A stretch of DNA of 60,524 nucleotides from Deltaproteobacteria bacterium (GCA_016218825.1 JACRCV010000065.1:1-60524); one strand, 5' to 3'. Shown: positions 1-60,524, numbered from the stretch's first letter. The notes: a model not told the origin generated them from the letters alone. Numbers and translations are program-made.

Positions 1-1
1 G

Positions 2-112
2 CCAGGTTACAGCGCCTTCGTGCATGGATGGGAGCGCCTGATGGACCGCGTGGCCATGCTGGGCGAGCTACACCTGATGAACGCCATTCCCCGGCCGGAG
101 GGGCGCCGATGA
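2..112 (+). CDS. C-terminal end of an unknown protein (partial)
   Basis: An open frame enters from the left edge and ends at TGA 110-112, giving 36 residues finishing in NAIPRPEGRR. The stretch FVHGWERLMDRVAMLGELHL looks like a real amphipathic helix, not a shadow translation, and codons are G/C-ending in the third position. Family cannot be judged from the tail. The gene is convergent with the sigma factor at 222-773, and the junction between them carries the hairpin/G-rich/repeat element described separately. Confidence 0.55.
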   Translation, partial: PGYSAFVHGWERLMDRVAMLGELHLMNAIPRPEGRR

Positions 113-130
113 GATGCGATCAAGAGTCAG

Positions 131-172
131 CGCCCCACCCGGGGGCGAGGGGCAGGGGGAGTGGGGGTGGGG
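131..172 (+). terminator. Hairpin plus G-quadruplex motif at a convergent gene end
   Basis: Nineteen bases after the stop of the partial gene, CGCCCC (131-136) can pair with GGGGCG (142-147). From 141 to 172 the top strand has five runs of four or five G separated by 1-3 bases, which satisfies the usual G3+N1-7 quadruplex rule. The G-rich strand is the coding strand of the left-hand gene, so its transcript would carry the motif. There is no T-tract, so this is not a textbook intrinsic terminator. A terminator or polymerase roadblock role is inference. Confidence 0.45.
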
Positions 173-203
173 AGCGCGGACGCAGCGGCCGCGCGGGAAT
201 CAA
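161..203 (+). repeat. 43-bp intergenic repeat, copy 1
   Basis: This 43-bp stretch aligns without gaps to 39249-39291, with 37 of 43 positions identical. The outer blocks GTGGGGGTGGGGAGCG and GCGCGGGAATCA are identical; the differences sit in the middle, where each copy forms its own hairpin. Here GCGCGG (174-179) pairs with CCGCGC (189-194). Both copies lie between the 3' ends of converging genes and are in the same orientation. Confidence 0.75.
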
Positions 204-221
204 AGTAGCTGCAGCGCGTCT

Positions 222-773
222 CTAGAGCGGCGCCTCGCCGAAGACCAGGTCGGCGTCGAGGCGCTTGAGCTCGCGGCGCGCGGTCTGGATGAACTGCCGC
301 AGGCGCTTGCGCAAGGTCGGCACCGAGCACAGGGCGGCGGCGGCGGCCTCCTCCTGGCTCATCTCGTCGACGAAGTAGTACACCGCGGCGGCGACCGCGC
401 GCGCGTCGGCCTTGCCGACCACCGACAGCACCAGCTGCCGGCGCTCGAGGGTCGTGGCGCCGGCGGGCCGCGGCAGGGCTTGATCGACCTTCACCGTCAT
501 CTCGTAGCGCTCGCGCCACTTGGCGCGGCTGCCGCGGATCAGGTTCAGGCAGTGGTTGGTGGTGATCCGGATCATCCAGGTGAGCGGCGAGGCCTCGGCG
601 CGAAACTCGTGTTGGCGCTCGACCAGCTTGACGAAGACGTCGTGCATCGCGTCCTCTGCGCCGGCGTCGTTCTTCAGGAAGTACTGGCAGCGGCGGTACA
701 CCGCGCGACCGTAGCGCTCGTAGAGGTCGCGCACGTCGAGGCTCGCTGTCGTCTTGGCGTCCATCCCCGACAC
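222..773 (-). CDS. ECF-type RNA polymerase sigma factor
   Basis: A 183-residue sigma-70 family protein with only regions 2 and 4, as in extracytoplasmic-function sigmas. Region 2 lies at about residues 14-84 (DLYERYGRAVYRRCQYF, then GAEDAMHDVFVKL and TWMIRITTNHCLNLIRG). Region 4 lies at about 113-175, with a helix-turn-helix around MSQEEAAAAALCSVPTLRKR. It should direct RNA polymerase to a small regulon. The start taken is GTG 771-773; ATG at 764 is a good alternative and the ribosome site does not decide. The same-strand upstream gene is a lipoprotein 100 bp away. No anti-sigma gene is visible beside it, so the signal input is unknown. Confidence 0.9.
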   Translation of the reverse strand: MSGMDAKTTASLDVRDLYERYGRAVYRRCQYFLKNDAGAEDAMHDVFVKLVERQHEFRAEASPLTWMIRITTNHCLNLIRGSRAKWRERYEMTVKVDQALPRPAGATTLERRQLVLSVVGKADARAVAAAVYYFVDEMSQEEAAAAALCSVPTLRKRLRQFIQTARRELKRLDADLVFGEAPL

Positions 774-824
774 CGGTCCTAGCAGAGGTTCGGCGGCGAC
801 GAAAAGAGCGGCGCAAACGCGCTC

Positions 825-856
825 GGCCCCGGCGTTCGCGGGTGAGCGCCGGGGCC
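825..856 (-). terminator. GC-rich hairpin behind the lipoprotein gene
   Basis: A perfect 10-bp stem, GGCCCCGGCG (825-834) with CGCCGGGGCC (847-856) and a 12-nt loop, begins 18 bp past the stop of the lipoprotein gene at 874. No U-tract follows in the minus direction. It could be a terminator, a 3'-end stabiliser, or an attenuator in front of the sigma gene. Confidence 0.45.
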
Positions 857-873
857 GGGCGGATCTCCTGGGT

Positions 874-1884
874 CTACAGGTCCGAGGTGTACTCGGCGGT
901 CTGCAAGCCGGCCGGGCACGCGGTCTCCAGGCCGCCCAGGTGCGACGGGTCGACGACCGCCGGCGAGATGGTCTGGAAGGTGAGCGCGAAGCTCGAATCC
1001 CAGCACTCGCTCGCGGTCACCGCGGCGATGCCGTCGTGCGCCAGGAGGTCGCCGCCGCTGATGCTGACGTCGGAGCGGCCCTCGCCGGTCGGGAGCCAAC
1101 GGGAGCGGATCGCGAAGGTCTCGTCGACCAACGGCAAGAGCGCGCCGTTGTGCACGTCGCCGGTGACGATGAACTGGAAGTTGCCGGAGCCGTCGGCGGC
1201 GCGCGCGAAGTAGTACGACGCCGCCTGCATCGGCTTCTTGCCGTCGGCCTCCTCGTCACAGGTGGAGAAGTCGTTGAACGCCACGGTGAGGAACTGCGGC
1301 TCGCCGGTGGTGTCGTAGATCGCGTCCAACGAGCCGGTGCCGCAGGCGCTCGGATCCATGGTCACCGCGTTGTCGAGGTGCAGGGTCAGGGTGCCCTTGC
1401 CGTCGTTCTTGCCGGAGGAGATGTCCGAGGTCCCGGAGATCAGCGGCAGGTAGTTGGCGTCCAGATCTTCGCTGGCCTTCGGGCGGGCCTCGAGGGCGTA
1501 GGCGAAGTGGTCCGGGCTCTCCTCGGTCGCCACCAGGCGGTAGAACACCGGGTCCAGGGCATCGGCGCCCGGGCCCCAGATGCGGCGATCGCCGTCGCGG
1601 CTGGTGACCGGCTGGCTGACGATCTGGCGGATCAGGCCGACGAACGAGCGCACGCCGCCGTTGATGCCGCGCGACAGGCGCCGGGTGGTGACGTAGTAGT
1701 CGCTGGTGGCGCCGAGAGTGGCGTCAATCGAGGTGAGCGCGTTCGCGTCCCGCTCCGGGGCGTTCACGGTGACGCTCTTGTCCGACGGGATGGCCCGGCG
1801 GAACTTCTCATCCGACAGCGGCGAGCAGGCGGCGACCGCGGCGATGGTAATGACGGCGAAAAACGAGACGATCCGGGCTTTCAT
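874..1884 (-). CDS. Predicted lipoprotein of unknown function
   Basis: A 336-residue exported protein. The start ATG 1882-1884 is chosen because GAGGAG lies 6 bp upstream and because it opens a clean lipoprotein signal peptide (MKARIVSFFAVITIAAVAAC, lipidated Cys20). An upstream extension would add 76 residues of low-complexity shadow. The mature part has no recognised domain and only a few Cys, with a run of short beta-strand-like segments (GTLTLHLDNA, EPQFLTVAFNDFS). It is followed on the same strand by the ECF sigma gene after a strong hairpin. An envelope role is inferred from the signal peptide only. Confidence 0.75.
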   Translation of the reverse strand: MKARIVSFFAVITIAAVAACSPLSDEKFRRAIPSDKSVTVNAPERDANALTSIDATLGATSDYYVTTRRLSRGINGGVRSFVGLIRQIVSQPVTSRDGDRRIWGPGADALDPVFYRLVATEESPDHFAYALEARPKASEDLDANYLPLISGTSDISSGKNDGKGTLTLHLDNAVTMDPSACGTGSLDAIYDTTGEPQFLTVAFNDFSTCDEEADGKKPMQAASYYFARAADGSGNFQFIVTGDVHNGALLPLVDETFAIRSRWLPTGEGRSDVSISGGDLLAHDGIAAVTASECWDSSFALTFQTISPAVVDPSHLGGLETACPAGLQTAEYTSDL

Positions 1885-2021
1885 GGTTGCTCCTCTGACG
1901 TTTGGGTGGCGCGTGAGTGCCGATACGACCATTGGACACACCGAGCAGGCCGAAGCGAAAAGATTTCGTCGCGGCGGCGCCCCGGCGGCGGCGGAATGAC
2001 GGCAGGGAGACGGCGAACGGG

Positions 2022-2639
2022 CTATGGAACGATGCGGACCAGGTAGCAGCACATGTGGTTGTCGAGGGTCTTGTCGACCACGTCGCGCGGGGTGCCGGTC
2101 TCGGTGATCCACTTCTCGGCGAAGCCCTTCTTGCCGGCGCCCGACTTGCAGCCCAGCTGGTAGATGTCGATCTTCTTGCCGCCGATCTTGATCTTGGTCG
2201 CGATCGCGGAGCGCATCGGTTGATGCACCGAGCAGAAGGGGCTGACGCCGGCGCCCTGGCCGACGCGGTATTGATCGGTGACGTTGCTCGGCCGGTTGAA
2301 CTCGGCGGTGAAGTCCGCGTACCCCTCGGGGAGCTTCTCGAACACCTGGGTATAGTTCTTGATCGAGGGCGCGAACGGGCAGTTCTTGAGGCCGAACACG
2401 AAGTTGCCGACGTGGGTGGCTTGGCCTTCCATCATCGTGATGGGGTTCGTCGAGGTCTCGATCGCCTTGATGTAGTCCTCGAACGTCGGGTAGTTGGTCT
2501 CCGCGATGCGTTCGGCGGTCTTGATGGCGTTGCGGATGAGCGTACCCTTGGCCGCGGCCGCGCCGGTCATGGAGATCATCACCTTGATCATGTCCAGGAA
2601 GCTGACATGCGCAATGTCCAGAATCTTGCCTTCACTCAT
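2022..2639 (-). CDS. Cys-rich conserved-looking protein divergent from the hydrogenase operon
   Basis: A 205-residue soluble protein with no signal peptide. Start ATG 2637-2639 has GAGG 6 bp upstream. Potential metal or cofactor ligands cluster in the second half: Cys87 in KNCPFAP, Cys136 and His139 in SPFCSVHQPM, Cys164 in QLGCKSG, and Cys197-Cys198 in HMCCYLV. The spacing of these short motifs looks selected, but I do not recognise the family. It is read away from the hydrogenase operon across a 353-bp divergent region, so shared regulation or a role in redox or cofactor handling is plausible but unproven. Base composition is slightly less GC-rich than in neighbouring genes. Confidence 0.75.
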   Translation of the reverse strand: MSEGKILDIAHVSFLDMIKVMISMTGAAAAKGTLIRNAIKTAERIAETNYPTFEDYIKAIETSTNPITMMEGQATHVGNFVFGLKNCPFAPSIKNYTQVFEKLPEGYADFTAEFNRPSNVTDQYRVGQGAGVSPFCSVHQPMRSAIATKIKIGGKKIDIYQLGCKSGAGKKGFAEKWITETGTPRDVVDKTLDNHMCCYLVRIVP

Positions 2640-2676
2640 CGCTCGCCTCGATCCAGGTTCCCGCTGGCGCCGCGCG

Positions 2677-2704
2677 CCACGGGGAAGCCTTCGGTGGTTT
2701 TTTT
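2677..2704 (+). terminator. Weak stem followed by T7
   Basis: CCAC (2677-2680) can pair with GTGG (2694-2697), with partial pairing inside, directly followed by seven T. This looks like an intrinsic terminator on the plus strand, but no plus-strand gene lies upstream (the adjacent gene is divergent). It may end a short antisense or leader transcript, or be chance. Confidence 0.25.
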
Positions 2705-2857
2705 CCTGTCCTCGTTTCCTAAGCTCAAGCCAGACCTGCCTAGTGTCCTAAGATATGCGTTTTTGGAGTGAGGGGGAAGGGCTGTTGTTCCTTCCGCCAG
2801 GGCCTCGTCTTTCGAGCTGCCGCGCCTCGCCCCGCCGCGACCGGCCTCGTTTTGTAT

Positions 2858-2886
2858 TTGTCAGTTCGTGGAGGGTGCGCTATGAA
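2858..2886 (+). promoter_or_regulatory. Predicted promoter of the hydrogenase operon
   Basis: TTGTCA (2858-2863), a 17-bp spacer, and TATGAA (2881-2886) match a housekeeping promoter at 5/6 and 4/6 positions. The leader to the GTG at 2993 would be about 100 nt. Confidence 0.4.
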
Positions 2887-2992
2887 TCGCACCAACCGCC
2901 GCAGGTCGCGTTCGCGACGACGAACGCCTCCGGCACCCGCGGTACAGGAGAAGGAATACAAGGGGCACCAGGGAAACACAAGGGGGCATCAC

Positions 2993-3496
2993 GTGAAAGA
3001 GATGGAAGCCACCAGAACCACCCTCCAAGAGACCATGACCTTCATGACCGCTCTCGCGTACGGCATGGAGCAGATGGCGGATCGCGGCGCCAACGGCATG
3101 GCGTTCGTGGCGGGCAAGAAGCTGGGCGCGAAGCTCGCCGAAACCTCCCAGAAGACCGACGACATCACCCAAGCGCTCGACACGGTGCGGAAGCTCTTGT
3201 CGGCGAACCACTGCAACTGGGGCTTCGAGACCTTCAAGCGCAAGGCGCAGCCAACCCTGATCACCAAAGGCGCCGACGGCGCCGAGAAGCTCGAGCTGGT
3301 GTTTCGTGACTGCATGATCCGGCAGTCGCTGTTTCGCTACGGCCACGTACAAAAGGGATCGATGTGCTACATGATGTACGGCTTCTTCTCCGGCGCCCTC
3401 GAGGCGATCCTCGGCCGGAGAGCGGTCCTCGAGGTCACGCACGCCGGACAGAATGCCTGCCTCAAGTGCCTCACCGTGCATTCGAAAGAGAGCTAG
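2993..3496 (+). CDS. V4R-like (4-vinyl-reductase fold) protein, hydrogenase-associated
   Basis: A 167-residue soluble protein starting at GTG 2993, preceded by AGGGGG seven bases upstream. The C-terminal half has the V4R pattern: Cys107, Cys125, then FSGALEAILGRR and an AG-x3-C near the end (Cys156, Cys159). The same spacing (Cys-x17-Cys-x15-GR-x8-AG) recurs in the protein at 6168-6623, so the two are likely paralogues. V4R domains bind small molecules or metals in other families. It is the first gene of the hydrogenase operon, 73 bp before the small subunit. A role as maturation or sensory subunit is inference. Confidence 0.65.
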   Translation: MKEMEATRTTLQETMTFMTALAYGMEQMADRGANGMAFVAGKKLGAKLAETSQKTDDITQALDTVRKLLSANHCNWGFETFKRKAQPTLITKGADGAEKLELVFRDCMIRQSLFRYGHVQKGSMCYMMYGFFSGALEAILGRRAVLEVTHAGQNACLKCLTVHSKES

Positions 3497-3569
3497 GAGA
3501 CGTCGCGACTAACCAGGACGCAAGAGCCATACTCCGTCGCCCCAACCGGCGACCAGAAGGTAAGGAACG

Positions 3570-4505
3570 ATGACCACCACCAAGGTTTCTGTCAACGTCG
3601 AATGGTTGTCAGCCTGCGGCGGCTGTGACACCTCGCTCGTCGATCTGCACGAGAAGATCCTGCAGCTCTTCGATGCGGTTCAGATCCAGCACTGGCCGCT
3701 CATCACCGACATCAAAGAGCGCCCCAAGGCCAAAATCGGCTTGATCTCCGGCGCGGTCCGCAGCCAGCACGACCACAAGGTGGCCGTCGAGATGCGGGAG
3801 AGGTGCGACGCCATCGTCGCGTTCGGCACCTGCGCGGTGTACGGCGGCATCAGCGCCGCGAGCCTGGCGCACTCCAACGCCGAGATCCTCGACCGGGTCT
3901 ACGTGCACAACCCGACCACCGTCGGCGGCGCCGCGCCCAAGAACACCGTGGCGGTGCTCGAGGACAAGGTGTTGCCGCTCGACGAGGTCATCCCGGTCGA
4001 CCTGTACTTGCCCGGGTGTCCGCCACACGCCAACTTCACCTTCGAGGCGCTCGCGGCGGTCATCGCCGGGCGGGTGCCGAAGGCCCGCGACGAGTCGGTG
4101 TGCGGCCGCTGCAAGCGGACGATGAAGAAGACCGAGGTCGCGGCCATCGACTCGGGTTACGCCCACCCGATGGACCCGTCGCTGTGCTTCTTGAGCCAGG
4201 GCCAGATCTGCCTCGGATCGGTGACCCTGGATCGCTGCCTGTCGCCGTGCACCGAGGTCGGGGCGGCGTGCACCGGCTGCGCCGGGCCGACGATGCAGAT
4301 CCTGACCGAGCCGAACCGCGATCTGCGCACCGAGGTCGCCGAGCGCATGAGCCTGCTCACCAAGATCCCGGCCGCGAAGGTCGTCGAGACCATGGAGGCC
4401 GGCGCCAAGAGCCACTACGCCTACGCGATGGCGACCAAGATGGTGGGCTCGAAGCCCACGTTCCTCATCAAGAAATGGATCGAGAAGATCGAGGCGACCA
4501 CATGA
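3570..4505 (+). CDS. [NiFe] hydrogenase small subunit, cytoplasmic type
   Basis: A 311-residue electron-transfer subunit. Cys16 and Cys19 (ACGGCDTS), Cys88 (FGTCAVYGG) and Cys150 (LPGCPPH) are the proximal cluster ligands. Eight further Cys (178, 181, 206, 214, 223, 227, 234, 237) can hold two more [4Fe-4S] clusters. There is no twin-arginine signal and no C-terminal anchor, so it should act in the cytoplasm. The sequence resembles group 3 (bidirectional or F420/NAD-linked) small subunits more than membrane uptake enzymes; the exact subgroup cannot be fixed by eye. AAGG lies ahead of ATG 3570. Its stop overlaps the large-subunit start by 4 bp. Confidence 0.93.
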   Translation: MTTTKVSVNVEWLSACGGCDTSLVDLHEKILQLFDAVQIQHWPLITDIKERPKAKIGLISGAVRSQHDHKVAVEMRERCDAIVAFGTCAVYGGISAASLAHSNAEILDRVYVHNPTTVGGAAPKNTVAVLEDKVLPLDEVIPVDLYLPGCPPHANFTFEALAAVIAGRVPKARDESVCGRCKRTMKKTEVAAIDSGYAHPMDPSLCFLSQGQICLGSVTLDRCLSPCTEVGAACTGCAGPTMQILTEPNRDLRTEVAERMSLLTKIPAAKVVETMEAGAKSHYAYAMATKMVGSKPTFLIKKWIEKIEATT

Positions 4506-5920
4506 GCCAGACCATCATCGTCGACCCCGTGACCCGTATCGAAGGCCACGCCAAGGTCCTGCTCGACCTCGACGACGGCGGCAAGGTGAAGTCCGCGGGC
4601 CTCGTGGTGAACGAGCTGCGCGGCTTCGAGCGCATCCTCGTCGGCATGCAGGCGGCGACGATGCCGGCGGTGACCGCCCGCATCTGCGGGGTCTGTCCGT
4701 CGGCGCACGCCATCGCCGCCGCCAAGGCGATCGACGCCGCGACCCATGCGGAGGTCCCGGTGGCCGGGCACCTGCTGCGCGAGCTTCTGTACATGGGGCA
4801 CGTCATCCACTCGCACGCGGTGCACCTGTTCGCGCTCGCCGGCCCGGACCTGCTCTTCGGCGTCGACAGCGACCCGGCGAAGCGCAACATCGTCGGCATC
4901 GTCGAGGCCCATCCGGTGATCGCAAAGAAAGCGCTGCGCTTGAGGAGCCTCGGGCAGAAGATCAACGAGACCCTGGGCGGCCGCGGCGTACACCCGGTGA
5001 CCGTGGTCGCCGGCGGCCTGAGCTTCGTCCCGACCCCGGAGCGCATGGCGTCGGTCACCGAGATGGCCACCGAGGCTTTGGCGCTCGTGCAGGAGCTCGC
5101 GCCGCCCATCATCCAGGCGCTCTTGGCCTTGCTGGAGAAGTCGCCGCAATTGGCCGGGATCAAACAGGAAACCGCCTATCTCGGCACGGTGCGAAACGGC
5201 AAGCTCAACCTCTACGACGGCACGCTGCGGCTCGTCGGCGCGGACGGCAAGATCCTGAAGGAGTTCGCGGCCGCGGCGTACGCCGAGCACCTCGTCGAGC
5301 ACACCTACGACTGGTCGTACATGAAGCCGGTGTTCGCGAAGGTGGACGGCAAGGAGGTGGTCTACCGCGTCGGGCCGTTGGCGCGCGTCAACCTCGCCGA
5401 CGGCATGGAGACGCCGCTCGCCGACGCGGCGCTCACGGCGTTCCGCGCCCAGTGGGGTCGGGTGGTGCACGTGACCGCGCTGCAGGAGCACGCGCGGCTC
5501 ATCGAGCTGCTCTACGCCTGCGAGAAGGCGGTGCTGCTCGCGAAGGATCCGGCCGCGAGGGGCAACACCCTGGCGCCGGTCACCTTCACCGCCGGGCGCG
5601 GCGTCGCGCACGTCGAGGCGCCGCGCGGCACGTTGCTCCACGACTACCAGGTGGACGCCGCCGGCGTCGTGCGCAGCGCCAACCTGATCGTCGCGACCCA
5701 GCACAACTACGCCGCCATCAACCGCTCGCTGACGCAGAGCGCCGAGGCCCTCGGGGTCAAGGGCCCCGCGGACGGCAATCTGTTGAACGGGCTCGAGTAC
5801 ACGATCCGCACCTACGACCCGTGCCTCTCCTGCGCTACGCACGCGGTCGGCCGCATGCCGATGCAGGTCTCGGTGCGAAAAGACGGCGTGGTGCTCTACG
5901 ACGTCCGGAGGGACTCATGA
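4502..5920 (+). CDS. [NiFe] hydrogenase large (catalytic) subunit
   Basis: A 472-residue subunit carrying the NiFe site. The L1 motif RICGVCPSAH supplies Cys62 and Cys65, and the L2 motif DPCLSCATH supplies Cys441 and Cys444. TRIEGH (11-16) holds the conserved Glu near the active site. Twenty-five residues follow His447; such an extension is normally cut off by a dedicated protease after nickel insertion, and that protease is encoded at 6633-7112. L2 wording is close to HoxH-type group 3 enzymes. The gene overlaps both neighbours by ATGA, indicating tight translational coupling. No diaphorase or F420 subunit gene is adjacent, so the electron partner is probably the ferredoxin that follows. 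Confidence 0.95.
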   Translation: MSQTIIVDPVTRIEGHAKVLLDLDDGGKVKSAGLVVNELRGFERILVGMQAATMPAVTARICGVCPSAHAIAAAKAIDAATHAEVPVAGHLLRELLYMGHVIHSHAVHLFALAGPDLLFGVDSDPAKRNIVGIVEAHPVIAKKALRLRSLGQKINETLGGRGVHPVTVVAGGLSFVPTPERMASVTEMATEALALVQELAPPIIQALLALLEKSPQLAGIKQETAYLGTVRNGKLNLYDGTLRLVGADGKILKEFAAAAYAEHLVEHTYDWSYMKPVFAKVDGKEVVYRVGPLARVNLADGMETPLADAALTAFRAQWGRVVHVTALQEHARLIELLYACEKAVLLAKDPAARGNTLAPVTFTAGRGVAHVEAPRGTLLHDYQVDAAGVVRSANLIVATQHNYAAINRSLTQSAEALGVKGPADGNLLNGLEYTIRTYDPCLSCATHAVGRMPMQVSVRKDGVVLYDVRRDS

Positions 5921-6171
5921 GCGTTCAAGTGACGATCCGCGAAGAGGCCTGCCGCGGCTGTCAGATGTGCGTCGACGTCTGCCCGACCAAGGTCTTCACG
6001 TACGACGACGCCGCGGCCAAGGCGAGGGTGAGCGGGGTGGAGGACTGCATCGCCTGCCTGAGCTGCGTCTATCTCTGTCCGTCGATGGCCATCAACGAGG
6101 CGGGCTACACCGCGGTGAAGAACTTCTACCGCGATCTCGACTTCAGCCGCCGCATGGAGAGGTTCCTATGA
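5917..6171 (+). CDS. 2[4Fe-4S] ferredoxin, hydrogenase electron carrier
   Basis: An 84-residue ferredoxin with two complete C-x2-C-x2-C-x3-C-P motifs: Cys12, 15, 18, 22 and Cys44, 47, 50, 54. It is overlapped by the large subunit stop (ATGA at 5917-5920) and itself overlaps the next gene, so it is made with the hydrogenase. The tail after residue 60 (VKNFYRDLDFSRRMERFL) is charged and could contact the enzyme. It probably takes or gives the electrons of H2 turnover. It might be a fixed subunit and not a diffusible carrier; the sequence does not decide this. Confidence 0.92.
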   Translation: MSVQVTIREEACRGCQMCVDVCPTKVFTYDDAAAKARVSGVEDCIACLSCVYLCPSMAINEAGYTAVKNFYRDLDFSRRMERFL

Positions 6172-6623
6172 ACGACCGCACCGAGCTGACGCTCACCCTC
6201 GAAGATCACCAGCGCGCCTTCTCCGAGGTGAGCTTCCTGTTGGAGATCCTGGTGGCCACCGCGAGTCAGGTCGTCGGCGACTCGGCGCCGGTGCTCGGCA
6301 CCGCGGCCGGCCGGCACATGGCGAAGAAGCTGCCGATCTACCTCGATCACCCGACCCTCGACGGCGTCCTCCAGGCCCAAGCCCAGACGCTCGGGGCCGG
6401 CTTCGAGATCAAGCACAGCGCCGACGACAAGGGCGCCGACGTCACCTTCGGGCGCTGCGCGCTGCGCGACGTCTGCGGCAACCGCAAGCTCGAGGTCGGC
6501 GCCGAGCTCTGCAAGATGTTCCACCACTACCAGGCGGGCATGGCCGCCGAGCTCTTCGGCCGGCCGGTCCGGGCCACGATCAAGAGCGCCGGCGCCACCT
6601 GCGTCGTCCGCCTGCAGAGCTGA
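6168..6623 (+). CDS. Second V4R-like hydrogenase-associated protein
   Basis: A 151-residue soluble protein. Cys97, Cys115, GR at 131-132, AG at 141-142 and Cys145 reproduce the spacing seen in the protein at 2993-3496, although overall identity is low. The ending (FGRPVRATIKSAGATC) is V4R-like. ATG 6168 overlaps the ferredoxin stop by 4 bp and the maturation protease starts 9 bp after it, so it belongs to the operon. Its N-terminal half is mainly helical. Possible roles are heme or metal sensing, delivery to the enzyme, or a structural subunit; none is shown by the sequence. Confidence 0.65.
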   Translation: MNDRTELTLTLEDHQRAFSEVSFLLEILVATASQVVGDSAPVLGTAAGRHMAKKLPIYLDHPTLDGVLQAQAQTLGAGFEIKHSADDKGADVTFGRCALRDVCGNRKLEVGAELCKMFHHYQAGMAAELFGRPVRATIKSAGATCVVRLQS

Positions 6624-6632
6624 GGGCGCGGC

Positions 6633-7112
6633 TTGCCGGTGCCCGGGGTCCTGGTCGTCTGTGTCGGCAATGATCTGGTCGCCGACGACGGCGTCGGCCC
6701 CGCGGTGTACGAGCACCTCCGGCGCCGGCCGCAGCAGGACGGGGTGCGGCTGTCGTTGCTCGGGGTCGGCGGCCTCGAGCTGTTGGACGAACTCGAGGGC
6801 GACGCGCTCCTGATCGTCGTCGACGCGGTGCTCGGCGGCGCGCGCCCCGGCACGATCTCGGTGCGGCGGGTGCAAGACGACGACCTCTGCCGGCCGCCGC
6901 CCACAGACGCGCACGCGATCGGCGTGCTCGAAGCCCTGGCGGTGGGGCGGGCTCTCTTTCCGGGGGTGATGCCGCGCGAGATCGTTCTCGTCGGCGTCGA
7001 GGGGCAACGCTTCGGTGAGGTCGGGCCGATGACGGGAGCGGTCGCCGCAGCCGCAGAGCGCGCGGCCGGCGTCGTGGCCGACCTGTGCGCCGAGGTCAGA
7101 GGGCGGCGGTGA
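6633..7112 (+). CDS. [NiFe] hydrogenase maturation endopeptidase
   Basis: A 159-residue protein of the HycI/HybD peptidase family, which trims the C-terminus of the large subunit once nickel is in place. GNDLVADDGVG (residues 12-22) is the family's first motif with the acidic nickel ligand. VVDAVLGG near residue 57 and DAHAIGV near residue 89 match the positions of the other two ligands (Asp and His). The start is TTG 6633 because GAGGG sits about 7 bases upstream; GTG 6639 is the alternative. The 3' end overlaps the convergent roadblock gene by 17 bp. Confidence 0.88.
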   Translation: MPVPGVLVVCVGNDLVADDGVGPAVYEHLRRRPQQDGVRLSLLGVGGLELLDELEGDALLIVVDAVLGGARPGTISVRRVQDDDLCRPPPTDAHAIGVLEALAVGRALFPGVMPREIVLVGVEGQRFGEVGPMTGAVAAAAERAAGVVADLCAEVRGRR

Positions 7113-7452
7113 GATCGTTGATGCGCTTCTTCACCTGGTAGCGGATGTTACCCAGGTTGCAGCGCTGGTCGGCGACGACCGCGAGGATGGCATCGGGCCC
7201 CAACAGGGAGATGATCAACATGCCTTCCTTGTACTCGTACATGCCTTGGTCGAGCTTGCCGACCTTCAGCTCGCGACCGATGACCTCGGACGAACCGATG
7301 CCGGACGAGATCGCGGCCGCGATGGCGTCGTTGTCGACGCCGCCGCTGGCGTTGGCGGACTCGATGACGAATCCGTCGCGGCCGATGACCAAAGACGCCT
7401 TGACGCCTTCGACAATCATGAACTCATTCAGAATTGGTTTCAGACCCGCCAT
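7096..7452 (-). CDS. Roadblock/LC7 domain protein (MglB-like)
   Basis: A 118-residue protein that is almost entirely one roadblock/LC7 domain: an N-terminal helix (LKPILNEF), then VKASLVIGRDGFVIESAN, a central helix and a C-terminal helix. In myxobacteria such proteins dimerise and act as GTPase-activating or exchange partners of MglA-type GTPases. It is the last gene of a minus-strand run that includes an MglA-like GTPase at 9589-10170. AAGGGGG precedes ATG 7450-7452 by eight bases. It converges with, and overlaps by 17 bp, the hydrogenase protease gene. Confidence 0.88.
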   Translation of the reverse strand: MAGLKPILNEFMIVEGVKASLVIGRDGFVIESANASGGVDNDAIAAAISSGIGSSEVIGRELKVGKLDQGMYEYKEGMLIISLLGPDAILAVVADQRCNLGNIRYQVKKRINDLTAAL

Positions 7453-7528
7453 GTTCAGGCCCCCTTAGGGCGTTGGGTTCAAGGTTCTTCTACCAGATAC
7501 TTCCTTCGAAACGGACGTCCATGCAAGC

Positions 7529-8851
7529 CTATTGTCGCCCACGCTGCGGCAAAGTGAAATTTCCGGCCGCCGCCTTGACCAGGCCATCGAGGATCATCTG
7601 CCGTTTGCCTGGCGGGTGGGACCCTAGCGCGAGTTTCGCCAGCAATGCAACCTGTAGCCACAGGCTCATGTCGGCGCGCTCGTGGACGACGCTCGCCAGC
7701 TCCTTGACGACCGAGACGAATTGAGTCCGGCGGCTCGTCGCCTCTTGGGCATCGCGACCCCCACCCGGGGCAGGGGTCGTCCGGGGCGCCGGGCGGAGCG
7801 CGGCCTCGGGCGCCGCCGGGCGGGGGGGATCCACGGTGTTGATCTGATCCCAGATCCGCTGCAACGACCCGGTGTCCGGGGTCTTCTTGTCGCCGGCGTT
7901 GCGCGCCTGCTCGGCCTGCGCTTCGGCCGGGAACAGCTCGCGCATGAAGTCGCCGAGCTCGGCGTTGGTGGCCTCGAGCCGTGCGGTCACCAGGAGGTGG
8001 GAGATGTCGCGCGCCAGGTCGGCGATGCGCTGGTAGCGCTTGGTCGGGTCGCGCATCAGCGCCTTGCCGACGATGCGGTCGATCTCCGGGGGCAGCTTGG
8101 AGCGCACCGACGACGGCGTCGGGATCGGCATCTGCAGCACGCGGTTCAGGGTCTCGCCGTAGGGACCGCCGGCGAACAGCCGCCGGCCGGTGAGCATCTC
8201 GTGCATGATGATGCCGACCGCAAAGATGTCGGCGCGGGTGTCCATCCCCTGGCCGGTCGCGACCTCCGGGGCCATGTAGGAGATCTTGCCCTTGACGGTG
8301 TTGGCCTCGGTGACCGAGACCTGCTCGGCGGCCTTGGCGACGCCGAAGTCGCTGATCTTCACCTCGCCGGCGAACGAGATCAGGATGTTGTGCGGGCTGA
8401 CGTCGCGGTGCACCACCGGCGCCAGCATGCCGTTCACCCGGCGCTCGTGCGCGGCGTGCAGGCCCTTGCAGGCGTCGAGCGCGATCAAGAGCGCGTGCCG
8501 CAGGTAGAGCGGCAGGTTCTGGGCGGCGAGCTTGGTCAGGACCTCGGAGAGCGGCTTGCCCTCGACGAGCTCCATGATCAGGCAGAGCTGGCCGTCGATC
8601 TGGCCGAGGTCGTGGATCGCGACGATGTTGGCGTGGTGCAACGACGCGGCGATGCGCGCCTCGTCGATGAACATCCGCACGAACTCTTCGTTCGACGCCA
8701 AATGCGGCAGGATGCGCTTCACCGCCACCCGGCGCACGAAGCCGCCGACGCTGCGGCGCTCGGCGCGAAACACGTCCGCCATGCCGCCGACCCCGATGCG
8801 GTCCAAGAGGACGTACTCGCCGAGGATGGTGGCGCCTTGCGGGGTCGTCAT
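7529..8851 (-). CDS. Soluble Hanks-type Ser/Thr protein kinase
   Basis: A 440-residue kinase. The kinase domain spans about residues 12-285: glycine loop GVGGMADVF, catalytic lysine in VAVKRIL, catalytic loop HRDVSPHN, DFG, and MAPE in the activation segment. All catalytic residues are present. The remaining 150 residues are a Pro/Ala linker followed by a helical tail; no transmembrane segment or PEGA repeat is seen, so it should be cytosolic. It starts 3 bp after the stop of the DUF4388 gene upstream, implying co-translation with the GTPase module. The HRDVSPHN wording is typical of myxobacterial kinases. Confidence 0.93.
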   Translation of the reverse strand: MTTPQGATILGEYVLLDRIGVGGMADVFRAERRSVGGFVRRVAVKRILPHLASNEEFVRMFIDEARIAASLHHANIVAIHDLGQIDGQLCLIMELVEGKPLSEVLTKLAAQNLPLYLRHALLIALDACKGLHAAHERRVNGMLAPVVHRDVSPHNILISFAGEVKISDFGVAKAAEQVSVTEANTVKGKISYMAPEVATGQGMDTRADIFAVGIIMHEMLTGRRLFAGGPYGETLNRVLQMPIPTPSSVRSKLPPEIDRIVGKALMRDPTKRYQRIADLARDISHLLVTARLEATNAELGDFMRELFPAEAQAEQARNAGDKKTPDTGSLQRIWDQINTVDPPRPAAPEAALRPAPRTTPAPGGGRDAQEATSRRTQFVSVVKELASVVHERADMSLWLQVALLAKLALGSHPPGKRQMILDGLVKAAAGNFTLPQRGRQ

Positions 8852-8854
8852 CCG

Positions 8855-9565
8855 CTACTTGACCTCGCCGTCGATCAGCTGCTTGAGGCTGACGCCGACC
8901 TTGGACGCGGCGAGCATCATCGCCCCCATCGGCACCGAGGGCTGCGCCATCATCACCAGGCTGACCTCGGTCCCGAGCCGCAGCCACAGGGTGTGGCCGT
9001 CGTCGTACTCCAGCCAGCAGCGCTTGATGCCGGTGCGGGGCGCGGCGTCGGCCACCGAGAAGCAGTGCTTCGCGAGGCTCTGGGACACCGGCTTCAACGA
9101 CGAGTCCGCCGGCACCGCGTTCGGGCAGCGGCCGTCGCGGGTCACGAACGACAACAGCACGAAGCCGGCGTGGGTGCCCATCGCCTCTTGCAGCCCCTTC
9201 TTCGCCTCCTCGGACTCCAGCCGCAGCCCGGGCGACGCCGGCGCCGGCGCCGGTTTGCGCTGCTCGTCGCGCTTCTTCGCCACCCGCATCAACAGGCGGT
9301 GCAGGTCCTCCTCGATGGTCTTCTTCGGCGCCGCGATCCCTTGGGTGAAGGTGAAGTCGCCGGTGGTCCAACCGAGGGCGTCCACCAGCGCGTCCTCGTC
9401 GCGTTTGGCGCCGAGCACCCCGTGCACGATGCGCCCTTCATTGTAATAGAAGCGAGCGGTCTGGCCGTTGTGGTCGAGCTTCAGCTCGCCCGCCTGTCGG
9501 CCCATCGCCGGCAGCTGCAGCACGTCGTTGATGTTCATGTCGGAGAGACTGCCTGAGAGTGCCAT
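8855..9565 (-). CDS. DUF4388 (PATAN) protein with a roadblock-like C-terminus
   Basis: A 236-residue protein. Residues 1-75 are a DUF4388/PATAN domain (SLSDMNINDVLQLPAMGRQAGEL, then FYYNEGRIVHG and the closing GDFTF). After a charged linker, the C-terminal 110 residues (HAGFVLLSFVTRDGRC ... LWLRLGTEVSLVMM) resemble a divergent roadblock fold. PATAN domains are thought to be adaptors in bacterial GTPase and two-component networks. AAGGG precedes ATG 9563-9565 by seven bases. It sits between the GTPase and the kinase genes on one strand. Confidence 0.75.
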   Translation of the reverse strand: MALSGSLSDMNINDVLQLPAMGRQAGELKLDHNGQTARFYYNEGRIVHGVLGAKRDEDALVDALGWTTGDFTFTQGIAAPKKTIEEDLHRLLMRVAKKRDEQRKPAPAPASPGLRLESEEAKKGLQEAMGTHAGFVLLSFVTRDGRCPNAVPADSSLKPVSQSLAKHCFSVADAAPRTGIKRCWLEYDDGHTLWLRLGTEVSLVMMAQPSVPMGAMMLAASKVGVSLKQLIDGEVK

Positions 9566-9588
9566 GGCCGAACCCTTGTCCGTTCAGA

Positions 9589-10170
9589 TCAAAATGCAAA
9601 TCGCTCCACGACGCTGCGGCTGATCGCTTGCGCCGTTTGCTTCACGCCCTCACCTCTGCTGGCCACCGCTTCGAACACCTGGAGCGGCGTGAAGCCAACC
9701 TTCGCCTCGACGCTGCCGACGGCGAGCGCCCGCGGGATGTCGCGCTTATTGTATTGAAAAATCACTGGGATGCGCTCGATTGCCGAGTGACACGCCTTGA
9801 GGTTCTTGCACAGGTCCTCGTACGAGGCGTAGTTGGCCGGCTCCCGGGCGGGGTCGGAGTCGATCACGAACACCACGCCGTCCGCGCCCTCCAGCACCAG
9901 GCGCCGCGAGGCCTCGTAGAAGTCCTGACCCGGCACGGTGTACATCCGCAGCCGCACGCTCATGCCGTTGATCTGGCCGAGCTCGACCGGAAAGAAGTCG
10001 AAGAAGATCGTCGACTCGCTCTCGGTCGCCAGCGACACCATCTGGCCCTTGTGCTGCTCTCTCAGGCCCTGGTGGAGCTGAATGAGGTTCGTCGTCTTGC
10101 CGGACATGCCGGCGCCGTAATAGACGATCTTCAGCTCTATGAGCTTGTTATGAATGTTGACGTAGACCAA
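9589..10170 (-). CDS. MglA-type small Ras-like GTPase
   Basis: A 193-residue GTPase. The G1 loop is GAGMSGKTTN. The G3 region reads TVPGQ, with Thr in place of the usual Asp of DxxGQ, the hallmark of the MglA family. G4 is NKRD. The start is TTG 10168-10170: it follows GAGG by five bases and gives the usual short MglA N-terminus before KIVYYG. MglA-type proteins switch cell polarity and motility in myxobacteria and bind MglB-like roadblock dimers. Here the neighbours are roadblock, DUF4388 and kinase genes, so it may be a paralogue in a separate switch. The true mglBA pair would be expected elsewhere in the genome. Confidence 0.9.
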   Translation of the reverse strand: MVYVNIHNKLIELKIVYYGAGMSGKTTNLIQLHQGLREQHKGQMVSLATESESTIFFDFFPVELGQINGMSVRLRMYTVPGQDFYEASRRLVLEGADGVVFVIDSDPAREPANYASYEDLCKNLKACHSAIERIPVIFQYNKRDIPRALAVGSVEAKVGFTPLQVFEAVASRGEGVKQTAQAISRSVVERFAF

Positions 10171-10211
10171 GAGCGCCTCGTGCTCGTCGTCGCCAGACCG
10201 GTTTCGCTCGA

Positions 10212-10706
10212 TCAGGGCGAGAAGATCCGGTCGATGAGATCCAGCGCGTACTCCCTGAATTCGGAGCTTCGCTTCGCGGGTTCCTGGGAGGCCGGCTCGT
10301 CCGCCGACGGGGTCCAGTCCATGGCTGCCAATTCACCTACGCGCCCTGCTATCCGCCGCGTCACCGTGCGGATCATGCCGATCTTTCCGACGTCTTCGAA
10401 GATCAGCGCCAGCATGAAGTCGTTGGTCACGAGCGAGATGTGGATGTGACGCTTCTCACCCTGCTGCAACAGGATCGAGAAGTGCTTCTCGCCGACCAGC
10501 TTCGCCACCTCGCGGGTCGCCGAGAACATGCCGCCCAAGAGCGCCGCCAGCGCGGTGATGTCGAGGTAGCTGACGTCGCCGCGCGACGTCACCAGCGACC
10601 CGTCCCTTGTCACCAGGGCCACGGTGCGCAGCGCACACTCCGAAACCAAGCTGTCGAGAATGGCCGCGAGCTCGGCGCGCGCAGCCGCGTTGTTGTCTTG
10701 CGTCAT
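10212..10706 (-). CDS. Roadblock/LC7 domain protein (MglB-like)
   Basis: A 164-residue protein with a roadblock/LC7 core at about residues 8-125 (CALRTVALVTRDGSLVTSRG, then HFSILLQQGEKRHIHISLV) and an extra 40-residue acidic/basic tail ending in a helix (FREYALDLIDRIF). It is placed directly before the MglA-like GTPase, the usual mglB-mglA order, which supports a regulatory partnership. Its ATG overlaps the stop of the DUF4388 gene upstream by 4 bp. Confidence 0.88.
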   Translation of the reverse strand: MTQDNNAAARAELAAILDSLVSECALRTVALVTRDGSLVTSRGDVSYLDITALAALLGGMFSATREVAKLVGEKHFSILLQQGEKRHIHISLVTNDFMLALIFEDVGKIGMIRTVTRRIAGRVGELAAMDWTPSADEPASQEPAKRSSEFREYALDLIDRIFSP

Positions 10707-11512
10707 TGCTTGTCCTCGCCTCCGAGATCCAACCCACCGGCAAACGGATCCACGCCGTCCCCCGCGGCCGGTGCCGCCTCAGCCGTCGCAGGCTCCGCCT
10801 GCTTGGCGTCGCCTGCAGCTCGCCCGCGCTCGTCCCGTAGCCGCATCGCGTTCAGGAGCAGGCCGGTGCTCTTCTCCGTGATCGTGCGCTCGATGTCGCT
10901 CGGGATCGCCACCTCCGTGAACTGCCCGTGCTCCGCGGCCAGGATCTTGTAGAGGGCCTCGGTGCCGCGCAAGCTCCCGCAGCTCGCATCGACGATCTCG
11001 CCGTTCTTCACCAGGATGCGCCCCGAGCCCTCGGGGGAGCGGACCACCACCGCCCGGGTCTCGTTCTTCATCATCACCAGCTGCAGGAAGTCCACCAGGT
11101 CGATGCGCAGCACCGAGCCGACCAGGCCCTCGGCGAACGACGCCATGTCGAGGACCGAGCGGATACGGGCCGGGGTGGCGTTGCGCTCGAAGAAATAGGT
11201 CCGGTCGCCGTGCTCGATCTCCGGCCAGGATCGCGACTCGACCAGACAGTCATAAGTCATTTTGAGGTCTTCCACCTGTGACAAGAACCGGCGATTGGTC
11301 TCGTTCACGAACGCGACGGTGTTCTCTGCCGGCGTGTTGACGACGACCAGGCTCAAGTCCAGACGCTTGACCAGCTCGACGCCGAGATCCGGTTCGTGGG
11401 CCAGCACTGGTTGCTGCCCCGCTGCCACCACCCGCCGCGCAAAGAAGAACAGTTCCCGCAGGTCCAAGGCCAAGACGAGGCAGGAGACAACGTGGTGTTC
11501 CCGTTCAGACAC
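10703..11512 (-). CDS. Pseudo-receiver plus DUF4388 (PATAN) protein
   Basis: A 269-residue protein. Residues 1-85 look like a degenerate response-regulator receiver: alternating strands and helices, with LSLVVVNTP where the phospho-acceptor strand would end, but no clear phosphorylatable Asp. Residues about 130-215 are a clear DUF4388 domain (LVGSVLRIDLVDFLQLVMM, GRILVKNGEIVDASCG, EALYKIL). The tail is Ala/Pro/Glu-rich. GTG 11510-11512 is the start, with a G-rich ribosome site. It is the first gene of the six-gene GTPase unit and probably feeds a signal to it. Confidence 0.75.
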   Translation of the reverse strand: MSEREHHVVSCLVLALDLRELFFFARRVVAAGQQPVLAHEPDLGVELVKRLDLSLVVVNTPAENTVAFVNETNRRFLSQVEDLKMTYDCLVESRSWPEIEHGDRTYFFERNATPARIRSVLDMASFAEGLVGSVLRIDLVDFLQLVMMKNETRAVVVRSPEGSGRILVKNGEIVDASCGSLRGTEALYKILAAEHGQFTEVAIPSDIERTITEKSTGLLLNAMRLRDERGRAAGDAKQAEPATAEAAPAAGDGVDPFAGGLDLGGEDKQ

Positions 11513-11613
11513 TCCCCACCCGCAAATCGAATCCTTCGTCCATTTCGATTGCCTTCAAAACGAGCCGATACTGCCCCGAAACCGACCTCTTGACAAGGGC
11601 CGATTCCACCCCC

Positions 11614-11642
11614 TTGACAAAGCCCCCGGCTCACCGTAACCC
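11614..11642 (+). promoter_or_regulatory. Predicted promoter of the coiled-coil gene
   Basis: TTGACA (11614-11619), a 17-bp spacer and TAACCC (11637-11642). A second perfect TTGACA lies exactly 24 bp upstream (11590-11595), each inside CTTGACAA, so the pair could also be a direct-repeat operator. Confidence 0.4.
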
Positions 11643-11730
11643 TGCAGCAACGGAAAATCCCCTAGCGGCTCCAGGCTTCCGAGCGGAATTCTTGCGCAGC
11701 CAGCCGTCTGGCAACACAGTAAGGGTACCA

Positions 11731-13044
11731 ATGGACACCCGGAACGATACCGATATGATCCGCAGGACCCTCCAGCAGCTGCGGTCGCTGGAAGAAGGGC
11801 TCGAGGGGTTCGGGAAGCTCTTCCATGTCGTCGCCGAGAACCTCCGCCTCCAGATCGAGCACGCTCAGCTCCCGACCGCCGCCGGCGACGCCGACACCGC
11901 CGCACTCCATCACCAGCTGCGCGCCGCCAACGAAGAGCTCGGCCTCCTGCGCCAGAAGAAGAACGAAGCCGAGGCGTTGCATCACGAGCTCACCGAGCTG
12001 CGGCGGGGGAAGGGTGACACGACCGCGCTCCACGAGGAGCTGCGTCACGCGAAGGCCGAGGCCGAAGGCCTACAGCGCGAGGTCGAAGAGCTGCGCCGCG
12101 GCCAGGGGGACAGGGAGGCCACCCATCAAGAGGTGCTGCGGTTGCGGCAAGAAGCAGAGCAGCAGGGCGCCGCCAAGTCCCACGCCGAGGAGCTCAAGCG
12201 CCAGCTCGACGGCCTGACCCACGAGTACGAAGAGCTGCGCGGCAGGCACGAGCACGCCAGCAAGGAGGCCGGCGAGACCGCGGCGTTGCGGCAAGAGGTC
12301 GAGAAGCTGCGCGCCGAGCTGGCGAAGGCGGCGGCGTCGCCCGACCGCAGCGCCGAGATGGAGAAGCTCGAGGAGGCCTTCGAGCGCCAGCGCTCCGACG
12401 GCATCACCTCGTGGGACCGGGTGCACGTCCTGGAGACCGAGAACGAGGCGCTGAAGCTCCAACTCGACTCGGCGCAGAGCGACGGCATCACCGCCTGGGA
12501 CAAGGTCTATCAGCTCGAGCAGCAGCTGCAGCAGGCCGGGCAACCCCAAGGGGGCGGCGACGCCGGCGGCCAGACCGGGCTGCACAAGAAGCTGGTCTAC
12601 TACGAGGACGAAATCGCGGCGTTGCGCTCGACGGTGGCCAAGCTCGAGACCGACCTGTCGAAGCGTCCGGCGGCGGTCGGGCCGGCGGCCGTCGCCGCGA
12701 GCGCGGTGGTTGCCGGGCAAGCCCCGGCGGGTGGGGCGCCGCGACCGACCCCACAATCAGACACCGGACGACGCCCGACCTTGAGGTTGCCGCAGCCGGT
12801 CACTGCCGGCGCTTTGCCTCAGGCCGCGCCGATGGCGAGGCCGGCGGCCGCTGCGGCCCCGCGGGCGGCGAACGTGGTGCCGGGTGCTCCGGCCGGACCC
12901 CTCGGCGCGCCGGCTCGTCCGATGGCGCCGGTCGCGAGACCGATGGCCCCCGCGGCACCGGTCGCGGCGCCGGTCCGACCGCTCGCCGCCGCCCCTGTCG
13001 ACGCCGGGGTGCCGGGCTTGGAGTTGACGCGGCCGCCGCGCTGA
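11731..13044 (+). CDS. Long coiled-coil protein with twin SDGIT-WD repeats
   Basis: A 437-residue protein. After a 50-residue N-terminal segment (MIRRTLQQLRSLEEGLEGFG) it is a long heptad-rich coiled coil to about residue 290. Two short repeats follow each other at about residues 220-265: SDGITSWDRVHVLE and SDGITAWDKVYQLE. The last 100 residues are Ala/Pro/Arg-rich and disordered. AAGGG is five bases before ATG 11731. It is divergent from the six-gene GTPase unit and convergent with a DUF4388 gene, so it may be a scaffold of that system. No homologue is recognised. Confidence 0.8.
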   Translation: MDTRNDTDMIRRTLQQLRSLEEGLEGFGKLFHVVAENLRLQIEHAQLPTAAGDADTAALHHQLRAANEELGLLRQKKNEAEALHHELTELRRGKGDTTALHEELRHAKAEAEGLQREVEELRRGQGDREATHQEVLRLRQEAEQQGAAKSHAEELKRQLDGLTHEYEELRGRHEHASKEAGETAALRQEVEKLRAELAKAAASPDRSAEMEKLEEAFERQRSDGITSWDRVHVLETENEALKLQLDSAQSDGITAWDKVYQLEQQLQQAGQPQGGGDAGGQTGLHKKLVYYEDEIAALRSTVAKLETDLSKRPAAVGPAAVAASAVVAGQAPAGGAPRPTPQSDTGRRPTLRLPQPVTAGALPQAAPMARPAAAAAPRAANVVPGAPAGPLGAPARPMAPVARPMAPAAPVAAPVRPLAAAPVDAGVPGLELTRPPR

Positions 13045-13049
13045 GCGCG

Positions 13050-14153
13050 TTAGCTCGCTTCGATCGATCGTTCGTCCCATTCGAGGATGCGGATCGCGTC
13101 CTCGAGGTTGCCGGCGCCCACCTGCTCCAGGGCCTTCTTGTAGCGCTCGACGGTGGGGAGCGGCGCGTGGCGCTTGCGGAGCTGGCGCAGGCGCTCTCGG
13201 AGCGCGATGCGCACCGTGCTCACCGCCTCTTCTTCCGATTCTACCTGCAGCAGGAGGTTCTTCATCAGCACCCGGAAGCGGTCCGGGGTCGCGTGTCCCG
13301 AGATCCAGTCGTGGATCTCCGCGGTGCGGTCGCTGAGCACCTGGCAAGCCGCGGCCGGGTCGGCGTTCTGGTCGGTGATCACCGCGATCATGTGCTGGCG
13401 TAGATTGTCGACCCAGCGGGCCACCAGCCAGCCGGTGTCCTGGCGCAAGGTCAGCGAGCCGTCGGTGCTCACGCGGGTCACCGCCACCGCCCGCGCCAAG
13501 CCCTCCATCGCGGTCGCCAGGAACACCCCCAAGACCACCGGGTCGACGGCGCGCGCCGAGACGTGCGCGGTCAGCACCGCGCCGTCCGAGGTGTAGACCG
13601 CCGAGCCGAGATAGCCCTGGATGTCGGCGAAGCGGGTGAGGATGTCGTTCTCGATGCCGCGGATGCTCCAGAGCTTGAACGAGTCGGAGGTCTCGTCGGG
13701 CTCGGTCTCGGCGTTGACGTCGGTGGGCAGGATCTCGGCGACCTCGAAGAGGACCTCCTCGTCGGCGACGAAGTTGCCCGGCACCAACGAGACCTGAGCC
13801 TCCTTGACCGTGCTCATCGCCCGGATCGCGGCGCGGGTGTGCAACAGGATGCCGCGACGCAGCAGCGGCCGTGCGATGAAGCCACACTCCTCGACGATGG
13901 CGCCGAGCTTCTTCTGGCCGTGGCCGGCGGCGTAGATCGTCCGGATGACCTCGAGCTGGGTGTCGGTGACGTAGCCCAGGCGCCACAGGAAGCTGCCGAG
14001 GTTCTCGGGCTGGTGCTTGGAGACCGCCCAGGCGACCTTGCCGTTCTGGACGAAGATCTGGCCGACGCAGGTGCTCTCCTGGGTGACGCGGATGCAGCCG
14101 TCCCAACGGCCTTGCGACGCGGTACGAATGACGTCCAGGAGCTCGATATTCAT
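13050..14153 (-). CDS. DUF4388 (PATAN) domain protein, long form
   Basis: A 367-residue protein. The first 120 residues carry a DUF4388-type domain (GQIFVQNGKVAWAVS, then LGAIVEECGFIARPLL) followed by a helical segment. Residues about 170-300 (FADIQGYLGSAVYTSDGAVL ...) look like a roadblock-related sensor fold. The C-terminus is helical (TVERYKKALEQVGAGNLEDAI). The start is ATG 14151-14153; a longer frame upstream runs into the divergent promoter region and lacks domain character. It converges with the coiled-coil gene at a gap of 5 bp. It is likely another adaptor of the GTPase locus. Confidence 0.75.
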   Translation of the reverse strand: MNIELLDVIRTASQGRWDGCIRVTQESTCVGQIFVQNGKVAWAVSKHQPENLGSFLWRLGYVTDTQLEVIRTIYAAGHGQKKLGAIVEECGFIARPLLRRGILLHTRAAIRAMSTVKEAQVSLVPGNFVADEEVLFEVAEILPTDVNAETEPDETSDSFKLWSIRGIENDILTRFADIQGYLGSAVYTSDGAVLTAHVSARAVDPVVLGVFLATAMEGLARAVAVTRVSTDGSLTLRQDTGWLVARWVDNLRQHMIAVITDQNADPAAACQVLSDRTAEIHDWISGHATPDRFRVLMKNLLLQVESEEEAVSTVRIALRERLRQLRKRHAPLPTVERYKKALEQVGAGNLEDAIRILEWDERSIEAS

Positions 14154-14226
14154 GCGCCGTCGCAGGTCTTGGTGGTCGCGGAGAAACAAACCCGAGAACC
14201 ACGATGTTGCCGAGTGCCTCCAACAT

Positions 14227-14255
14227 AGCACAACAGGCTTCGGCCGTCGTGTCAA
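14227..14255 (-). promoter_or_regulatory. Predicted promoter of the DUF4388 gene
   Basis: On the minus strand TTGACA (14250-14255) is followed after 17 bp by TGTGCT (14227-14232). The -35 box is perfect and the -10 is poor; a CTATG overlapping it is an alternative. Confidence 0.35.
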
Positions 14256-14269
14256 AGGCCGACCGGCCC

Positions 14270-14297
14270 TTGACTCGGGCGCCGTTCTTTGTTGCCT
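14270..14297 (+). promoter_or_regulatory. Predicted promoter of the M1 peptidase gene
   Basis: TTGACT (14270-14275), 16 bp, TTGCCT (14292-14297). The -10 differs by one base from the TAGCCT seen at other promoters in this window. The leader would be about 50 nt. Confidence 0.35.
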
Positions 14298-14352
14298 CTC
14301 GCCGGCCCGGCGTGCAGTAGTCGCGGTCACGGTCGGACTCACGGAGAACTGC

Positions 14353-17295
14353 ATGGGATCTGGTCTCGCGCTCGTCTGGTTGGCGCCGCTCTTCATTGCC
14401 CAGTCCACCGTCGGGGCCGGGGGCGCCGCGAGTGCGTCCGACGGCGCCTCGTGCCCCGAGGTTCCGCACCTGGTCCTCGACGTCGGGCTTTCGGCCGACC
14501 ACGTCCTCTCCGGCACCGCGGTCTGGACCATCACCAACACCGAGGCGGCGCCGCTCGCACAGCTGCAGCTGGCGCTGCTCGCCAACGGCGGCGAAGAGCC
14601 GAACCCGTCGCTGTCCGGCATCGCCAACGCGGCGGCCTACTTCAACGCCTGGGAGCCGGCCAAGACCGATCTGCAGACGGTCGAGGTCGACGGCCACAAG
14701 GCGCCGTTCCATTATCTGCCAAGTGTCGCGGTGAACCAGCGCTACTCGCTGCAGCGGATCTATGCGGTGGTGCCCCTGGCGGCGCCCCTCGCGCCCGGCG
14801 GTTGCGTGCGGCTGGAGACGCACTTCGCGACCACGGTGCCGCACCAGCGCGGCGACGGCGGCCACTTCAACGGCGACACCACCTGGCGCTTCGGGTGGTT
14901 CCCGCAACCGCGGGTGCGGATGAACGGGCAGTGGCAGGACGGCGTGGTGTTCTCCGGCTTCACCCACGTGACCCGCTTCGCGGTCGAGGACCAGAAGACC
15001 GTGATCCTCGGCGCCGACCGGGTGCGCTACGACGCCGACGCCGCCTACGCCCGCTCCGACGTCGTGGTGCGCTCGATCCCGTTCGTGGTCAGCGACCGCC
15101 TGACGCGGACCTCGCGGACCATCGACGGGGTCCGGGTGCACGTCTACACCTACCCCGACCTGGCGCTCTTCGACACCTCGGAGGGAGAAGCGAGAGAGAC
15201 CCTCGCCGAGCTGTCCCGCATCTTGCCGTTCTACCGCAAGGCGTTCGGCGCCTACCGCCTGCATACCTTGCAGGTGCTCGAGTCGCCGCTGTCCTGGGCG
15301 TCGATGGCCGCCGACGGCATGATCCTGCAGAGCGACGTCTTCTTCATCTACGACCGCTCGTGGATCGCGTGGGGGCTGTTCCGGCCGCTCGCCGCGGTGA
15401 TCCTCGCCCACGAGCTCGGTCACCAGTGGTGGGGCGTGGGCGTCGGCGCCGACATGGACGCCGAGAACTGGCTCTCGGAGAGCCTGTCGCAGTTCATGGC
15501 GTACAGCTACAGCGAGGCGCGCTTCGGGACGGAGGGCAACGACTACCTGCGCCCCAACTGGTTCATCCGCGCGCTGGCCGCGAACTTCGGCGGCACGGCG
15601 TTGCCGCAAAACCAGCTGAACCACGAGATCCAGCCGAGCTACACCGACCACCTGCGCTTCGGCGTCGACGGCAGCATCCTGGCGCCGATGCGGAGCCGCG
15701 CCCATCCGGAGGAGAGCGCCTACCTGGTCTACAACAAGGGCTACCTCGCGGTGCGGGCGCTCGCCGGCCTGTTGTCCCCGAGCGGCTTGCGCGCGACCCT
15801 GCGGGCGTTGTTCGCCGAGCGCGCCGGCAGCATCATCACCACCGACGATCTCGCCGCCACCGCGCTCGCGGTGACCGGGGTCGACATTCAGCCGTTCTTG
15901 CACAGCTTCGTGCGCGGCACGGCGCACGCCGATCTCTCGGTGACCGCGGTCGAGAGCGTCGCCCACCGCGGCGGGGTGCGCACCCGGATCACGCTGCACC
16001 GCGACGGCGATCTGACGCTGCCGGCGACGGTGCGCATCGACACCGGAGAGCGGTCCGAGGACGTGGTCTGGGACACCCGCGAGCCCGATCGGGTCGTGGA
16101 GGTGGAGAGCGACGCGGCGCCGCAGGCGGTGAGCGTCGATCCGGACAACTACGTCCCCGACTCCAACCGCGGCAACAACGTCTGGCCGGAGAAGACCCGC
16201 TTCGAGATGTTCGCGCCGCAGCGCAACCCCGACGCGACGACCTACTCGTTCAACCCGCTGCCGATCCACCGCCACTACCTGGCCGGCCTGTCGGTGGGCG
16301 GCGTCGACTACGACAACAACCGCTTCTGGGTCGGCGCCGGCGTCGCCAACGTCCTCGGCGACGCCAAGCGCGAGGGCAAGACGACCTACGCGGTGGAGAG
16401 CAAGGTCTACGGTGAGGCGGCGGTGCCGTCGGGGCGCGCCGCGCAGCTCTCGGCGCTCGCGGAGTCGACCTATCGCCGGGATTGGGACAACGGCGACTAC
16501 GCCGCGGCGAGGCTGACCTTGGCGCACACCGCGGCGCTCTACCAGCCGATCGACGTCGGCTACACCGGGGCGTGGAGCCTGCCGCGCACCACCTTGTCGT
16601 CGCGCGTCGGGGTCGGCGGGGTCTCGATCCCCGGGCGCCCCAGCGTCTGGAGCGACAGGCATCTGAAGAGCCCGGATCGGATCCACGAAGGCGCGGTGCC
16701 GTTTTGCGGCTTGACGTTGGTTCGCGACGAGACCCTGAACTACGGCGCCGCCTTCGAGATCGCGCTCGCCCTGGGGCTGGACCGGAGCCTCGATCGCGCC
16801 TTCGGGGTCGCCGAGAGCGCGGTGACGACGCTGCACGTGATCCCCTACCTCGGGCGGCTGTCGCTCTTCGCCCATGGGTTCGTGGCGAGCGCCGCCGCCG
16901 ACCCGCTGTTCGCGCGGCCGGGCATGAGAGCGCTGCCGTACACCCGGACCGCGGGCATCAACCCGTTCGACGCGGGCGCCGACGCCGGGGTGCTCCTCAA
17001 GGTGCCGGTGCTGCGCGACCTGCGCATCAAGAACGAGCTGACGCTGGGGCTCTTGGTGCTGAACGACGTCTCGCTCGAAGCCCACTACGGGATCGCCACC
17101 GGCAGCGAGTGGCGAGGCGCGCGCGACGACGGCCTCGGGCCTTGGGAGCGGGTAGGCGAGGCCGGGGTCGCGGTGAGGATCGGGCTCGGGTTTCTGGCGT
17201 TCCCGTTCGAGCTCGCGATCGGCATCGGCACGCCGGTGTGGCCGTCGAAGAGCAGCTTCGAAGAGCGCGGCTACTTCATTCGCGCCGGGACGTGA
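14353..17295 (+). CDS. Exported M1-family zinc metallopeptidase with barrel-like C-terminus
   Basis: A 980-residue protein. The start ATG 14353 follows GGAGA and opens a signal peptide (MGSGLALVWLAPLFIAQSTV). Residues about 30-600 form an M1 aminopeptidase unit: HELGH at 353-357 and Glu376 in NWLSESL give the exact HEXXH-x18-E zinc site. The canonical GAMEN exopeptidase motif is not present; the equivalent region reads SMAADGM, so substrate choice may differ. From about residue 640 onward the sequence turns into alternating Gly/aromatic strands (AGLSVGGVDYDNNRFWVGAG ...) ending in IRAGT, like an outer-membrane beta-barrel. The fusion suggests a surface-anchored peptidase. Confidence 0.85.
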   Translation: MGSGLALVWLAPLFIAQSTVGAGGAASASDGASCPEVPHLVLDVGLSADHVLSGTAVWTITNTEAAPLAQLQLALLANGGEEPNPSLSGIANAAAYFNAWEPAKTDLQTVEVDGHKAPFHYLPSVAVNQRYSLQRIYAVVPLAAPLAPGGCVRLETHFATTVPHQRGDGGHFNGDTTWRFGWFPQPRVRMNGQWQDGVVFSGFTHVTRFAVEDQKTVILGADRVRYDADAAYARSDVVVRSIPFVVSDRLTRTSRTIDGVRVHVYTYPDLALFDTSEGEARETLAELSRILPFYRKAFGAYRLHTLQVLESPLSWASMAADGMILQSDVFFIYDRSWIAWGLFRPLAAVILAHELGHQWWGVGVGADMDAENWLSESLSQFMAYSYSEARFGTEGNDYLRPNWFIRALAANFGGTALPQNQLNHEIQPSYTDHLRFGVDGSILAPMRSRAHPEESAYLVYNKGYLAVRALAGLLSPSGLRATLRALFAERAGSIITTDDLAATALAVTGVDIQPFLHSFVRGTAHADLSVTAVESVAHRGGVRTRITLHRDGDLTLPATVRIDTGERSEDVVWDTREPDRVVEVESDAAPQAVSVDPDNYVPDSNRGNNVWPEKTRFEMFAPQRNPDATTYSFNPLPIHRHYLAGLSVGGVDYDNNRFWVGAGVANVLGDAKREGKTTYAVESKVYGEAAVPSGRAAQLSALAESTYRRDWDNGDYAAARLTLAHTAALYQPIDVGYTGAWSLPRTTLSSRVGVGGVSIPGRPSVWSDRHLKSPDRIHEGAVPFCGLTLVRDETLNYGAAFEIALALGLDRSLDRAFGVAESAVTTLHVIPYLGRLSLFAHGFVASAAADPLFARPGMRALPYTRTAGINPFDAGADAGVLLKVPVLRDLRIKNELTLGLLVLNDVSLEAHYGIATGSEWRGARDDGLGPWERVGEAGVAVRIGLGFLAFPFELAIGIGTPVWPSKSSFEERGYFIRAGT

Positions 17296-17426
17296 CGTTT
17301 TTGACCGGTTTCGCCGTGGGCCGATCGTTCCGCGCCCTTTCTTGCGTTCCTCGCGCTCGCGGCTTCGCCTCCGCGCTGCGGTACCGGCGGGCGCGACCGT
17401 ATTCTCAAGCCATGGCGCACGGGGCT

Positions 17427-17711
17427 CTAGCTCGTCCGACCGGGGTTGGGCTTGAACCCGGCGAGCGCCAGCATCGCCGCCGGCGGCACGTGGCCGCGGG
17501 CGATGCTGTCTTCGACCTCCTCGTGGGCGAGCTCCTGCACCAGGTTCTGGATCATCTGGTCGGAGGCCAGCTGCTCGTAGACCTTCTGCGAGTCGGGGCC
17601 CTCGAGGTGCGGGTGCTTGCGGATCGCCGCGGCGATGTCGAGCTTGATCTGCACGCCGAGCAGCTTGCGGTACTCGGCCATCAGGTCGTCTTCTTTGGGC
17701 ACAGAGGACAT
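17427..17711 (-). CDS. Small helical protein of unknown function
   Basis: A 94-residue protein predicted to be all helix (EYRKLLGVQIKLDIAAAIRK, KVYEQLASDQMIQNLVQEL). ATG 17709-17711 is chosen because GAGGGG precedes it by five bases; an in-frame ATG at 17759 would add 16 unlikely residues. There is no signal or membrane segment. It is convergent with the peptidase gene. No family is recognised. Confidence 0.65.
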   Translation of the reverse strand: MSSVPKEDDLMAEYRKLLGVQIKLDIAAAIRKHPHLEGPDSQKVYEQLASDQMIQNLVQELAHEEVEDSIARGHVPPAAMLALAGFKPNPGRTS

Positions 17712-17777
17712 GACACCCCTCGTCGCGCGGCCAGGCGCAACGCTCGTCGCGCATGGCATTGGTCAGAAATTTTGGCG

Positions 17778-17790
17778 CCGAATGATTCGG
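17778..17790. promoter_or_regulatory. Palindrome, possible operator
   Basis: CCGAAT-G-ATTCGG is a perfect 13-bp palindrome 67 bp upstream of the small helical gene and 8 bp from a TAGGCT (minus strand, 17798-17803) that resembles the -10 boxes in this window. No convincing -35 box was found. Confidence 0.3.
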
Positions 17791-17900
17791 TCCAGCTAGC
17801 CTATTCGTCTTGGTTATCGGGTTCTGGATGCGTTGGATGCCTGAATAACGTCACGAGGTTCGACGACCGGATCACAGCTAGCGCCCCGTTTTCATGACTA

Positions 17901-18034
17901 TTTGTTCGGGCGGTCGCGACCTCGCACGATCGCCGCCGGCGGCCGCCGTACGTGGCGCGCAGGAAGAAGAGGCACGGCCCGCCTACGGCAGCCGCGACCT
18001 GTCGGTGGATTTGAGGCCGAGACTGCGCGAACAA
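17901..18034. repeat. Inverted pair of a dispersed repeat (REPIN-like)
   Basis: Two copies face each other. Copy A (plus, 17901-17963) begins TTTGTTCGGGCGGTC; copy B (minus, 17974-18034) begins TTTGTTCGCGCAGTC. The first 23 bases agree at 19 positions, and a second conserved block GCGGC(C/T)GCCGTA follows after a variable middle. A third copy lies at 20244-20305. An element bounded by TTTGTTCG and CGAACAAA in a gene-free gap resembles REP doublets or a small non-autonomous element. Confidence 0.6.
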
Positions 18035-18085
18035 ATGCGTCCTGGTGGGTCGTTGCCGAAGAAGGAAATCGATCCGACCCGGGCC

Positions 18086-18940
18086 TTAGATGTGGAGCTG
18101 CCGATTGTCGATGAGCCGAGTCTTGCCGAAGAAGACCGCGACCGCGGCCAGGGCATCGCGATCCAGGGTCGTGATCGGCCGGAGGGTGAGCGCGTCGACG
18201 ACCTCGACGTAGTCGACGCGCGCGGTGTCCGCCGCTTCGATCATCGTCCGCATCAGGGCCCGCAACGCCTCGGCGTGGCGCTCGCCCGCCGCGACCCGGT
18301 TCGCCACCGCGGCGAGCGCCTGCGACAGACAGACCGCCTGGGCGCGCTCGCGCGGGCTGAGGTAGACGTTGCGCGAGCTCATCGCCAAGCCGTCCGGCTC
18401 GCGGACGATCGGGCAGCCGATGACGTCGACCCCGAGCCAGAGGTCCTTCGCCATCCGTCTTATCACCGCGAGCTGCTGGAAGTCCTTCTCGCCGAAGTAG
18501 GCGCGATCCGCCCGCGCCATCCGCAGCAGCATCAACACCACGGTCGCGACGCCGCGGAAATGCCCGGGCCGCGAGGCGCCGCACAGCGTGCTCGCGATCT
18601 CGCCCGGCACCACGTAGGTGTCGAACCCCGCCGGATACATCGCTTCCTTCTCCGGGACGAACACCAGGTCCACGCCGGCGGCGCTGAGCTTCGCAAGATC
18701 TCCACCCAGATCGCGGGGATAGCGGGCCAGGTCCTCCTTCGGCCCGAACTGGGTCGGGTTCACGAAGATCGACGCCACGACCCGTGCGCACTCGGCCTTC
18801 GCGCGCCGCACCAGCGACACGTGGCCTTCGTGCAGGTAGCCCATCGTCGGCACGACGCCGATGGTGTGGCCGCCGCGGTGCTGCTCCTCGGCCCAGGTGA
18901 TCAGCGCCTCGGGCTCTTTGATGACGGGGGCGATGGGCAT
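18086..18940 (-). CDS. panC: Pantothenate synthetase
   Basis: A 284-residue enzyme that joins pantoate and beta-alanine using ATP to give pantothenate, the last step before coenzyme A synthesis proper. Family motifs are intact: PTMGYLHEGHVSLV (the HxGH nucleotide signature), the DFQQL and RMAKDL segments, and MSSRNVYLSPRER. The length matches the usual 280-290 residues from ATG 18938-18940. It lies 26 bp after panB on the same strand, forming a panB-panC operon. No panD or panE is nearby. Confidence 0.95.
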   Translation of the reverse strand: MPIAPVIKEPEALITWAEEQHRGGHTIGVVPTMGYLHEGHVSLVRRAKAECARVVASIFVNPTQFGPKEDLARYPRDLGGDLAKLSAAGVDLVFVPEKEAMYPAGFDTYVVPGEIASTLCGASRPGHFRGVATVVLMLLRMARADRAYFGEKDFQQLAVIRRMAKDLWLGVDVIGCPIVREPDGLAMSSRNVYLSPRERAQAVCLSQALAAVANRVAAGERHAEALRALMRTMIEAADTARVDYVEVVDALTLRPITTLDRDALAAVAVFFGKTRLIDNRQLHI

Positions 18941-18966
18941 CGGCGCGAGGGCGTCCAGGCAGGGAG

Positions 18967-19845
18967 CTAGACCGGCACGCCGTAGACGCGCTCGGGCCCG
19001 TCGGCCTCCGGCAGATCTTCGACCAGGCGCAAGGTCTTGGCGTGGAAGGTGTGCTCCTCGGCCGGGAACACCCCGGTGCGCACCTCCTCGGCGTACTGGC
19101 GAACCGCGGCGAGGACGGTGGCGTTCAGGTCGGAGAAGGTCTTGAGGAACTTGGGTTTGAAGCCCGGGTTCAGGCCCAACAGGTCGTAGCCCACCAGCAC
19201 CTGGCCGTCGCACCGGGCGCCGGCGCCGATGCCGATCGTCGGCACCGTGAGGCGATCGGTCACCTCGGCGGCGAGCTCGGCGGGGATCGATTCGAGCACG
19301 ACGGCGTAGCAGCCGGCGTCCTCGAGGGCGCGGGCGTCGGCGACGATCTCGTGCGCCGTTGAGCGCTCCTTGCCCTGGACCTTGAAGCCGCCCAGCTGGT
19401 GCACGCTCTGCGGCGTCAGGCCGATGTGGCCCATCACCGGGATGCCGGCGGCGACGATCTTGGCGATCTGCGGCAATACTCTCTGGCCGCCCTCGAGCTT
19501 CACCGCGTGCGCGCCACCCTCTTGGATCAGGCGGCCGGCGGAGCGCAGCGCCTCCTCGGGCGACACCTGGTACGACATGAAAGGCATGTCGGCGACCAGG
19601 TGGGCGCGCCTCGAGCCCCGGGCCACCGCGGCGGTGTGATAGAGGACGTGCTCCAGGGTCACCGGCAGGGTGTTCTTGTGGCCCTGGACCACCATGCCCA
19701 GCGAGTCGCCGACGAGCAGCGCGTCGACGCCGGCGTTGTCGAAGATCGCGGCGAAGGTGGCGTCATAGGCGGTCACCATCACGATGCGCTCGCGCTTCGC
19801 CTTCATCTGCAGCAGATCGGGGACGGTGACGGGCTTGTCGTTCAT
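18967..19845 (-). CDS. panB: 3-methyl-2-oxobutanoate hydroxymethyltransferase
   Basis: A 292-residue enzyme that makes ketopantoate from 2-oxoisovalerate and methylene-tetrahydrofolate. Motifs include [33 protein letters not shown] and KLEGG, with the conserved Glu region [12 protein letters not shown] 19843-19845 has GGAGG six bases upstream. The last 25 residues are a short extra tail. It is the first gene of the panBC pair; a promoter is proposed at 19969-19997. Confidence 0.95.
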
Positions 19846-19968
19846 CCACAACCTCCGTCTCGGTCCCGTGTGGGATCCGAGCGTCGGGTGAAACCACGTC
19901 GGCGGCGGGTCGTCGGGCTGTCGCGCTCGCGTCCGAGTCACGGGCCTCGTCACCGTCGACGCGCCTCT

Positions 19969-19997
19969 AAGCTAGCCTGCACGACCGATGATCACAA
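19969..19997 (-). promoter_or_regulatory. Predicted panBC promoter
   Basis: On the minus strand TTGTGA (19992-19997), 17 bp, TAGCTT (19969-19974). The -10 shares TAG-x-x-T with other promoters in the window. The leader to panB would be about 115 nt. Confidence 0.4.
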
Positions 19998-20178
19998 GCA
20001 CGACTTCGAGGAGAAGTGGACCCGGTCGCGTGCTCTCGTCTCACGGGGCGACTCGGTCGGGGGAAACCGGAGCCGCCAGAGGTCCGCGCGACCGGGCCCA
20101 CGCCTACATTGCGTACGCCGCGGCCGACGCGCAAGGGCGCGCGCGGGCCGCGTTCGATTCGGCCGCGCTGTGCTCCTC

Positions 20179-20206
20179 GGGGGAGGGGGTGACTCGCGGC
20201 TCCCCC
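20179..20206 (-). terminator. GC hairpin downstream of the TlpA-like gene
   Basis: GGGGGAG (20179-20185) pairs with CTCCCCC (20200-20206) around a 14-nt loop. It lies past the 3' end of the minus-strand TlpA-like gene, beyond the repeat copy. There is no U-tract. Confidence 0.3.
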
Positions 20207-20243
20207 ACTGCGGTGCGCGCGCGGCCTCGATCGAGTAGTGTGG

Positions 20244-20305
20244 CTCCTGGCCACCTACGGCGGCAGCTCCGTTTGGATGAGGCGAGGCCGAGACCGCCCG
20301 AACAA
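20244..20305 (-). repeat. Dispersed repeat, single copy C
   Basis: On the minus strand it begins TTGTTCGGGCGGTCTCGGCC, matching copy A at 22 of the first 24 positions from TTGTTC, and ends in GCCGCCGTAGGTGGCCAGGA, close to copy A's matching block. It sits 27 bp past the stop of the TlpA-like gene and could be part of its transcript. Confidence 0.6.
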
Positions 20306-20332
20306 GAAGGTCAGAGGTTTTGCGTGGGGAAG

Positions 20333-20977
20333 CTACTCGCCCTGGTGCTCGTTGCCGTCGGCGTGCGCGGTGGCGGTCTTCGGGCTGGTCATGTGCGCCG
20401 CGATCTCGGGCGGGATCGGGGCGTCGAGCGGCTCGCCGAGCGCGGTGCGGATCTGGTCCAATAGCTTCTTGGAGATGTCGTCGCTGTAGCCGACGTTCAC
20501 CATCGCCACCTTGCCGTCGGTGTCGACCAGATAGACGCACGGCAGCTTCGAGATGAAGTAGCGCTTGGCGACGATGTTGAAGCGGTCCGAGATCACCGGG
20601 AAGGTGACGCCGTGCTTCTTGATCAGCTTCTTGACGATGTCGAGGTCCTTGTCTTCCTTGTCGATCGAGACCGACACCACCATCAGGCCGGCGTCTTTGT
20701 ACTGCCGGTAGAGCGCCTCGACGAACGGCATCTCGCGCTTGCACGGCTCGCAGTAGGTGGCGAAGAAGGTGAGCAGCACCGCCTTCTTCCGGGTCTTCGC
20801 CTTGTCGCCGACGAAGTCGTCGAGCCGCACCCAGCCCATCCCCGACTCGGCGGTGTTCAAGGCTTTGAGCGAAAACGAGTTCACGGCTTCGCCGACCTCG
20901 TAGCGGTCCTTGCCAGCGGCCTGCGCCACGGACGACGCGAACAGCAAGACGGCGAAGAGCACACGGACAACTGGCAT
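20333..20977 (-). CDS. Exported TlpA/ResA-like thioredoxin-fold protein
   Basis: A 214-residue periplasmic thiol-disulfide protein. ATG 20975-20977 is preferred over the ATG five codons upstream because AAGGAG lies six bases before it. It opens a signal peptide (MPVVRVLFAVLLFASSVAQA). The active-site motif is FFATYCEPCKREMP, with CEPC as the redox pair; the cis-proline region is KLPCVYLVDTDG. There is an unusual extra Cys next to that proline. Roles of the family include cytochrome c maturation and disulfide reduction; no cytochrome genes are nearby, so the partner is unknown. The Asp/His-rich tail is unlike a core TlpA. Confidence 0.85.
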   Translation of the reverse strand: MPVVRVLFAVLLFASSVAQAAGKDRYEVGEAVNSFSLKALNTAESGMGWVRLDDFVGDKAKTRKKAVLLTFFATYCEPCKREMPFVEALYRQYKDAGLMVVSVSIDKEDKDLDIVKKLIKKHGVTFPVISDRFNIVAKRYFISKLPCVYLVDTDGKVAMVNVGYSDDISKKLLDQIRTALGEPLDAPIPPEIAAHMTSPKTATAHADGNEHQGE

Positions 20978-21053
20978 CACGGACTCCTTCATGCGGAAAA
21001 ACAGGGCGCTTCATCGCACACCGGCGCGGCGTTGTCCAAGTGAAGCGTCGCGG

Positions 21054-21082
21054 TTGCTTGGGCGCGCGGCCGGGCGTAGGCT
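21054..21082 (+). promoter_or_regulatory. Predicted promoter of the beta-oxidation operon
   Basis: TTGCTT (21054-21059), 17 bp, TAGGCT (21077-21082), followed by a leader of about 33 nt to ATG 21122. The pattern matches other promoters proposed here. Confidence 0.5.
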
Positions 21083-21121
21083 CGGCTCGCGAAACCCGGG
21101 GCGGGTTTCCTTGGAGGAGCT

Positions 21122-23497
21122 ATGGCCGAACGACTCGACACCGCGGCAGTTCTGGGCGCAGGCGTCATGGGCGCGGGCATCGCGGCGCACCTGGCCGGGG
21201 CGGGCGTCCGCACCCACCTGCTCGACATCGTGCCACCGGACCTCAAGGACCGGGACAAGAACAACCCCGAGGCGCGAAACGGCTTCGCGCGGAGCGGCAT
21301 CGACAAGGCGCTGAAGTCCAAGCCGGCGACGTTCTATGATCCGGACGCGGCGCGCCTGGTCGTGCCCGGGAACTTCGAGGACCACCTCGACCGGCTCGGC
21401 GAGTGCGACCTGATCATCGAGGCGGTGGTCGAGAAGCTCGAGATCAAGAAGAGCCTGTTCGCCAAGGTCGCGGCCAAGGCCAAGCCCACCGCGATCCTCG
21501 CCTCCAACACCAGCGGCCGGTCGATCGCCGGGATCACCGCGGACCTCCCCGAGGCGGCACAGAAGCGCTTTGTCGTCATGCACTTCTTCAACCCGGTGCG
21601 CTACATGCGCCTCCTCGAGATCGTGCCCGGCCCGAAGACCGACAAGGCGGTGATCGAGGCGGCGGCGCGCATCGGCCTGTGGCTCGGCAAGGGGATCGTC
21701 TACGGCAAGGACACCCCGAACTTCGTCGCCAACCGCATCGGCGTCTACGGCCTGATGAAGACTATCCAGCTCTTGGGGCAGGACGGCTACAGCATCGAAG
21801 AGGTCGACAAGATCGTCGGCAAGCCGATGGGGCGGCCGGGCTCGGCGGCGTTCGGCACCGGGGACCTGGTCGGCATCGACACCTTCGTGCACGTGGCGCA
21901 GAACTGCTACGACTCGCTGCCCAAAGATGAGGAGCGCGAGGTCTTCAAGATGCCGGCCTGGGTGCTGGACCTGGTGAAGTCCGGGCGCACCGGGCGCAAG
22001 GCGGGCGGCGGCTTCTACAAGAAGGTGGGCGAGGAGATCCAGGTCCTGGACGTCGGCACCGGCAAGTACCGGCCGCAGGCCAAGATCCGCTACGAGTCGC
22101 TCGGCGCGGCCAAGGGCATCGACGACAGCGGCGCCCGACTCAAGGCGCTGGTGAACGCCGACGATCGGGCCGGCAAGCTCGCCTGGAAGCTGACCGCGCA
22201 CACGCTCGCCTACTCGGCGAGGAGGCTGGGCGAGATCGCCGACGACGTCGTCAACGTCGATCGGGCGATGCGCTGGGGCTTCAACTGGGACCAGGGGCCG
22301 TTCGAGGCCTGGGACGCGATCGGCGTCGCGGCGTCGACCGAGCGCATGGTCAAAGAAGGCGTCGCGGTGCCCAAATGGGTCACCGACATGCTCGCCTCGG
22401 GGCAGAAGAGCTTCTACGACGGCAAGGCGTCGGCGCGGCGCTACTTCGACCTGGCGACCAAGAAGCCCAAGGCGATGCCGCAGGACGCCCGCCACATCCA
22501 GCTCGCCGCGGTGCACGACGAAGAGAAGCGCGTCATCAAGGAGAACCTGGCGGCGTCGCTCTTGGACCTCGGCAACGGCTGTCTGTGCGTCGAGGTGCAC
22601 ACGAAGATGAACACCATCGACGCCGACGTCCTGGCGATGCTGCAAGAGGGCGTCGACGTCGCCGAGAAGAGCTTCGAGGCGATGGTCATCGCCAACGACG
22701 GCGAGTGCTTCGGGGCCGGCGCCAACTTGATGCTGATCTTCATGGCGTCGCAGCAGAAGCGCTGGGAAGAGCTCGACCGGATCATCCGCATGTTCCACCA
22801 CACGATGCAAAAGGTGCGCTACGCCAAGGTGCCGTCGGTCGCCGCGCCCTTCGGCTACACCTTCGGTGGGGTCTGCGAGCTCGCGATGTCGACCACCGCC
22901 GCCGAGGCCCACGCCGAGACCTACGTCGGCCTGGTCGAGGTCGGCGCCGGCGTCATCCCCGCGGGGACCGGCTGTACGAGGCTCGTGGAGCGCTTCACCG
23001 CCGACGTCGCTCAGGTGCCAAACGCCGATCCGCTGTACTTCATCGCCCAGGCGTTCCTGAACATCGCCACCGCGAAGGTCGCGACCGGGGCCGAAGAGGC
23101 CCGGCGCCTGCGCTACCTGCGCCAAAGCGACGGGATCACGCTGAACCGCGATCAACTGACCCGCCACGCCTGCGAGCGGGCGCTAGGGCTGGCGCGGGCA
23201 GGGTACCGGCCACCGCGACCCCCGGTGTTGAAGGCTGCCGGCGTCGACGTCGGCAAGACGTTGGAGATGCAAGCGTGGGGGATGGCGGAGGGTGGCTTCG
23301 CCACGCCTTACGACCTCCACATTGCCAAGAAGGTGGCGCACATCCTCACCGGCGGCAACGTCGCCGCCGGCACCGAGCTCTCCGAGTCCCATTACTTGGA
23401 CCTCGAGCGCGAGGCGTTCTTGTCGCTGTGCGGCGAGGAGAAGAGCCAGGCGCGGATGCAGAGCCTGCTCACCACCAACAAGCCACTTCGGAACTAG
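21122..23497 (+). CDS. fadN: 3-hydroxyacyl-CoA dehydrogenase / enoyl-CoA hydratase, FadN type
   Basis: A 791-residue bifunctional beta-oxidation enzyme. The dehydrogenase comes first: NAD-binding [13 protein letters not shown] at residues 12-24, the SNTSG segment, the catalytic HFFNP region and NFVANRIG. The crotonase domain is C-terminal (residues about 480-700), with [10 protein letters not shown] and [10 protein letters not shown] forming the oxyanion site. This order is that of FadN, opposite to FadB/FadJ, and the length matches FadN closely. GGAGGAG precedes ATG 21122. It is followed after 26 bp by the thiolase, as in fadNA operons; no acyl-CoA dehydrogenase is adjacent. Confidence 0.92.
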
Positions 23498-23523
23498 GTC
23501 TTCGAGGCCTCGCGAGGTTCAGC

Positions 23524-24699
<1,176 letters not shown>

Positions 24700-24723
24700 C
24701 TCCTGAAAGGCAAGGCTGTCGCA

Positions 24724-26166
24724 ATGGTGAGGGTCCGCATCGCCCCGTCCCCGACCGGAGATCCGCACGTCGGCACGGCGTACATCGCGTTGTTCAACTA
24801 CGTGTTCGCGAAGAAGAACAACGGCCAGTTCGTCCTCCGCATCGAGGACACCGACCGCACCCGCTCGAAGCCGGAGTGGGAGCACATGATCATCGACGCG
24901 ATGAAGTGGCTGGGCTTGAGCTGGGACGAGGGCCCGGACATCGGCGGCCCGCACGGCCCCTACCGCCAGAGCGAGCGCGGCGCGATCTACGCCGAGCACG
25001 CCGAGCTGCTCCTGGAGAAGGGCGGCGCCTATCGCTGCTTCTGCACCGAGGAGCGCTTGGCCGGGGTGCGCGAGGAGCAGCGCAAGGCGAAGGTGGCGAT
25101 GCCGGGGTACGACGGCTTCTGCCGCAAGCTCACGCCCGCCGACGTCAAGGCGAAGCTCGCCGACAAGATCCCGTTCGTGGTGCGCCTGGTGGTGCCGGAC
25201 GCCGGGGTCACGATGGTCAAGGACAAGCTGCGCGGCGAGGTGTCGTTCGAGAACGCCCAGGTCGACGACCAGGTGCTGCTGAAGTCGGACGGCATGCCCA
25301 CCTACCACCTGGCGAACGTCGTCGACGATCACCTGATGGAGATCACCCACGTGATCCGGGCCGAGGAGTGGATCACCTCCACGCCCAAGCACGTGCTGCT
25401 CTACAAGGCGTTCGGCTGGGCCGAGCCCGAGTGGATCCACATGCCGCTGTTGCGCAACGCCGACAAGTCCAAGATCTCGAAGCGCAAGAACCCGGTGTCG
25501 TTGAACTACTACCGCGAGAGCGGCTACCTGCCGCGGGCGATGCTCAACTACCTCGGGATGATGGGTTGGACGATGCCGGACGCGCGCGAGAAGTTCAGCC
25601 TCGAGGAGATGATCCCGGCGTTCGGCTTCGACCGCATCTCGCTCGGCGGGCCGGTGTTCGACATCCAGAAGCTCACCTGGCTGAACGGCCTCTACATCAG
25701 GGAGCAGAGCGCCGACGACCTCGCGGCGAGCATCAGCCGCGACCTCTTGAGCCCCGCGGCCCTCGAGGCGATGACCCCGCTCATCCGCGAGCGGGTCAAC
25801 AAGCTCGAGGACGTGGTCGATCACCTGGTCTACTTCTTCGCCGGCGACGTCGCCTACTCGGCGGACGCCAGAGCGGCGCTGGTGCCCAAGGGCAAGAGCG
25901 CCAAGGACGCCGCCAACATGCTCGCCGAGCTCCTCGAGATCGTCGACGGCCTGGCGAAGATCGAGGCCGCCGACATCGAGGCGAAGATGAAGGCGCTGTG
26001 CGACAAGCTCGGCTGGAAGACCAAGGAGTTCTTCATGCCGGTGCGGGTCGCGGTGACCGGGCGGACCGCGACCCCGCCGCTGCACGAGACCATGGCGGTG
26101 ATGGGCAAGGAGCGCTGCCGCCGACGGCTGCGGGCGGCGATCGCGGTGTTGAAGAGCCAGGGCTGA
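24724..26166 (+). CDS. gltX: Glutamyl-tRNA synthetase
   Basis: A 480-residue class I synthetase. The HIGH-type motif is in SPTGDPHVGTAY, the glutamate-binding RIEDTDRTR follows, and the KMSKS-type motif appears as SKISKRKNP. Length is normal. The C-terminal helical cage that reads the anticodon is complete (VTGRTATPPLHETM near the end). It may be the discriminating enzyme or one that also charges tRNA-Gln; the presence of gatCAB elsewhere would decide this. It is in a plus-strand run with fadNA upstream. Confidence 0.96.
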   Translation: MVRVRIAPSPTGDPHVGTAYIALFNYVFAKKNNGQFVLRIEDTDRTRSKPEWEHMIIDAMKWLGLSWDEGPDIGGPHGPYRQSERGAIYAEHAELLLEKGGAYRCFCTEERLAGVREEQRKAKVAMPGYDGFCRKLTPADVKAKLADKIPFVVRLVVPDAGVTMVKDKLRGEVSFENAQVDDQVLLKSDGMPTYHLANVVDDHLMEITHVIRAEEWITSTPKHVLLYKAFGWAEPEWIHMPLLRNADKSKISKRKNPVSLNYYRESGYLPRAMLNYLGMMGWTMPDAREKFSLEEMIPAFGFDRISLGGPVFDIQKLTWLNGLYIREQSADDLAASISRDLLSPAALEAMTPLIRERVNKLEDVVDHLVYFFAGDVAYSADARAALVPKGKSAKDAANMLAELLEIVDGLAKIEAADIEAKMKALCDKLGWKTKEFFMPVRVAVTGRTATPPLHETMAVMGKERCRRRLRAAIAVLKSQG

Positions 26167-26171
26167 TCCGG

Positions 26172-26426
26172 ATGGGCAAGCGTTGGAGCAAGGGCAAGGC
26201 CGGCCAACAGCGCAAGAAGGAGCGCAAGGCGCAAGGCGGCGTCGGGGGCGAGCCCGGGACGTCGTCCGGCGGCACGATGAGCGCCTTTCGCCGCGGGTTG
26301 AAGGCGGTCGCCGGCACCGGCGGCAAGGCCCGCGACAAGGGCGGCCTGGAGCGCGTCATCGACTTGGCGCTGTGGGCCGCGGTGGTCGTGGCGGCGATCT
26401 ACTTCTTCGGCCGGCAGTGTCGCTGA
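26172..26426 (+). CDS. Small basic protein with C-terminal membrane anchor
   Basis: An 84-residue protein starting 5 bp after gltX. The first 65 residues are strongly basic and low in complexity (GKRWSKGKAGQQRKKERKAQ). Residues about 65-80 (LALWAAVVVAAIYFF) form a single transmembrane helix, followed by GRQCR. The topology suggests a tail-anchored inner-membrane protein with a basic cytoplasmic arm. No family is recognised and the assignment as a gene rests on spacing, codon use and the membrane segment. Confidence 0.55.
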   Translation: MGKRWSKGKAGQQRKKERKAQGGVGGEPGTSSGGTMSAFRRGLKAVAGTGGKARDKGGLERVIDLALWAAVVVAAIYFFGRQCR

Positions 26427-26439
26427 GGCGGGGGCCACC

Positions 26440-27351
26440 GTGACCGCGACGCGCCGGCTCGCGATCCTGCTGTTGACGGCCTCGAGCTGTCAGCGCGACG
26501 CCCTGAGGATCGCGCCGCCGGACGATGACACGGCGGCGCCCGACGACACCGCGGTGGTGCTGCCGGCGCGGCCGCTCTACTTCGGGCATCCGCCCAACCT
26601 CTCGGTCAAGGACTCGCTGTCCGAGCACAAGGCGTTCGCGGCCTACCTCGGGCAGGCGATCGGCCACGAGGTCGCGCTCGTCGTGCCCGAGCACTACGAC
26701 GACGTCGCCGCGCGCCTGGTCGCAGGGAAGCTCGACTTCGCGTTGTTGACGCCGTTCTTGTACGTGCGCGCCAAGAAGCGCCTGCCGAAGCTGCAGCTCT
26801 TGGCGAGCCTACTCGGTGAGGGCGCCACGCAGTACCGGGGCTACGTGGTCACCGCGGCGACGAGCCCGATGCAAAGGGTCGCCGACTTGAAGGGCAAGCG
26901 CTTCGCCTTCGTCGATCAGGCGTCGGCCTCGGGGTACCTGTTCCCGCTGGCGCTGCTCAACGAGGCCGGGCTCGACCCGAAGCGCGATTTCAAAGAGGTG
27001 CTGTTCGCCGGCAGTCACAAGACCGTGGTCGACTGGGTGCTGTCGGGCCGGGTGGACGCCGGCGCGATCTCGTCGACCTCGTTCATGCACTTCCGCGGCG
27101 ACGCGATCTCCAGCCGACTCTTTGTTTTGGCGAAGACCGACTGGATCCCGTTCGACGCCTTCGTCGCCCACCCGAGCGTCGCCGCGGGCGTCGCCAACCG
27201 GGTGCGGCGGGCGCTGTTGTCCCTCGACTCGCGCACCGCCGAGGGCCGCGAGATCCTGACCGGGATCACCACCAACAACGGCTTCGTCGACGGCAACGAC
27301 CAGACCTACGAGCCGGTGCGCCAGGTGGCGGAGAAGCTCGGCGTCGAGTAG
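26440..27351 (+). CDS. PhnD-like substrate-binding lipoprotein (orphan)
   Basis: A 303-residue protein of the phosphate/phosphonate periplasmic-binding family (type 2 fold). GTG 26440 opens a short lipoprotein signal (ATRRLAILLLTASSC, lipidated Cys17). The family pattern is clear: LYFGHPPNLSVKD, DFALLTPFLYVRAKK, LKGKRFAFVDQASASGYLFPLA and VDAGAISSTSF. Such proteins capture phosphonate, phosphite or similar anions, but many genomes use solitary copies as sensors. No permease or ATPase gene lies near it. The gene follows the small membrane protein by 13 bp. Confidence 0.85.
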   Translation: MTATRRLAILLLTASSCQRDALRIAPPDDDTAAPDDTAVVLPARPLYFGHPPNLSVKDSLSEHKAFAAYLGQAIGHEVALVVPEHYDDVAARLVAGKLDFALLTPFLYVRAKKRLPKLQLLASLLGEGATQYRGYVVTAATSPMQRVADLKGKRFAFVDQASASGYLFPLALLNEAGLDPKRDFKEVLFAGSHKTVVDWVLSGRVDAGAISSTSFMHFRGDAISSRLFVLAKTDWIPFDAFVAHPSVAAGVANRVRRALLSLDSRTAEGREILTGITTNNGFVDGNDQTYEPVRQVAEKLGVE

Positions 27352-27364
27352 GCCGAGCGCGGCG

Positions 27365-28255
27365 CTACGACAGGAAGCCGCCTTCGCGGAGCACGGCCTC
27401 GAGGCGGATCCGCGGCTCGCGGCTCATCTCGCACAGGGGCAGGCGATAGCTCTCCTGGATCTGGCAAAGCATCGCCAGCGCCGCCTTCACCGGGATCGGA
27501 TTGGCCTCGAAGAACAACGCGGCAAACAGCGGCCGCAGGGCTTCGTGCTGGGCGCGCGCCTCGGTCACCCGGCCCGCGAGCGCGGCGCTGCACAGCGCGA
27601 CCATCGGCTTCGGGGCCACATTCGATGCGACGCTGATCACGCCGTCGCCGCCCAACAACAGGAACGGGCAGGTGCTGCCGTCGTCGCCCGAGAGGATCGC
27701 GAAGTCGTTGCCGGTCAACGCGCGGATCGCGGCGACCCGATCCAGATCGCCGGTCGCCTCTTTGATGCCGACCACGCCGCGGAGCTTGCTCACCCGCGCC
27801 ACGGTCTCCGGCTTCATGTCACAGGCGGTGCGCGATGGAACATTGTAGACCACGGTCGGGAAGTCCACCGCCGCGGTGATCGCGGCGTAGTGGCGGTAGA
27901 GCCCCTCGGGGGTCGGCTTGTTGTAGGCCGGGGTCGCCACCAGCGCCGCAGCGGCGCCCGTGCCCTTGGCGCGCTTCTGACTCTCGACGGCGTCGGTGGT
28001 GCTGTTGCCCCCGGCCCCGGCGACGACGGTCACCTCGTTGCCGGCGCGGCGGACGACCCGGGTGATGACCTGGTCGCGCTCCTCGACGCTGAGGGTGACC
28101 GCCTCCCCGGTGGTGCCGCAGGGGACGAGCCCGTTCACCCCGGCCGCGAGCTGTCGGTCCACGAGGGCGTCGAGGGCGCCGAGGTCGAGCGAGCCGTCCT
28201 TGTTCATCGGCGTGACGATGGCGGTGAACAGGCCGCGAAGCTTGATGGCGCCCAT
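27365..28255 (-). CDS. dapA: 4-hydroxy-tetrahydrodipicolinate synthase
   Basis: A 296-residue lysine/diaminopimelate pathway enzyme that condenses pyruvate with aspartate semialdehyde. The pyruvate site CGTTGEA, the catalytic Tyr in VVYNVPSRT and the Schiff-base Lys in GIKEATGD are all intact. GGAGG precedes ATG 28253-28255. Length is standard. It converges with the PhnD-like gene across 13 bp and lies 28 bp downstream of a large lipoprotein gene on the same strand. Confidence 0.95.
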   Translation of the reverse strand: MGAIKLRGLFTAIVTPMNKDGSLDLGALDALVDRQLAAGVNGLVPCGTTGEAVTLSVEERDQVITRVVRRAGNEVTVVAGAGGNSTTDAVESQKRAKGTGAAAALVATPAYNKPTPEGLYRHYAAITAAVDFPTVVYNVPSRTACDMKPETVARVSKLRGVVGIKEATGDLDRVAAIRALTGNDFAILSGDDGSTCPFLLLGGDGVISVASNVAPKPMVALCSAALAGRVTEARAQHEALRPLFAALFFEANPIPVKAALAMLCQIQESYRLPLCEMSREPRIRLEAVLREGGFLS

Positions 28256-28283
28256 GAGAGCCTCCTGTGCTCGGCTCGGCGGA

Positions 28284-30524
28284 CTAGAAGAAGTAACCGG
28301 CCAACCCGACCCGGCCGCCGAAGCCCGAGAAGTCCAGGCTCACCGGTTTGCCGTCAAAGTCGACGACGCTGACCTCGGGGTGTTTGCGGTACACCATCTG
28401 CGGACTGTGGAAGCGGCGCATCGAGCCTTCGACGACCACCGCGAGCTGCGGGATGATGTGGTAGGTGGCGCCGGCGCGGGCCACGAAGCCGAAGGGCACG
28501 CCGGGCACCTTGGCCGCCGGCCAGTCGTCGAAGGCACCGCCGCCTTCGTAGGACAGGCCGGAGGCGACGACGATGTCGGTGCCGAGGTCGACGGTCGCCG
28601 CGAGCTTGCGGTCGAGAAACGGCAGGCGCCCGCCGACGAGCACCGGCACGGTCGCCGCCCAGGCGTGGCCGGTGACCGTCCCGGTCGCGACGAAGGGCAA
28701 GGGCTGCCCCGTTTGCGGATCGGTCGACATCGCCAGGGCCACCGAGCCGAGGTCGTAGAGCCCGGCCGCGCCGACCTGGGCGCGCACGATCCACGGCGTC
28801 GAGACCACGAACATCAGCTCGGCGCCGTGCGCGAAGCCGAAGAGCGTGGCGTTGGCGCCGCGGTCGGTCTTGGCGGCGTCGAACCACTGCTTCGACCAGC
28901 GGCGGGCGTCGTCCATCGCGGTGGTCGCGAACACGTAGTGCAGGCCGATGCCGAAGTGGAACTGATCCCGCCACCAGGGCAGCGCCGCCGAGGCTGAAGG
29001 CGACGGCGTCGCGGTTGCCGGGGCCGGTGTGTCGCGCGTCGGCGGGGTGGTGGCGCTCGCGACCTTGGTCGAGGCGCGCGCCGCCGGCGCGCTGCTGCTC
29101 TGCTCGGGGGCCGGCGCGGCGGCGGTGGGGGCCGCGGCCACGGCTTTGTCGACGACCGGCGGGTCTTCCGGGGCGGTCAAGGTCGGGCCGGGCTCGGTGC
29201 CCATCACGACCTTGGTCTTGGCGCCACGCCGGAGCACGGCGAGCTCGAGGCGCTGGTGCGGCTCGGCGCTCGCGACCAGGGCGCCGAAGTGCTTCGGGCC
29301 TTTGACCGCGATGTCGTTGACGCTGGTGACGATGTCGTTCGCGGCGAGCCCGGCCGCCGCGGCCTCGGAGCCCGGTGTCGCCGCGGTGACGAACGCCGCG
29401 CCGAGGTCGACGCCCAGGGCGGCAGCGAGCTGCGGATCGACCGCCGTGACGCTGGCGCCGACGTCGCGAGGCTCGGCGTTGGCGCGCTCTCTGAGCCGCT
29501 CGCTGGACCTCTCGGCCTTGGCGCGCTCCGCCTCGGCCTGTTGGATGCGGGTGAGGCGCTCGACCTCGGCCTTGTTCTTGGCCTTGCGCGCCGCCGCCAG
29601 CCGCGCCTTCAAGTCGGCCTCGTGGCTCGGGCGGCGCTCCAGGGCGGCAGGGGCGGCGACGCTCGCCGCGACCCGACTCTCCATCTCGGCGCGGGCGCGC
29701 TTGCTCTCTTCTTCTTGCGTCTTTTGCTCCGCCTCTTTCTGGGCGAGCGCCGCCTTGGCCTGCGCGCCTTGCGCCGCGGCCAGCGCCTCGGCCTTGCGAC
29801 CGCTGACCGCGGTGATCTTGGTGCCCTGCAGCGTCACCTGCAGATCGCCGTAGTCGGCGACGAACTCGAGGAGGTCGGAGCGGGCCTTCTCCTTGGCGTT
29901 CTTCGGCAGGCCGAGGGTCGCCTGCAGCTCCGCCCAGGTCATGCCGGCGGCCGGCTCTTTGCGCATGATCCCCGAGAGCATCAGCGGGGCGCGCTCGGTC
30001 AACCACTGCGTCACCCATTGATCGCTCTTCAGGCGCTCTACGACCTCGGCGTTCAGGCCGTCGATGCCGGAGAGCTCGCGCGGCAACACCATCACCAGCG
30101 GGGTGCGGCGCGCCCCGGGATCGGCGCGCTCCAACACCAGCCAGGTGTGGGCGGTGGGGGCGAGCTCCGAGCGCGGCTCCTCGAAGGTCGCCTTCACCGG
30201 GTCCACCGGGTACTGCACCGCGACGACCTTCACCGGGGTGCCGGCGGGGATGATCTCGCCGCTCGGCGCGCCGATGGGCACCTTGCCGCCGCCGTGGTGG
30301 TAGAGGTCGACGATGTCGAAGGGGCGGGCGTCGACGAACAAGCGCTCTTGGTCGCCGAAGAAGTCGGTGACGTAGAGGCTCGAGCCGAGGGCGTAGACGT
30401 TGCCGACGTACTGGCGTCGGGCCTTCTCCTGGTCGACAGCGGAGAGGGCCGGCACCGAGCCACCCGAAGCACAACCCCAGACACAGGTGCCAAGGACAAC
30501 CAGCACGAGGCGATGATCGAGCAT
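28284..30524 (-). CDS. Large lipoprotein with coiled coil, PDZ domain and barrel-like C-terminus
   Basis: A 746-residue envelope protein. ATG 30522-30524 opens a lipoprotein signal (VLGTCVWGC, lipidated Cys18). Residues about 20-220 are an unknown domain; 230-340 are an Ala/Glu/Lys-rich coiled coil with many EAE and KAK repeats; 345-430 are a PDZ-like domain (GAAFVTAATPGSEAAAAGLAANDIV). A long Ala/Pro/Thr linker follows. The last 230 residues have strand-like segments ending in GLAGYFF, typical of an outer-membrane barrel terminus. Function is unknown. It is preceded by a TIGR04551-like outer-membrane protein, probably in one operon. Confidence 0.75.
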   Translation of the reverse strand: MLDHRLVLVVLGTCVWGCASGGSVPALSAVDQEKARRQYVGNVYALGSSLYVTDFFGDQERLFVDARPFDIVDLYHHGGGKVPIGAPSGEIIPAGTPVKVVAVQYPVDPVKATFEEPRSELAPTAHTWLVLERADPGARRTPLVMVLPRELSGIDGLNAEVVERLKSDQWVTQWLTERAPLMLSGIMRKEPAAGMTWAELQATLGLPKNAKEKARSDLLEFVADYGDLQVTLQGTKITAVSGRKAEALAAAQGAQAKAALAQKEAEQKTQEEESKRARAEMESRVAASVAAPAALERRPSHEADLKARLAAARKAKNKAEVERLTRIQQAEAERAKAERSSERLRERANAEPRDVGASVTAVDPQLAAALGVDLGAAFVTAATPGSEAAAAGLAANDIVTSVNDIAVKGPKHFGALVASAEPHQRLELAVLRRGAKTKVVMGTEPGPTLTAPEDPPVVDKAVAAAPTAAAPAPEQSSSAPAARASTKVASATTPPTRDTPAPATATPSPSASAALPWWRDQFHFGIGLHYVFATTAMDDARRWSKQWFDAAKTDRGANATLFGFAHGAELMFVVSTPWIVRAQVGAAGLYDLGSVALAMSTDPQTGQPLPFVATGTVTGHAWAATVPVLVGGRLPFLDRKLAATVDLGTDIVVASGLSYEGGGAFDDWPAAKVPGVPFGFVARAGATYHIIPQLAVVVEGSMRRFHSPQMVYRKHPEVSVVDFDGKPVSLDFSGFGGRVGLAGYFF

Positions 30525-30568
30525 CGAGGTCACCTTCCGGCGCGGCCTTTTGGCTGCGGCGCGCGGCG

Positions 30569-32404
30569 CTAGAACGCCACGTACAGGCGGGCCTGGATGG
30601 TCCAGGCGAAGCTGCCGCTCTGGCTGTCGGCGGCGTTGGTCGGGTTCTTGAAGCCGTTGAACGGGAACGCCAGGCCGCCGGCGAGCGCCGCCCCGAAGGG
30701 CGAGGCGTCGGGGGCGCCCTCGAGGCCGTACGACAGCTCGGCGTCGAACTCCAGGCCCATCAGGCGGGAGCTTCCGGGCAGCGTCTCCTTGAAGATCGCC
30801 TGGGAGTAGATCGCCGCCAGCTTGCCGGCGAACTTGTCGTCGAACATGTAGGTGACGCCGGGCTTGACGTACCAGGCGTCGGTCACCGTGCCGATGATGC
30901 GGCGGAACATCAGCAGATCGACGTGGTAGTCGGGGCTGAACTGGAAGTTGTCGAGGCCGTGGTCCAGACGGCCGCCGTTCTCGCCCCGCTGGGTGTCGGC
31001 GCGGTCCAGGGTGCCGAAGCCCGGCATCTTGTCGCCGGAGGCGCCGCCGGTCATCAGCGACACCGTCGACCCGGGCCGCTGCCCCGGCATCTGCCACAGG
31101 CCCTCGAGGGCGCCGCCGAGCTTGTAGACCTTGCTCTTGTCCAGCACGCTGTTGACGTTGGCGTCTTTGAAGCTGCCGTAGACGAACGCGCCCTCGGCCT
31201 TCAGCGTGAACGGGCCGCTGTAGAGCTTGCCGTAGCCGTCGATCGTGAAGATTACCGCGTCGCGGGAGTCGGCGCCGACGGTGACCGGCGCGGCCGGATC
31301 GGTGCGCTGGCTCTCGTCGGCGGGGTTGTAGTACGTCTCGGGCAGGTCGGTCTTCTGGGTGCGGAACATGGTCCAGACGCCGTAGTTGAGCACGGTGTCG
31401 CCCTGGCGGGTGAGGTCCTTGACGTCCGCCGGGTGGTCCTCCCTCATGATCTGCAGCGCGTACTGGCCGGCGTCGTCGCTGTCGAGGGCGTCGATCGGTT
31501 GGCCGCCGCTGCGGCCGAACGGGGTCGCGACCGGGCCGGTCGAGATCCAGTCGTACATCGGCGTGAACAGATGCCCGGCGGCCCGAAAGGTGATCGCCAG
31601 GCGGTCGGCGACGTCGCCGTAGTCGCAGTCGAGGCAGTCGCCGTCGTTGGTCAAGACCCCGAGCCCCCAGTGGTTCGGGACCCGGCCGAACTTGAGCTCG
31701 AGCTGCTCGTTCAACGCCGTCAGGCGGGCGTAAGCGCGCTTCACCGCGATCGAGTCGACGAGCGCGTTGTAGCCGGCGCGCGGGCTCTGTTGGCCGCGGG
31801 ACAGGACGTTCACCGGGGTGCCGGTGCCGCCGTGGGGCAGGGTGTCGGGCGTCGAGCCCAACACGATGTTGTCGAGGACGTCGAGGGTCGTGACCACCTG
31901 GATGCGGTCGGTGACGTTCACCCGCGGCTCGAGGCGCAGGCGCATGTTGGTGGCGGCGTAGCCGGTGCCGCCGCCGGCGGCGCTGTCGGCGCCGTAGCGC
32001 GGCTGGATCGTGGCGGTGGTGCCCGTGGTGCCGCCGCTGAAGGTGCGCTCGATCGGGGTGGCGTTGCCGAAGTCGAGCTTGCGGAACAGGTCGCCGCGCA
32101 GGCGGAAGTAGCCGTGCAGATCGATGAGGGAGGTGGCCGGCTTCACCAACATCCAGTCGTCGCGGTTCCAGTCCTCGAGCGAGATGTCGCCGGTCGGCGG
32201 CTCGAAGGCCGGGGCCTTCGGGGTGGTCGCGGCCGGCGCCGGCGGCAGGTCGGCGGCCTGCGGGGCGGTGGGGGGCTCGGGGGCCGTCGGCGGCGGTAGT
32301 GCGGCGTTGTCGGACGGGGCGCTCTGGTCAGGGGCGTCGGCGCTTTGGCCCCAGGCGGTCCCTGCCCAGAGGCAGACGGCGAGAACGGCGACACTACGTG
32401 ACAT
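30569..32404 (-). CDS. Outer-membrane beta-barrel protein, TIGR04551-like
   Basis: A 611-residue exported protein. ATG 32402-32404 is preferred (GGAG six bases upstream); the ATG one codon earlier is equally coding. The signal peptide is MSRSVAVLAVCLWAGTAWG, followed by a Pro/Ala-rich spacer. The remainder has many amphipathic strands with LHGYFRLRGDLFRKLDFG near the start and ends in ARLYVAF, a terminal aromatic typical of barrels. The layout recalls the myxobacterial TIGR04551 family, whose role is unknown. It is transcribed ahead of the PDZ lipoprotein and dapA. Confidence 0.75.
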   Translation of the reverse strand: MSRSVAVLAVCLWAGTAWGQSADAPDQSAPSDNAALPPPTAPEPPTAPQAADLPPAPAATTPKAPAFEPPTGDISLEDWNRDDWMLVKPATSLIDLHGYFRLRGDLFRKLDFGNATPIERTFSGGTTGTTATIQPRYGADSAAGGGTGYAATNMRLRLEPRVNVTDRIQVVTTLDVLDNIVLGSTPDTLPHGGTGTPVNVLSRGQQSPRAGYNALVDSIAVKRAYARLTALNEQLELKFGRVPNHWGLGVLTNDGDCLDCDYGDVADRLAITFRAAGHLFTPMYDWISTGPVATPFGRSGGQPIDALDSDDAGQYALQIMREDHPADVKDLTRQGDTVLNYGVWTMFRTQKTDLPETYYNPADESQRTDPAAPVTVGADSRDAVIFTIDGYGKLYSGPFTLKAEGAFVYGSFKDANVNSVLDKSKVYKLGGALEGLWQMPGQRPGSTVSLMTGGASGDKMPGFGTLDRADTQRGENGGRLDHGLDNFQFSPDYHVDLLMFRRIIGTVTDAWYVKPGVTYMFDDKFAGKLAAIYSQAIFKETLPGSSRLMGLEFDAELSYGLEGAPDASPFGAALAGGLAFPFNGFKNPTNAADSQSGSFAWTIQARLYVAF

Positions 32405-32517
32405 CATGATCTCCGGGTGCTGCTTCAGTTTCCGAATGCTCGTCAAGGTGCGCGACTCTATACGGCTCCCCTTGGCGCTTCAAGGCCGGCACGAACCCTT
32501 GTAGGATACGGACCCTG

Positions 32518-33762
32518 ATGATGGCCACCGACGAAACCCGAGACCCCCTGGCGTTGACCCCGAAGGTTGAGGAGATCCTCAGCTCGGTCCCGGAGTCGCT
32601 GCTGCAGGCCGAGGTCCGCGAGGTCGTGATCTTGGCGAACGCGGTCTTGCAGGCGCTCGGCCGCATTCACCTGCCGCAGGACCACTTCGAGGAGGCCGAG
32701 GCCGGGCGGCCGGTGGATGACAAGTGCGTCGATCTGGCGCCCTACGTGCTGTCGGTGGTCGCCGGCTGCAACCAGCTCCTCGCCTACATCGGCGAGACCT
32801 TCGAGCCGCCGCCGACCCAAGCAGAGTCCGAGAACCAAGACGACTTCGACCTCGAGTTCGATCTGGTAGACGGCCCGACCGGCGACGGCGTCGGCCTGAC
32901 CAAGCAGCGCCCCCAAGAGCGGGTGCTCGTGCCCCGTGACCAGGTGGCGGACGCGCTCTATGCGTTTGGCGGCATGCTGCGCTCCCGGGAGCGCGACTTC
33001 GCTGCTCGCCTGCGCTACGCGCTGGCGCAGACCGATCGCTGGCCGCTGTTGTCCGAGCTCGACGACGGGGTGCACAAGCTCGAGAAGGCGGTGCAGGGGT
33101 TGTTGTTCGGGGTGTTGGGGGTGTTCGCCACCGAGGTGCGGCGCGAGGAGATCCTGCCGTCGTATCGTTCGGCGATCCGCGAGTCGGTGGCGCTGCGCGC
33201 CGCGGTCGCCGACTTGACCTACCACATCGGTCGCTTCAACGCCGCGATCGCCGACGCCGCTCCCGGCGCCGTCGTGCCCTTGATCGTCGCGATCTCCGAC
33301 CGGCTGTCGCGCTTCGCCGCCCGGCCCGAGTACCGGACGTTGCGCGCCGAGGACAAGAAGGCGGTCATCGATTTTCGCTCGACGCTGCATTCGCTGCGCC
33401 ACGACAAGAAGGGCGTGGCGATGATGCCCCTGAAGCACGCGGTCGAAGGGTTCTCCAAGTTCTTGGACGCGATGTCGGCGATCAACCACCGCGAGGTCCT
33501 CATCCTCCACGATCGACAGCGGCTGGCGGTGTGGGGCGAGCGCCTGCGGGCGACGAAGGAGGGCTGCGTCGACGACCCGGAGGGGGCGCTGATCGCGTTG
33601 GCGGTCGTCATCTCCGAGATGAGCGCGGTGCAGGGCCGCAACCCGGACCTCGATCAGCTGCGGCGCGACTTCAACCCGTCGAAGATCGAGCTCGAGAACG
33701 TCGGCACCGAGATCTCCCGCCTGATGCAGCTCCTCGACGCGGCGCTGCTGTCGGTGGGTTAG
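32518..33762 (+). CDS. Predicted cytosolic protein of unknown function
   Basis: A 414-residue protein without signal or membrane segments, predicted largely helical. A short acidic linker (QDDFDLEFDLVDG) separates an N-terminal third from a helical C-terminal two thirds. ATG 32518 and ATG 32521 are both possible starts. It is divergent from the barrel gene. No domain is recognised; codon use and length support a real gene. Confidence 0.7.
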   Translation: MMATDETRDPLALTPKVEEILSSVPESLLQAEVREVVILANAVLQALGRIHLPQDHFEEAEAGRPVDDKCVDLAPYVLSVVAGCNQLLAYIGETFEPPPTQAESENQDDFDLEFDLVDGPTGDGVGLTKQRPQERVLVPRDQVADALYAFGGMLRSRERDFAARLRYALAQTDRWPLLSELDDGVHKLEKAVQGLLFGVLGVFATEVRREEILPSYRSAIRESVALRAAVADLTYHIGRFNAAIADAAPGAVVPLIVAISDRLSRFAARPEYRTLRAEDKKAVIDFRSTLHSLRHDKKGVAMMPLKHAVEGFSKFLDAMSAINHREVLILHDRQRLAVWGERLRATKEGCVDDPEGALIALAVVISEMSAVQGRNPDLDQLRRDFNPSKIELENVGTEISRLMQLLDAALLSVG

Positions 33763-33795
33763 CATGCTAATCTTGTGGCTGTGAGCTGCCGCTTT

Positions 33796-36186
33796 GTGAA
33801 GAAGAGGATGGCGCTGACGCTGGCGGTGTTGTGCGCCTGTGCCCAGCGCCCGGTCGAGCTCGGCGGCCGGCCCTGCCGGCAGGGGGAGTGCCTCGACGGC
33901 TGGCTGTGCAGCCCGTTCTCCAAAACCTGCGTCGCCAGGCAGGTGATCGACTGTCAGGCGGCGGACGCCCTCTGCCCGGAGCGGATCCTGACCGGCGACC
34001 CGTGTCAGGATCAGGGCGCCCTGATCCCGTGCGCCTCGCGCGCGACCACGTGCGAGCACGGCTGTCGGATCTGCGGCGCCGACGGCACCTGGAGCGGCTG
34101 TGCGCTGCCGGAGTGCGAGATCTGGCGTGAGGACAACTGCGCCGCGTGCGGCGACGACTGCAGCGCCCGGGTGCGGCACGCGGTGCCGGTGTGCCTGGTG
34201 ACCGGCGGCGCGCCGGCGTGCGCGTATCGGGGAGCGTGCCAGGACGGTTTCGTCGACCACGACGGCGAGGTCGCAAACGGCTGCGAGTGTGATCCGAGCA
34301 GGCCCGAGGTCTGCGACGGCGTCGACAACAACTGCGACTCCCAGGCCGACGAGGGGCTCGCGGCGTGTCAGTGCACGACCGGGCCGCAAAGCCCGGAGAT
34401 CTGTGACGCGGTCGACAACGACTGCGACCAGCGCATCGACGAGGTCTTCGCCTGCGCGCTCTCGAGCCAGGAGCCGTGCACGGTCGGTCCGGGCGCGAGC
34501 CCCGGCGCGCGGACCTGCAGCTTGCCGATCTGCACGCTCGGCCCTTGTGTCGCGGACGACCAGGCGCCGCCGGCCGTGGCCACGGGCTTTACCGCGGTCA
34601 CCGGTGACACGGTCCTGTCGCTGGCGTGGGTGTACCCGGCCGACGTCGACCTCGCGACCTGCGTGTTGGTGCAGAAGGACGGCGCCACGCCGCCGGCAAC
34701 GCCCGCGGACGGCGTCAGCCTGCAGACCTTCTCTTGGCCCGGCGCCGGCAGCGGCGCCAGCTACACGGTCCTGGGGCTCACCAACGACCAGACGTACAGC
34801 TACGCGGTGTTCTGCGAGGACGCGGCCGGCAACTGGCAGCTGTCGGTGACCGGCGGCAACAGCGGCAGCGGCACGCCGCGCTTCGGGTCGGTGCAGAACC
34901 CGACCGACGTGGTCGCCGAGGATCGGGTCGCCGGGGAGTCGACCATCACCTACACCGCGGCGGCCGGGGTGAACGGCTGCGTGATCCGGCGCAAGATCGG
35001 CAGCTGCCCGGCGCGGCACGACGACGGCGACGCGGTGGGCCCCGAGATCGGCGGCAGCGGCGCCAAGAGCCGCACTGACAGCGGCGGTCTGTCGCCCTGT
35101 GAGGTGTACGCCTACGCGGTCTTCTGCCGCAAAGGGGGGAGCTGGAACGACGTCGTCGCCGCCGGGCAGAACTGCGACACCGCGATCACCGAGCCGTGGT
35201 GGTTGCCGAACCATGAGGATCGCGTCGCGCTCGTGGTCAAGGCGCCGCCGCCGGTGGCGCTCACCGACGTGCCGGTGCTCGTGACGCTCAATCCGTCGCG
35301 GGTGGACTTCGGCCGGCTGCTGTCGGGCGGGGCGGACCTGGCGTTCCTCGACCCCGGGGGCGGCGCGCTCTTGCCCTACGAGGTCGAGAGCTACCGGGTC
35401 GGCACCGAGGTCGCCTACGTCTGGGTCAAGGTGCCGGAGCTCAGCGCCGCGCCGGCCAAGGACTGCATCTTCATGTACTACGGCAACAACGTCGCGACCA
35501 CGAACACCCCGACCGCGGTGTGGAGCGGCGCTCATGGCGCGGTCTGGCACTTGGCAGGGCGTCGTAGCCCCGCCCCCCACTACCTGGACGCCACCAGCTT
35601 CGACAACGATCTCGAAGAAGGCGCCGGCGGCCCGTTGTCGTTGGCTCCCGGAGTCGTCGGCTTGGGCCTGGCGTTCAACGGCGATCCCCAGTACGTCTTC
35701 GCCGCCGACGCCGCGGCGCTCGAGCCGGCGGCGGCGTTGACGCTCTCCGCGTGGATCAAGCCGACCGATTGGGCGGGCAACCGCCGGGTGATCCAGAAGG
35801 GCGCGCTCGACAACGGCTACCGGTTGCTGGTCGAGGGCGAGGCGCTCTTGTTCCACGTCAACAACGTCGGCACGGTGACGACCGCGACCCCACCGCAACT
35901 CGGCGCCTGGTCCTTGGTCGCCGGCACCTTCGACGGCGCGGCGCTGCGCCTCTACGTGAACGGCGCCCGGGTCGGGAGTGTGACCGCGTCCGGCACCGTG
36001 CCCGACACCGCGAGCAATCTCCGCCTCGGCGCCAAGGAGCCAAGCGGCAACGCGACTGACCTCTTTAAAGGCACCATGGACGAGGTCCGCCTCGAGAGCG
36101 TCGGCCGTAGTGACGCCTGGATGGCGCTGCAGTACCTGACGATGATCGATCTGTTGTTCACCTATCGGGCCCCCGAGGCGCTCTGA
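33796..36186 (+). CDS. Cys-rich lipoprotein with MopE-like motifs, DUF2341 and LamG domains
   Basis: A 796-residue surface or secreted protein. GTG 33796 is taken because it opens KKRMALTLAVLCAC, a lipoprotein signal; ATG 33808 and GTG 33775 are alternatives. Residues about 20-235 are Cys-rich, with two MopE-type metal-binding motifs (CDGVDNNCDSQADEG and CDAVDNDCDQRIDE). A fibronectin-like part follows. DUF2341 is at about 470-570 (ALTDVPVLVTLNPSRVDF ... IFMYYGNN), and a LamG/concanavalin-like domain closes the protein (GLGLAFNGDPQYVF ... MDEVRLESVGRS). Such domain sets occur in myxobacterial surface proteins that bind sugars or other polymers. Confidence 0.8.
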   Translation: MKKRMALTLAVLCACAQRPVELGGRPCRQGECLDGWLCSPFSKTCVARQVIDCQAADALCPERILTGDPCQDQGALIPCASRATTCEHGCRICGADGTWSGCALPECEIWREDNCAACGDDCSARVRHAVPVCLVTGGAPACAYRGACQDGFVDHDGEVANGCECDPSRPEVCDGVDNNCDSQADEGLAACQCTTGPQSPEICDAVDNDCDQRIDEVFACALSSQEPCTVGPGASPGARTCSLPICTLGPCVADDQAPPAVATGFTAVTGDTVLSLAWVYPADVDLATCVLVQKDGATPPATPADGVSLQTFSWPGAGSGASYTVLGLTNDQTYSYAVFCEDAAGNWQLSVTGGNSGSGTPRFGSVQNPTDVVAEDRVAGESTITYTAAAGVNGCVIRRKIGSCPARHDDGDAVGPEIGGSGAKSRTDSGGLSPCEVYAYAVFCRKGGSWNDVVAAGQNCDTAITEPWWLPNHEDRVALVVKAPPPVALTDVPVLVTLNPSRVDFGRLLSGGADLAFLDPGGGALLPYEVESYRVGTEVAYVWVKVPELSAAPAKDCIFMYYGNNVATTNTPTAVWSGAHGAVWHLAGRRSPAPHYLDATSFDNDLEEGAGGPLSLAPGVVGLGLAFNGDPQYVFAADAAALEPAAALTLSAWIKPTDWAGNRRVIQKGALDNGYRLLVEGEALLFHVNNVGTVTTATPPQLGAWSLVAGTFDGAALRLYVNGARVGSVTASGTVPDTASNLRLGAKEPSGNATDLFKGTMDEVRLESVGRSDAWMALQYLTMIDLLFTYRAPEAL

Positions 36187-36252
36187 GCCCGCCCATCGGC
36201 CGGCAAACGGTTGCGGTTCTTGGCCGGGGGGGTTGTGGTATGGTGCTCGGCC

Positions 36253-37611
36253 ATGGAGCTCGCCCCGCGTAACACGGTGTTGGAGACCGGGATCGCCACC
36301 GGCAACCTCGGCAATCGGGCCGGCGTGCGATCCTGTCTGTGCCGGGTCATCTCCGGGCCGAACGTCGGCGTCGAGGTGGCGCTCGGCGCCCGGCCGCTGG
36401 TGATCGGCGCCGAGGCCGGCTGCGACGTGGTGCTCGCCGATCCGAAAGTGAGCCGGCGTCACGTCGAGCTGCAGCTGCGTCCGGCCGGGGTCTTCGTCCA
36501 CGACCTCGAGAGTCGCAACGGCACGTTCGCGCAGGGCGCGCAGGTGACGACCGCGATCCTGCCCTTCGGCACGGCGATCAAGGTCGGCGACACCTCGATC
36601 CGCATCGTCGAGCCGTCGCGGCCCTCGGTGCCCCCGAGCCAGCGGGAGCGCTTCGGCGGCCTCGTCGGCCGCAGCGCAGCGATGCGCGAGGTCTACAGCG
36701 TCCTCGACCTGGCGAGCCCGACGAACGCCACCGTGCTGCTCGAGGGCGAGTCGGGCACCGGCAAGGAGCTCGCGGCGCGCGCCATCCACGATCACTCGCC
36801 CCGCGCCAACGCCCCGTTCGTGGTGCTGGATTGCAGCGCCGTCAAAGAGGAGCTGTTCGAGTCGCACGCCTTCGGCCACGTGCGCGGCGCGTTCACCGGC
36901 GCGGTCGCCGACCGCCGCGGCGCCTTCGTCCAAGCCGACGGCGGCACCCTGTTCTTGGACGAGATCGGCGAGCTCAGCCCGACCCTGCAGGCGAAGCTGC
37001 TCCGGGCCCTCGAGGCCCAGACCGTGCAGCCGCTCGGCAGCGAGAAGGTCATCAAGGTCAACACCCGCGTCGTCACCGCGACGCACCGCAACCTGACGCA
37101 GATGGTCGACGACCAGACTTTTCGCTTCGACCTCTACCATCGGCTCTCGGTCGTCCACCTGTTGATGCCGCCCTTGCGGGAGCGCCCGGACGACGTCGCC
37201 GATCTGGTGCGCGCCTTCTTCGAGGGGCGGGGCACCGATCCGGGCGAGATCGGCGGCGAGAACCTCGAGCGCTTGAAGGGCTATGCCTGGGCCGGCAACG
37301 TCCGCGAGCTGCGCAACGTGCTCGAGCGCGCCACGGTGTTCTCCGGCCGGGCCTCGCCCACCTTCGCCGAGCTCAAGATCCAGCTCCAGGGCGGCGCGCT
37401 GAAGACCGGCGGCGAGGAGGTCGACACCGCGCTGTCGTTCAAGGAGGCCAAGGAGGCCTGGGTGGCGGTGTTCGAGCGCCGTTATCTCGCCGACGTCTTC
37501 GAGCGCTTCAAGCGCAACATCACCCACGCGGCGCGCCACTCCGACATCAACCGGCGCCACTTTGCCAAGTTGTTGCGGAAGTACGGTATCATTGCCGATG
37601 ACGGTGACTAG
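36253..37611 (+). CDS. FHA-domain sigma54-dependent transcriptional activator
   Basis: A 452-residue enhancer-binding protein. Residues about 25-115 are an FHA domain (VIGAEAGCDVVLADPKVSRRHVEL, DLESRNGTF), which binds phospho-threonine. The AAA+ domain spans about 135-370 with Walker A GESGTGKE, the sigma54-contact loop GAFTGA and Walker B TLFLDEIGEL. The C-terminus has a Fis-type helix-turn-helix (NITHAARHSDINRRHFAKLL). All parts for sigma54 activation are intact. Its last 14 bp overlap the kinase gene that follows, so the two are made together and the kinase or its substrate is the likely FHA ligand. Confidence 0.93.
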   Translation: MELAPRNTVLETGIATGNLGNRAGVRSCLCRVISGPNVGVEVALGARPLVIGAEAGCDVVLADPKVSRRHVELQLRPAGVFVHDLESRNGTFAQGAQVTTAILPFGTAIKVGDTSIRIVEPSRPSVPPSQRERFGGLVGRSAAMREVYSVLDLASPTNATVLLEGESGTGKELAARAIHDHSPRANAPFVVLDCSAVKEELFESHAFGHVRGAFTGAVADRRGAFVQADGGTLFLDEIGELSPTLQAKLLRALEAQTVQPLGSEKVIKVNTRVVTATHRNLTQMVDDQTFRFDLYHRLSVVHLLMPPLRERPDDVADLVRAFFEGRGTDPGEIGGENLERLKGYAWAGNVRELRNVLERATVFSGRASPTFAELKIQLQGGALKTGGEEVDTALSFKEAKEAWVAVFERRYLADVFERFKRNITHAARHSDINRRHFAKLLRKYGIIADDGD

Positions 37612-39193
37612 TCGGGAAACCATCGGCGGCTACGAGGTCCTGTCGCGCCTCTCCTCCGGCGGCATGGGCGAGGTGCTGCTCGCGCGCCGGCGCGGGGCGC
37701 ACGGCTTCGAGAAGATCGTCGCCCTCAAGGTCATTCGGCCGGAGCTGCGGCGGCGCGAAGATCTGCGCTCGATGTTCTTGGACGAGGCGCGGTTGGTGGC
37801 GCAGATCGGCCACCCGAACGTCGCCCAGGTGTACGACTTCGGCGAGGAGAACGACATCCTCTTTTTGGCGATGGAGTACGTCGCCGGGGTGTCGTTCGGC
37901 GAGCTGCGCGACAAGTACGGCGCGCTGCCGCCGGGGATCGCGGTCCGGGCGGCCGCCGAGGTCTGCCGCGGTCTGCACGCGGCGCACGAGATCAAGGACG
38001 CCCAAGGCCAGCATCTGTGCGTGGTGCACCGCGACGTCAGCCCGCAGAACCTGTTCCTCACCTTCGAGGGTCGGGTGAAGATCCTGGACTTCGGCATCGC
38101 CTTCATGAAGGACCGGGTGACGCCGCAGACCGAGTTCGGCCAGGTCAAGGGCAAGCCCGGCTACATGGCGCCGGAGCAGCTCGCCGCCGGCGACATCGAC
38201 CGCCGCACCGACCTGTTCAGCCTGTCGGTGGTGCTCTACGAGCTGTTGACCGGCAAGCGCCTGTTCCAGGGGGCGTCGGTGTTCGAGACCGTCGCGGCGA
38301 TGAAGGACCGGGTGATCGAGCCGCCGTCGACGATCACCGGACCGTTGCCGGAGGCCCTCGATTCGCTGGTGATGCAGGGGCTGGAGCGCGACATCAACAA
38401 GCGGCCGCCGGACGCGATGGCGATGGCGGGGTTGCTCGATCGGGCCGCGGAGGCCTTCGAGCCCGAGACCCTGGAGGCCTTCGCCGAACGGGCGTTGACG
38501 CGCGAGCGCGATCGACATCAGGAGCAGCTGCGCGCCGTCCTCGACACGCCGACGCCCGTGGGCCTGACGCCGGCGGGCAGCGTCGGGCGGCCGCCGCAGG
38601 TGCAGACCGTCCAGGAGGCGACGCCGGTGGAGATGGCGACCGCGCCTGCCGGGCGACCGCGCCGGGCGCCGCGACGCCGTCTCGTGTGGGTCGCGGGAGT
38701 GGCGGTGTCGCTCGTCGCGAGCGCCTTCGGCGCGCTCGTCGTCTGGCAGATGCGCCGGGCGCCGCGACCGATGGCCACCGAGCTCGCGACCGGCCAGCGA
38801 TCGTTGCCGGCGACGGTGCCGCCGCCGGTCACGCGACCGCTGCCGGCGCCCCAGCCGCCGGCGCCGGCGGTCGAAGACCCGCCGGGGTCGCGCCCGGCGC
38901 CGCGGCCGCGCGGCAAGGCGAGGAAGAGCAAGGCCGCGGGCCCGACCGCGGGCGCCTCGGAGCCGCGGCCGGCGGTGGCGGCGAGCGATGTCGGCTACCT
39001 GCGGGTCGCGGCCGACCCCTACGCCCTGGTGCGCATCGACGGCAGGATGGTGGGCACGACGCCGCTCGTGAAGCACGAGCTCGCGGTGGGCAGCCACAAG
39101 CTCGAGCTCGTGAACCCCGACAACGGCACGGTCCGCTACGAGACCGCGGTGACGGTGCGCAAGGACGCGCTGACGACGATCAGCCATCCCTGA
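37598..39193 (+). CDS. Membrane Ser/Thr protein kinase with PEGA domain
   Basis: A 531-residue Hanks-type kinase. The kinase domain is at about 10-290: SSGGMGEVLL, VALKVI, HRDVSPQN, DFG and MAPE are intact. A transmembrane helix (LVWVAGVAVSLVASAFGALVVW) at about residues 368-389 leads to a Pro/Arg-rich linker and a single C-terminal PEGA repeat (VRIDGRMVGTTPL) outside the membrane, a sensor-like arrangement. ATG 37598 lies inside the end of the FHA activator gene. The two probably form one signalling circuit. Confidence 0.92.
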   Translation: MTVTSRETIGGYEVLSRLSSGGMGEVLLARRRGAHGFEKIVALKVIRPELRRREDLRSMFLDEARLVAQIGHPNVAQVYDFGEENDILFLAMEYVAGVSFGELRDKYGALPPGIAVRAAAEVCRGLHAAHEIKDAQGQHLCVVHRDVSPQNLFLTFEGRVKILDFGIAFMKDRVTPQTEFGQVKGKPGYMAPEQLAAGDIDRRTDLFSLSVVLYELLTGKRLFQGASVFETVAAMKDRVIEPPSTITGPLPEALDSLVMQGLERDINKRPPDAMAMAGLLDRAAEAFEPETLEAFAERALTRERDRHQEQLRAVLDTPTPVGLTPAGSVGRPPQVQTVQEATPVEMATAPAGRPRRAPRRRLVWVAGVAVSLVASAFGALVVWQMRRAPRPMATELATGQRSLPATVPPPVTRPLPAPQPPAPAVEDPPGSRPAPRPRGKARKSKAAGPTAGASEPRPAVAASDVGYLRVAADPYALVRIDGRMVGTTPLVKHELAVGSHKLELVNPDNGTVRYETAVTVRKDALTTISHP

Positions 39194-39195
39194 GC

Positions 39196-39220
39196 GCCGC
39201 CTGGATCGCGCTCGGGCGGC
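39196..39220 (+). terminator. Hairpin after the PEGA kinase gene
   Basis: GCCGCC (39196-39201) pairs with GGCGGC (39215-39220) across a 13-nt loop, 2 bp beyond the stop codon. ATCTTT follows, then the G-rich tract. Confidence 0.4.
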
Positions 39221-39230
39221 GGTGATCTTT

Positions 39231-39260
39231 GGGGCGGGGGATTCAGGGGTGGGGGTGGGG
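39231..39260 (+). other. G-quadruplex motif at a convergent gene end
   Basis: Five G-runs of four or five, separated by 1, 5, 1 and 1 bases, lie on the top strand, the coding strand of the kinase gene that ends at 39193. The arrangement stop, hairpin, G-runs, repeat, opposing gene is the same as at 113-221. Confidence 0.5.
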
Positions 39261-39291
39261 AGCGACGCCGCATCGGCGGCGCGGGAATCAG
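39249..39291 (+). repeat. 43-bp intergenic repeat, copy 2
   Basis: Gap-free match of 37/43 to 161-203. Its own hairpin is CGCCGC (39266-39271) with GCGGCG (39276-39281). It fills most of the 115-bp gap between the kinase gene and the convergent FG-GAP protein gene. Confidence 0.75.
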
Positions 39292-39308
39292 ATGAAGGCG
39301 AAAACGGT

Positions 39309-41171
39309 CTAGGTCTCGGGGACGCCCATCAGGAGCATCCGCACCAGGTTGGTGCGCGTGCCGTCGGTCTCGTCGCGGAAGGTGTGCAGCGCGATGTCGT
39401 CGTAGCCGTCCTGGTTGAAGTCGGCGAGGTACGCCCGGCCGTTGGCAAAGCGCGGCAGCGGCGTCCCTACCGAGTCTTCGCGCCCCCCTACCTCGAGGTC
39501 GCCGGCGGCGCGGGAGCCGAGGTGGGACACCGCGAGGGTCATGAGCAGGAACAGCGGTCGCTCCGCCGACTGCGGGTCGCCGCCCAGGTGGGTGGAGACC
39601 ACGTCGACCTCGCCGTCGGCGTCGAGGTCGCCGACCGCCACCGCGAGGGGCTCGGACGGGAAGGTCGCGACCGCGGTCGAGGTCAGCTGCGCCGTGGCGA
39701 TGGCGGCGTCCGGCTGCAGGGTCAAGACCCGCGACTGCATCACCGTCTTGACGTCCGGGCGGTCGAGCATCGTGATCAACAGCGGGCGGGTCGCGGCGAG
39801 CGCCGGCGTCAGGACGGCGGCGAAGGGCGGGGTCTGGAGGTCGGCGACGTAGTAGCTCCAGGCGCCCGGGCTCGGTTGCTCTGCCGCGACGGTCAGGGTG
39901 GTCACGAACAGCGGGCCGTTGGCCGGCTGCTGGATGCTCACGAACGCCGGGTAGGTGTCGCCGTTCACCGCGCCGATGCAGCCTGCCGACGTGACCACGG
40001 TGCCGAGCATGACGCGGCCGGCGATGGCGCTGGTTGCGGCCTCGGCCGCGGCGTCGAGCGCCAGGCAGCGGGGCGGGCTGGCGTTGGCGGTGACGGCGCA
40101 GAGCGCGCCGTCGGTGCGCGCCGCGGTGCAGCTCGACTGCCAGAAGAACTGCTTCACCTCGCCGATCGGGGGTCGCGGCTGGGCGATGGCGCCGGCGTAG
40201 TCGATCTGGAGCCAGGCCGACGCGGTCACCACCACGAGCTTGTCGGTCGGCTCCGCGGGCACCACCGCCGCCCCCTGGATGGGGCCGCCCACCGGGAGGG
40301 TCTGGCCGACGAGGGTGCGCCCGTCCGGGTCGAGATAGAGCAGGCGGACCGTGTCGAAGATCGGCAGGGCGAGCGCCGGTCGCCCTTGAGGCCCGAGGCG
40401 GCCGACCACCGGGAAGCCCACCATGCCGACGAACTCGCCGCTCGTCGGCGGTGGCGGTGGCGGGGCCAGCATCCCCGGGATCGGCTGCTTGGCGTTGCGC
40501 TGCCAGCGGCCGTTGATGCTCACCAGCGCCGGGCCGACCAGGCGCGGCGTCGGCGGTTGCAGCGTGGCGATCCCGAGCTCCGCGCCGCTGTCGCCGGTCA
40601 ACACCTCGCCTTCTTGCAGATCGCCGCCCGCCGACACCAGGCGCCAGGCGATGCGACTGCCGGCCAGGCGCTCGTTGTGGGAGTCGGTCAAGAGCGCCGT
40701 GAGACGGGCGCTCGGGTCGCCGAGCGCGATCGTCAGGCCGCCCTGGAGGCCGCCGATCCAATGCAGGTTCAAGATCGTCGCCGGCTCGGCCGTGAGGTCG
40801 ACCGAGATGCCGCCGTCGGCGGAGTCCTGCTCGACGCACGCGGCCACCACCATCTCGCCGCTGGCGTCCATCCCCTGCGCCCAGAACAGCTTGCGTCCGA
40901 GCCGCGGCACCCCGGTGAGCGGCGTCGCGGCGCCTTTGGTCAGCGTGATGTAGGCGCGGCGGCTGCCGCTGACGGTGTCCGCCCCGACCTCGCCGAACGC
41001 GAGCTCGTCGCAGGTGAAGGCGGCGTCGGCGCCCGGGGTCAACACCTGCAAGGTCACCGTCGCGACGTCGTCGGCATACGCCGCGGGGATCGTGACCGAC
41101 ACCGTCACCTCGGGTTGGCCGCAGGCGGCGCCGAGGATGGCGAGCGTCAGGGAGGTGGCGCGCGTCGTCAT
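39309..41171 (-). CDS. Exported protein with C-terminal FG-GAP/VCBS-type repeats
   Basis: A 620-residue protein. ATG 41169-41171 starts 2 bp after the TPR gene and opens a signal peptide (TTRATSLTLAILGAAC), probably a lipoprotein though the lipobox is not ideal. Two Ca-binding style repeats lie near the end: DLDADGEVDVV and DFNQDGYDDIAL, as in FG-GAP propeller proteins. The central part is an Ig-like and propeller-like mixture (AGDLQEGEVLTGDSGAELG). It could be a surface propeller. It forms an operon with the TPR protein. Confidence 0.75.
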   Translation of the reverse strand: MTTRATSLTLAILGAACGQPEVTVSVTIPAAYADDVATVTLQVLTPGADAAFTCDELAFGEVGADTVSGSRRAYITLTKGAATPLTGVPRLGRKLFWAQGMDASGEMVVAACVEQDSADGGISVDLTAEPATILNLHWIGGLQGGLTIALGDPSARLTALLTDSHNERLAGSRIAWRLVSAGGDLQEGEVLTGDSGAELGIATLQPPTPRLVGPALVSINGRWQRNAKQPIPGMLAPPPPPPTSGEFVGMVGFPVVGRLGPQGRPALALPIFDTVRLLYLDPDGRTLVGQTLPVGGPIQGAAVVPAEPTDKLVVVTASAWLQIDYAGAIAQPRPPIGEVKQFFWQSSCTAARTDGALCAVTANASPPRCLALDAAAEAATSAIAGRVMLGTVVTSAGCIGAVNGDTYPAFVSIQQPANGPLFVTTLTVAAEQPSPGAWSYYVADLQTPPFAAVLTPALAATRPLLITMLDRPDVKTVMQSRVLTLQPDAAIATAQLTSTAVATFPSEPLAVAVGDLDADGEVDVVSTHLGGDPQSAERPLFLLMTLAVSHLGSRAAGDLEVGGREDSVGTPLPRFANGRAYLADFNQDGYDDIALHTFRDETDGTRTNLVRMLLMGVPET

Positions 41172-41173
41172 CT

Positions 41174-41968
41174 TCAGTTCCAGGTCGCGGGGCCGCTCAG
41201 GAGGTCGGGCGGCCGGTCGAGGATCTTGTAGACCACCAGGCCGGTCGCGCCGGCGGCGACGGTGGCGGTGATTGCCCACACCCACCAGCGCCGGTGCCAC
41301 GGGGGCGGCGGCACGTAGGAGAGCAGGATCTCGCGCGGGCTCGCGGCGTCGGCCACCTTGAAGATCTCGTTGCCCCTCGGATCCAGCACCGCGACGTGGA
41401 ACTCGAGGGTCTCGTCGTGGGTCGCGTTGGCGGCGACCGGCGGCAAGGTCACCTCTTCGTAGCCGCTGCCTTTGAGGTCGACGGTGATCGGCGGCTCGAA
41501 GCGCGCCGCGCCCTTCAGGCGGCGGAAGAGCACCGCCTTCTTCATCAGCTTCTTCGGGTCGCTCACCACCTCCAAGGTGATCGGCACCGGCCTCTCGACC
41601 TCGAGGCCGCGGGGCCAGCTGACGTCGAGCTCCGGCGCCGCGCGCCGATCGCTCTGTTTGCGGGCGCGCTCGAACAGAAAGGTGACCTTGGGCGACAAGG
41701 TGTAAGGAAGCACGTGGCCGGGGTCGAGGGTCAGCAGGGTGTCGAAGGCGCGCGCCGCGTCCTCGGGGCGGTCGATGTAGGCGTAGACGATGCCGAGCTG
41801 CTCGTGCAGGCGCACGTAGTCGGCGTGCGCGTACGGCCCCTCGTTCTCGGCGCTGAGCAGCAAGGTCAACGCCTCCTCGAAGCGCGACTTGTTGAGCGCC
41901 GTCACGCCGCGCTCGAGGCTCGTGCCGCCGAGGAGGGCGAGGGCGAGCACCATGGATTCTGCCGTCAT
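41174..41968 (-). CDS. TPR protein with C-terminal membrane anchor
   Basis: A 264-residue protein. An N-terminal hydrophobic stretch (MVLALALLGGT) is likely a signal peptide; the starts ATG 41968 and ATG 41953 are hard to separate. Two tetratricopeptide-like helices follow (ADYVRLHEQLGIVYAYIDRPEDAARAF, TLLTLDPGH), then a beta-rich domain. A transmembrane helix (WWVWAITATVAAGATGLVVY) sits near the C-terminus. Similar TPR/beta/TM proteins are common in myxobacterial envelope operons. Function is unknown. Confidence 0.72.
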   Translation of the reverse strand: MTAESMVLALALLGGTSLERGVTALNKSRFEEALTLLLSAENEGPYAHADYVRLHEQLGIVYAYIDRPEDAARAFDTLLTLDPGHVLPYTLSPKVTFLFERARKQSDRRAAPELDVSWPRGLEVERPVPITLEVVSDPKKLMKKAVLFRRLKGAARFEPPITVDLKGSGYEEVTLPPVAANATHDETLEFHVAVLDPRGNEIFKVADAASPREILLSYVPPPPWHRRWWVWAITATVAAGATGLVVYKILDRPPDLLSGPATWN

Positions 41969-42055
41969 CCGTCCAGGGTCCTCCGGGGCCGGGCGCCCTG
42001 CGCCGAGCCGGCGCTCACTAGAGCACGAGAACGCCGGGCGCGACAACTCCGGCCC

Positions 42056-43081
42056 CTACATCGCGGTCCCGGACGTCGGCTCGGGCTGCAGGATCGACGG
42101 CATGCTGTCGTACTCCGCGCGCCAGATCCGTGCGACCTCGGGCAGGGTCGCCCATACCAGATCGCCGGCGGCGACGTCGGCGGCGTACTCGTCGATGCTG
42201 GTCGCGAGCGCGTCGATCGAGGCGCCGGTGATCGAGCACTGGTTGACGAACACGGTCGCGGTGTACATCCGGTTGGGCTCCAGGCTGCCGGCGTGCAGCA
42301 GGTCCAAGAGCTCGCCGACGCCCCCGATCGCGCCTGCGTACGCACCGACGTTGACCAGGGTCTGCGCCGGATCGTCGACGTGGAAGTTGGCGGCGTCCTT
42401 GGGCCGCCACACGCCCGACGCCTTCGAGTCCGGGCCGCGGTGCTGCAGGGTCGCGCCGCCCCACAGGATCTCGACCTGCCAGGTGGCGTCCGGATAGCGG
42501 CGGCCGGTCTCTACCTCTCGGAACTGGGTCCACGACTCGTTCTCGGTCGGGTACCACAGGAAGCCGCCGAGGACCCCGTTTCGCGGCGCGCCCATGAGCT
42601 CGTGCATGTACGAGACGTCGGTGTAGTTGACGGTGTCGTCGGCGTGCGCGTGGGCGTCGAGGACCAGCTGCGCCGGTGCGAGGCCGGCGAGGTATTGGAT
42701 CAGGTTCATGCCGCCGGTCTTGGCTTTCTGGGCGGCGCCGTCCCAGCTCTTCACCGCGTCGAGGTACAGGTAGTCGGACTGGAGATCCAACGCGGCGCCG
42801 TGGCTGATGACGGTGTCGACGAGCTTCAACGTCAAGTCGCGGTTCGCGAGGTAACCGGACTGGACGGTCACCACCGGATCGCACTCCGCGTGCGGCGAGC
42901 GCTCGTTGTGAGTGACGATGGTGGCGAAGATCCGGGTGCGGGCAGGGGCGGCGGCGGCGCCGGCGTCGGTCTCGTCGCCGCAGGCGGGTGCGAGCAGGGT
43001 CAAGAGGGCGGTCAGGAGCGCCGGAGAACCTCCGGTCGTCGAGAGCCGCGTCGTCGCCAGTCGTGCCATCGCCTCGAGCAT
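42056..43081 (-). CDS. Predicted lipoprotein with His-rich enzyme-like domain
   Basis: A 341-residue lipoprotein. GGAGG precedes ATG 43079-43081 by four bases; the signal ends in LLTLLAPAC (lipidated Cys34). The mature part has His/Asp clusters that could bind metal: IVTHNERSPH, VLDAHAHADDTVNY and the conserved-looking SYMHELMG. The fold resembles polysaccharide deacetylase or other TIM-barrel hydrolases in feel, but no family is certain. The upstream region 43082-43343 is gene-free; TATAGT on the minus strand at 43178-43183 may be its -10 box. Confidence 0.65.
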   Translation of the reverse strand: MLEAMARLATTRLSTTGGSPALLTALLTLLAPACGDETDAGAAAAPARTRIFATIVTHNERSPHAECDPVVTVQSGYLANRDLTLKLVDTVISHGAALDLQSDYLYLDAVKSWDGAAQKAKTGGMNLIQYLAGLAPAQLVLDAHAHADDTVNYTDVSYMHELMGAPRNGVLGGFLWYPTENESWTQFREVETGRRYPDATWQVEILWGGATLQHRGPDSKASGVWRPKDAANFHVDDPAQTLVNVGAYAGAIGGVGELLDLLHAGSLEPNRMYTATVFVNQCSITGASIDALATSIDEYAADVAAGDLVWATLPEVARIWRAEYDSMPSILQPEPTSGTAM

Positions 43082-43312
43082 GGGGCCTCCGGTCACCGCG
43101 CCAGGAAGGTCGCGCTCGCGGTGCACCGATGGGAGATGCAACCGCCGGGCCAGAGGCCGCCGCCGGCTCGCGGTGTAACTATACGTAAAAACTCATGTAG
43201 TTGGGGGCGGCCGGGGACGACCGCGGCGGGTGCGATCTGCAGGTCCCGATCGCACCGCGCTCGGAGGCGGTTGCGGTGATCTTCGGGGTCGCAGGACCGC
43301 CGCGTGCGGTGC

Positions 43313-43328
43313 CCCGTCTGCAGACGGG
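43313..43328. terminator. 16-bp palindrome after the MFS gene
   Basis: CCCGTCTGCAGACGGG is a perfect palindrome beginning 15 bp past the MFS stop. It has no T-tract. It could be a terminator stem or an operator for the lipoprotein gene 230 bp downstream. Confidence 0.35.
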
Positions 43329-43343
43329 CGGGCGGGGTCCGGA

Positions 43344-44633
43344 CTACTCGCTGACCAGCTCGACCTTGCCGATCTTGGCGCGGTCGGCCGGGAGGGTGCG
43401 GGACGCGAGCAGGAACAGGCCGGACGCCAAGAGGCCCGCGACCGGCGCGACGAGGAGCGCGGTGCCGATGTCGCCGGTGGCGTCGGAGACCGCGCCGACG
43501 ATGACCGGGGAGTAGGCGCCGCCGAGCAGGTACATCGACAGCACGCACACGCCCCACGAGGTGGCGCGCAGGCCGGGGTGAACGACGTCCTGGGTGATGG
43601 CGCCGCCGGGGGCGAGGTAGGCGGTGGTGAGGATGCCCCAGAGGACGAGGCAGGCGAAGCCGGCGCTGGAGCTGCCGAGGACGAGCGCCACCGCGAGCAG
43701 GCCGGCCGCGAGCGCCGAGGTGGTCGCCGCCGACAGCGCCCGACCGCGGGGGTTCACGCGACTCCAGCGATCGCCGAGGAAGCCGCCGAGCGGCGAGCCG
43801 ATGAGGGCGAGCACCAGCACCAGGCCCGCCTTCTTGCCGGCCGCCGCCAGATCGAGGCCGTAGGTGCGCGACAGGTAGACCGGCAGCCACGCCAGCATCG
43901 CGCTGGAGACGAACACGTTCATCGCGAAGGCGACATAGGTGAGCCGCAGCGTCTTTACCTTGACCAGCGTCGCGACCGCGCGCCCCATGCCGTCGGCGGC
44001 GCCGCCGGCAACGCTCTTGTAGTCGCGCAGGAAGAAGGTGGCGATCGCGAGGACCACGCCGGGGACGGCGAAGACCAAGAACGGCGTCGACCACGAGCCG
44101 GTGCGGCTCGCGAGCACGCCGCCGAGCACGGTGCCGAGCGCCGCGCCCACCGGGATCGAGGCGTTGAAGGCGCCGAGCACCTTGGCGCGCTTCTCCTCGG
44201 GGAACGCCGCCGACAGCATCGCGGTGCCGCCCGACGAGAAGCCCGCCTCGCCGACGCCGACCAGACCGCGCATCACCAGCAGGGTCGCGAGGCCGCCGGC
44301 GAAACCGGTCAGCGCGGTGGCGGCGCTCCAGGCGATCGCCATCAGCGCGATGCCCTTGCGGCGGCTCCAGCGATCGACGAGGAACGCCACCGGCAACGCG
44401 AAGCCGGCGACGCAGACCAGGAACGCGGTCTGCAGCAAGCCGAGCTGGGCGTCGGAGAGCCCGAGGTCGGCCTTCATCTGCTCGGCGACCGCCGCCATGA
44501 CGTTGCGGTCCATGTAGTTGAGCATGTAGAGCAAGAACATCAACACCAGCGTCGCGACGCCGCTCTTCTTCGCGCTGTCGGCGAACGCCGTAGGTGCGCC
44601 TGTGCCTTGCATCCCTGCCGCTGACTGAGCCAT
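43344..44633 (-). CDS. Major facilitator superfamily transporter (Spinster-like)
   Basis: A 429-residue membrane protein with about 12 predicted helices. The first helix (ATLVLMFLLYMLNYMDRNVMA) has the NYMDR signature common in Spinster/anion-type MFS carriers, and the loop between helices 2 and 3 carries VDRWSRRKG, the MFS motif A. A central positively charged loop separates the two halves. ATG 44631-44633 has GAGGGG upstream. It lies 110 bp downstream of the GH31 lipoprotein gene on the same strand, so uptake of a released product is possible. The substrate cannot be told from sequence. Confidence 0.9.
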   Translation of the reverse strand: MAQSAAGMQGTGAPTAFADSAKKSGVATLVLMFLLYMLNYMDRNVMAAVAEQMKADLGLSDAQLGLLQTAFLVCVAGFALPVAFLVDRWSRRKGIALMAIAWSAATALTGFAGGLATLLVMRGLVGVGEAGFSSGGTAMLSAAFPEEKRAKVLGAFNASIPVGAALGTVLGGVLASRTGSWSTPFLVFAVPGVVLAIATFFLRDYKSVAGGAADGMGRAVATLVKVKTLRLTYVAFAMNVFVSSAMLAWLPVYLSRTYGLDLAAAGKKAGLVLVLALIGSPLGGFLGDRWSRVNPRGRALSAATTSALAAGLLAVALVLGSSSAGFACLVLWGILTTAYLAPGGAITQDVVHPGLRATSWGVCVLSMYLLGGAYSPVIVGAVSDATGDIGTALLVAPVAGLLASGLFLLASRTLPADRAKIGKVELVSE

Positions 44634-44743
44634 TGGTTGCCCCTCGCTGTGGAGATTTCGTAGGACCGGAAACGGCGGAGCGGACCACAACCGACGGCGC
44701 GGTGTAAAGGGAAATGCGCGTCAGCACCGATGCGCTCTGCGCC

Positions 44744-47227
44744 CTAAGGGAGCCGGAGCACGTCCCACCGGATCCGCCGCGCCGGACCGCTCGCGAACGA
44801 CAGCCGCAGATCTCTGAAGACGACGGTCGACGCGGGCTGTAGATCGCTGTTGACCTGGATCCGCGTGACGTCGCCGCGCGTGCTTTCGACGTAGCAGAGG
44901 GCGCAGGTCGGGATGTCCGCGGGGTCGGCGGCGGTGAGGCCCTGCGGGTTGCCGCCGTCGGTGGTGGTGCGCTCGGCGACGAGGGTCGTGCCGTCGGCGA
45001 GGGTCAGCGTCGCTTCGCCGGCGGGGCCGAGGGCGGCGATGACGTCGAGGCGGTCCGCGACCCGATCGGCGGTCACGACCGATTCGACGGTCGCCGCCGT
45101 CGAGGGCGCCAAGGTCTCGACCGCCGGGTCGAGCAGCGGCAGCAGATGATCTTCGAGGATCAGGAGCGGCACCTTCGCGAGCGGCGCGTCGATGTCCACC
45201 GCGCCGCCGCCCACGAACAGGCGGCCGTCGTCCAGATCGACGTAGCGACCCGGCGGCAGCCAGACGTGACGGGCGGTCTCCTTGCGCCTGACGACCGGCG
45301 CCGCGAACAAGGACGGGCCGAGGAAGAAGGCGCCGTCCGTCTCCCAGGCAGCGGGCTCGGCGGGGAAGGAGAGCAGCGGGTGGCGCATGAGCGGCGTGCC
45401 GCGCGCGTGCGCCTCCTCTGCGAGCACCATGAAGTAGGGCTGCAGGCGGGTGTGGAGGCGAGCCAGCGCGGCGTAGATCGCGGTGGTCTCGGCGTCGCTC
45501 CACAAGGTCCACTTGTCGCGGTCGCCCAACAGGTAGGCGCAGGCGTTCTGGTCCTGCATGATCGGCGACAGCGCGCCAACCGCCGCCCAGCGCAGGTAGA
45601 TCTCCTTGTCGCGCGGCGCGTCGTCGTAGCACTTGTAACCCGAGATGTCGCTGCCCCAGTAGGGCACACCGGAGAGCGCCAGGTTCAAGCCGCCGCGCAG
45701 CGCCGCCGGCAGCCCTTGGGTCTCGTCGAAGCTCGCCTCGGCGTCGCCGCCCCACACCGCGGGCACGACGGCCTGGGTCCCGGCGTAGCCGGAGCGCACG
45801 AAGAACAGGTAGTCGTTCGGCCGCACCGCCTCCAACAGGTCGAAGGCCGCCTTGGCCGACAGCACCGGATAGACGTTGTGGACCGCGTCGCCGCGCCGGC
45901 CGTCGGCGAAGCGCCAGGCGCGCTCGGTGTATTCGCCGAAGTCGTGCATCCAGCCGTCGTAGCCGAAGTCGAGGCTCCGCGTCAGGAGGCGCTGGAACCA
46001 CGCCACCCCGGCGGCGTCGGTCAGATCGATCTGCGACAGGGTCTGCAGCCGGCCGCTGATGAACCAGGTCTCGCCGGGGCTGCCGTAGCTGTCGGTCGCG
46101 AACAGGTGGTGGTCGACGCCGTAGGCGTAGTCGGCGGCGCCGTTGGCGTCGCTCTTCGAGACGTAGGGGTTGTTGTACGCCATCACCTTGAAGCCGTTGG
46201 CGTGCAGGGTCTCGACCCACGACCGCAGCGCGTCTTCGCGTCCGGTCTGCGACGACGCCGGCAGGAAGTGGACCGCGTCGTCGATGCCGGTGGTGGGCAC
46301 AAGATGGGCGCGCAAGAGCTGCCACTCGGGCACGCCCGCGACCGTGGCGCTCGGGCTGACGCGGCGGCGCGGGCCGAAGACCCAGGGCGCCGGGATCGGC
46401 GGCCGGCCGCTGTCGCCGGTGTAGGCCTCGAGGATCGCGTACGGGTCGTCGTCGACGTACACCGAGAGCGCCAGGCGGTCGCTGTCCACCGCCAGACGCC
46501 AGGCGTCGTCGCGCTCGCTCCCCAGGTGCATCTCGCTGCGGTAGGTGGTGTCGAGGTAGAGCCCGTAGCCGGCGCTGGACAGCATGAACGGCACCGGGAA
46601 GTAGGTCATCGACGGGCCGTTCGGGGTCGGGTTTTCGGCCGCCGGCGGCGCCCCTTCGCCCTGGCCGACGCCGGCCTCCTCGGCCCAGCTGTAAAGCGAC
46701 CAGCCGCGATGATCGCTCGTGGCGTAACGCTCGCCGAGGCCGAAGAAGTGCTCGCTCGCCGGGAGCGTGAAGGCGAGGGTGGTCTTGGTGTGCTTGCCGG
46801 CGGGATCGGGCGCCACCATCGGTGTGGCGCTGCCTTCGATTCGGACCCGGCCGCGCTCCAGGTGCACCACCAGCGTCAGCGTCGTCTTGTCCTTTTCCAT
46901 CACCAAGGTGGCGGCGGTCGCCGACACGTGGGTGGCGCGCGCAGAGGCGGCCCGGCGCCAGGGGCCTTCGCGGGGCACGAAGCCGTCCCAGCCGGGGATC
47001 AGCTGCGAGAAGGTCTCGGGATCGTCGATCGCCGCCGCGAACGCGCCGTAGGCTCCCTGGTCGCCGGCGAAGGTCCGGAGCACCTCGCGCCCGGCGCCGT
47101 TCAGGATCCGCAACGCGAAGGGATCGAGCTCGACGTCCACGGCGACGCCGTCGCTCTCGAGGTGGACGGACGTCGGTTGACCGCAGCCGAGGGCGAACAG
47201 GAGCAGGGCCGGTAGAGCGGTGCGCAT
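44744..47227 (-). CDS. Glycoside hydrolase family 31 lipoprotein
   Basis: An 827-residue exported hydrolase. The signal is lipoprotein-type (LPALLLFALGC, lipidated Cys15). A beta-sandwich N-terminal domain precedes the TIM barrel. The nucleophile Asp is in GWMHDFGEY (about residue 429) and the acid/base Asp in VWGGDAEASF (about residue 495). The WMxDFGEY form and SGVPYWGSDISGY segment are close to the YihQ sulfoquinovosidase branch, but the sulfonate-binding residues were not checked, so plain alpha-glucosidase is equally possible. The C-terminal region is a GH31-type beta domain. It acts outside the cytoplasm and precedes the MFS carrier. Confidence 0.9.
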   Translation of the reverse strand: MRTALPALLLFALGCGQPTSVHLESDGVAVDVELDPFALRILNGAGREVLRTFAGDQGAYGAFAAAIDDPETFSQLIPGWDGFVPREGPWRRAASARATHVSATAATLVMEKDKTTLTLVVHLERGRVRIEGSATPMVAPDPAGKHTKTTLAFTLPASEHFFGLGERYATSDHRGWSLYSWAEEAGVGQGEGAPPAAENPTPNGPSMTYFPVPFMLSSAGYGLYLDTTYRSEMHLGSERDDAWRLAVDSDRLALSVYVDDDPYAILEAYTGDSGRPPIPAPWVFGPRRRVSPSATVAGVPEWQLLRAHLVPTTGIDDAVHFLPASSQTGREDALRSWVETLHANGFKVMAYNNPYVSKSDANGAADYAYGVDHHLFATDSYGSPGETWFISGRLQTLSQIDLTDAAGVAWFQRLLTRSLDFGYDGWMHDFGEYTERAWRFADGRRGDAVHNVYPVLSAKAAFDLLEAVRPNDYLFFVRSGYAGTQAVVPAVWGGDAEASFDETQGLPAALRGGLNLALSGVPYWGSDISGYKCYDDAPRDKEIYLRWAAVGALSPIMQDQNACAYLLGDRDKWTLWSDAETTAIYAALARLHTRLQPYFMVLAEEAHARGTPLMRHPLLSFPAEPAAWETDGAFFLGPSLFAAPVVRRKETARHVWLPPGRYVDLDDGRLFVGGGAVDIDAPLAKVPLLILEDHLLPLLDPAVETLAPSTAATVESVVTADRVADRLDVIAALGPAGEATLTLADGTTLVAERTTTDGGNPQGLTAADPADIPTCALCYVESTRGDVTRIQVNSDLQPASTVVFRDLRLSFASGPARRIRWDVLRLP

Positions 47228-47241
47228 GGCGCGACCCTATA

Positions 47242-47270
47242 GCCGATCGGTGGGCGGGTGGTCTATCGGC
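47242..47270. promoter_or_regulatory. Inverted repeat between divergent genes, possible operator
   Basis: GCCGAT (47242-47247) and ATCGGC (47265-47270), 17 bp apart, lie 15 bp upstream of the GH31 start in the 93-bp gap shared with the GyrI-like gene. Spacing is consistent with a dimeric regulator site. Confidence 0.3.
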
Positions 47271-47320
47271 CTCCGAGCTGCTATGCAGGGGTGGTCTGAC
47301 GGGCGAAGAAGGGGGTGCAC

Positions 47321-47938
47321 ATGCTCAAGAAGACGTTGTTGACGGTGGCGGCGGTTGTCGTGATCGTCTTGGGGGTAGGGTTCTACTGGCTGTGGCGCGG
47401 TCCGGACTTGAGCGCTTACGAGCGCTTCCGCGACCCGGCGATCGTGTCGATGCCGCGAGCCAGGGTCGTGCTCGTCGAGGTCGACGGCCACCCGGAGGTG
47501 GTCGGAGGACAAGCGTTCGGGGCGCTCTTCGACGCCTATTTCAGCCTCGAGGGTGTGGCGAAGGGACCGGGAATGCCGGCGCCGCGGGCGCGCTGGCCGC
47601 AGACCGCGCGGGACACCGAGCCGCGGTGGAAGGGCCGCTACGCGATGCCGGTGCCCGACGCGATCGTTGCGGTGCCACCGAGCGACCCGGGCAAACCGTT
47701 GCAGGCGAAGCTAGACACTTGGGAGTACGGCGACGTGGCGCAGATCCTCCATGTCGGCCCCTACGACCAAGAGGAACCGACCATCAGGCGTCTGCACGCT
47801 TTCATCAAGGACCAGGGGCTAGAGGCGTTCGGCGACCACGAAGAGGAGTACCTGCGCGGCCCGGGGATGTTCGGCAAGGGCGACCCGCAGCAGTACTACA
47901 CCCTGATCCGCTATCGGGTGCGCGAGCAGGGCGGCTGA
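47321..47938 (+). CDS. Membrane-anchored GyrI-like effector-binding protein
   Basis: A 205-residue protein. ATG 47321 follows AAGGGGG; the first 28 residues form a transmembrane helix (LLTVAAVVVIVLGVGFYWLW). The C-terminal 80 residues (GDVAQILHVGPYDQEEPTIRRL ... YYTLIRYRV) are a GyrI-like/AraC effector-binding fold, usually a pocket for cationic hydrophobic molecules. Here the pocket is tethered to the membrane and faces outward, without a DNA-binding domain. It may bind or sequester a small molecule. Confidence 0.72.
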   Translation: MLKKTLLTVAAVVVIVLGVGFYWLWRGPDLSAYERFRDPAIVSMPRARVVLVEVDGHPEVVGGQAFGALFDAYFSLEGVAKGPGMPAPRARWPQTARDTEPRWKGRYAMPVPDAIVAVPPSDPGKPLQAKLDTWEYGDVAQILHVGPYDQEEPTIRRLHAFIKDQGLEAFGDHEEEYLRGPGMFGKGDPQQYYTLIRYRVREQGG

Positions 47939-48017
47939 CGGCCTCGGCCGAATCCATCCCTCCACAAGGCGACCGGCGATCGCGCTGCGAGAGGAGCCGC
48001 CGGACGGGGCGTTCTAC

Positions 48018-49574
48018 ATGAGCTTTCGAGTACGCGGATGGTCGTGGGTCGCGCTGCTGGGGTGCCTAGGGGCGCGGGGGCTGCATGCCGCCGAGCCACC
48101 ACCGGCGCCGGCTCCGGTCATCGAGAAGGTGCTGGTGCTCGAGCTGGTCTCGGCTGGGGTTGATCCGAGCCTGGCCAAGAACCTCTCCGAGGTGCTGGCG
48201 CAGGCGATCCGTACGGCGCTGCCGCAGGCCGCGGTGCTCGCGCAGAGCGACATGAAGAGCATGCTGGAGCTCGAGCGGCAGCGTGATCTGCTGGGGTGCA
48301 CCGAGGACGTCAGCTGCCTCGCCGAGATCGGCGGTGCGCTCGGGGCCGATCACCTGATCGTCGGCTCGGTCGGCAGCGTCGGCAAGCTCTACGTCCTGAG
48401 CATCAAGCTCCTGGACGCTGCCCACGCCCGGACGGAGCGCCAGGTCTCGGCCGACGTCGCGGCGCAGGAGCACCTGCTCGAGGCGACCCGACAATGGGGC
48501 ACGAACCTGGTGTCGCCGGCCGCCCCGGCGGGGGTCGGCTACCTCGACGTCCGCGGTGACGGCGTCGTCAGCGTCGACGGCAAGGCGGTCGGCGCCGCAC
48601 CCGTGGATCGGATCCGGATCGCTGCCGGCTTCCACGTCGTGGCGCTCGGCGGCCCCCCCGCGACCCGGGCGCGCGAGCGCCGCGTCGAGGCCGCGCCCTA
48701 TGAGACCATCCGCGTCGACTTCGGCAGCGACGAGGCCGAGCGCGCCGGCGATCCCGTGCGAACGGCGGCGCGGCTCGAGGTCGAAAGCGACCCGCCGGGC
48801 GCCAACGTCAGGTTGGACGGCGTGGCGGTCGGCGCGACCCCGGTCGCCGTGGCCGCGGTCGCCCCTTCGGTGACCCACACGGTCGCGGTCGTGCTCGACG
48901 GCTTCGACGACCAGGAGCTGGAGGTGACCCTGAGCCCCGGCCAGACGCGCGCGCTGCGCGTCGCGCTGACGGCGCGGCGACCGGCGGCGTGGCTGCTGCT
49001 CCAGGTCGGCTTCGCCTATTTTCAGCCCGGCATGTTCTCCGGCGGGCACGACCTCGGGGTCACGGTGGTGGACGCCACGGGCACTGCTCGGGCTGCCGAC
49101 ACCTTTGCCCTGAAGCAGGCCGCGGCCGGGTTCATCGTGACCGCCGCCGCGGTGTTCGCTCGGCACCACGAGATCGCCGCGAGCTTCACGCGCGCCGACA
49201 TCACCCTGAAGACCGACGAGCGGGAGTACGCGTCCACCACCGCCGGCTCCGGGTCTCTCCTGCGCGGCGTCATCGGCTACCACTACGTCGCTTCACTGCC
49301 GATCTTCGTGCGCCCGTATGCCGGGCTGATGCTGGGCGTGCAGCGCGAGACGATCGCGGAGAGCGCCCTCGACGTCCCGACGACGGCCATCGGGCTCTAT
49401 TGGCAGGGGCCGACGCGGCACGCGGACAACTTTGCGCTCGACGTGACCGCCGGGGCTCGGGCCGAGCTCCCGCTGCAGATGCTCATCGACCTCAGCTGGC
49501 GCTTCAACCTCGCGGCGCTCAAGGCCGGATTGCTCATCAACTGCGTGACGTTCTCGGTCGGGGCGTATCTGTAG
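48018..49574 (+). CDS. Exported PEGA-domain protein with barrel-like C-terminus
   Basis: A 518-residue protein with a signal peptide (WSWVALLGCLGARGLHA). Residues about 35-165 resemble the TolB/FlgO-type nucleator domain (VLVLELVSAGVDPSLAKNLSEVL, GADHLIVGSVGSVGK). Two PEGA-like units follow (VVSVDGKAVGAAPV and VRLDGVAVGATPV). The last 190 residues are strand-rich (LLQVGFAYFQPGMF ... TFSVGAYL) and end like an outer-membrane barrel. The ribosome site before ATG 48018 is weak. Function in the envelope is unknown. Confidence 0.75.
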   Translation: MSFRVRGWSWVALLGCLGARGLHAAEPPPAPAPVIEKVLVLELVSAGVDPSLAKNLSEVLAQAIRTALPQAAVLAQSDMKSMLELERQRDLLGCTEDVSCLAEIGGALGADHLIVGSVGSVGKLYVLSIKLLDAAHARTERQVSADVAAQEHLLEATRQWGTNLVSPAAPAGVGYLDVRGDGVVSVDGKAVGAAPVDRIRIAAGFHVVALGGPPATRARERRVEAAPYETIRVDFGSDEAERAGDPVRTAARLEVESDPPGANVRLDGVAVGATPVAVAAVAPSVTHTVAVVLDGFDDQELEVTLSPGQTRALRVALTARRPAAWLLLQVGFAYFQPGMFSGGHDLGVTVVDATGTARAADTFALKQAAAGFIVTAAAVFARHHEIAASFTRADITLKTDEREYASTTAGSGSLLRGVIGYHYVASLPIFVRPYAGLMLGVQRETIAESALDVPTTAIGLYWQGPTRHADNFALDVTAGARAELPLQMLIDLSWRFNLAALKAGLLINCVTFSVGAYL

Positions 49575-49590
49575 GCAGGCGTCACGGCGG

Positions 49591-49619
49591 TTGACGCTGG
49601 TCACCGCGTTTCGTAGAAT
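49591..49619 (+). promoter_or_regulatory. Strong sigma70-type promoter
   Basis: TTGACG (49591-49596), 17 bp, TAGAAT (49614-49619): five of six matches in each box. The leader to ATG 49649 would be about 22 nt and contains AAGGAG (49637-49642). Confidence 0.7.
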
Positions 49620-49648
49620 TCCCCGGCTCTGAACGCAAGGAGAAGAGG

Positions 49649-50134
49649 ATGGTCGACGGTATCAGTGATTTTGGGCGTGTCCTGGATGCGGCGATGCTGG
49701 AGGCTTCGACGAAGGGGCCCAAGATTGACGAAGGCACCGAGTATCGGGCGTTGGCGACTGCGATCGAACGGCGGATCAACAAGGCTGTCCCCGGCGCCGT
49801 GAAGACGACCCTATCGGTGTACATCAAGAAAGACCATGCGACCTACAAAGTCTTTCTGTCTGACAATCTGACGACCGTGAAGCAGGCTGAGACCATTGCG
49901 GCGACAGCCCGGGCCATGCTCCACGAGCTCAACCTGCATCTCAAAGACAAGCCGGCCAGCGCGCGGAAGTCCGCGGCGGACGTGGAGTTTACGTTGATGG
50001 GCCTGATCTCTGACGCCGAGGAGAGGGCGGCGCTGCTCAAGGCTCGGCCCGTAGAGGACCAACTTCGCGACTATATCGACAAGGGCGTCGTCCCGAACGG
50101 CAAGGTCAAGGAGCCTTTCAAGGTAAAGCCCTAG
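49649..50134 (+). CDS. Small unknown protein, lower-GC gene
   Basis: A 161-residue soluble protein with mixed helices and strands (KTTLSVYIKKDHATYKVFLS), no Cys and no signal. The ribosome site and the strong promoter make it a well-supported gene. Base composition is visibly lower in GC and codons end in A/T more often than in neighbours, which suggests recent acquisition or a high-expression small protein. No family is recognised. It precedes dnaK by 206 bp on the same strand. Confidence 0.7.
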   Translation: MVDGISDFGRVLDAAMLEASTKGPKIDEGTEYRALATAIERRINKAVPGAVKTTLSVYIKKDHATYKVFLSDNLTTVKQAETIAATARAMLHELNLHLKDKPASARKSAADVEFTLMGLISDAEERAALLKARPVEDQLRDYIDKGVVPNGKVKEPFKVKP

Positions 50135-50246
50135 AACGAACGGCATCGCCGAGGCCGCTCGCCCTCGCTCGAAACCCCACCGGCCGACAGGCTCTCTCGC
50201 GTTTGAGGAGCCTGAATAGACTTCTGATTTCGATGCAATTGAGCGG

Positions 50247-50275
50247 TTGACATCGAGGCCCAGGCCCCCATATTA
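50247..50275 (+). promoter_or_regulatory. Predicted heat-shock (sigma32-like) promoter of dnaK
   Basis: TTGACA (50247-50252) is followed after 13 bp by CCCCATAT (50266-50273) and TA. The RpoH consensus is CTTGAA-N13-17-CCCCATNT, so the -10 is a full match. TTGACA with an ATATTA at 17 bp also makes it usable by the housekeeping sigma. Leader about 58 nt. Confidence 0.6.
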
Positions 50276-50299
50276 GCGCCGGTACAAACGGTATTGCCT

Positions 50300-50320
50300 C
50301 GGAAATTATTGGGATTTCCG
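50300..50320 (+). promoter_or_regulatory. 7-bp hairpin in the dnaK leader
   Basis: CGGAAAT (50300-50306) and ATTTCCG (50314-50320) are perfectly complementary around a 7-nt loop (TATTGGG), ending seven bases before the GGAGGA ribosome site. It could be an operator or an RNA structure that tunes translation; it is not a CIRCE element. Confidence 0.45.
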
Positions 50321-50340
50321 ACATTCGGAGGAGCACCGCC

Positions 50341-52275
<1,935 letters not shown>

Positions 52276-52281
52276 GGTCGG

Positions 52282-54723
52282 CTAATCCCGGCAGTTGACG
52301 CTGACCGACGCGGTCTTGCCCGGGGTCACCTTCGCGGTGTCGCGCTTGCGCTTGCCGTCCGGGCACTCGAACTGCACGACGTACTCGCCTTCGTAGACCG
52401 TGAGCCGCACCGGGGTCTCGGCGGGCGACGCCTTGCCGACCCGGACCCAGGCCCAGGGCGTGGCGTTCGCCGCCAGGTTGCCTTTGAGCGGCTTGATGTC
52501 GATGGTCTCGGTGCGCCCGGCGGCGAGCCGCACCTTGCGTCGCAGCGTGAAGCCCTCGGCGTCGCTGACGAGCCGCAGCCGCCGCACCCCGGAGTCGACC
52601 GCGAGCTTCTTCACCGGGGTCTCGCCGACGAAACGGTTGTCGATCGACACCTTGAGCTTCAGCGGCGAGGTGACGGTCAGGAAGCTCTTGCCGCCGTCGC
52701 CCTTGTCGACCTGGCCGTCGTCGTCGTCGTCGGTCTCCGCGCTCGCGCCATTGCCGGCGCCGGTGCCGGCGTCCGCGGGCTTCTCGGTCGGCTTCGCGGC
52801 CGCGGCACCCTCGTCGGCGAACAGCGTCACCTCGACGAAGCGGCGGGAGCCGGGCTCGACGTAGACCGTCTCCCAGCGCGGCTTGTAGCCGGTGAGGTGA
52901 AACTCGACCTTGTGCATCTCGCCGCCCTTGACCCGGACGTCGTTCATCGGCGTCACGCCGGCGACCTTGTTGCCGTCGACGTAGACGTCCGCGCCCTTGG
53001 GCTCGGAGAGCACCACCAGCGCCCCGGACTCGCTGCCGCCCATCGCCGGCAGCTCGACGAACAGCGGCTCGGGGACGACGCCGGCGCCGAGGTTCGGCAG
53101 CGCCACCTCGGGGATCTCGTAGCCGTCCTTGATGAACCGGGCCCTGAGCGCGTTCTCGACCGGGATCCCCTCGCCGACGGTGAACGGCGTCCGATGCCCC
53201 TGGTAGCGGCTGTTGAGCTCTTCGGCGCCCGGGCCGACGAACACCACCCGCGCGCCGCGCGGTTCGGAGTCGATCGCCAGCATCCCGGAGCGCACCCGCT
53301 CATCGTGGCCCCGGCGCCGCGAGGTCAGCACCAGCGCCGCGGAGATCGCGAGGCCGAGGATCAAGACCGCCACCGCGATCGCCGGCAGGTGGCGCATCAG
53401 CGGATGTTCCTTGGGGGGCGCAGCGCTGCGGTTGGTGTCGAGCGCCGGCACCGGCGCGGTCGGCGCCACGATCGGGGCGTTGCCGCGCGGGATCGGCACC
53501 CCCTGGGTCGCGGTCGCGAGTGCACCCTCGCCGGTGGTCGCCCAGTCGTCGGGCGCGCCCCAGACCGATTTGGGGCCGGACTTGCTCTGCCGCTCCCCCG
53601 AGGGGACCGGCTCCAGCACGGTGTTCTCCGGCGCGGGCTTGGAGATCTCGGTGTCCTCGCTGCCGTTGCTCTTCGACCACCCGGAGCGTGACGACCGGGC
53701 GCTGGCCTCGGCTTTCTCGGGCGCGAGCTTCGAGGTGCGCGCCTGGCGGCTCGGCGTCAGGTTCTCTTCCCAGGGTTGGCCGCCGAAGAGCAGCTCGTCG
53801 GCGAGCTTCTCGGCGAACAGGTCCTGCATGTAAGCGCCCAGAGACGAGGCCGAGGTCGGGTGACCGCGCTTGACCAGGAAGCGCTCCAGGTCGCGCTCGA
53901 CGTCGCCGGCGGTCTGGTAGCGGTCGTCGGGCTCGTGCGCCAGCGCCCGCATCACCACCGCCTCCATCTCGCTGTCGTAGCCCGGGACCAACGACGCCGG
54001 CGCGGTGACGTTGCACTCGATCACCGCGTGCAGGGTCTCGATCTCGCTGTCGCGCTTGAAGAGGCGCACCCCGGTGGTGATCTCGTAGAGCGTGATCCCG
54101 AGCGCGAAGACGTCGGTGCGGCCGTCGATCGGGTCGCCCGAGGCTTGCTCCGGCGACATGTAGGAGTACTTGCCCTTCAGCACCCCGGAGCGGGTCTCGG
54201 TCAGCTTGCCCTCGGCCTTGGCGACGCCGAAGTCGACCAGCTTCACGTGGCCGTCGTAGGTCACGAGGATGTTCTGCGGGCTGACGTCGCGGTGCACGAT
54301 GCCGAGCGGCCGCCCGGAGATGCTGGTCTGGCGGTGGGCGTAGTCGAGGCCGGCGGCGGCGCCCATCACGATGTGACCGGCGGGCTCGAGCGGCATCGCT
54401 CGGCCGCGCGCGACCTCCTGGTTGTAGACCCGGCGCAGATCCTCGCCGCGGACGTACTCCATCGCGATGTAGTAGGTGTCGTCGACCTCGCCGATGTCGT
54501 AGATCTGCGCGACGTTGGGATGGTTCAGGTTGGCGACGATGCGCGCCTCGTCCTGAAACATCTTGATGAACTCTTCCTGCTCGTTGAGGTGCGGCAGGAT
54601 GCGCTTGACGACGACCAGGCGCTCGAAGCCGCCGAGCGACGTCTGCTTGGCGAGGAAGATCTCGGCCATGCCGCCGGTGGCCAGCTTCTTCAAGATCTCG
54701 TAGTTGCCGAAGCGTTTGGACAT
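52282..54723 (-). CDS. Large membrane Ser/Thr protein kinase with PEGA repeats
   Basis: An 813-residue Hanks-type kinase. The kinase domain (about 5-280) has ATGGMAEIFLA, VVVKRIL, HRDVSPQN, DFG and MSPE. A long linker leads to a transmembrane helix (LPAIAVAVLILGLAISAALVL) near residue 455. The outside part holds PEGA-type units (EPKGADVYVDGNKVAGVTP and SIDNRFVGETPVKKL) and a Cys-containing C-terminus. The extracellular repeats suggest cell-wall or surface sensing. It is convergent with dnaK across only 6 bp. Confidence 0.93.
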   Translation of the reverse strand: MSKRFGNYEILKKLATGGMAEIFLAKQTSLGGFERLVVVKRILPHLNEQEEFIKMFQDEARIVANLNHPNVAQIYDIGEVDDTYYIAMEYVRGEDLRRVYNQEVARGRAMPLEPAGHIVMGAAAGLDYAHRQTSISGRPLGIVHRDVSPQNILVTYDGHVKLVDFGVAKAEGKLTETRSGVLKGKYSYMSPEQASGDPIDGRTDVFALGITLYEITTGVRLFKRDSEIETLHAVIECNVTAPASLVPGYDSEMEAVVMRALAHEPDDRYQTAGDVERDLERFLVKRGHPTSASSLGAYMQDLFAEKLADELLFGGQPWEENLTPSRQARTSKLAPEKAEASARSSRSGWSKSNGSEDTEISKPAPENTVLEPVPSGERQSKSGPKSVWGAPDDWATTGEGALATATQGVPIPRGNAPIVAPTAPVPALDTNRSAAPPKEHPLMRHLPAIAVAVLILGLAISAALVLTSRRRGHDERVRSGMLAIDSEPRGARVVFVGPGAEELNSRYQGHRTPFTVGEGIPVENALRARFIKDGYEIPEVALPNLGAGVVPEPLFVELPAMGGSESGALVVLSEPKGADVYVDGNKVAGVTPMNDVRVKGGEMHKVEFHLTGYKPRWETVYVEPGSRRFVEVTLFADEGAAAAKPTEKPADAGTGAGNGASAETDDDDDGQVDKGDGGKSFLTVTSPLKLKVSIDNRFVGETPVKKLAVDSGVRRLRLVSDAEGFTLRRKVRLAAGRTETIDIKPLKGNLAANATPWAWVRVGKASPAETPVRLTVYEGEYVVQFECPDGKRKRDTAKVTPGKTASVSVNCRD

Positions 54724-54778
54724 GATGACGGCTCGGGCGGGATTGTAGGAGGCCCCCTGGCCCCGGGCAAGCGTGTGG

Positions 54779-55510
54779 TTACTCTCCGGGGTCGACGACG
54801 ATCCACGACGGATCCATCTTGGCGCGGATCTCCTCGTAGGCGGCGGCGACCGCTTTGGCGTCGGCGCCGTCCACCGTCACCTTGACGCGGTAGGGGGCGG
54901 CGTCGAAGCGCGGATAGGAGCCGATCGCCACCTCGCGGTGCGCCTGCTGGATGCCGGCGAGGACCTCGGCGAACTCGGTCTCGTGGGCGTCGAGGTAGAT
55001 CGCTCTGGAGACGAACGGCGTCCCGACGAAGCGCGCTCCAATCTTCTCGAAGCAGGCGCGCATCAAGGACGGCACCCCGGGCAGGACGTAGACGTTGTCG
55101 ACGCTGATCACCGGCACCACGCCGCCGCCGGCGAGCTCGACCTGGGCGCCCTCCGGGACCATCGCCATCCTGAGCGACGCCTCGGGGTGTCGGGCGCGGA
55201 TGCGCGCCGCGATGGTCTCGCTCTGCGCGAGCGGCCGCGACACGGCCTTGGCCACCGCCTCGAGGGTCACGTCGTCGTGGGTCGGGCCGATGCCGCCGGT
55301 GGTGAACAGGTGGTCCACCCGCAGGCTGAGCTCGCGGACCGTGGCGGCGATGCCGTCCACCTGGTCGGCGATCACCCGGACTTCGACGATCTTGACGCCG
55401 CGGGCGTAGAGCTCGCGGATCAAGAACGGGCTGTTGAGGTCGGTGACCTTGCCGGAGAGGACCTCGTCGCCGATGACGACGATCGCCGCGGTCGGGGGGG
55501 CGCCGCTCAC
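54779..55510 (-). CDS. CinA-like molybdopterin-binding domain protein
   Basis: A 243-residue protein consisting of the N-terminal MoaB/Mog-like domain of CinA (VIGDEVLSGKVTDLNSPFL, TTGGIGPTHDDVT, NVYVLPGVPSLM). The nicotinamide-nucleotide amidase half of full CinA (about 410 residues) is absent. Single-domain forms are common and are linked to pyridine-nucleotide repair or remain unassigned. The gene overlaps tmk by 4 bp, so they are co-expressed. Confidence 0.88.
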   Translation of the reverse strand: MSGAPPTAAIVVIGDEVLSGKVTDLNSPFLIRELYARGVKIVEVRVIADQVDGIAATVRELSLRVDHLFTTGGIGPTHDDVTLEAVAKAVSRPLAQSETIAARIRARHPEASLRMAMVPEGAQVELAGGGVVPVISVDNVYVLPGVPSLMRACFEKIGARFVGTPFVSRAIYLDAHETEFAEVLAGIQQAHREVAIGSYPRFDAAPYRVKVTVDGADAKAVAAAYEEIRAKMDPSWIVVDPGE

Positions 55511-56139
55511 GGCGCGGCCTCCCGGCTACTGCGGGCGAAGAGGTCGTCGACGACGTAGAGCAGATCGGCGGCCACCGCGTCTCTCTCCAGCTCACCGTTC
55601 AACGCCGCGGTCGGGCCGACGTTCGCCAAGGTCGAGACCCGGTCGTAGGCGGTCGCGATCTTGCGCTGCAGGTCGAGGGCGTCGAAGCGCTCGTCCGGGG
55701 CACCGCGAGCGGCGCGGCGGCGCGCCGCGGTCTCCGCCGTCACCCGCAACAACACGTTGAGGTCGGCACGGCGCGCGAGCCGATTCTGCTCGATCACCCA
55801 GTCGAGGGGGTTGTCGAGCGATTGGTAGGCGAGCGACGACAGCAGGTAGCGGTCGGAGATGACGACGGCGCCGCGGTCGAGCTGCGGCGCGATCTCGCGC
55901 TCGAGGTGATCGATGCGATCGGCGGCGAACAGCATCGCCAACACCCGGCTCGACATCGACAGCTCGCCCCTGAGCACCCGGCGGATCACCTCGCCCACCG
56001 GGCCGACCGACGGCTCCGCGGTCAGGTGCACCGTCAGGCCGCGGGCGGCGAGGGCCTCGGCCAAGGTCGCGCCCTGGGTGGTCGTGCCCGAGCCGTCGAT
56101 GCCTTCCAGCGCTATCAAGAGGCCTTGGGCCACGCTCAC
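55507..56139 (-). CDS. tmk: Thymidylate kinase, with altered Walker A lysine
   Basis: A 210-residue dTMP kinase needed for DNA precursor synthesis. The P-loop reads EGIDGSGTTTQ: the Lys expected after GSG is Thr19. The DR(Y/H) motif is intact in VISDRYLLSSLAYQ, and the LID region has RRRAARGAPDERFD. The GTT form may be a lineage variant; if so, another residue must supply the charge. It is overlapped by cinA-like at its 3' end and lies 37 bp from the ABC permease gene. Essential function argues against decay. Confidence 0.88.
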   Translation of the reverse strand: MSVAQGLLIALEGIDGSGTTTQGATLAEALAARGLTVHLTAEPSVGPVGEVIRRVLRGELSMSSRVLAMLFAADRIDHLEREIAPQLDRGAVVISDRYLLSSLAYQSLDNPLDWVIEQNRLARRADLNVLLRVTAETAARRRAARGAPDERFDALDLQRKIATAYDRVSTLANVGPTAALNGELERDAVAADLLYVVDDLFARSSREAAP

Positions 56140-56176
56140 CTCGAACGGCGATGATTCCCCAGTTTCGTGCCGGAGT

Positions 56177-57148
56177 CTATGCTCGGCGGTGCGGGCGCAA
56201 CAACAACGCCAGGAAGAACGGCCCGCCGGTGGCGGCGGTGATCACCCCGACCGGGAGCTCGGTGCCGAAGGCCTGAAACGTCAGGCGCGCCAACGCGTCC
56301 GCGATCACCAGGAACATCGCGCCGGCGAACAGCGACGCCGGCAGCAACAGGCGGTGGTCGGCGCCGAGCAGGCGACGCAGCACGTGCGGCACCACGAGGC
56401 CGACGAAGCCGACCATGCCGGTGGTCGCGACCGTGGCGCCGACGAGCAAGGTCGCCGCCAAGAAGATGATGAGGCGGGCGCGGTCGACGTCGACCCCGAG
56501 GGCCGCGGCCTCGTCGTCGCTGGTCGCGAGCAGGTTCAGGGTGCCGGCCATCACGATGAGGACGGCGGCGCCGATCGCGAGATAGAGGGCGAGCGCGACC
56601 AGGCTCGTCGCCGGCAGGACCTCGATCACCCCCATCAGCCAGAACAGGATCTCCTGGGCCTTGGTCGCCGAGACCACGGTCTTGATGAAGGTGACGACCG
56701 CGGCGGCGAACGCGTTCCACACCACGCCGACGAGCAGCAGCGTCAGCGCGTCAGTGCGGCCCGCGGCCCGCGCCAGCCCGAACATCGCCAGCGCCGAGAG
56801 CACCGCGCCCGCGAAGGCGCACAGCGGCAACAGCAGGTCCGCCGACAGGCCGAGCACCAGCGCCAAGACGCCGCCGAGCGCCGCGCCGCCCGAGACCCCG
56901 ACGACGTAAGGGTCGGCGAGCGGGTTCCTGAGCAACGCCTGGAACGCGACCCCGGCCGCGGCGAGGCCGGCGCCGGCGAGGGCCGCGAGCAGCACGCGCG
57001 GCAGACGCACGGCCAGCACCAGAGGGTCGGCGCGCCACACCGCCGCCAAGTCGGTCGACGTGGTCCCGACGCCGAGCGCCAGCGTCAGCACCAGCGCCGC
57101 CAGCAGTCCGAGGGCGCCAAGGACGAGGACGGTGGCGCGCGTGCTCAC
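56177..57148 (-). CDS. FecCD/BtuC-type ABC transporter permease
   Basis: A 323-residue inner-membrane permease with about nine to ten helices, of the family importing vitamin B12, heme or ferric siderophores. Family segments include RLPRVLLAALAGAGLAAAG, NPLADPYVVGVSGGA and GFVGLVVPHVLRRLLG (the ATPase-contact EAA-like loop). GTG 57146-57148 overlaps the binding-protein stop by 4 bp. No ATPase gene follows; tmk comes next, so the energising subunit must be encoded elsewhere. Confidence 0.93.
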   Translation of the reverse strand: MSTRATVLVLGALGLLAALVLTLALGVGTTSTDLAAVWRADPLVLAVRLPRVLLAALAGAGLAAAGVAFQALLRNPLADPYVVGVSGGAALGGVLALVLGLSADLLLPLCAFAGAVLSALAMFGLARAAGRTDALTLLLVGVVWNAFAAAVVTFIKTVVSATKAQEILFWLMGVIEVLPATSLVALALYLAIGAAVLIVMAGTLNLLATSDDEAAALGVDVDRARLIIFLAATLLVGATVATTGMVGFVGLVVPHVLRRLLGADHRLLLPASLFAGAMFLVIADALARLTFQAFGTELPVGVITAATGGPFFLALLLRPHRRA

Positions 57149-57969
57149 GGTGCCTCCGGCCGCAGCGCGCGCCCGAGCGCGGCCAGCCCCGACAACAGGC
57201 GCGGGCCGGGCCGCAGCACCGCGTCGTCGGTCACCGGCACGACCCGGGCGGCGCGCAGCACGCCGCGGTCTCTTATCCGGGCCCAGAACGGCGCGAGCTC
57301 CGGGGTCTCGCCGAAGGCGGCGTCGATGACCACGTCCGGGGCGAAGGCGGCCAGAGCCTCGAGGTCGAGGCTCGGGAACGGCCCGCCCGTGGTCACGACG
57401 TTGGTCGCGTTCAGGTGCCCGAGGAGCTCGGCGATGAAGGTCCCCGGCCCGGCAGCGACCAGCGGCCGGCGACCGACCACCAAGAGCACGCGGACGGGCG
57501 ACGCGCGCGCGTGGCGGGCGCGCTCGGCGTCGAGTCCGGCGCGGAGCCTAGTGGCGAGCGCCTTCGCGGCTGCGGCTCTGCCGACCGCGGCGCCGATGGC
57601 GTCGATCGCGACGAAGAGATCGTCGAGGCTCTGGCCCGGGACCACGAGCACCGCGACCCCCAGGCGGGCGAGGGTGTCGAGGCGATTGCGGCCGCCGCTC
57701 GTCGGCACCGCGAGCGCCAGATCCGGCTTCAGGGCCAGCACCGCCTCGGGATCCGGGTCGATGAAGCCGCCGATCTTCGGCAGCGCCGCCACCTCCGGGG
57801 GCTCGGCGTCGTAGCGGGTCACGCCGACGAGCAACGGGCAGGCGTCGACGGCGCAGAGGATCTCGGTGGTCGACGGCGCCAGCGACACCACGCGGCGAAC
57901 CGCGGCGGGGTGCGGCCCGAGCCAGAGCGGCGCCGCGGCAGCGGCGACGAGAGTCCAGAGGGCGTACAT
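57145..57969 (-). CDS. BtuF-like periplasmic substrate-binding protein
   Basis: A 274-residue class III binding protein. It has an N-terminal hydrophobic signal (ALWTLVAAAAAPLWLG), then VVSLAPSTTEILCAV, LVGVTRYDAEP, VLALKPDLALA, LGVAVLVVPGQSLDD and a second lobe (DVVIDAAFGETPE). This matches B12/corrinoid-binding BtuF more than siderophore FhuD, but specificity is a guess. It is translationally coupled to the permease that follows. No lipobox Cys is present. Confidence 0.88.
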   Translation of the reverse strand: MYALWTLVAAAAAPLWLGPHPAAVRRVVSLAPSTTEILCAVDACPLLVGVTRYDAEPPEVAALPKIGGFIDPDPEAVLALKPDLALAVPTSGGRNRLDTLARLGVAVLVVPGQSLDDLFVAIDAIGAAVGRAAAAKALATRLRAGLDAERARHARASPVRVLLVVGRRPLVAAGPGTFIAELLGHLNATNVVTTGGPFPSLDLEALAAFAPDVVIDAAFGETPELAPFWARIRDRGVLRAARVVPVTDDAVLRPGPRLLSGLAALGRALRPEAP

Positions 57970-58008
57970 CCACCCGCGTCTATCACGGTTTCGGGGGTTG
58001 TCGCGCCC

Positions 58009-60276
58009 CTAGAGGTTGGTGCCGAAGTCGCCGAAGGAGATCGACGGACCGAAGATGACCGCGAACGGCCGGCCCTCGGTGTCGGTGCGGGTCGGCGAGT
58101 ACTCGGCCCAGGCGTGGATGCCGATGGCCGCCTGGGCGGTCTCCTGGGGGTTCAACAGCGGCACGGTGATACCGACGCCGGCGACCACCGACAGATCCGC
58201 GCGCCCCGAGAGGTTGGTGCCGAGGAGCGCGAACTCGAAGTCGAAGGGGTACTCGCGGCCTTCGCGATCGAGGAACGCCAGGCGCAAGAGGGCGCCGGCG
58301 CTGAACTGGATGATGCCGGCGCCGCTGCCGCGGGCGATGCGGTACAGGCCGGTGGGGACGGTCGCCGAGCCGTAGATCCGCATGCGGGCGTCACCGAACA
58401 CCATCTGATAGCGGCGCGCCGGTTGGCCCGAGGCCGCGCCTTCGGTCAGGTAGTGCCCCGGCTGATCATCATGGGCGATGGTCACCGACATGTGATCGAA
58501 GGGGCGCATCTGGTCGTTCGAGCCCAGCCACAGCGCGTCGACGTCGGTGCCGGCGGTGAGCACCAGCACCTGCGAGAAACCGCCGATCCGGGGCGCGCCG
58601 GTCGGGCTGGTGTTGACGACCGTGACCCGGATCCGTTGCGTGCCGTCGCTCGGCGTCAACACCCCCGGATCGACGCGCAACCGGCACGAGCCGCGCGCCG
58701 CGTAGGGCAGCGACACCAGATCCCCGGGCGGGATCACCCGCTCGCGCAAGCTCGCGCCGTCCCGGCAGACGACGGTCAAGAGCTCGGCCATCCGCTCGTG
58801 ATCCGGCGCCAAGGACACCGGCACGTTCGCCGGCCGGACCTGGAAGTGGACGTCGCTGTCGAAGGTGACCACCGGCTCGGTGGATTGCGAGTGCGGCGGA
58901 AAGTAGGCGAAGCGCAGCGACAGCGATCCCGAGGTCCGGGTCTCGCCGCGGATGAGCATCTCGCCGCCGCTGTCGCGCACCGAGTAGTAGCCGGGGAGGG
59001 ACACCGGCACGATGGCCGCGGCGATCTTGGAGTCCGGGGTCGCCCACTGCAAGCGGACCTCGCGGTTCGTCGGGATGACCGCGATCTCGCCCAGGTGCGG
59101 ATCGATGAGGTTCACCTGCACCGGGGTGTAGCTCGAGCGGACCTCGACCCGGGTCGCGCCGACGATGGCGCGGGTCGCGCCCCGCAACAGGCGCAGCTCC
59201 AGGGTGTCGACGTGGCGGGGCACGTGGCCGAGGCGCACCTCCACCTGCTTGCCGTCGCTCGAGACCCTCTCGACGTAGGCCGCCGACGGCGGCGTGGTCT
59301 CGGCCGCCAGGCCGCTCAGATCGGACGGACACCGATCCCCGAGGACCACCGGCAGGCGGTGGTCTTCGGTGCCGCCGAGCACCATGGTCACCGACGGGTG
59401 CAGCTGGCAGCGCGCCAGCGGCAGGTTGATCGTGGCGCTGCTGACCAGGGCGTCGCCCTGCCGCAGCCAGACCCGGTCGCGCAGCCGGGCGTTGACGGTG
59501 ATCGACTCGCCGATGGCCGGCGGCACGACGACGATGGCGCTGCCGTCGTCGCTCTGCCAGCAGGCGGCCGGCCGGCAGCTCACCGCGGCGAGGACGCCCG
59601 GGGTGTCGAGAGGCAAGATGCTCTGCTCGCGCCAGGCCTCGAGCGAGGTGGCGCGGACCAGCGGCGGGTCCAAGATGAAGCGCGTCAGCGGCACCCGCAG
59701 CAGGTCGAGCGGTACCGCGGCCTCGGAGGCGCCGCCGTTGTCGCGGGGCCAGAGCTCCGGTGGCTCCGTCCCCGCGGGGGCCGGCGTGCCCGGCGGCAGA
59801 CGCAGCACCTCGAGGCTCGTGGCGACGAGCGCGGTGCGGGCGTCATCCGGCTCCAGGTTGACGTAGCAGGGACCGGCGACGTTCGGCGCCGCCGTGGTGG
59901 CGACGCAGATCTCGGCCTTCCAGGGCTCATCGTTGATCCGCCACCAGACCACGGTGCGCGCTGGAACCTTGTCGCGCAGCTCCAGGCGACCCTCGTTGGG
60001 ATAGAGGTAGGCGCCGGTCGGGGCACGTGACACCGCCGGGACGACGGTCACCGTCAGGGCTTCAGGCGCTTCGCAGTCGCCGGCGTTGACCGTCAGATGG
60101 GCGAAGACGCTCTCGGGAGGCGCCTTCAGCAGGCCGCGCGCGATCGTCACCCGGTCGTCGCCGGAGACCGAGCACAGTCGTCGTCCGAGGGTGGTGGCGG
60201 TCCCCGCCTCGACGAGGATGGTCGGCGTCGGGCTCGCGGCGACGAGCGCCAAGCCGGCAAAGACGACGCTCGTCAT
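58009..60276 (-). CDS. Large exported protein, strand-rich, unknown function
   Basis: A 755-residue protein. ATG 60274-60276 opens a short signal peptide (MTSVVFAGLALVAASP); GGAG lies eight bases upstream. The body is a chain of beta-rich, Ig-like segments (TLELRLLRGATRAIVGATRVEV, SYTPVQVNLIDPHLGEIAVIP) with a few Cys pairs. The last 120 residues (GSATVPTGLYRIARGSGAG ... SISFGDFGTNL) look like an outer-membrane barrel end. No family is recognised. It lies upstream of the B12-type importer genes on the same strand with a 39-bp gap. Confidence 0.72.
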   Translation of the reverse strand: MTSVVFAGLALVAASPTPTILVEAGTATTLGRRLCSVSGDDRVTIARGLLKAPPESVFAHLTVNAGDCEAPEALTVTVVPAVSRAPTGAYLYPNEGRLELRDKVPARTVVWWRINDEPWKAEICVATTAAPNVAGPCYVNLEPDDARTALVATSLEVLRLPPGTPAPAGTEPPELWPRDNGGASEAAVPLDLLRVPLTRFILDPPLVRATSLEAWREQSILPLDTPGVLAAVSCRPAACWQSDDGSAIVVVPPAIGESITVNARLRDRVWLRQGDALVSSATINLPLARCQLHPSVTMVLGGTEDHRLPVVLGDRCPSDLSGLAAETTPPSAAYVERVSSDGKQVEVRLGHVPRHVDTLELRLLRGATRAIVGATRVEVRSSYTPVQVNLIDPHLGEIAVIPTNREVRLQWATPDSKIAAAIVPVSLPGYYSVRDSGGEMLIRGETRTSGSLSLRFAYFPPHSQSTEPVVTFDSDVHFQVRPANVPVSLAPDHERMAELLTVVCRDGASLRERVIPPGDLVSLPYAARGSCRLRVDPGVLTPSDGTQRIRVTVVNTSPTGAPRIGGFSQVLVLTAGTDVDALWLGSNDQMRPFDHMSVTIAHDDQPGHYLTEGAASGQPARRYQMVFGDARMRIYGSATVPTGLYRIARGSGAGIIQFSAGALLRLAFLDREGREYPFDFEFALLGTNLSGRADLSVVAGVGITVPLLNPQETAQAAIGIHAWAEYSPTRTDTEGRPFAVIFGPSISFGDFGTNL

Positions 60277-60329
60277 CGGCAGACTCCGCGCCCTCGAGGC
60301 CGTTCGATGCCAATCATGACCACGCGCGG

Positions 60330-60358
60330 AGGCTAGCAAAGCACCGCGGCGGCACCAA
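60330..60358 (-). promoter_or_regulatory. Predicted promoter of the large exported protein gene
   Basis: Minus strand TTGGTG (60353-60358), 17 bp, TAGCCT (60330-60335); leader about 46 nt to ATG 60276. Same TAG-x-x-T -10 type as at 21077 and 19969. Confidence 0.5.
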
Positions 60359-60423
60359 GGAGGTCTTGTCGAGCGAGGCGTAGAACCATAACTCCGCTCT
60401 AGACGCTCCGCGTTAGGAGTGTG

Positions 60424-60464
60424 AAGCGCATCCGATCCGCGCTGTGCCTGGTTTGGATGCGCTT
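60424..60464. repeat. Perfect 10-bp inverted repeat
   Basis: AAGCGCATCC (60424-60433) and GGATGCGCTT (60455-60464), separated by 21 bp, in gene-free DNA at the right edge. Possible operator or part of a structured element continuing off the window. Confidence 0.45.
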
Positions 60465-60482
60465 GCCTTAGCGGGCCGCATG

Positions 60483-60497
60483 TCGCCCAGTGGGCGA
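60483..60497. repeat. 15-bp palindrome
   Basis: TCGCCCA-G-TGGGCGA is a perfect 7-bp inverted repeat around one base, 18 bp after the larger inverted repeat. Role unknown. Confidence 0.4.
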
Positions 60498-60524
60498 GTT
60501 CTTGCTTGCTTTGGCGTCTGGTTA

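Follow-up and report, generated by a model that had tools for sequence, protein, structure and literature searches.

A predicted second MglA-type GTPase module with a serine at the arginine-finger position in a deltaproteobacterium

MglA switches and related systems

The group-1 MglA GTPases carry a catalytic arginine finger, Arg53, which is intrinsic to the GTPase, essential and conserved in all members of the group (PMC4316618). The roadblock protein MglB repositions MglA's own Arg53 loop into the active site and inserts nothing itself (PMC6785124, PMC6876712), and in the solved MglA-MglB complexes no element of MglB enters the nucleotide site (PMC6876712). The finger has been taken as invariant and as a hallmark of how group-1 proteins work. 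In MglA groups 2-5, Thr replaces the Arg in G2 and the G3 motif is GTPGQ; arginine-independent chemistry is presumed for these proteins, and CvnD9 has GTPase activity despite the Thr (PMC4316618). In Myxococcus xanthus the kinase MasK, encoded beside mglBA, has been reported to interact with MglA (PMC3546991). Clustering of PATAN (DUF4388) genes with MglA/MglB genes was noted in 2006 and again in 2014 (PMC4316618), and in cyanobacteria the pilus motor PilB1 is a reported target of a PATAN regulator (PMC7690835).

Here we describe a locus in a 60,524-nucleotide stretch of DNA (the window) from a Deltaproteobacteria bacterium (GCA_016218825.1, JACRCV010000065.1:1-60524), which encodes an MglA-type GTPase (gtp), two roadblock proteins (rb1 and rb2), three PATAN proteins (recpat, pat2 and pat3), a protein kinase (kin) and a coiled-coil protein (cc). 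Like the mglBA systems of M. xanthus and Thermus thermophilus (group 1), the module has a GTPase with the TVPGQ, P-loop and NKxD motifs (approximately 45-50% identity), and the gene directly before it encodes an MglB-type roadblock protein in which the C-terminal helix motif can be recognised, though mostly without its acidic residues. It differs from them in having Ser for Arg53 and Q/R for K181/K185, and in that its operon also contains rb2, the kinase gene and the PATAN genes recpat and pat2; the classical pair is found elsewhere in the genome. The actinobacterial conservons (AGPS; CvnABCD, group 2) are likewise multi-gene operons with a roadblock protein, a GTPase and a kinase. Their kinase, CvnA, is a histidine kinase, however, whereas that of the module is a Ser/Thr kinase and no histidine kinase was found in the operon by profile search; the module also lacks CvnC and has PATAN proteins, and the group-2 GTPase has GTPGQ and NxFD where gtp has TVPGQ and NKRD. 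The masABK genes of M. xanthus also place a protein kinase gene beside the mgl operon, but they form a separate, divergent operon of membrane proteins without PATAN genes, whereas kin belongs to the GTPase operon itself and its product lacks a clear transmembrane segment. PatA, PixG, PixE and LsiR are signalling proteins with the PATAN/DUF4388 domain, as in the module, but combine it with a CheY-like receiver; the module proteins have no detectable receiver and their genes accompany a GTPase.

Organisation of the module and its proteins

Six genes on the minus strand, from 10703-11512 to 7096-7452, are transcribed in the order recpat, rb1, gtp, pat2, kin and rb2. The first two overlap by 4 bp (ATGA) and the gaps that follow are 41 bp (rb1-gtp), 23 bp (gtp-pat2), 3 bp (pat2-kin) and 76 bp (kin-rb2), so that a single transcript is likely for the six-gene operon. 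The gene for cc (11731-13044, plus strand) is divergent from recpat, and pat3 (13050-14153, minus strand) is convergent with cc; the most likely starts of these two genes are the ATG codons at 11731 and 14153, respectively. The first-pass annotation had listed six minus-strand genes together with a divergent coiled coil and an extra PATAN gene, and their strands, order, coordinates and integrity were all borne out. The Pfam matches agree: Robl_LC7 at 46.8 and 32.8 bits (cut-off 23), Pkinase at 140.8, Arf/Ras at 32.0/28.8 and DUF4388, which is the PATAN domain, in three proteins at 66.7, 51.7 and 28.0 bits (cut-off 25). There are 22 DUF4388 matches in the 6.5 Mb genome and, given this number, the Poisson probability of three within 7 kb is approximately 2e-6, far beyond chance.

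The 3' end of rb2 overlaps a convergent hydrogenase-protease gene by 17 bp, which places the end of the module there. A functional tie to the neighbouring hydrogenase was set aside because the genes converge and their 3' ends overlap. Against mis-assembly, the tetranucleotide composition of the module stretch is like that found elsewhere in the genome, on other contigs, and relatives share gene order with the right-hand part of the window.

The first gene of the operon, recpat (10703-11512, minus strand, GTG start), encodes 269 amino acids with a PATAN/DUF4388 domain at residues 132-229 and an acidic, Ala-rich tail. Its N-terminal half had been called a pseudo-receiver, a name that we have given up: the half has no profile or PDB match, and no receiver fold was found in it by either kind of search, relaxed E-values included. 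Residues 1-125 are therefore named a domain of unknown fold. The PATAN/DUF4388 domain of pat2 (8855-9565, minus strand, 236 amino acids) lies at residues 4-102. The earlier description of this protein as PATAN-roadblock-like stands for its first part, which scores above the cut-off, while the roadblock part is a weak likeness (hhalign against the MglB profile, E 0.026, collinear over 94 columns but with a probability of 2%; roadblock HMM score, 2.1 bits). The third PATAN protein, pat3 (367 amino acids), has a weak N-terminal PATAN/DUF4388 match, the one at 28.0 bits that barely exceeds the cut-off, and a helical C-terminus. In profile comparisons, MglB had no significant similarity to pat3 or recpat. 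AlphaFold models built from single sequences for two of the PATAN proteins had mean pLDDT values of 38 and 46 and were kept out of the fold searches. Searches with pat2 and pat3 in 193 genomes of the phylum returned isolated PATAN-domain matches only; a PATAN-only relative of pat3 with 35% identity is encoded by a genome of the same phylum (G036).

The roadblock protein rb1 (10212-10706, minus strand, 164 amino acids) is an MglB homologue whose gene lies directly upstream of gtp and whose Robl_LC7 match is above the cut-off. As in coupled MglB partners, the fold is that of a roadblock protein and the gene is no more than four genes from that of the GTPase. The closest solved structures are those of M. 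xanthus MglB (6h5b/6izw, E 6e-14), with which rb1 aligns along its whole length, C-terminal helix included; the motif of this helix, which in MglB binds MglA outside the switch regions, is LIDRIF (DIDNLF in MglB) and the acidic triplet is mostly lost. From this homology, rb1 would be expected to bind gtp. The second roadblock protein, rb2 (7096-7452, minus strand, 118 amino acids), consists of a roadblock domain on its own and lacks the C-terminal helix of MglB.

The kinase gene, kin (7529-8851, minus strand), encodes a Hanks-type Ser/Thr protein kinase of 440 amino acids in which the catalytic motifs VAVK, HRD, DFG and APE are all present, followed by a C-terminal extension of 165 amino acids without a known domain. 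Defence-kinase profiles, PD-T4-6 among them, match it (E 5e-73), as would be expected if the locus were an anti-phage defence island with kin as its effector. This explanation is hardly credible, since the match reflects the generic Hanks kinase fold, PknB-type profiles match at least as well (E 1e-78) and the other module proteins have no defence-family match save weak coiled-coil matches. The divergently encoded cc (approximately 437 amino acids) consists of a coiled coil (approximately residues 1-310) with two SDGITxWDxVxxLE repeats, and a Pro/Ala-rich tail, and no homologue of it was found among the loci compared.

The active site of the GTPase

The product of gtp (9589-10170, minus strand) is an MglA-type GTPase of 193 amino acids with a TTG start that aligns with the MglA start. 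It is very divergent, its identity to the other MglAs found reaching approximately 50% at most. The closest solved structure is 3t12, an MglA (E 1e-52), and the alignment to MglA numbering is gapless up to Gln82. The P-loop (GAGMSGKTT) and the NKxD motif (NKRD) are present, the G3 motif, MYTVPGQDF, is of the group-1 TVPGQ type with Gln82 as its glutamine, and Thr54 and Asp58 are retained. Judged from its sequence, gtp has all that binding of GTP and magnesium needs, plus the catalytic Gln82. Residue 53, however, the position of MglA's intrinsic catalytic arginine finger, is Ser, such that switch-1 reads E-S-T-I-F-F-D where the other MglAs have [D/E]-R-T-[L/I]-F-F-D. The codon is TCG (10012-10014, minus strand), two base changes from any CGN codon for Arg. 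The site that binds the MglB C-terminal helix, K181/K185, is Q/R in gtp.

Position 53 is Arg in 157 of the 157 other genuine MglA-type GTPases compared, which come from many phyla, and Ser only in gtp. In the alignment itself (159 distinct sequences), 156 have Arg and there are three exceptions: gtp and two sequences, L195 and L196, that were rejected as further Arg53-less cases. The first owes its place to an alignment gap, as its sequence reads EGRTLFFDW and the Arg is present; the second is not a GTPase match. The protein therefore lacks the group-1 hallmark, and it also lacks the pairing of Thr in G2 with GTPGQ in G3 that marks groups 2-5, so that with Ser53 and TVPGQ it fits the definition of neither. 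The missing arginine finger, the most distinctive feature of the system, was absent from the first-pass annotation.

On these comparisons, what is new is a Ser53 in an otherwise group-1-like MglA, so far in one genome; the MglA/MglB kind itself is known. The locus could still be a group-1 MglA/MglB pair of the usual kind, with PATAN genes nearby as reported in surveys and no novelty of function. By sequence gtp does belong to the MglA family (TVPGQ; the match to 3t12), PATAN genes near mgl genes have been on record since 2006, and PATAN-MglB-MglA clusters are seen in WOR-3 and Caldisericaceae MAGs. The explanation nevertheless appears very improbable, as the residue conserved in all group-1 members (PMC4316618) is absent from gtp, the protein has no close relative, and a kinase gene and a second roadblock gene have been added.

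Since MglB acts by swinging the GTPase's own Arg53, rb1 would be unable to speed hydrolysis by gtp in that way. It may be that gtp is fully hydrolysis-competent without Arg53 and cycles, either by arginine-independent chemistry in the style of groups 2-5 or with an Arg in trans, in which case the protein that provides it (rb1, rb2, pat2 or some other) would be a true catalytic GAP. The first route has a parallel in the Thr-for-Arg MglAs of groups 2-5, of which CvnD9 at least has GTPase activity (PMC4316618), but those proteins carry GTPGQ and gtp the group-1 TVPGQ. For the second route, rb1 offers a candidate residue: an Arg in its SATREVAKL helix, where MglBs have Gly, Ser, Asn or Lys, mostly Gly or Ser. 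This helix corresponds to the one that faces MglA in the solved complexes. Against a finger in trans, those complexes have no MglB element in the nucleotide site (PMC6876712), and Lys occurs at the same position in MglBs whose partner GTPase has Arg. A competent, cycling gtp is, in our estimate, somewhat unlikely.

Relatives of the module and its likely role

The genome encodes three other MglA-type GTPases, on contigs C77, C73 and C65, all of which have counterparts in a genome of the same genus (G001). The MglA on C77 adjoins an MglB gene, forming the canonical mglBA pair, and shares 96% identity with its counterpart in the same-genus genome. The proposal that the module is a second system and not the classical mglBA is upheld by this pair and by the paralogues on C73 and C65. 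Neither gtp nor its operon was found in the same-genus genome, though the other three MglAs occur there; as that genome is 86% complete, this absence alone is no proof. A family-level genome (G002) gave no gtp match of orthologue strength.

Searches with gtp covered 195 genomes of its own phylum together with 396, 369 and 396 genomes from the phyla of an Acidobacteria, a Bdellovibrionota and a Nitrospirota MAG, respectively. No gtp orthologue or syntenic module was found in these approximately 1,350 genomes of four phyla, own genus, family and phylum included. The best non-self match scored 199 bits, compared with 419 for the self match, identities among the matches listed were 43-51%, and those that were checked look like ordinary MglAs. 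The best non-self matches, G183 and G941 among them, were rejected as orthologues, as all have Arg53 and lack the module genes. A locus in G036 (contig C368) with two MglA-type genes and PATAN matches was rejected as a copy of the module, being a different cluster with coiled-coil and HEAT-like proteins. A peptide-pattern scan across 84,980 species, each represented by a single genome, returned only 31 loci at 37-48% identity and no orthologue; it used six peptides, and an orthologue sharing none of the six would escape it. In a maximum-likelihood tree, gtp sits on the longest terminal branch (1.84 changes per column), without a sister, and joins an unresolved fork among group-1-type sequences, groups 2-5 being absent from the tree.

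A lack of conserved synteny had been named in the first-pass annotation as grounds for refuting its interpretation, and conserved gene order was indeed looked for in vain in the genus, the family, the phylum and three other phyla; that interpretation is therefore upheld only in part. With neither synteny nor an orthologue, conservation is unusable as an argument for a joint function of the genes or for the upkeep of Ser53.

The long branch, the lack of orthologues, the loss of the catalytic Arg53 and the absence of the module from the same-genus and same-family genomes would all be consistent with a decaying duplicated or acquired mglBA pair, which evolves fast, has lost its catalytic residue under relaxed selection and has its signalling neighbours by accident. 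The state of the genes argues against decay: all eight reading frames are intact, their third-codon-position GC is a normal 0.86-0.95, like that of neighbouring real genes, the other switch and nucleotide-binding residues of gtp that were checked are all present, as are the catalytic motifs of kin, and Ser53 is two base changes away from CGN. We consider decay improbable.

The reading that we favour, with a probability of about 0.55, is that the module represents a lineage-specific, dedicated second MglA-type switch, apart from mglBA, whose GTPase gene would be cotranscribed with those of dedicated roadblock, PATAN and kinase proteins and in which the off-step would be slowed or rewired. As every other sampled genome lacks it, the module probably derives from a known kind of polarity or motility switch in bacteria that has been rewired; by homology, polarity, motility or secretion is a plausible output.

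In such a dedicated switch, rb1 would bind gtp, and the active state of gtp would either be long-lived or be ended by other means, through another protein or through chemistry that needs no arginine, like that presumed for groups 2-5. Adaptors that relay the state of gtp could be found in the PATAN proteins and perhaps cc; if M. xanthus MglA and the cyanobacterial PATAN regulators are a guide, the most plausible target would be the polar machinery or the type IV pilus. The input may be set by kin through phosphorylation of one or more of the module proteins. Precedents for parts of this mechanism are MasK (PMC3546991), the conservons (PMC13343842), PATAN genes beside mgl (PMC4316618) and PATAN action on the pilus motor (PMC7690835). 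A more specific version, in which kin phosphorylates gtp at Ser53 or the neighbouring Ser51/Thr54 and converts a GAP-timed MglA-type switch into a kinase-timed one, has only a very slight chance of being correct.

With the Arg lost, the rest of the site retained and extra regulators in the operon, gtp allows one to ask directly whether an MglA-type switch can work in the absence of the arginine, and the module shows where to ask how a GTPase is regulated by roadblock proteins that are unable to complete its active site as MglB does. The presence of kinase and PATAN genes within the mgl operon itself joins signalling families that have hitherto been connected mainly by neighbourhood. As to the position of the organism, the MglB encoded by G049, a genome from the same phylum, matches the solved M. 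xanthus MglB chain, which places the organism in the phylum of Myxococcus.

Genes flanking the GTPase operon

The GTPase operon is adjoined by a [NiFe] hydrogenase cluster on the plus strand (window 2768-7112), whose small and large subunits are closest in type to the F420-non-reducing Vhu/Mvh hydrogenases. The cluster also encodes a ferredoxin and a HycI-type protease, together with two proteins (2768-3496 and 6168-6623, both plus strand) that have weak matches to V4R or ATC-hydrolase. A nucleotide search of the four nearest genomes with the hydrogenase cluster gave no match. The divergent coiled-coil protein (window 11731-13044) contains two copies of the repeat 'SDGITxWDxVxxLE', followed by a Pro/Ala-rich tail.

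Other MglA-type and Arf-profile loci

The window's own genome contains a fourth match to the Arf profile (L098; G000:C57:3634-4095), which lies in an open frame of 919 aa and is not recovered by the MglA query. In another genome of the same phylum, an unusual cluster (L099; G036:C368, about 4000-16500) encodes coiled-coil, HEAT-like, PATAN-like and receiver proteins and, in their midst, two MglA-type GTPases, one of which continues into a long C-terminal extension rich in Ala, Pro and Glu (788 aa).

Compact PATAN-MglB-MglA clusters

Compact PATAN-MglB-MglA clusters were found in a WOR-3 MAG (L049, about 4700-6340) and a Caldisericaceae MAG (L056, about 190-1820). Both GTPases retain Arg53, the intrinsic arginine finger of MglA. 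In the tree they are close relatives despite coming from supposedly different phyla; a wrong label on one of the two MAGs, or transfer of the cluster, could thus account for this.
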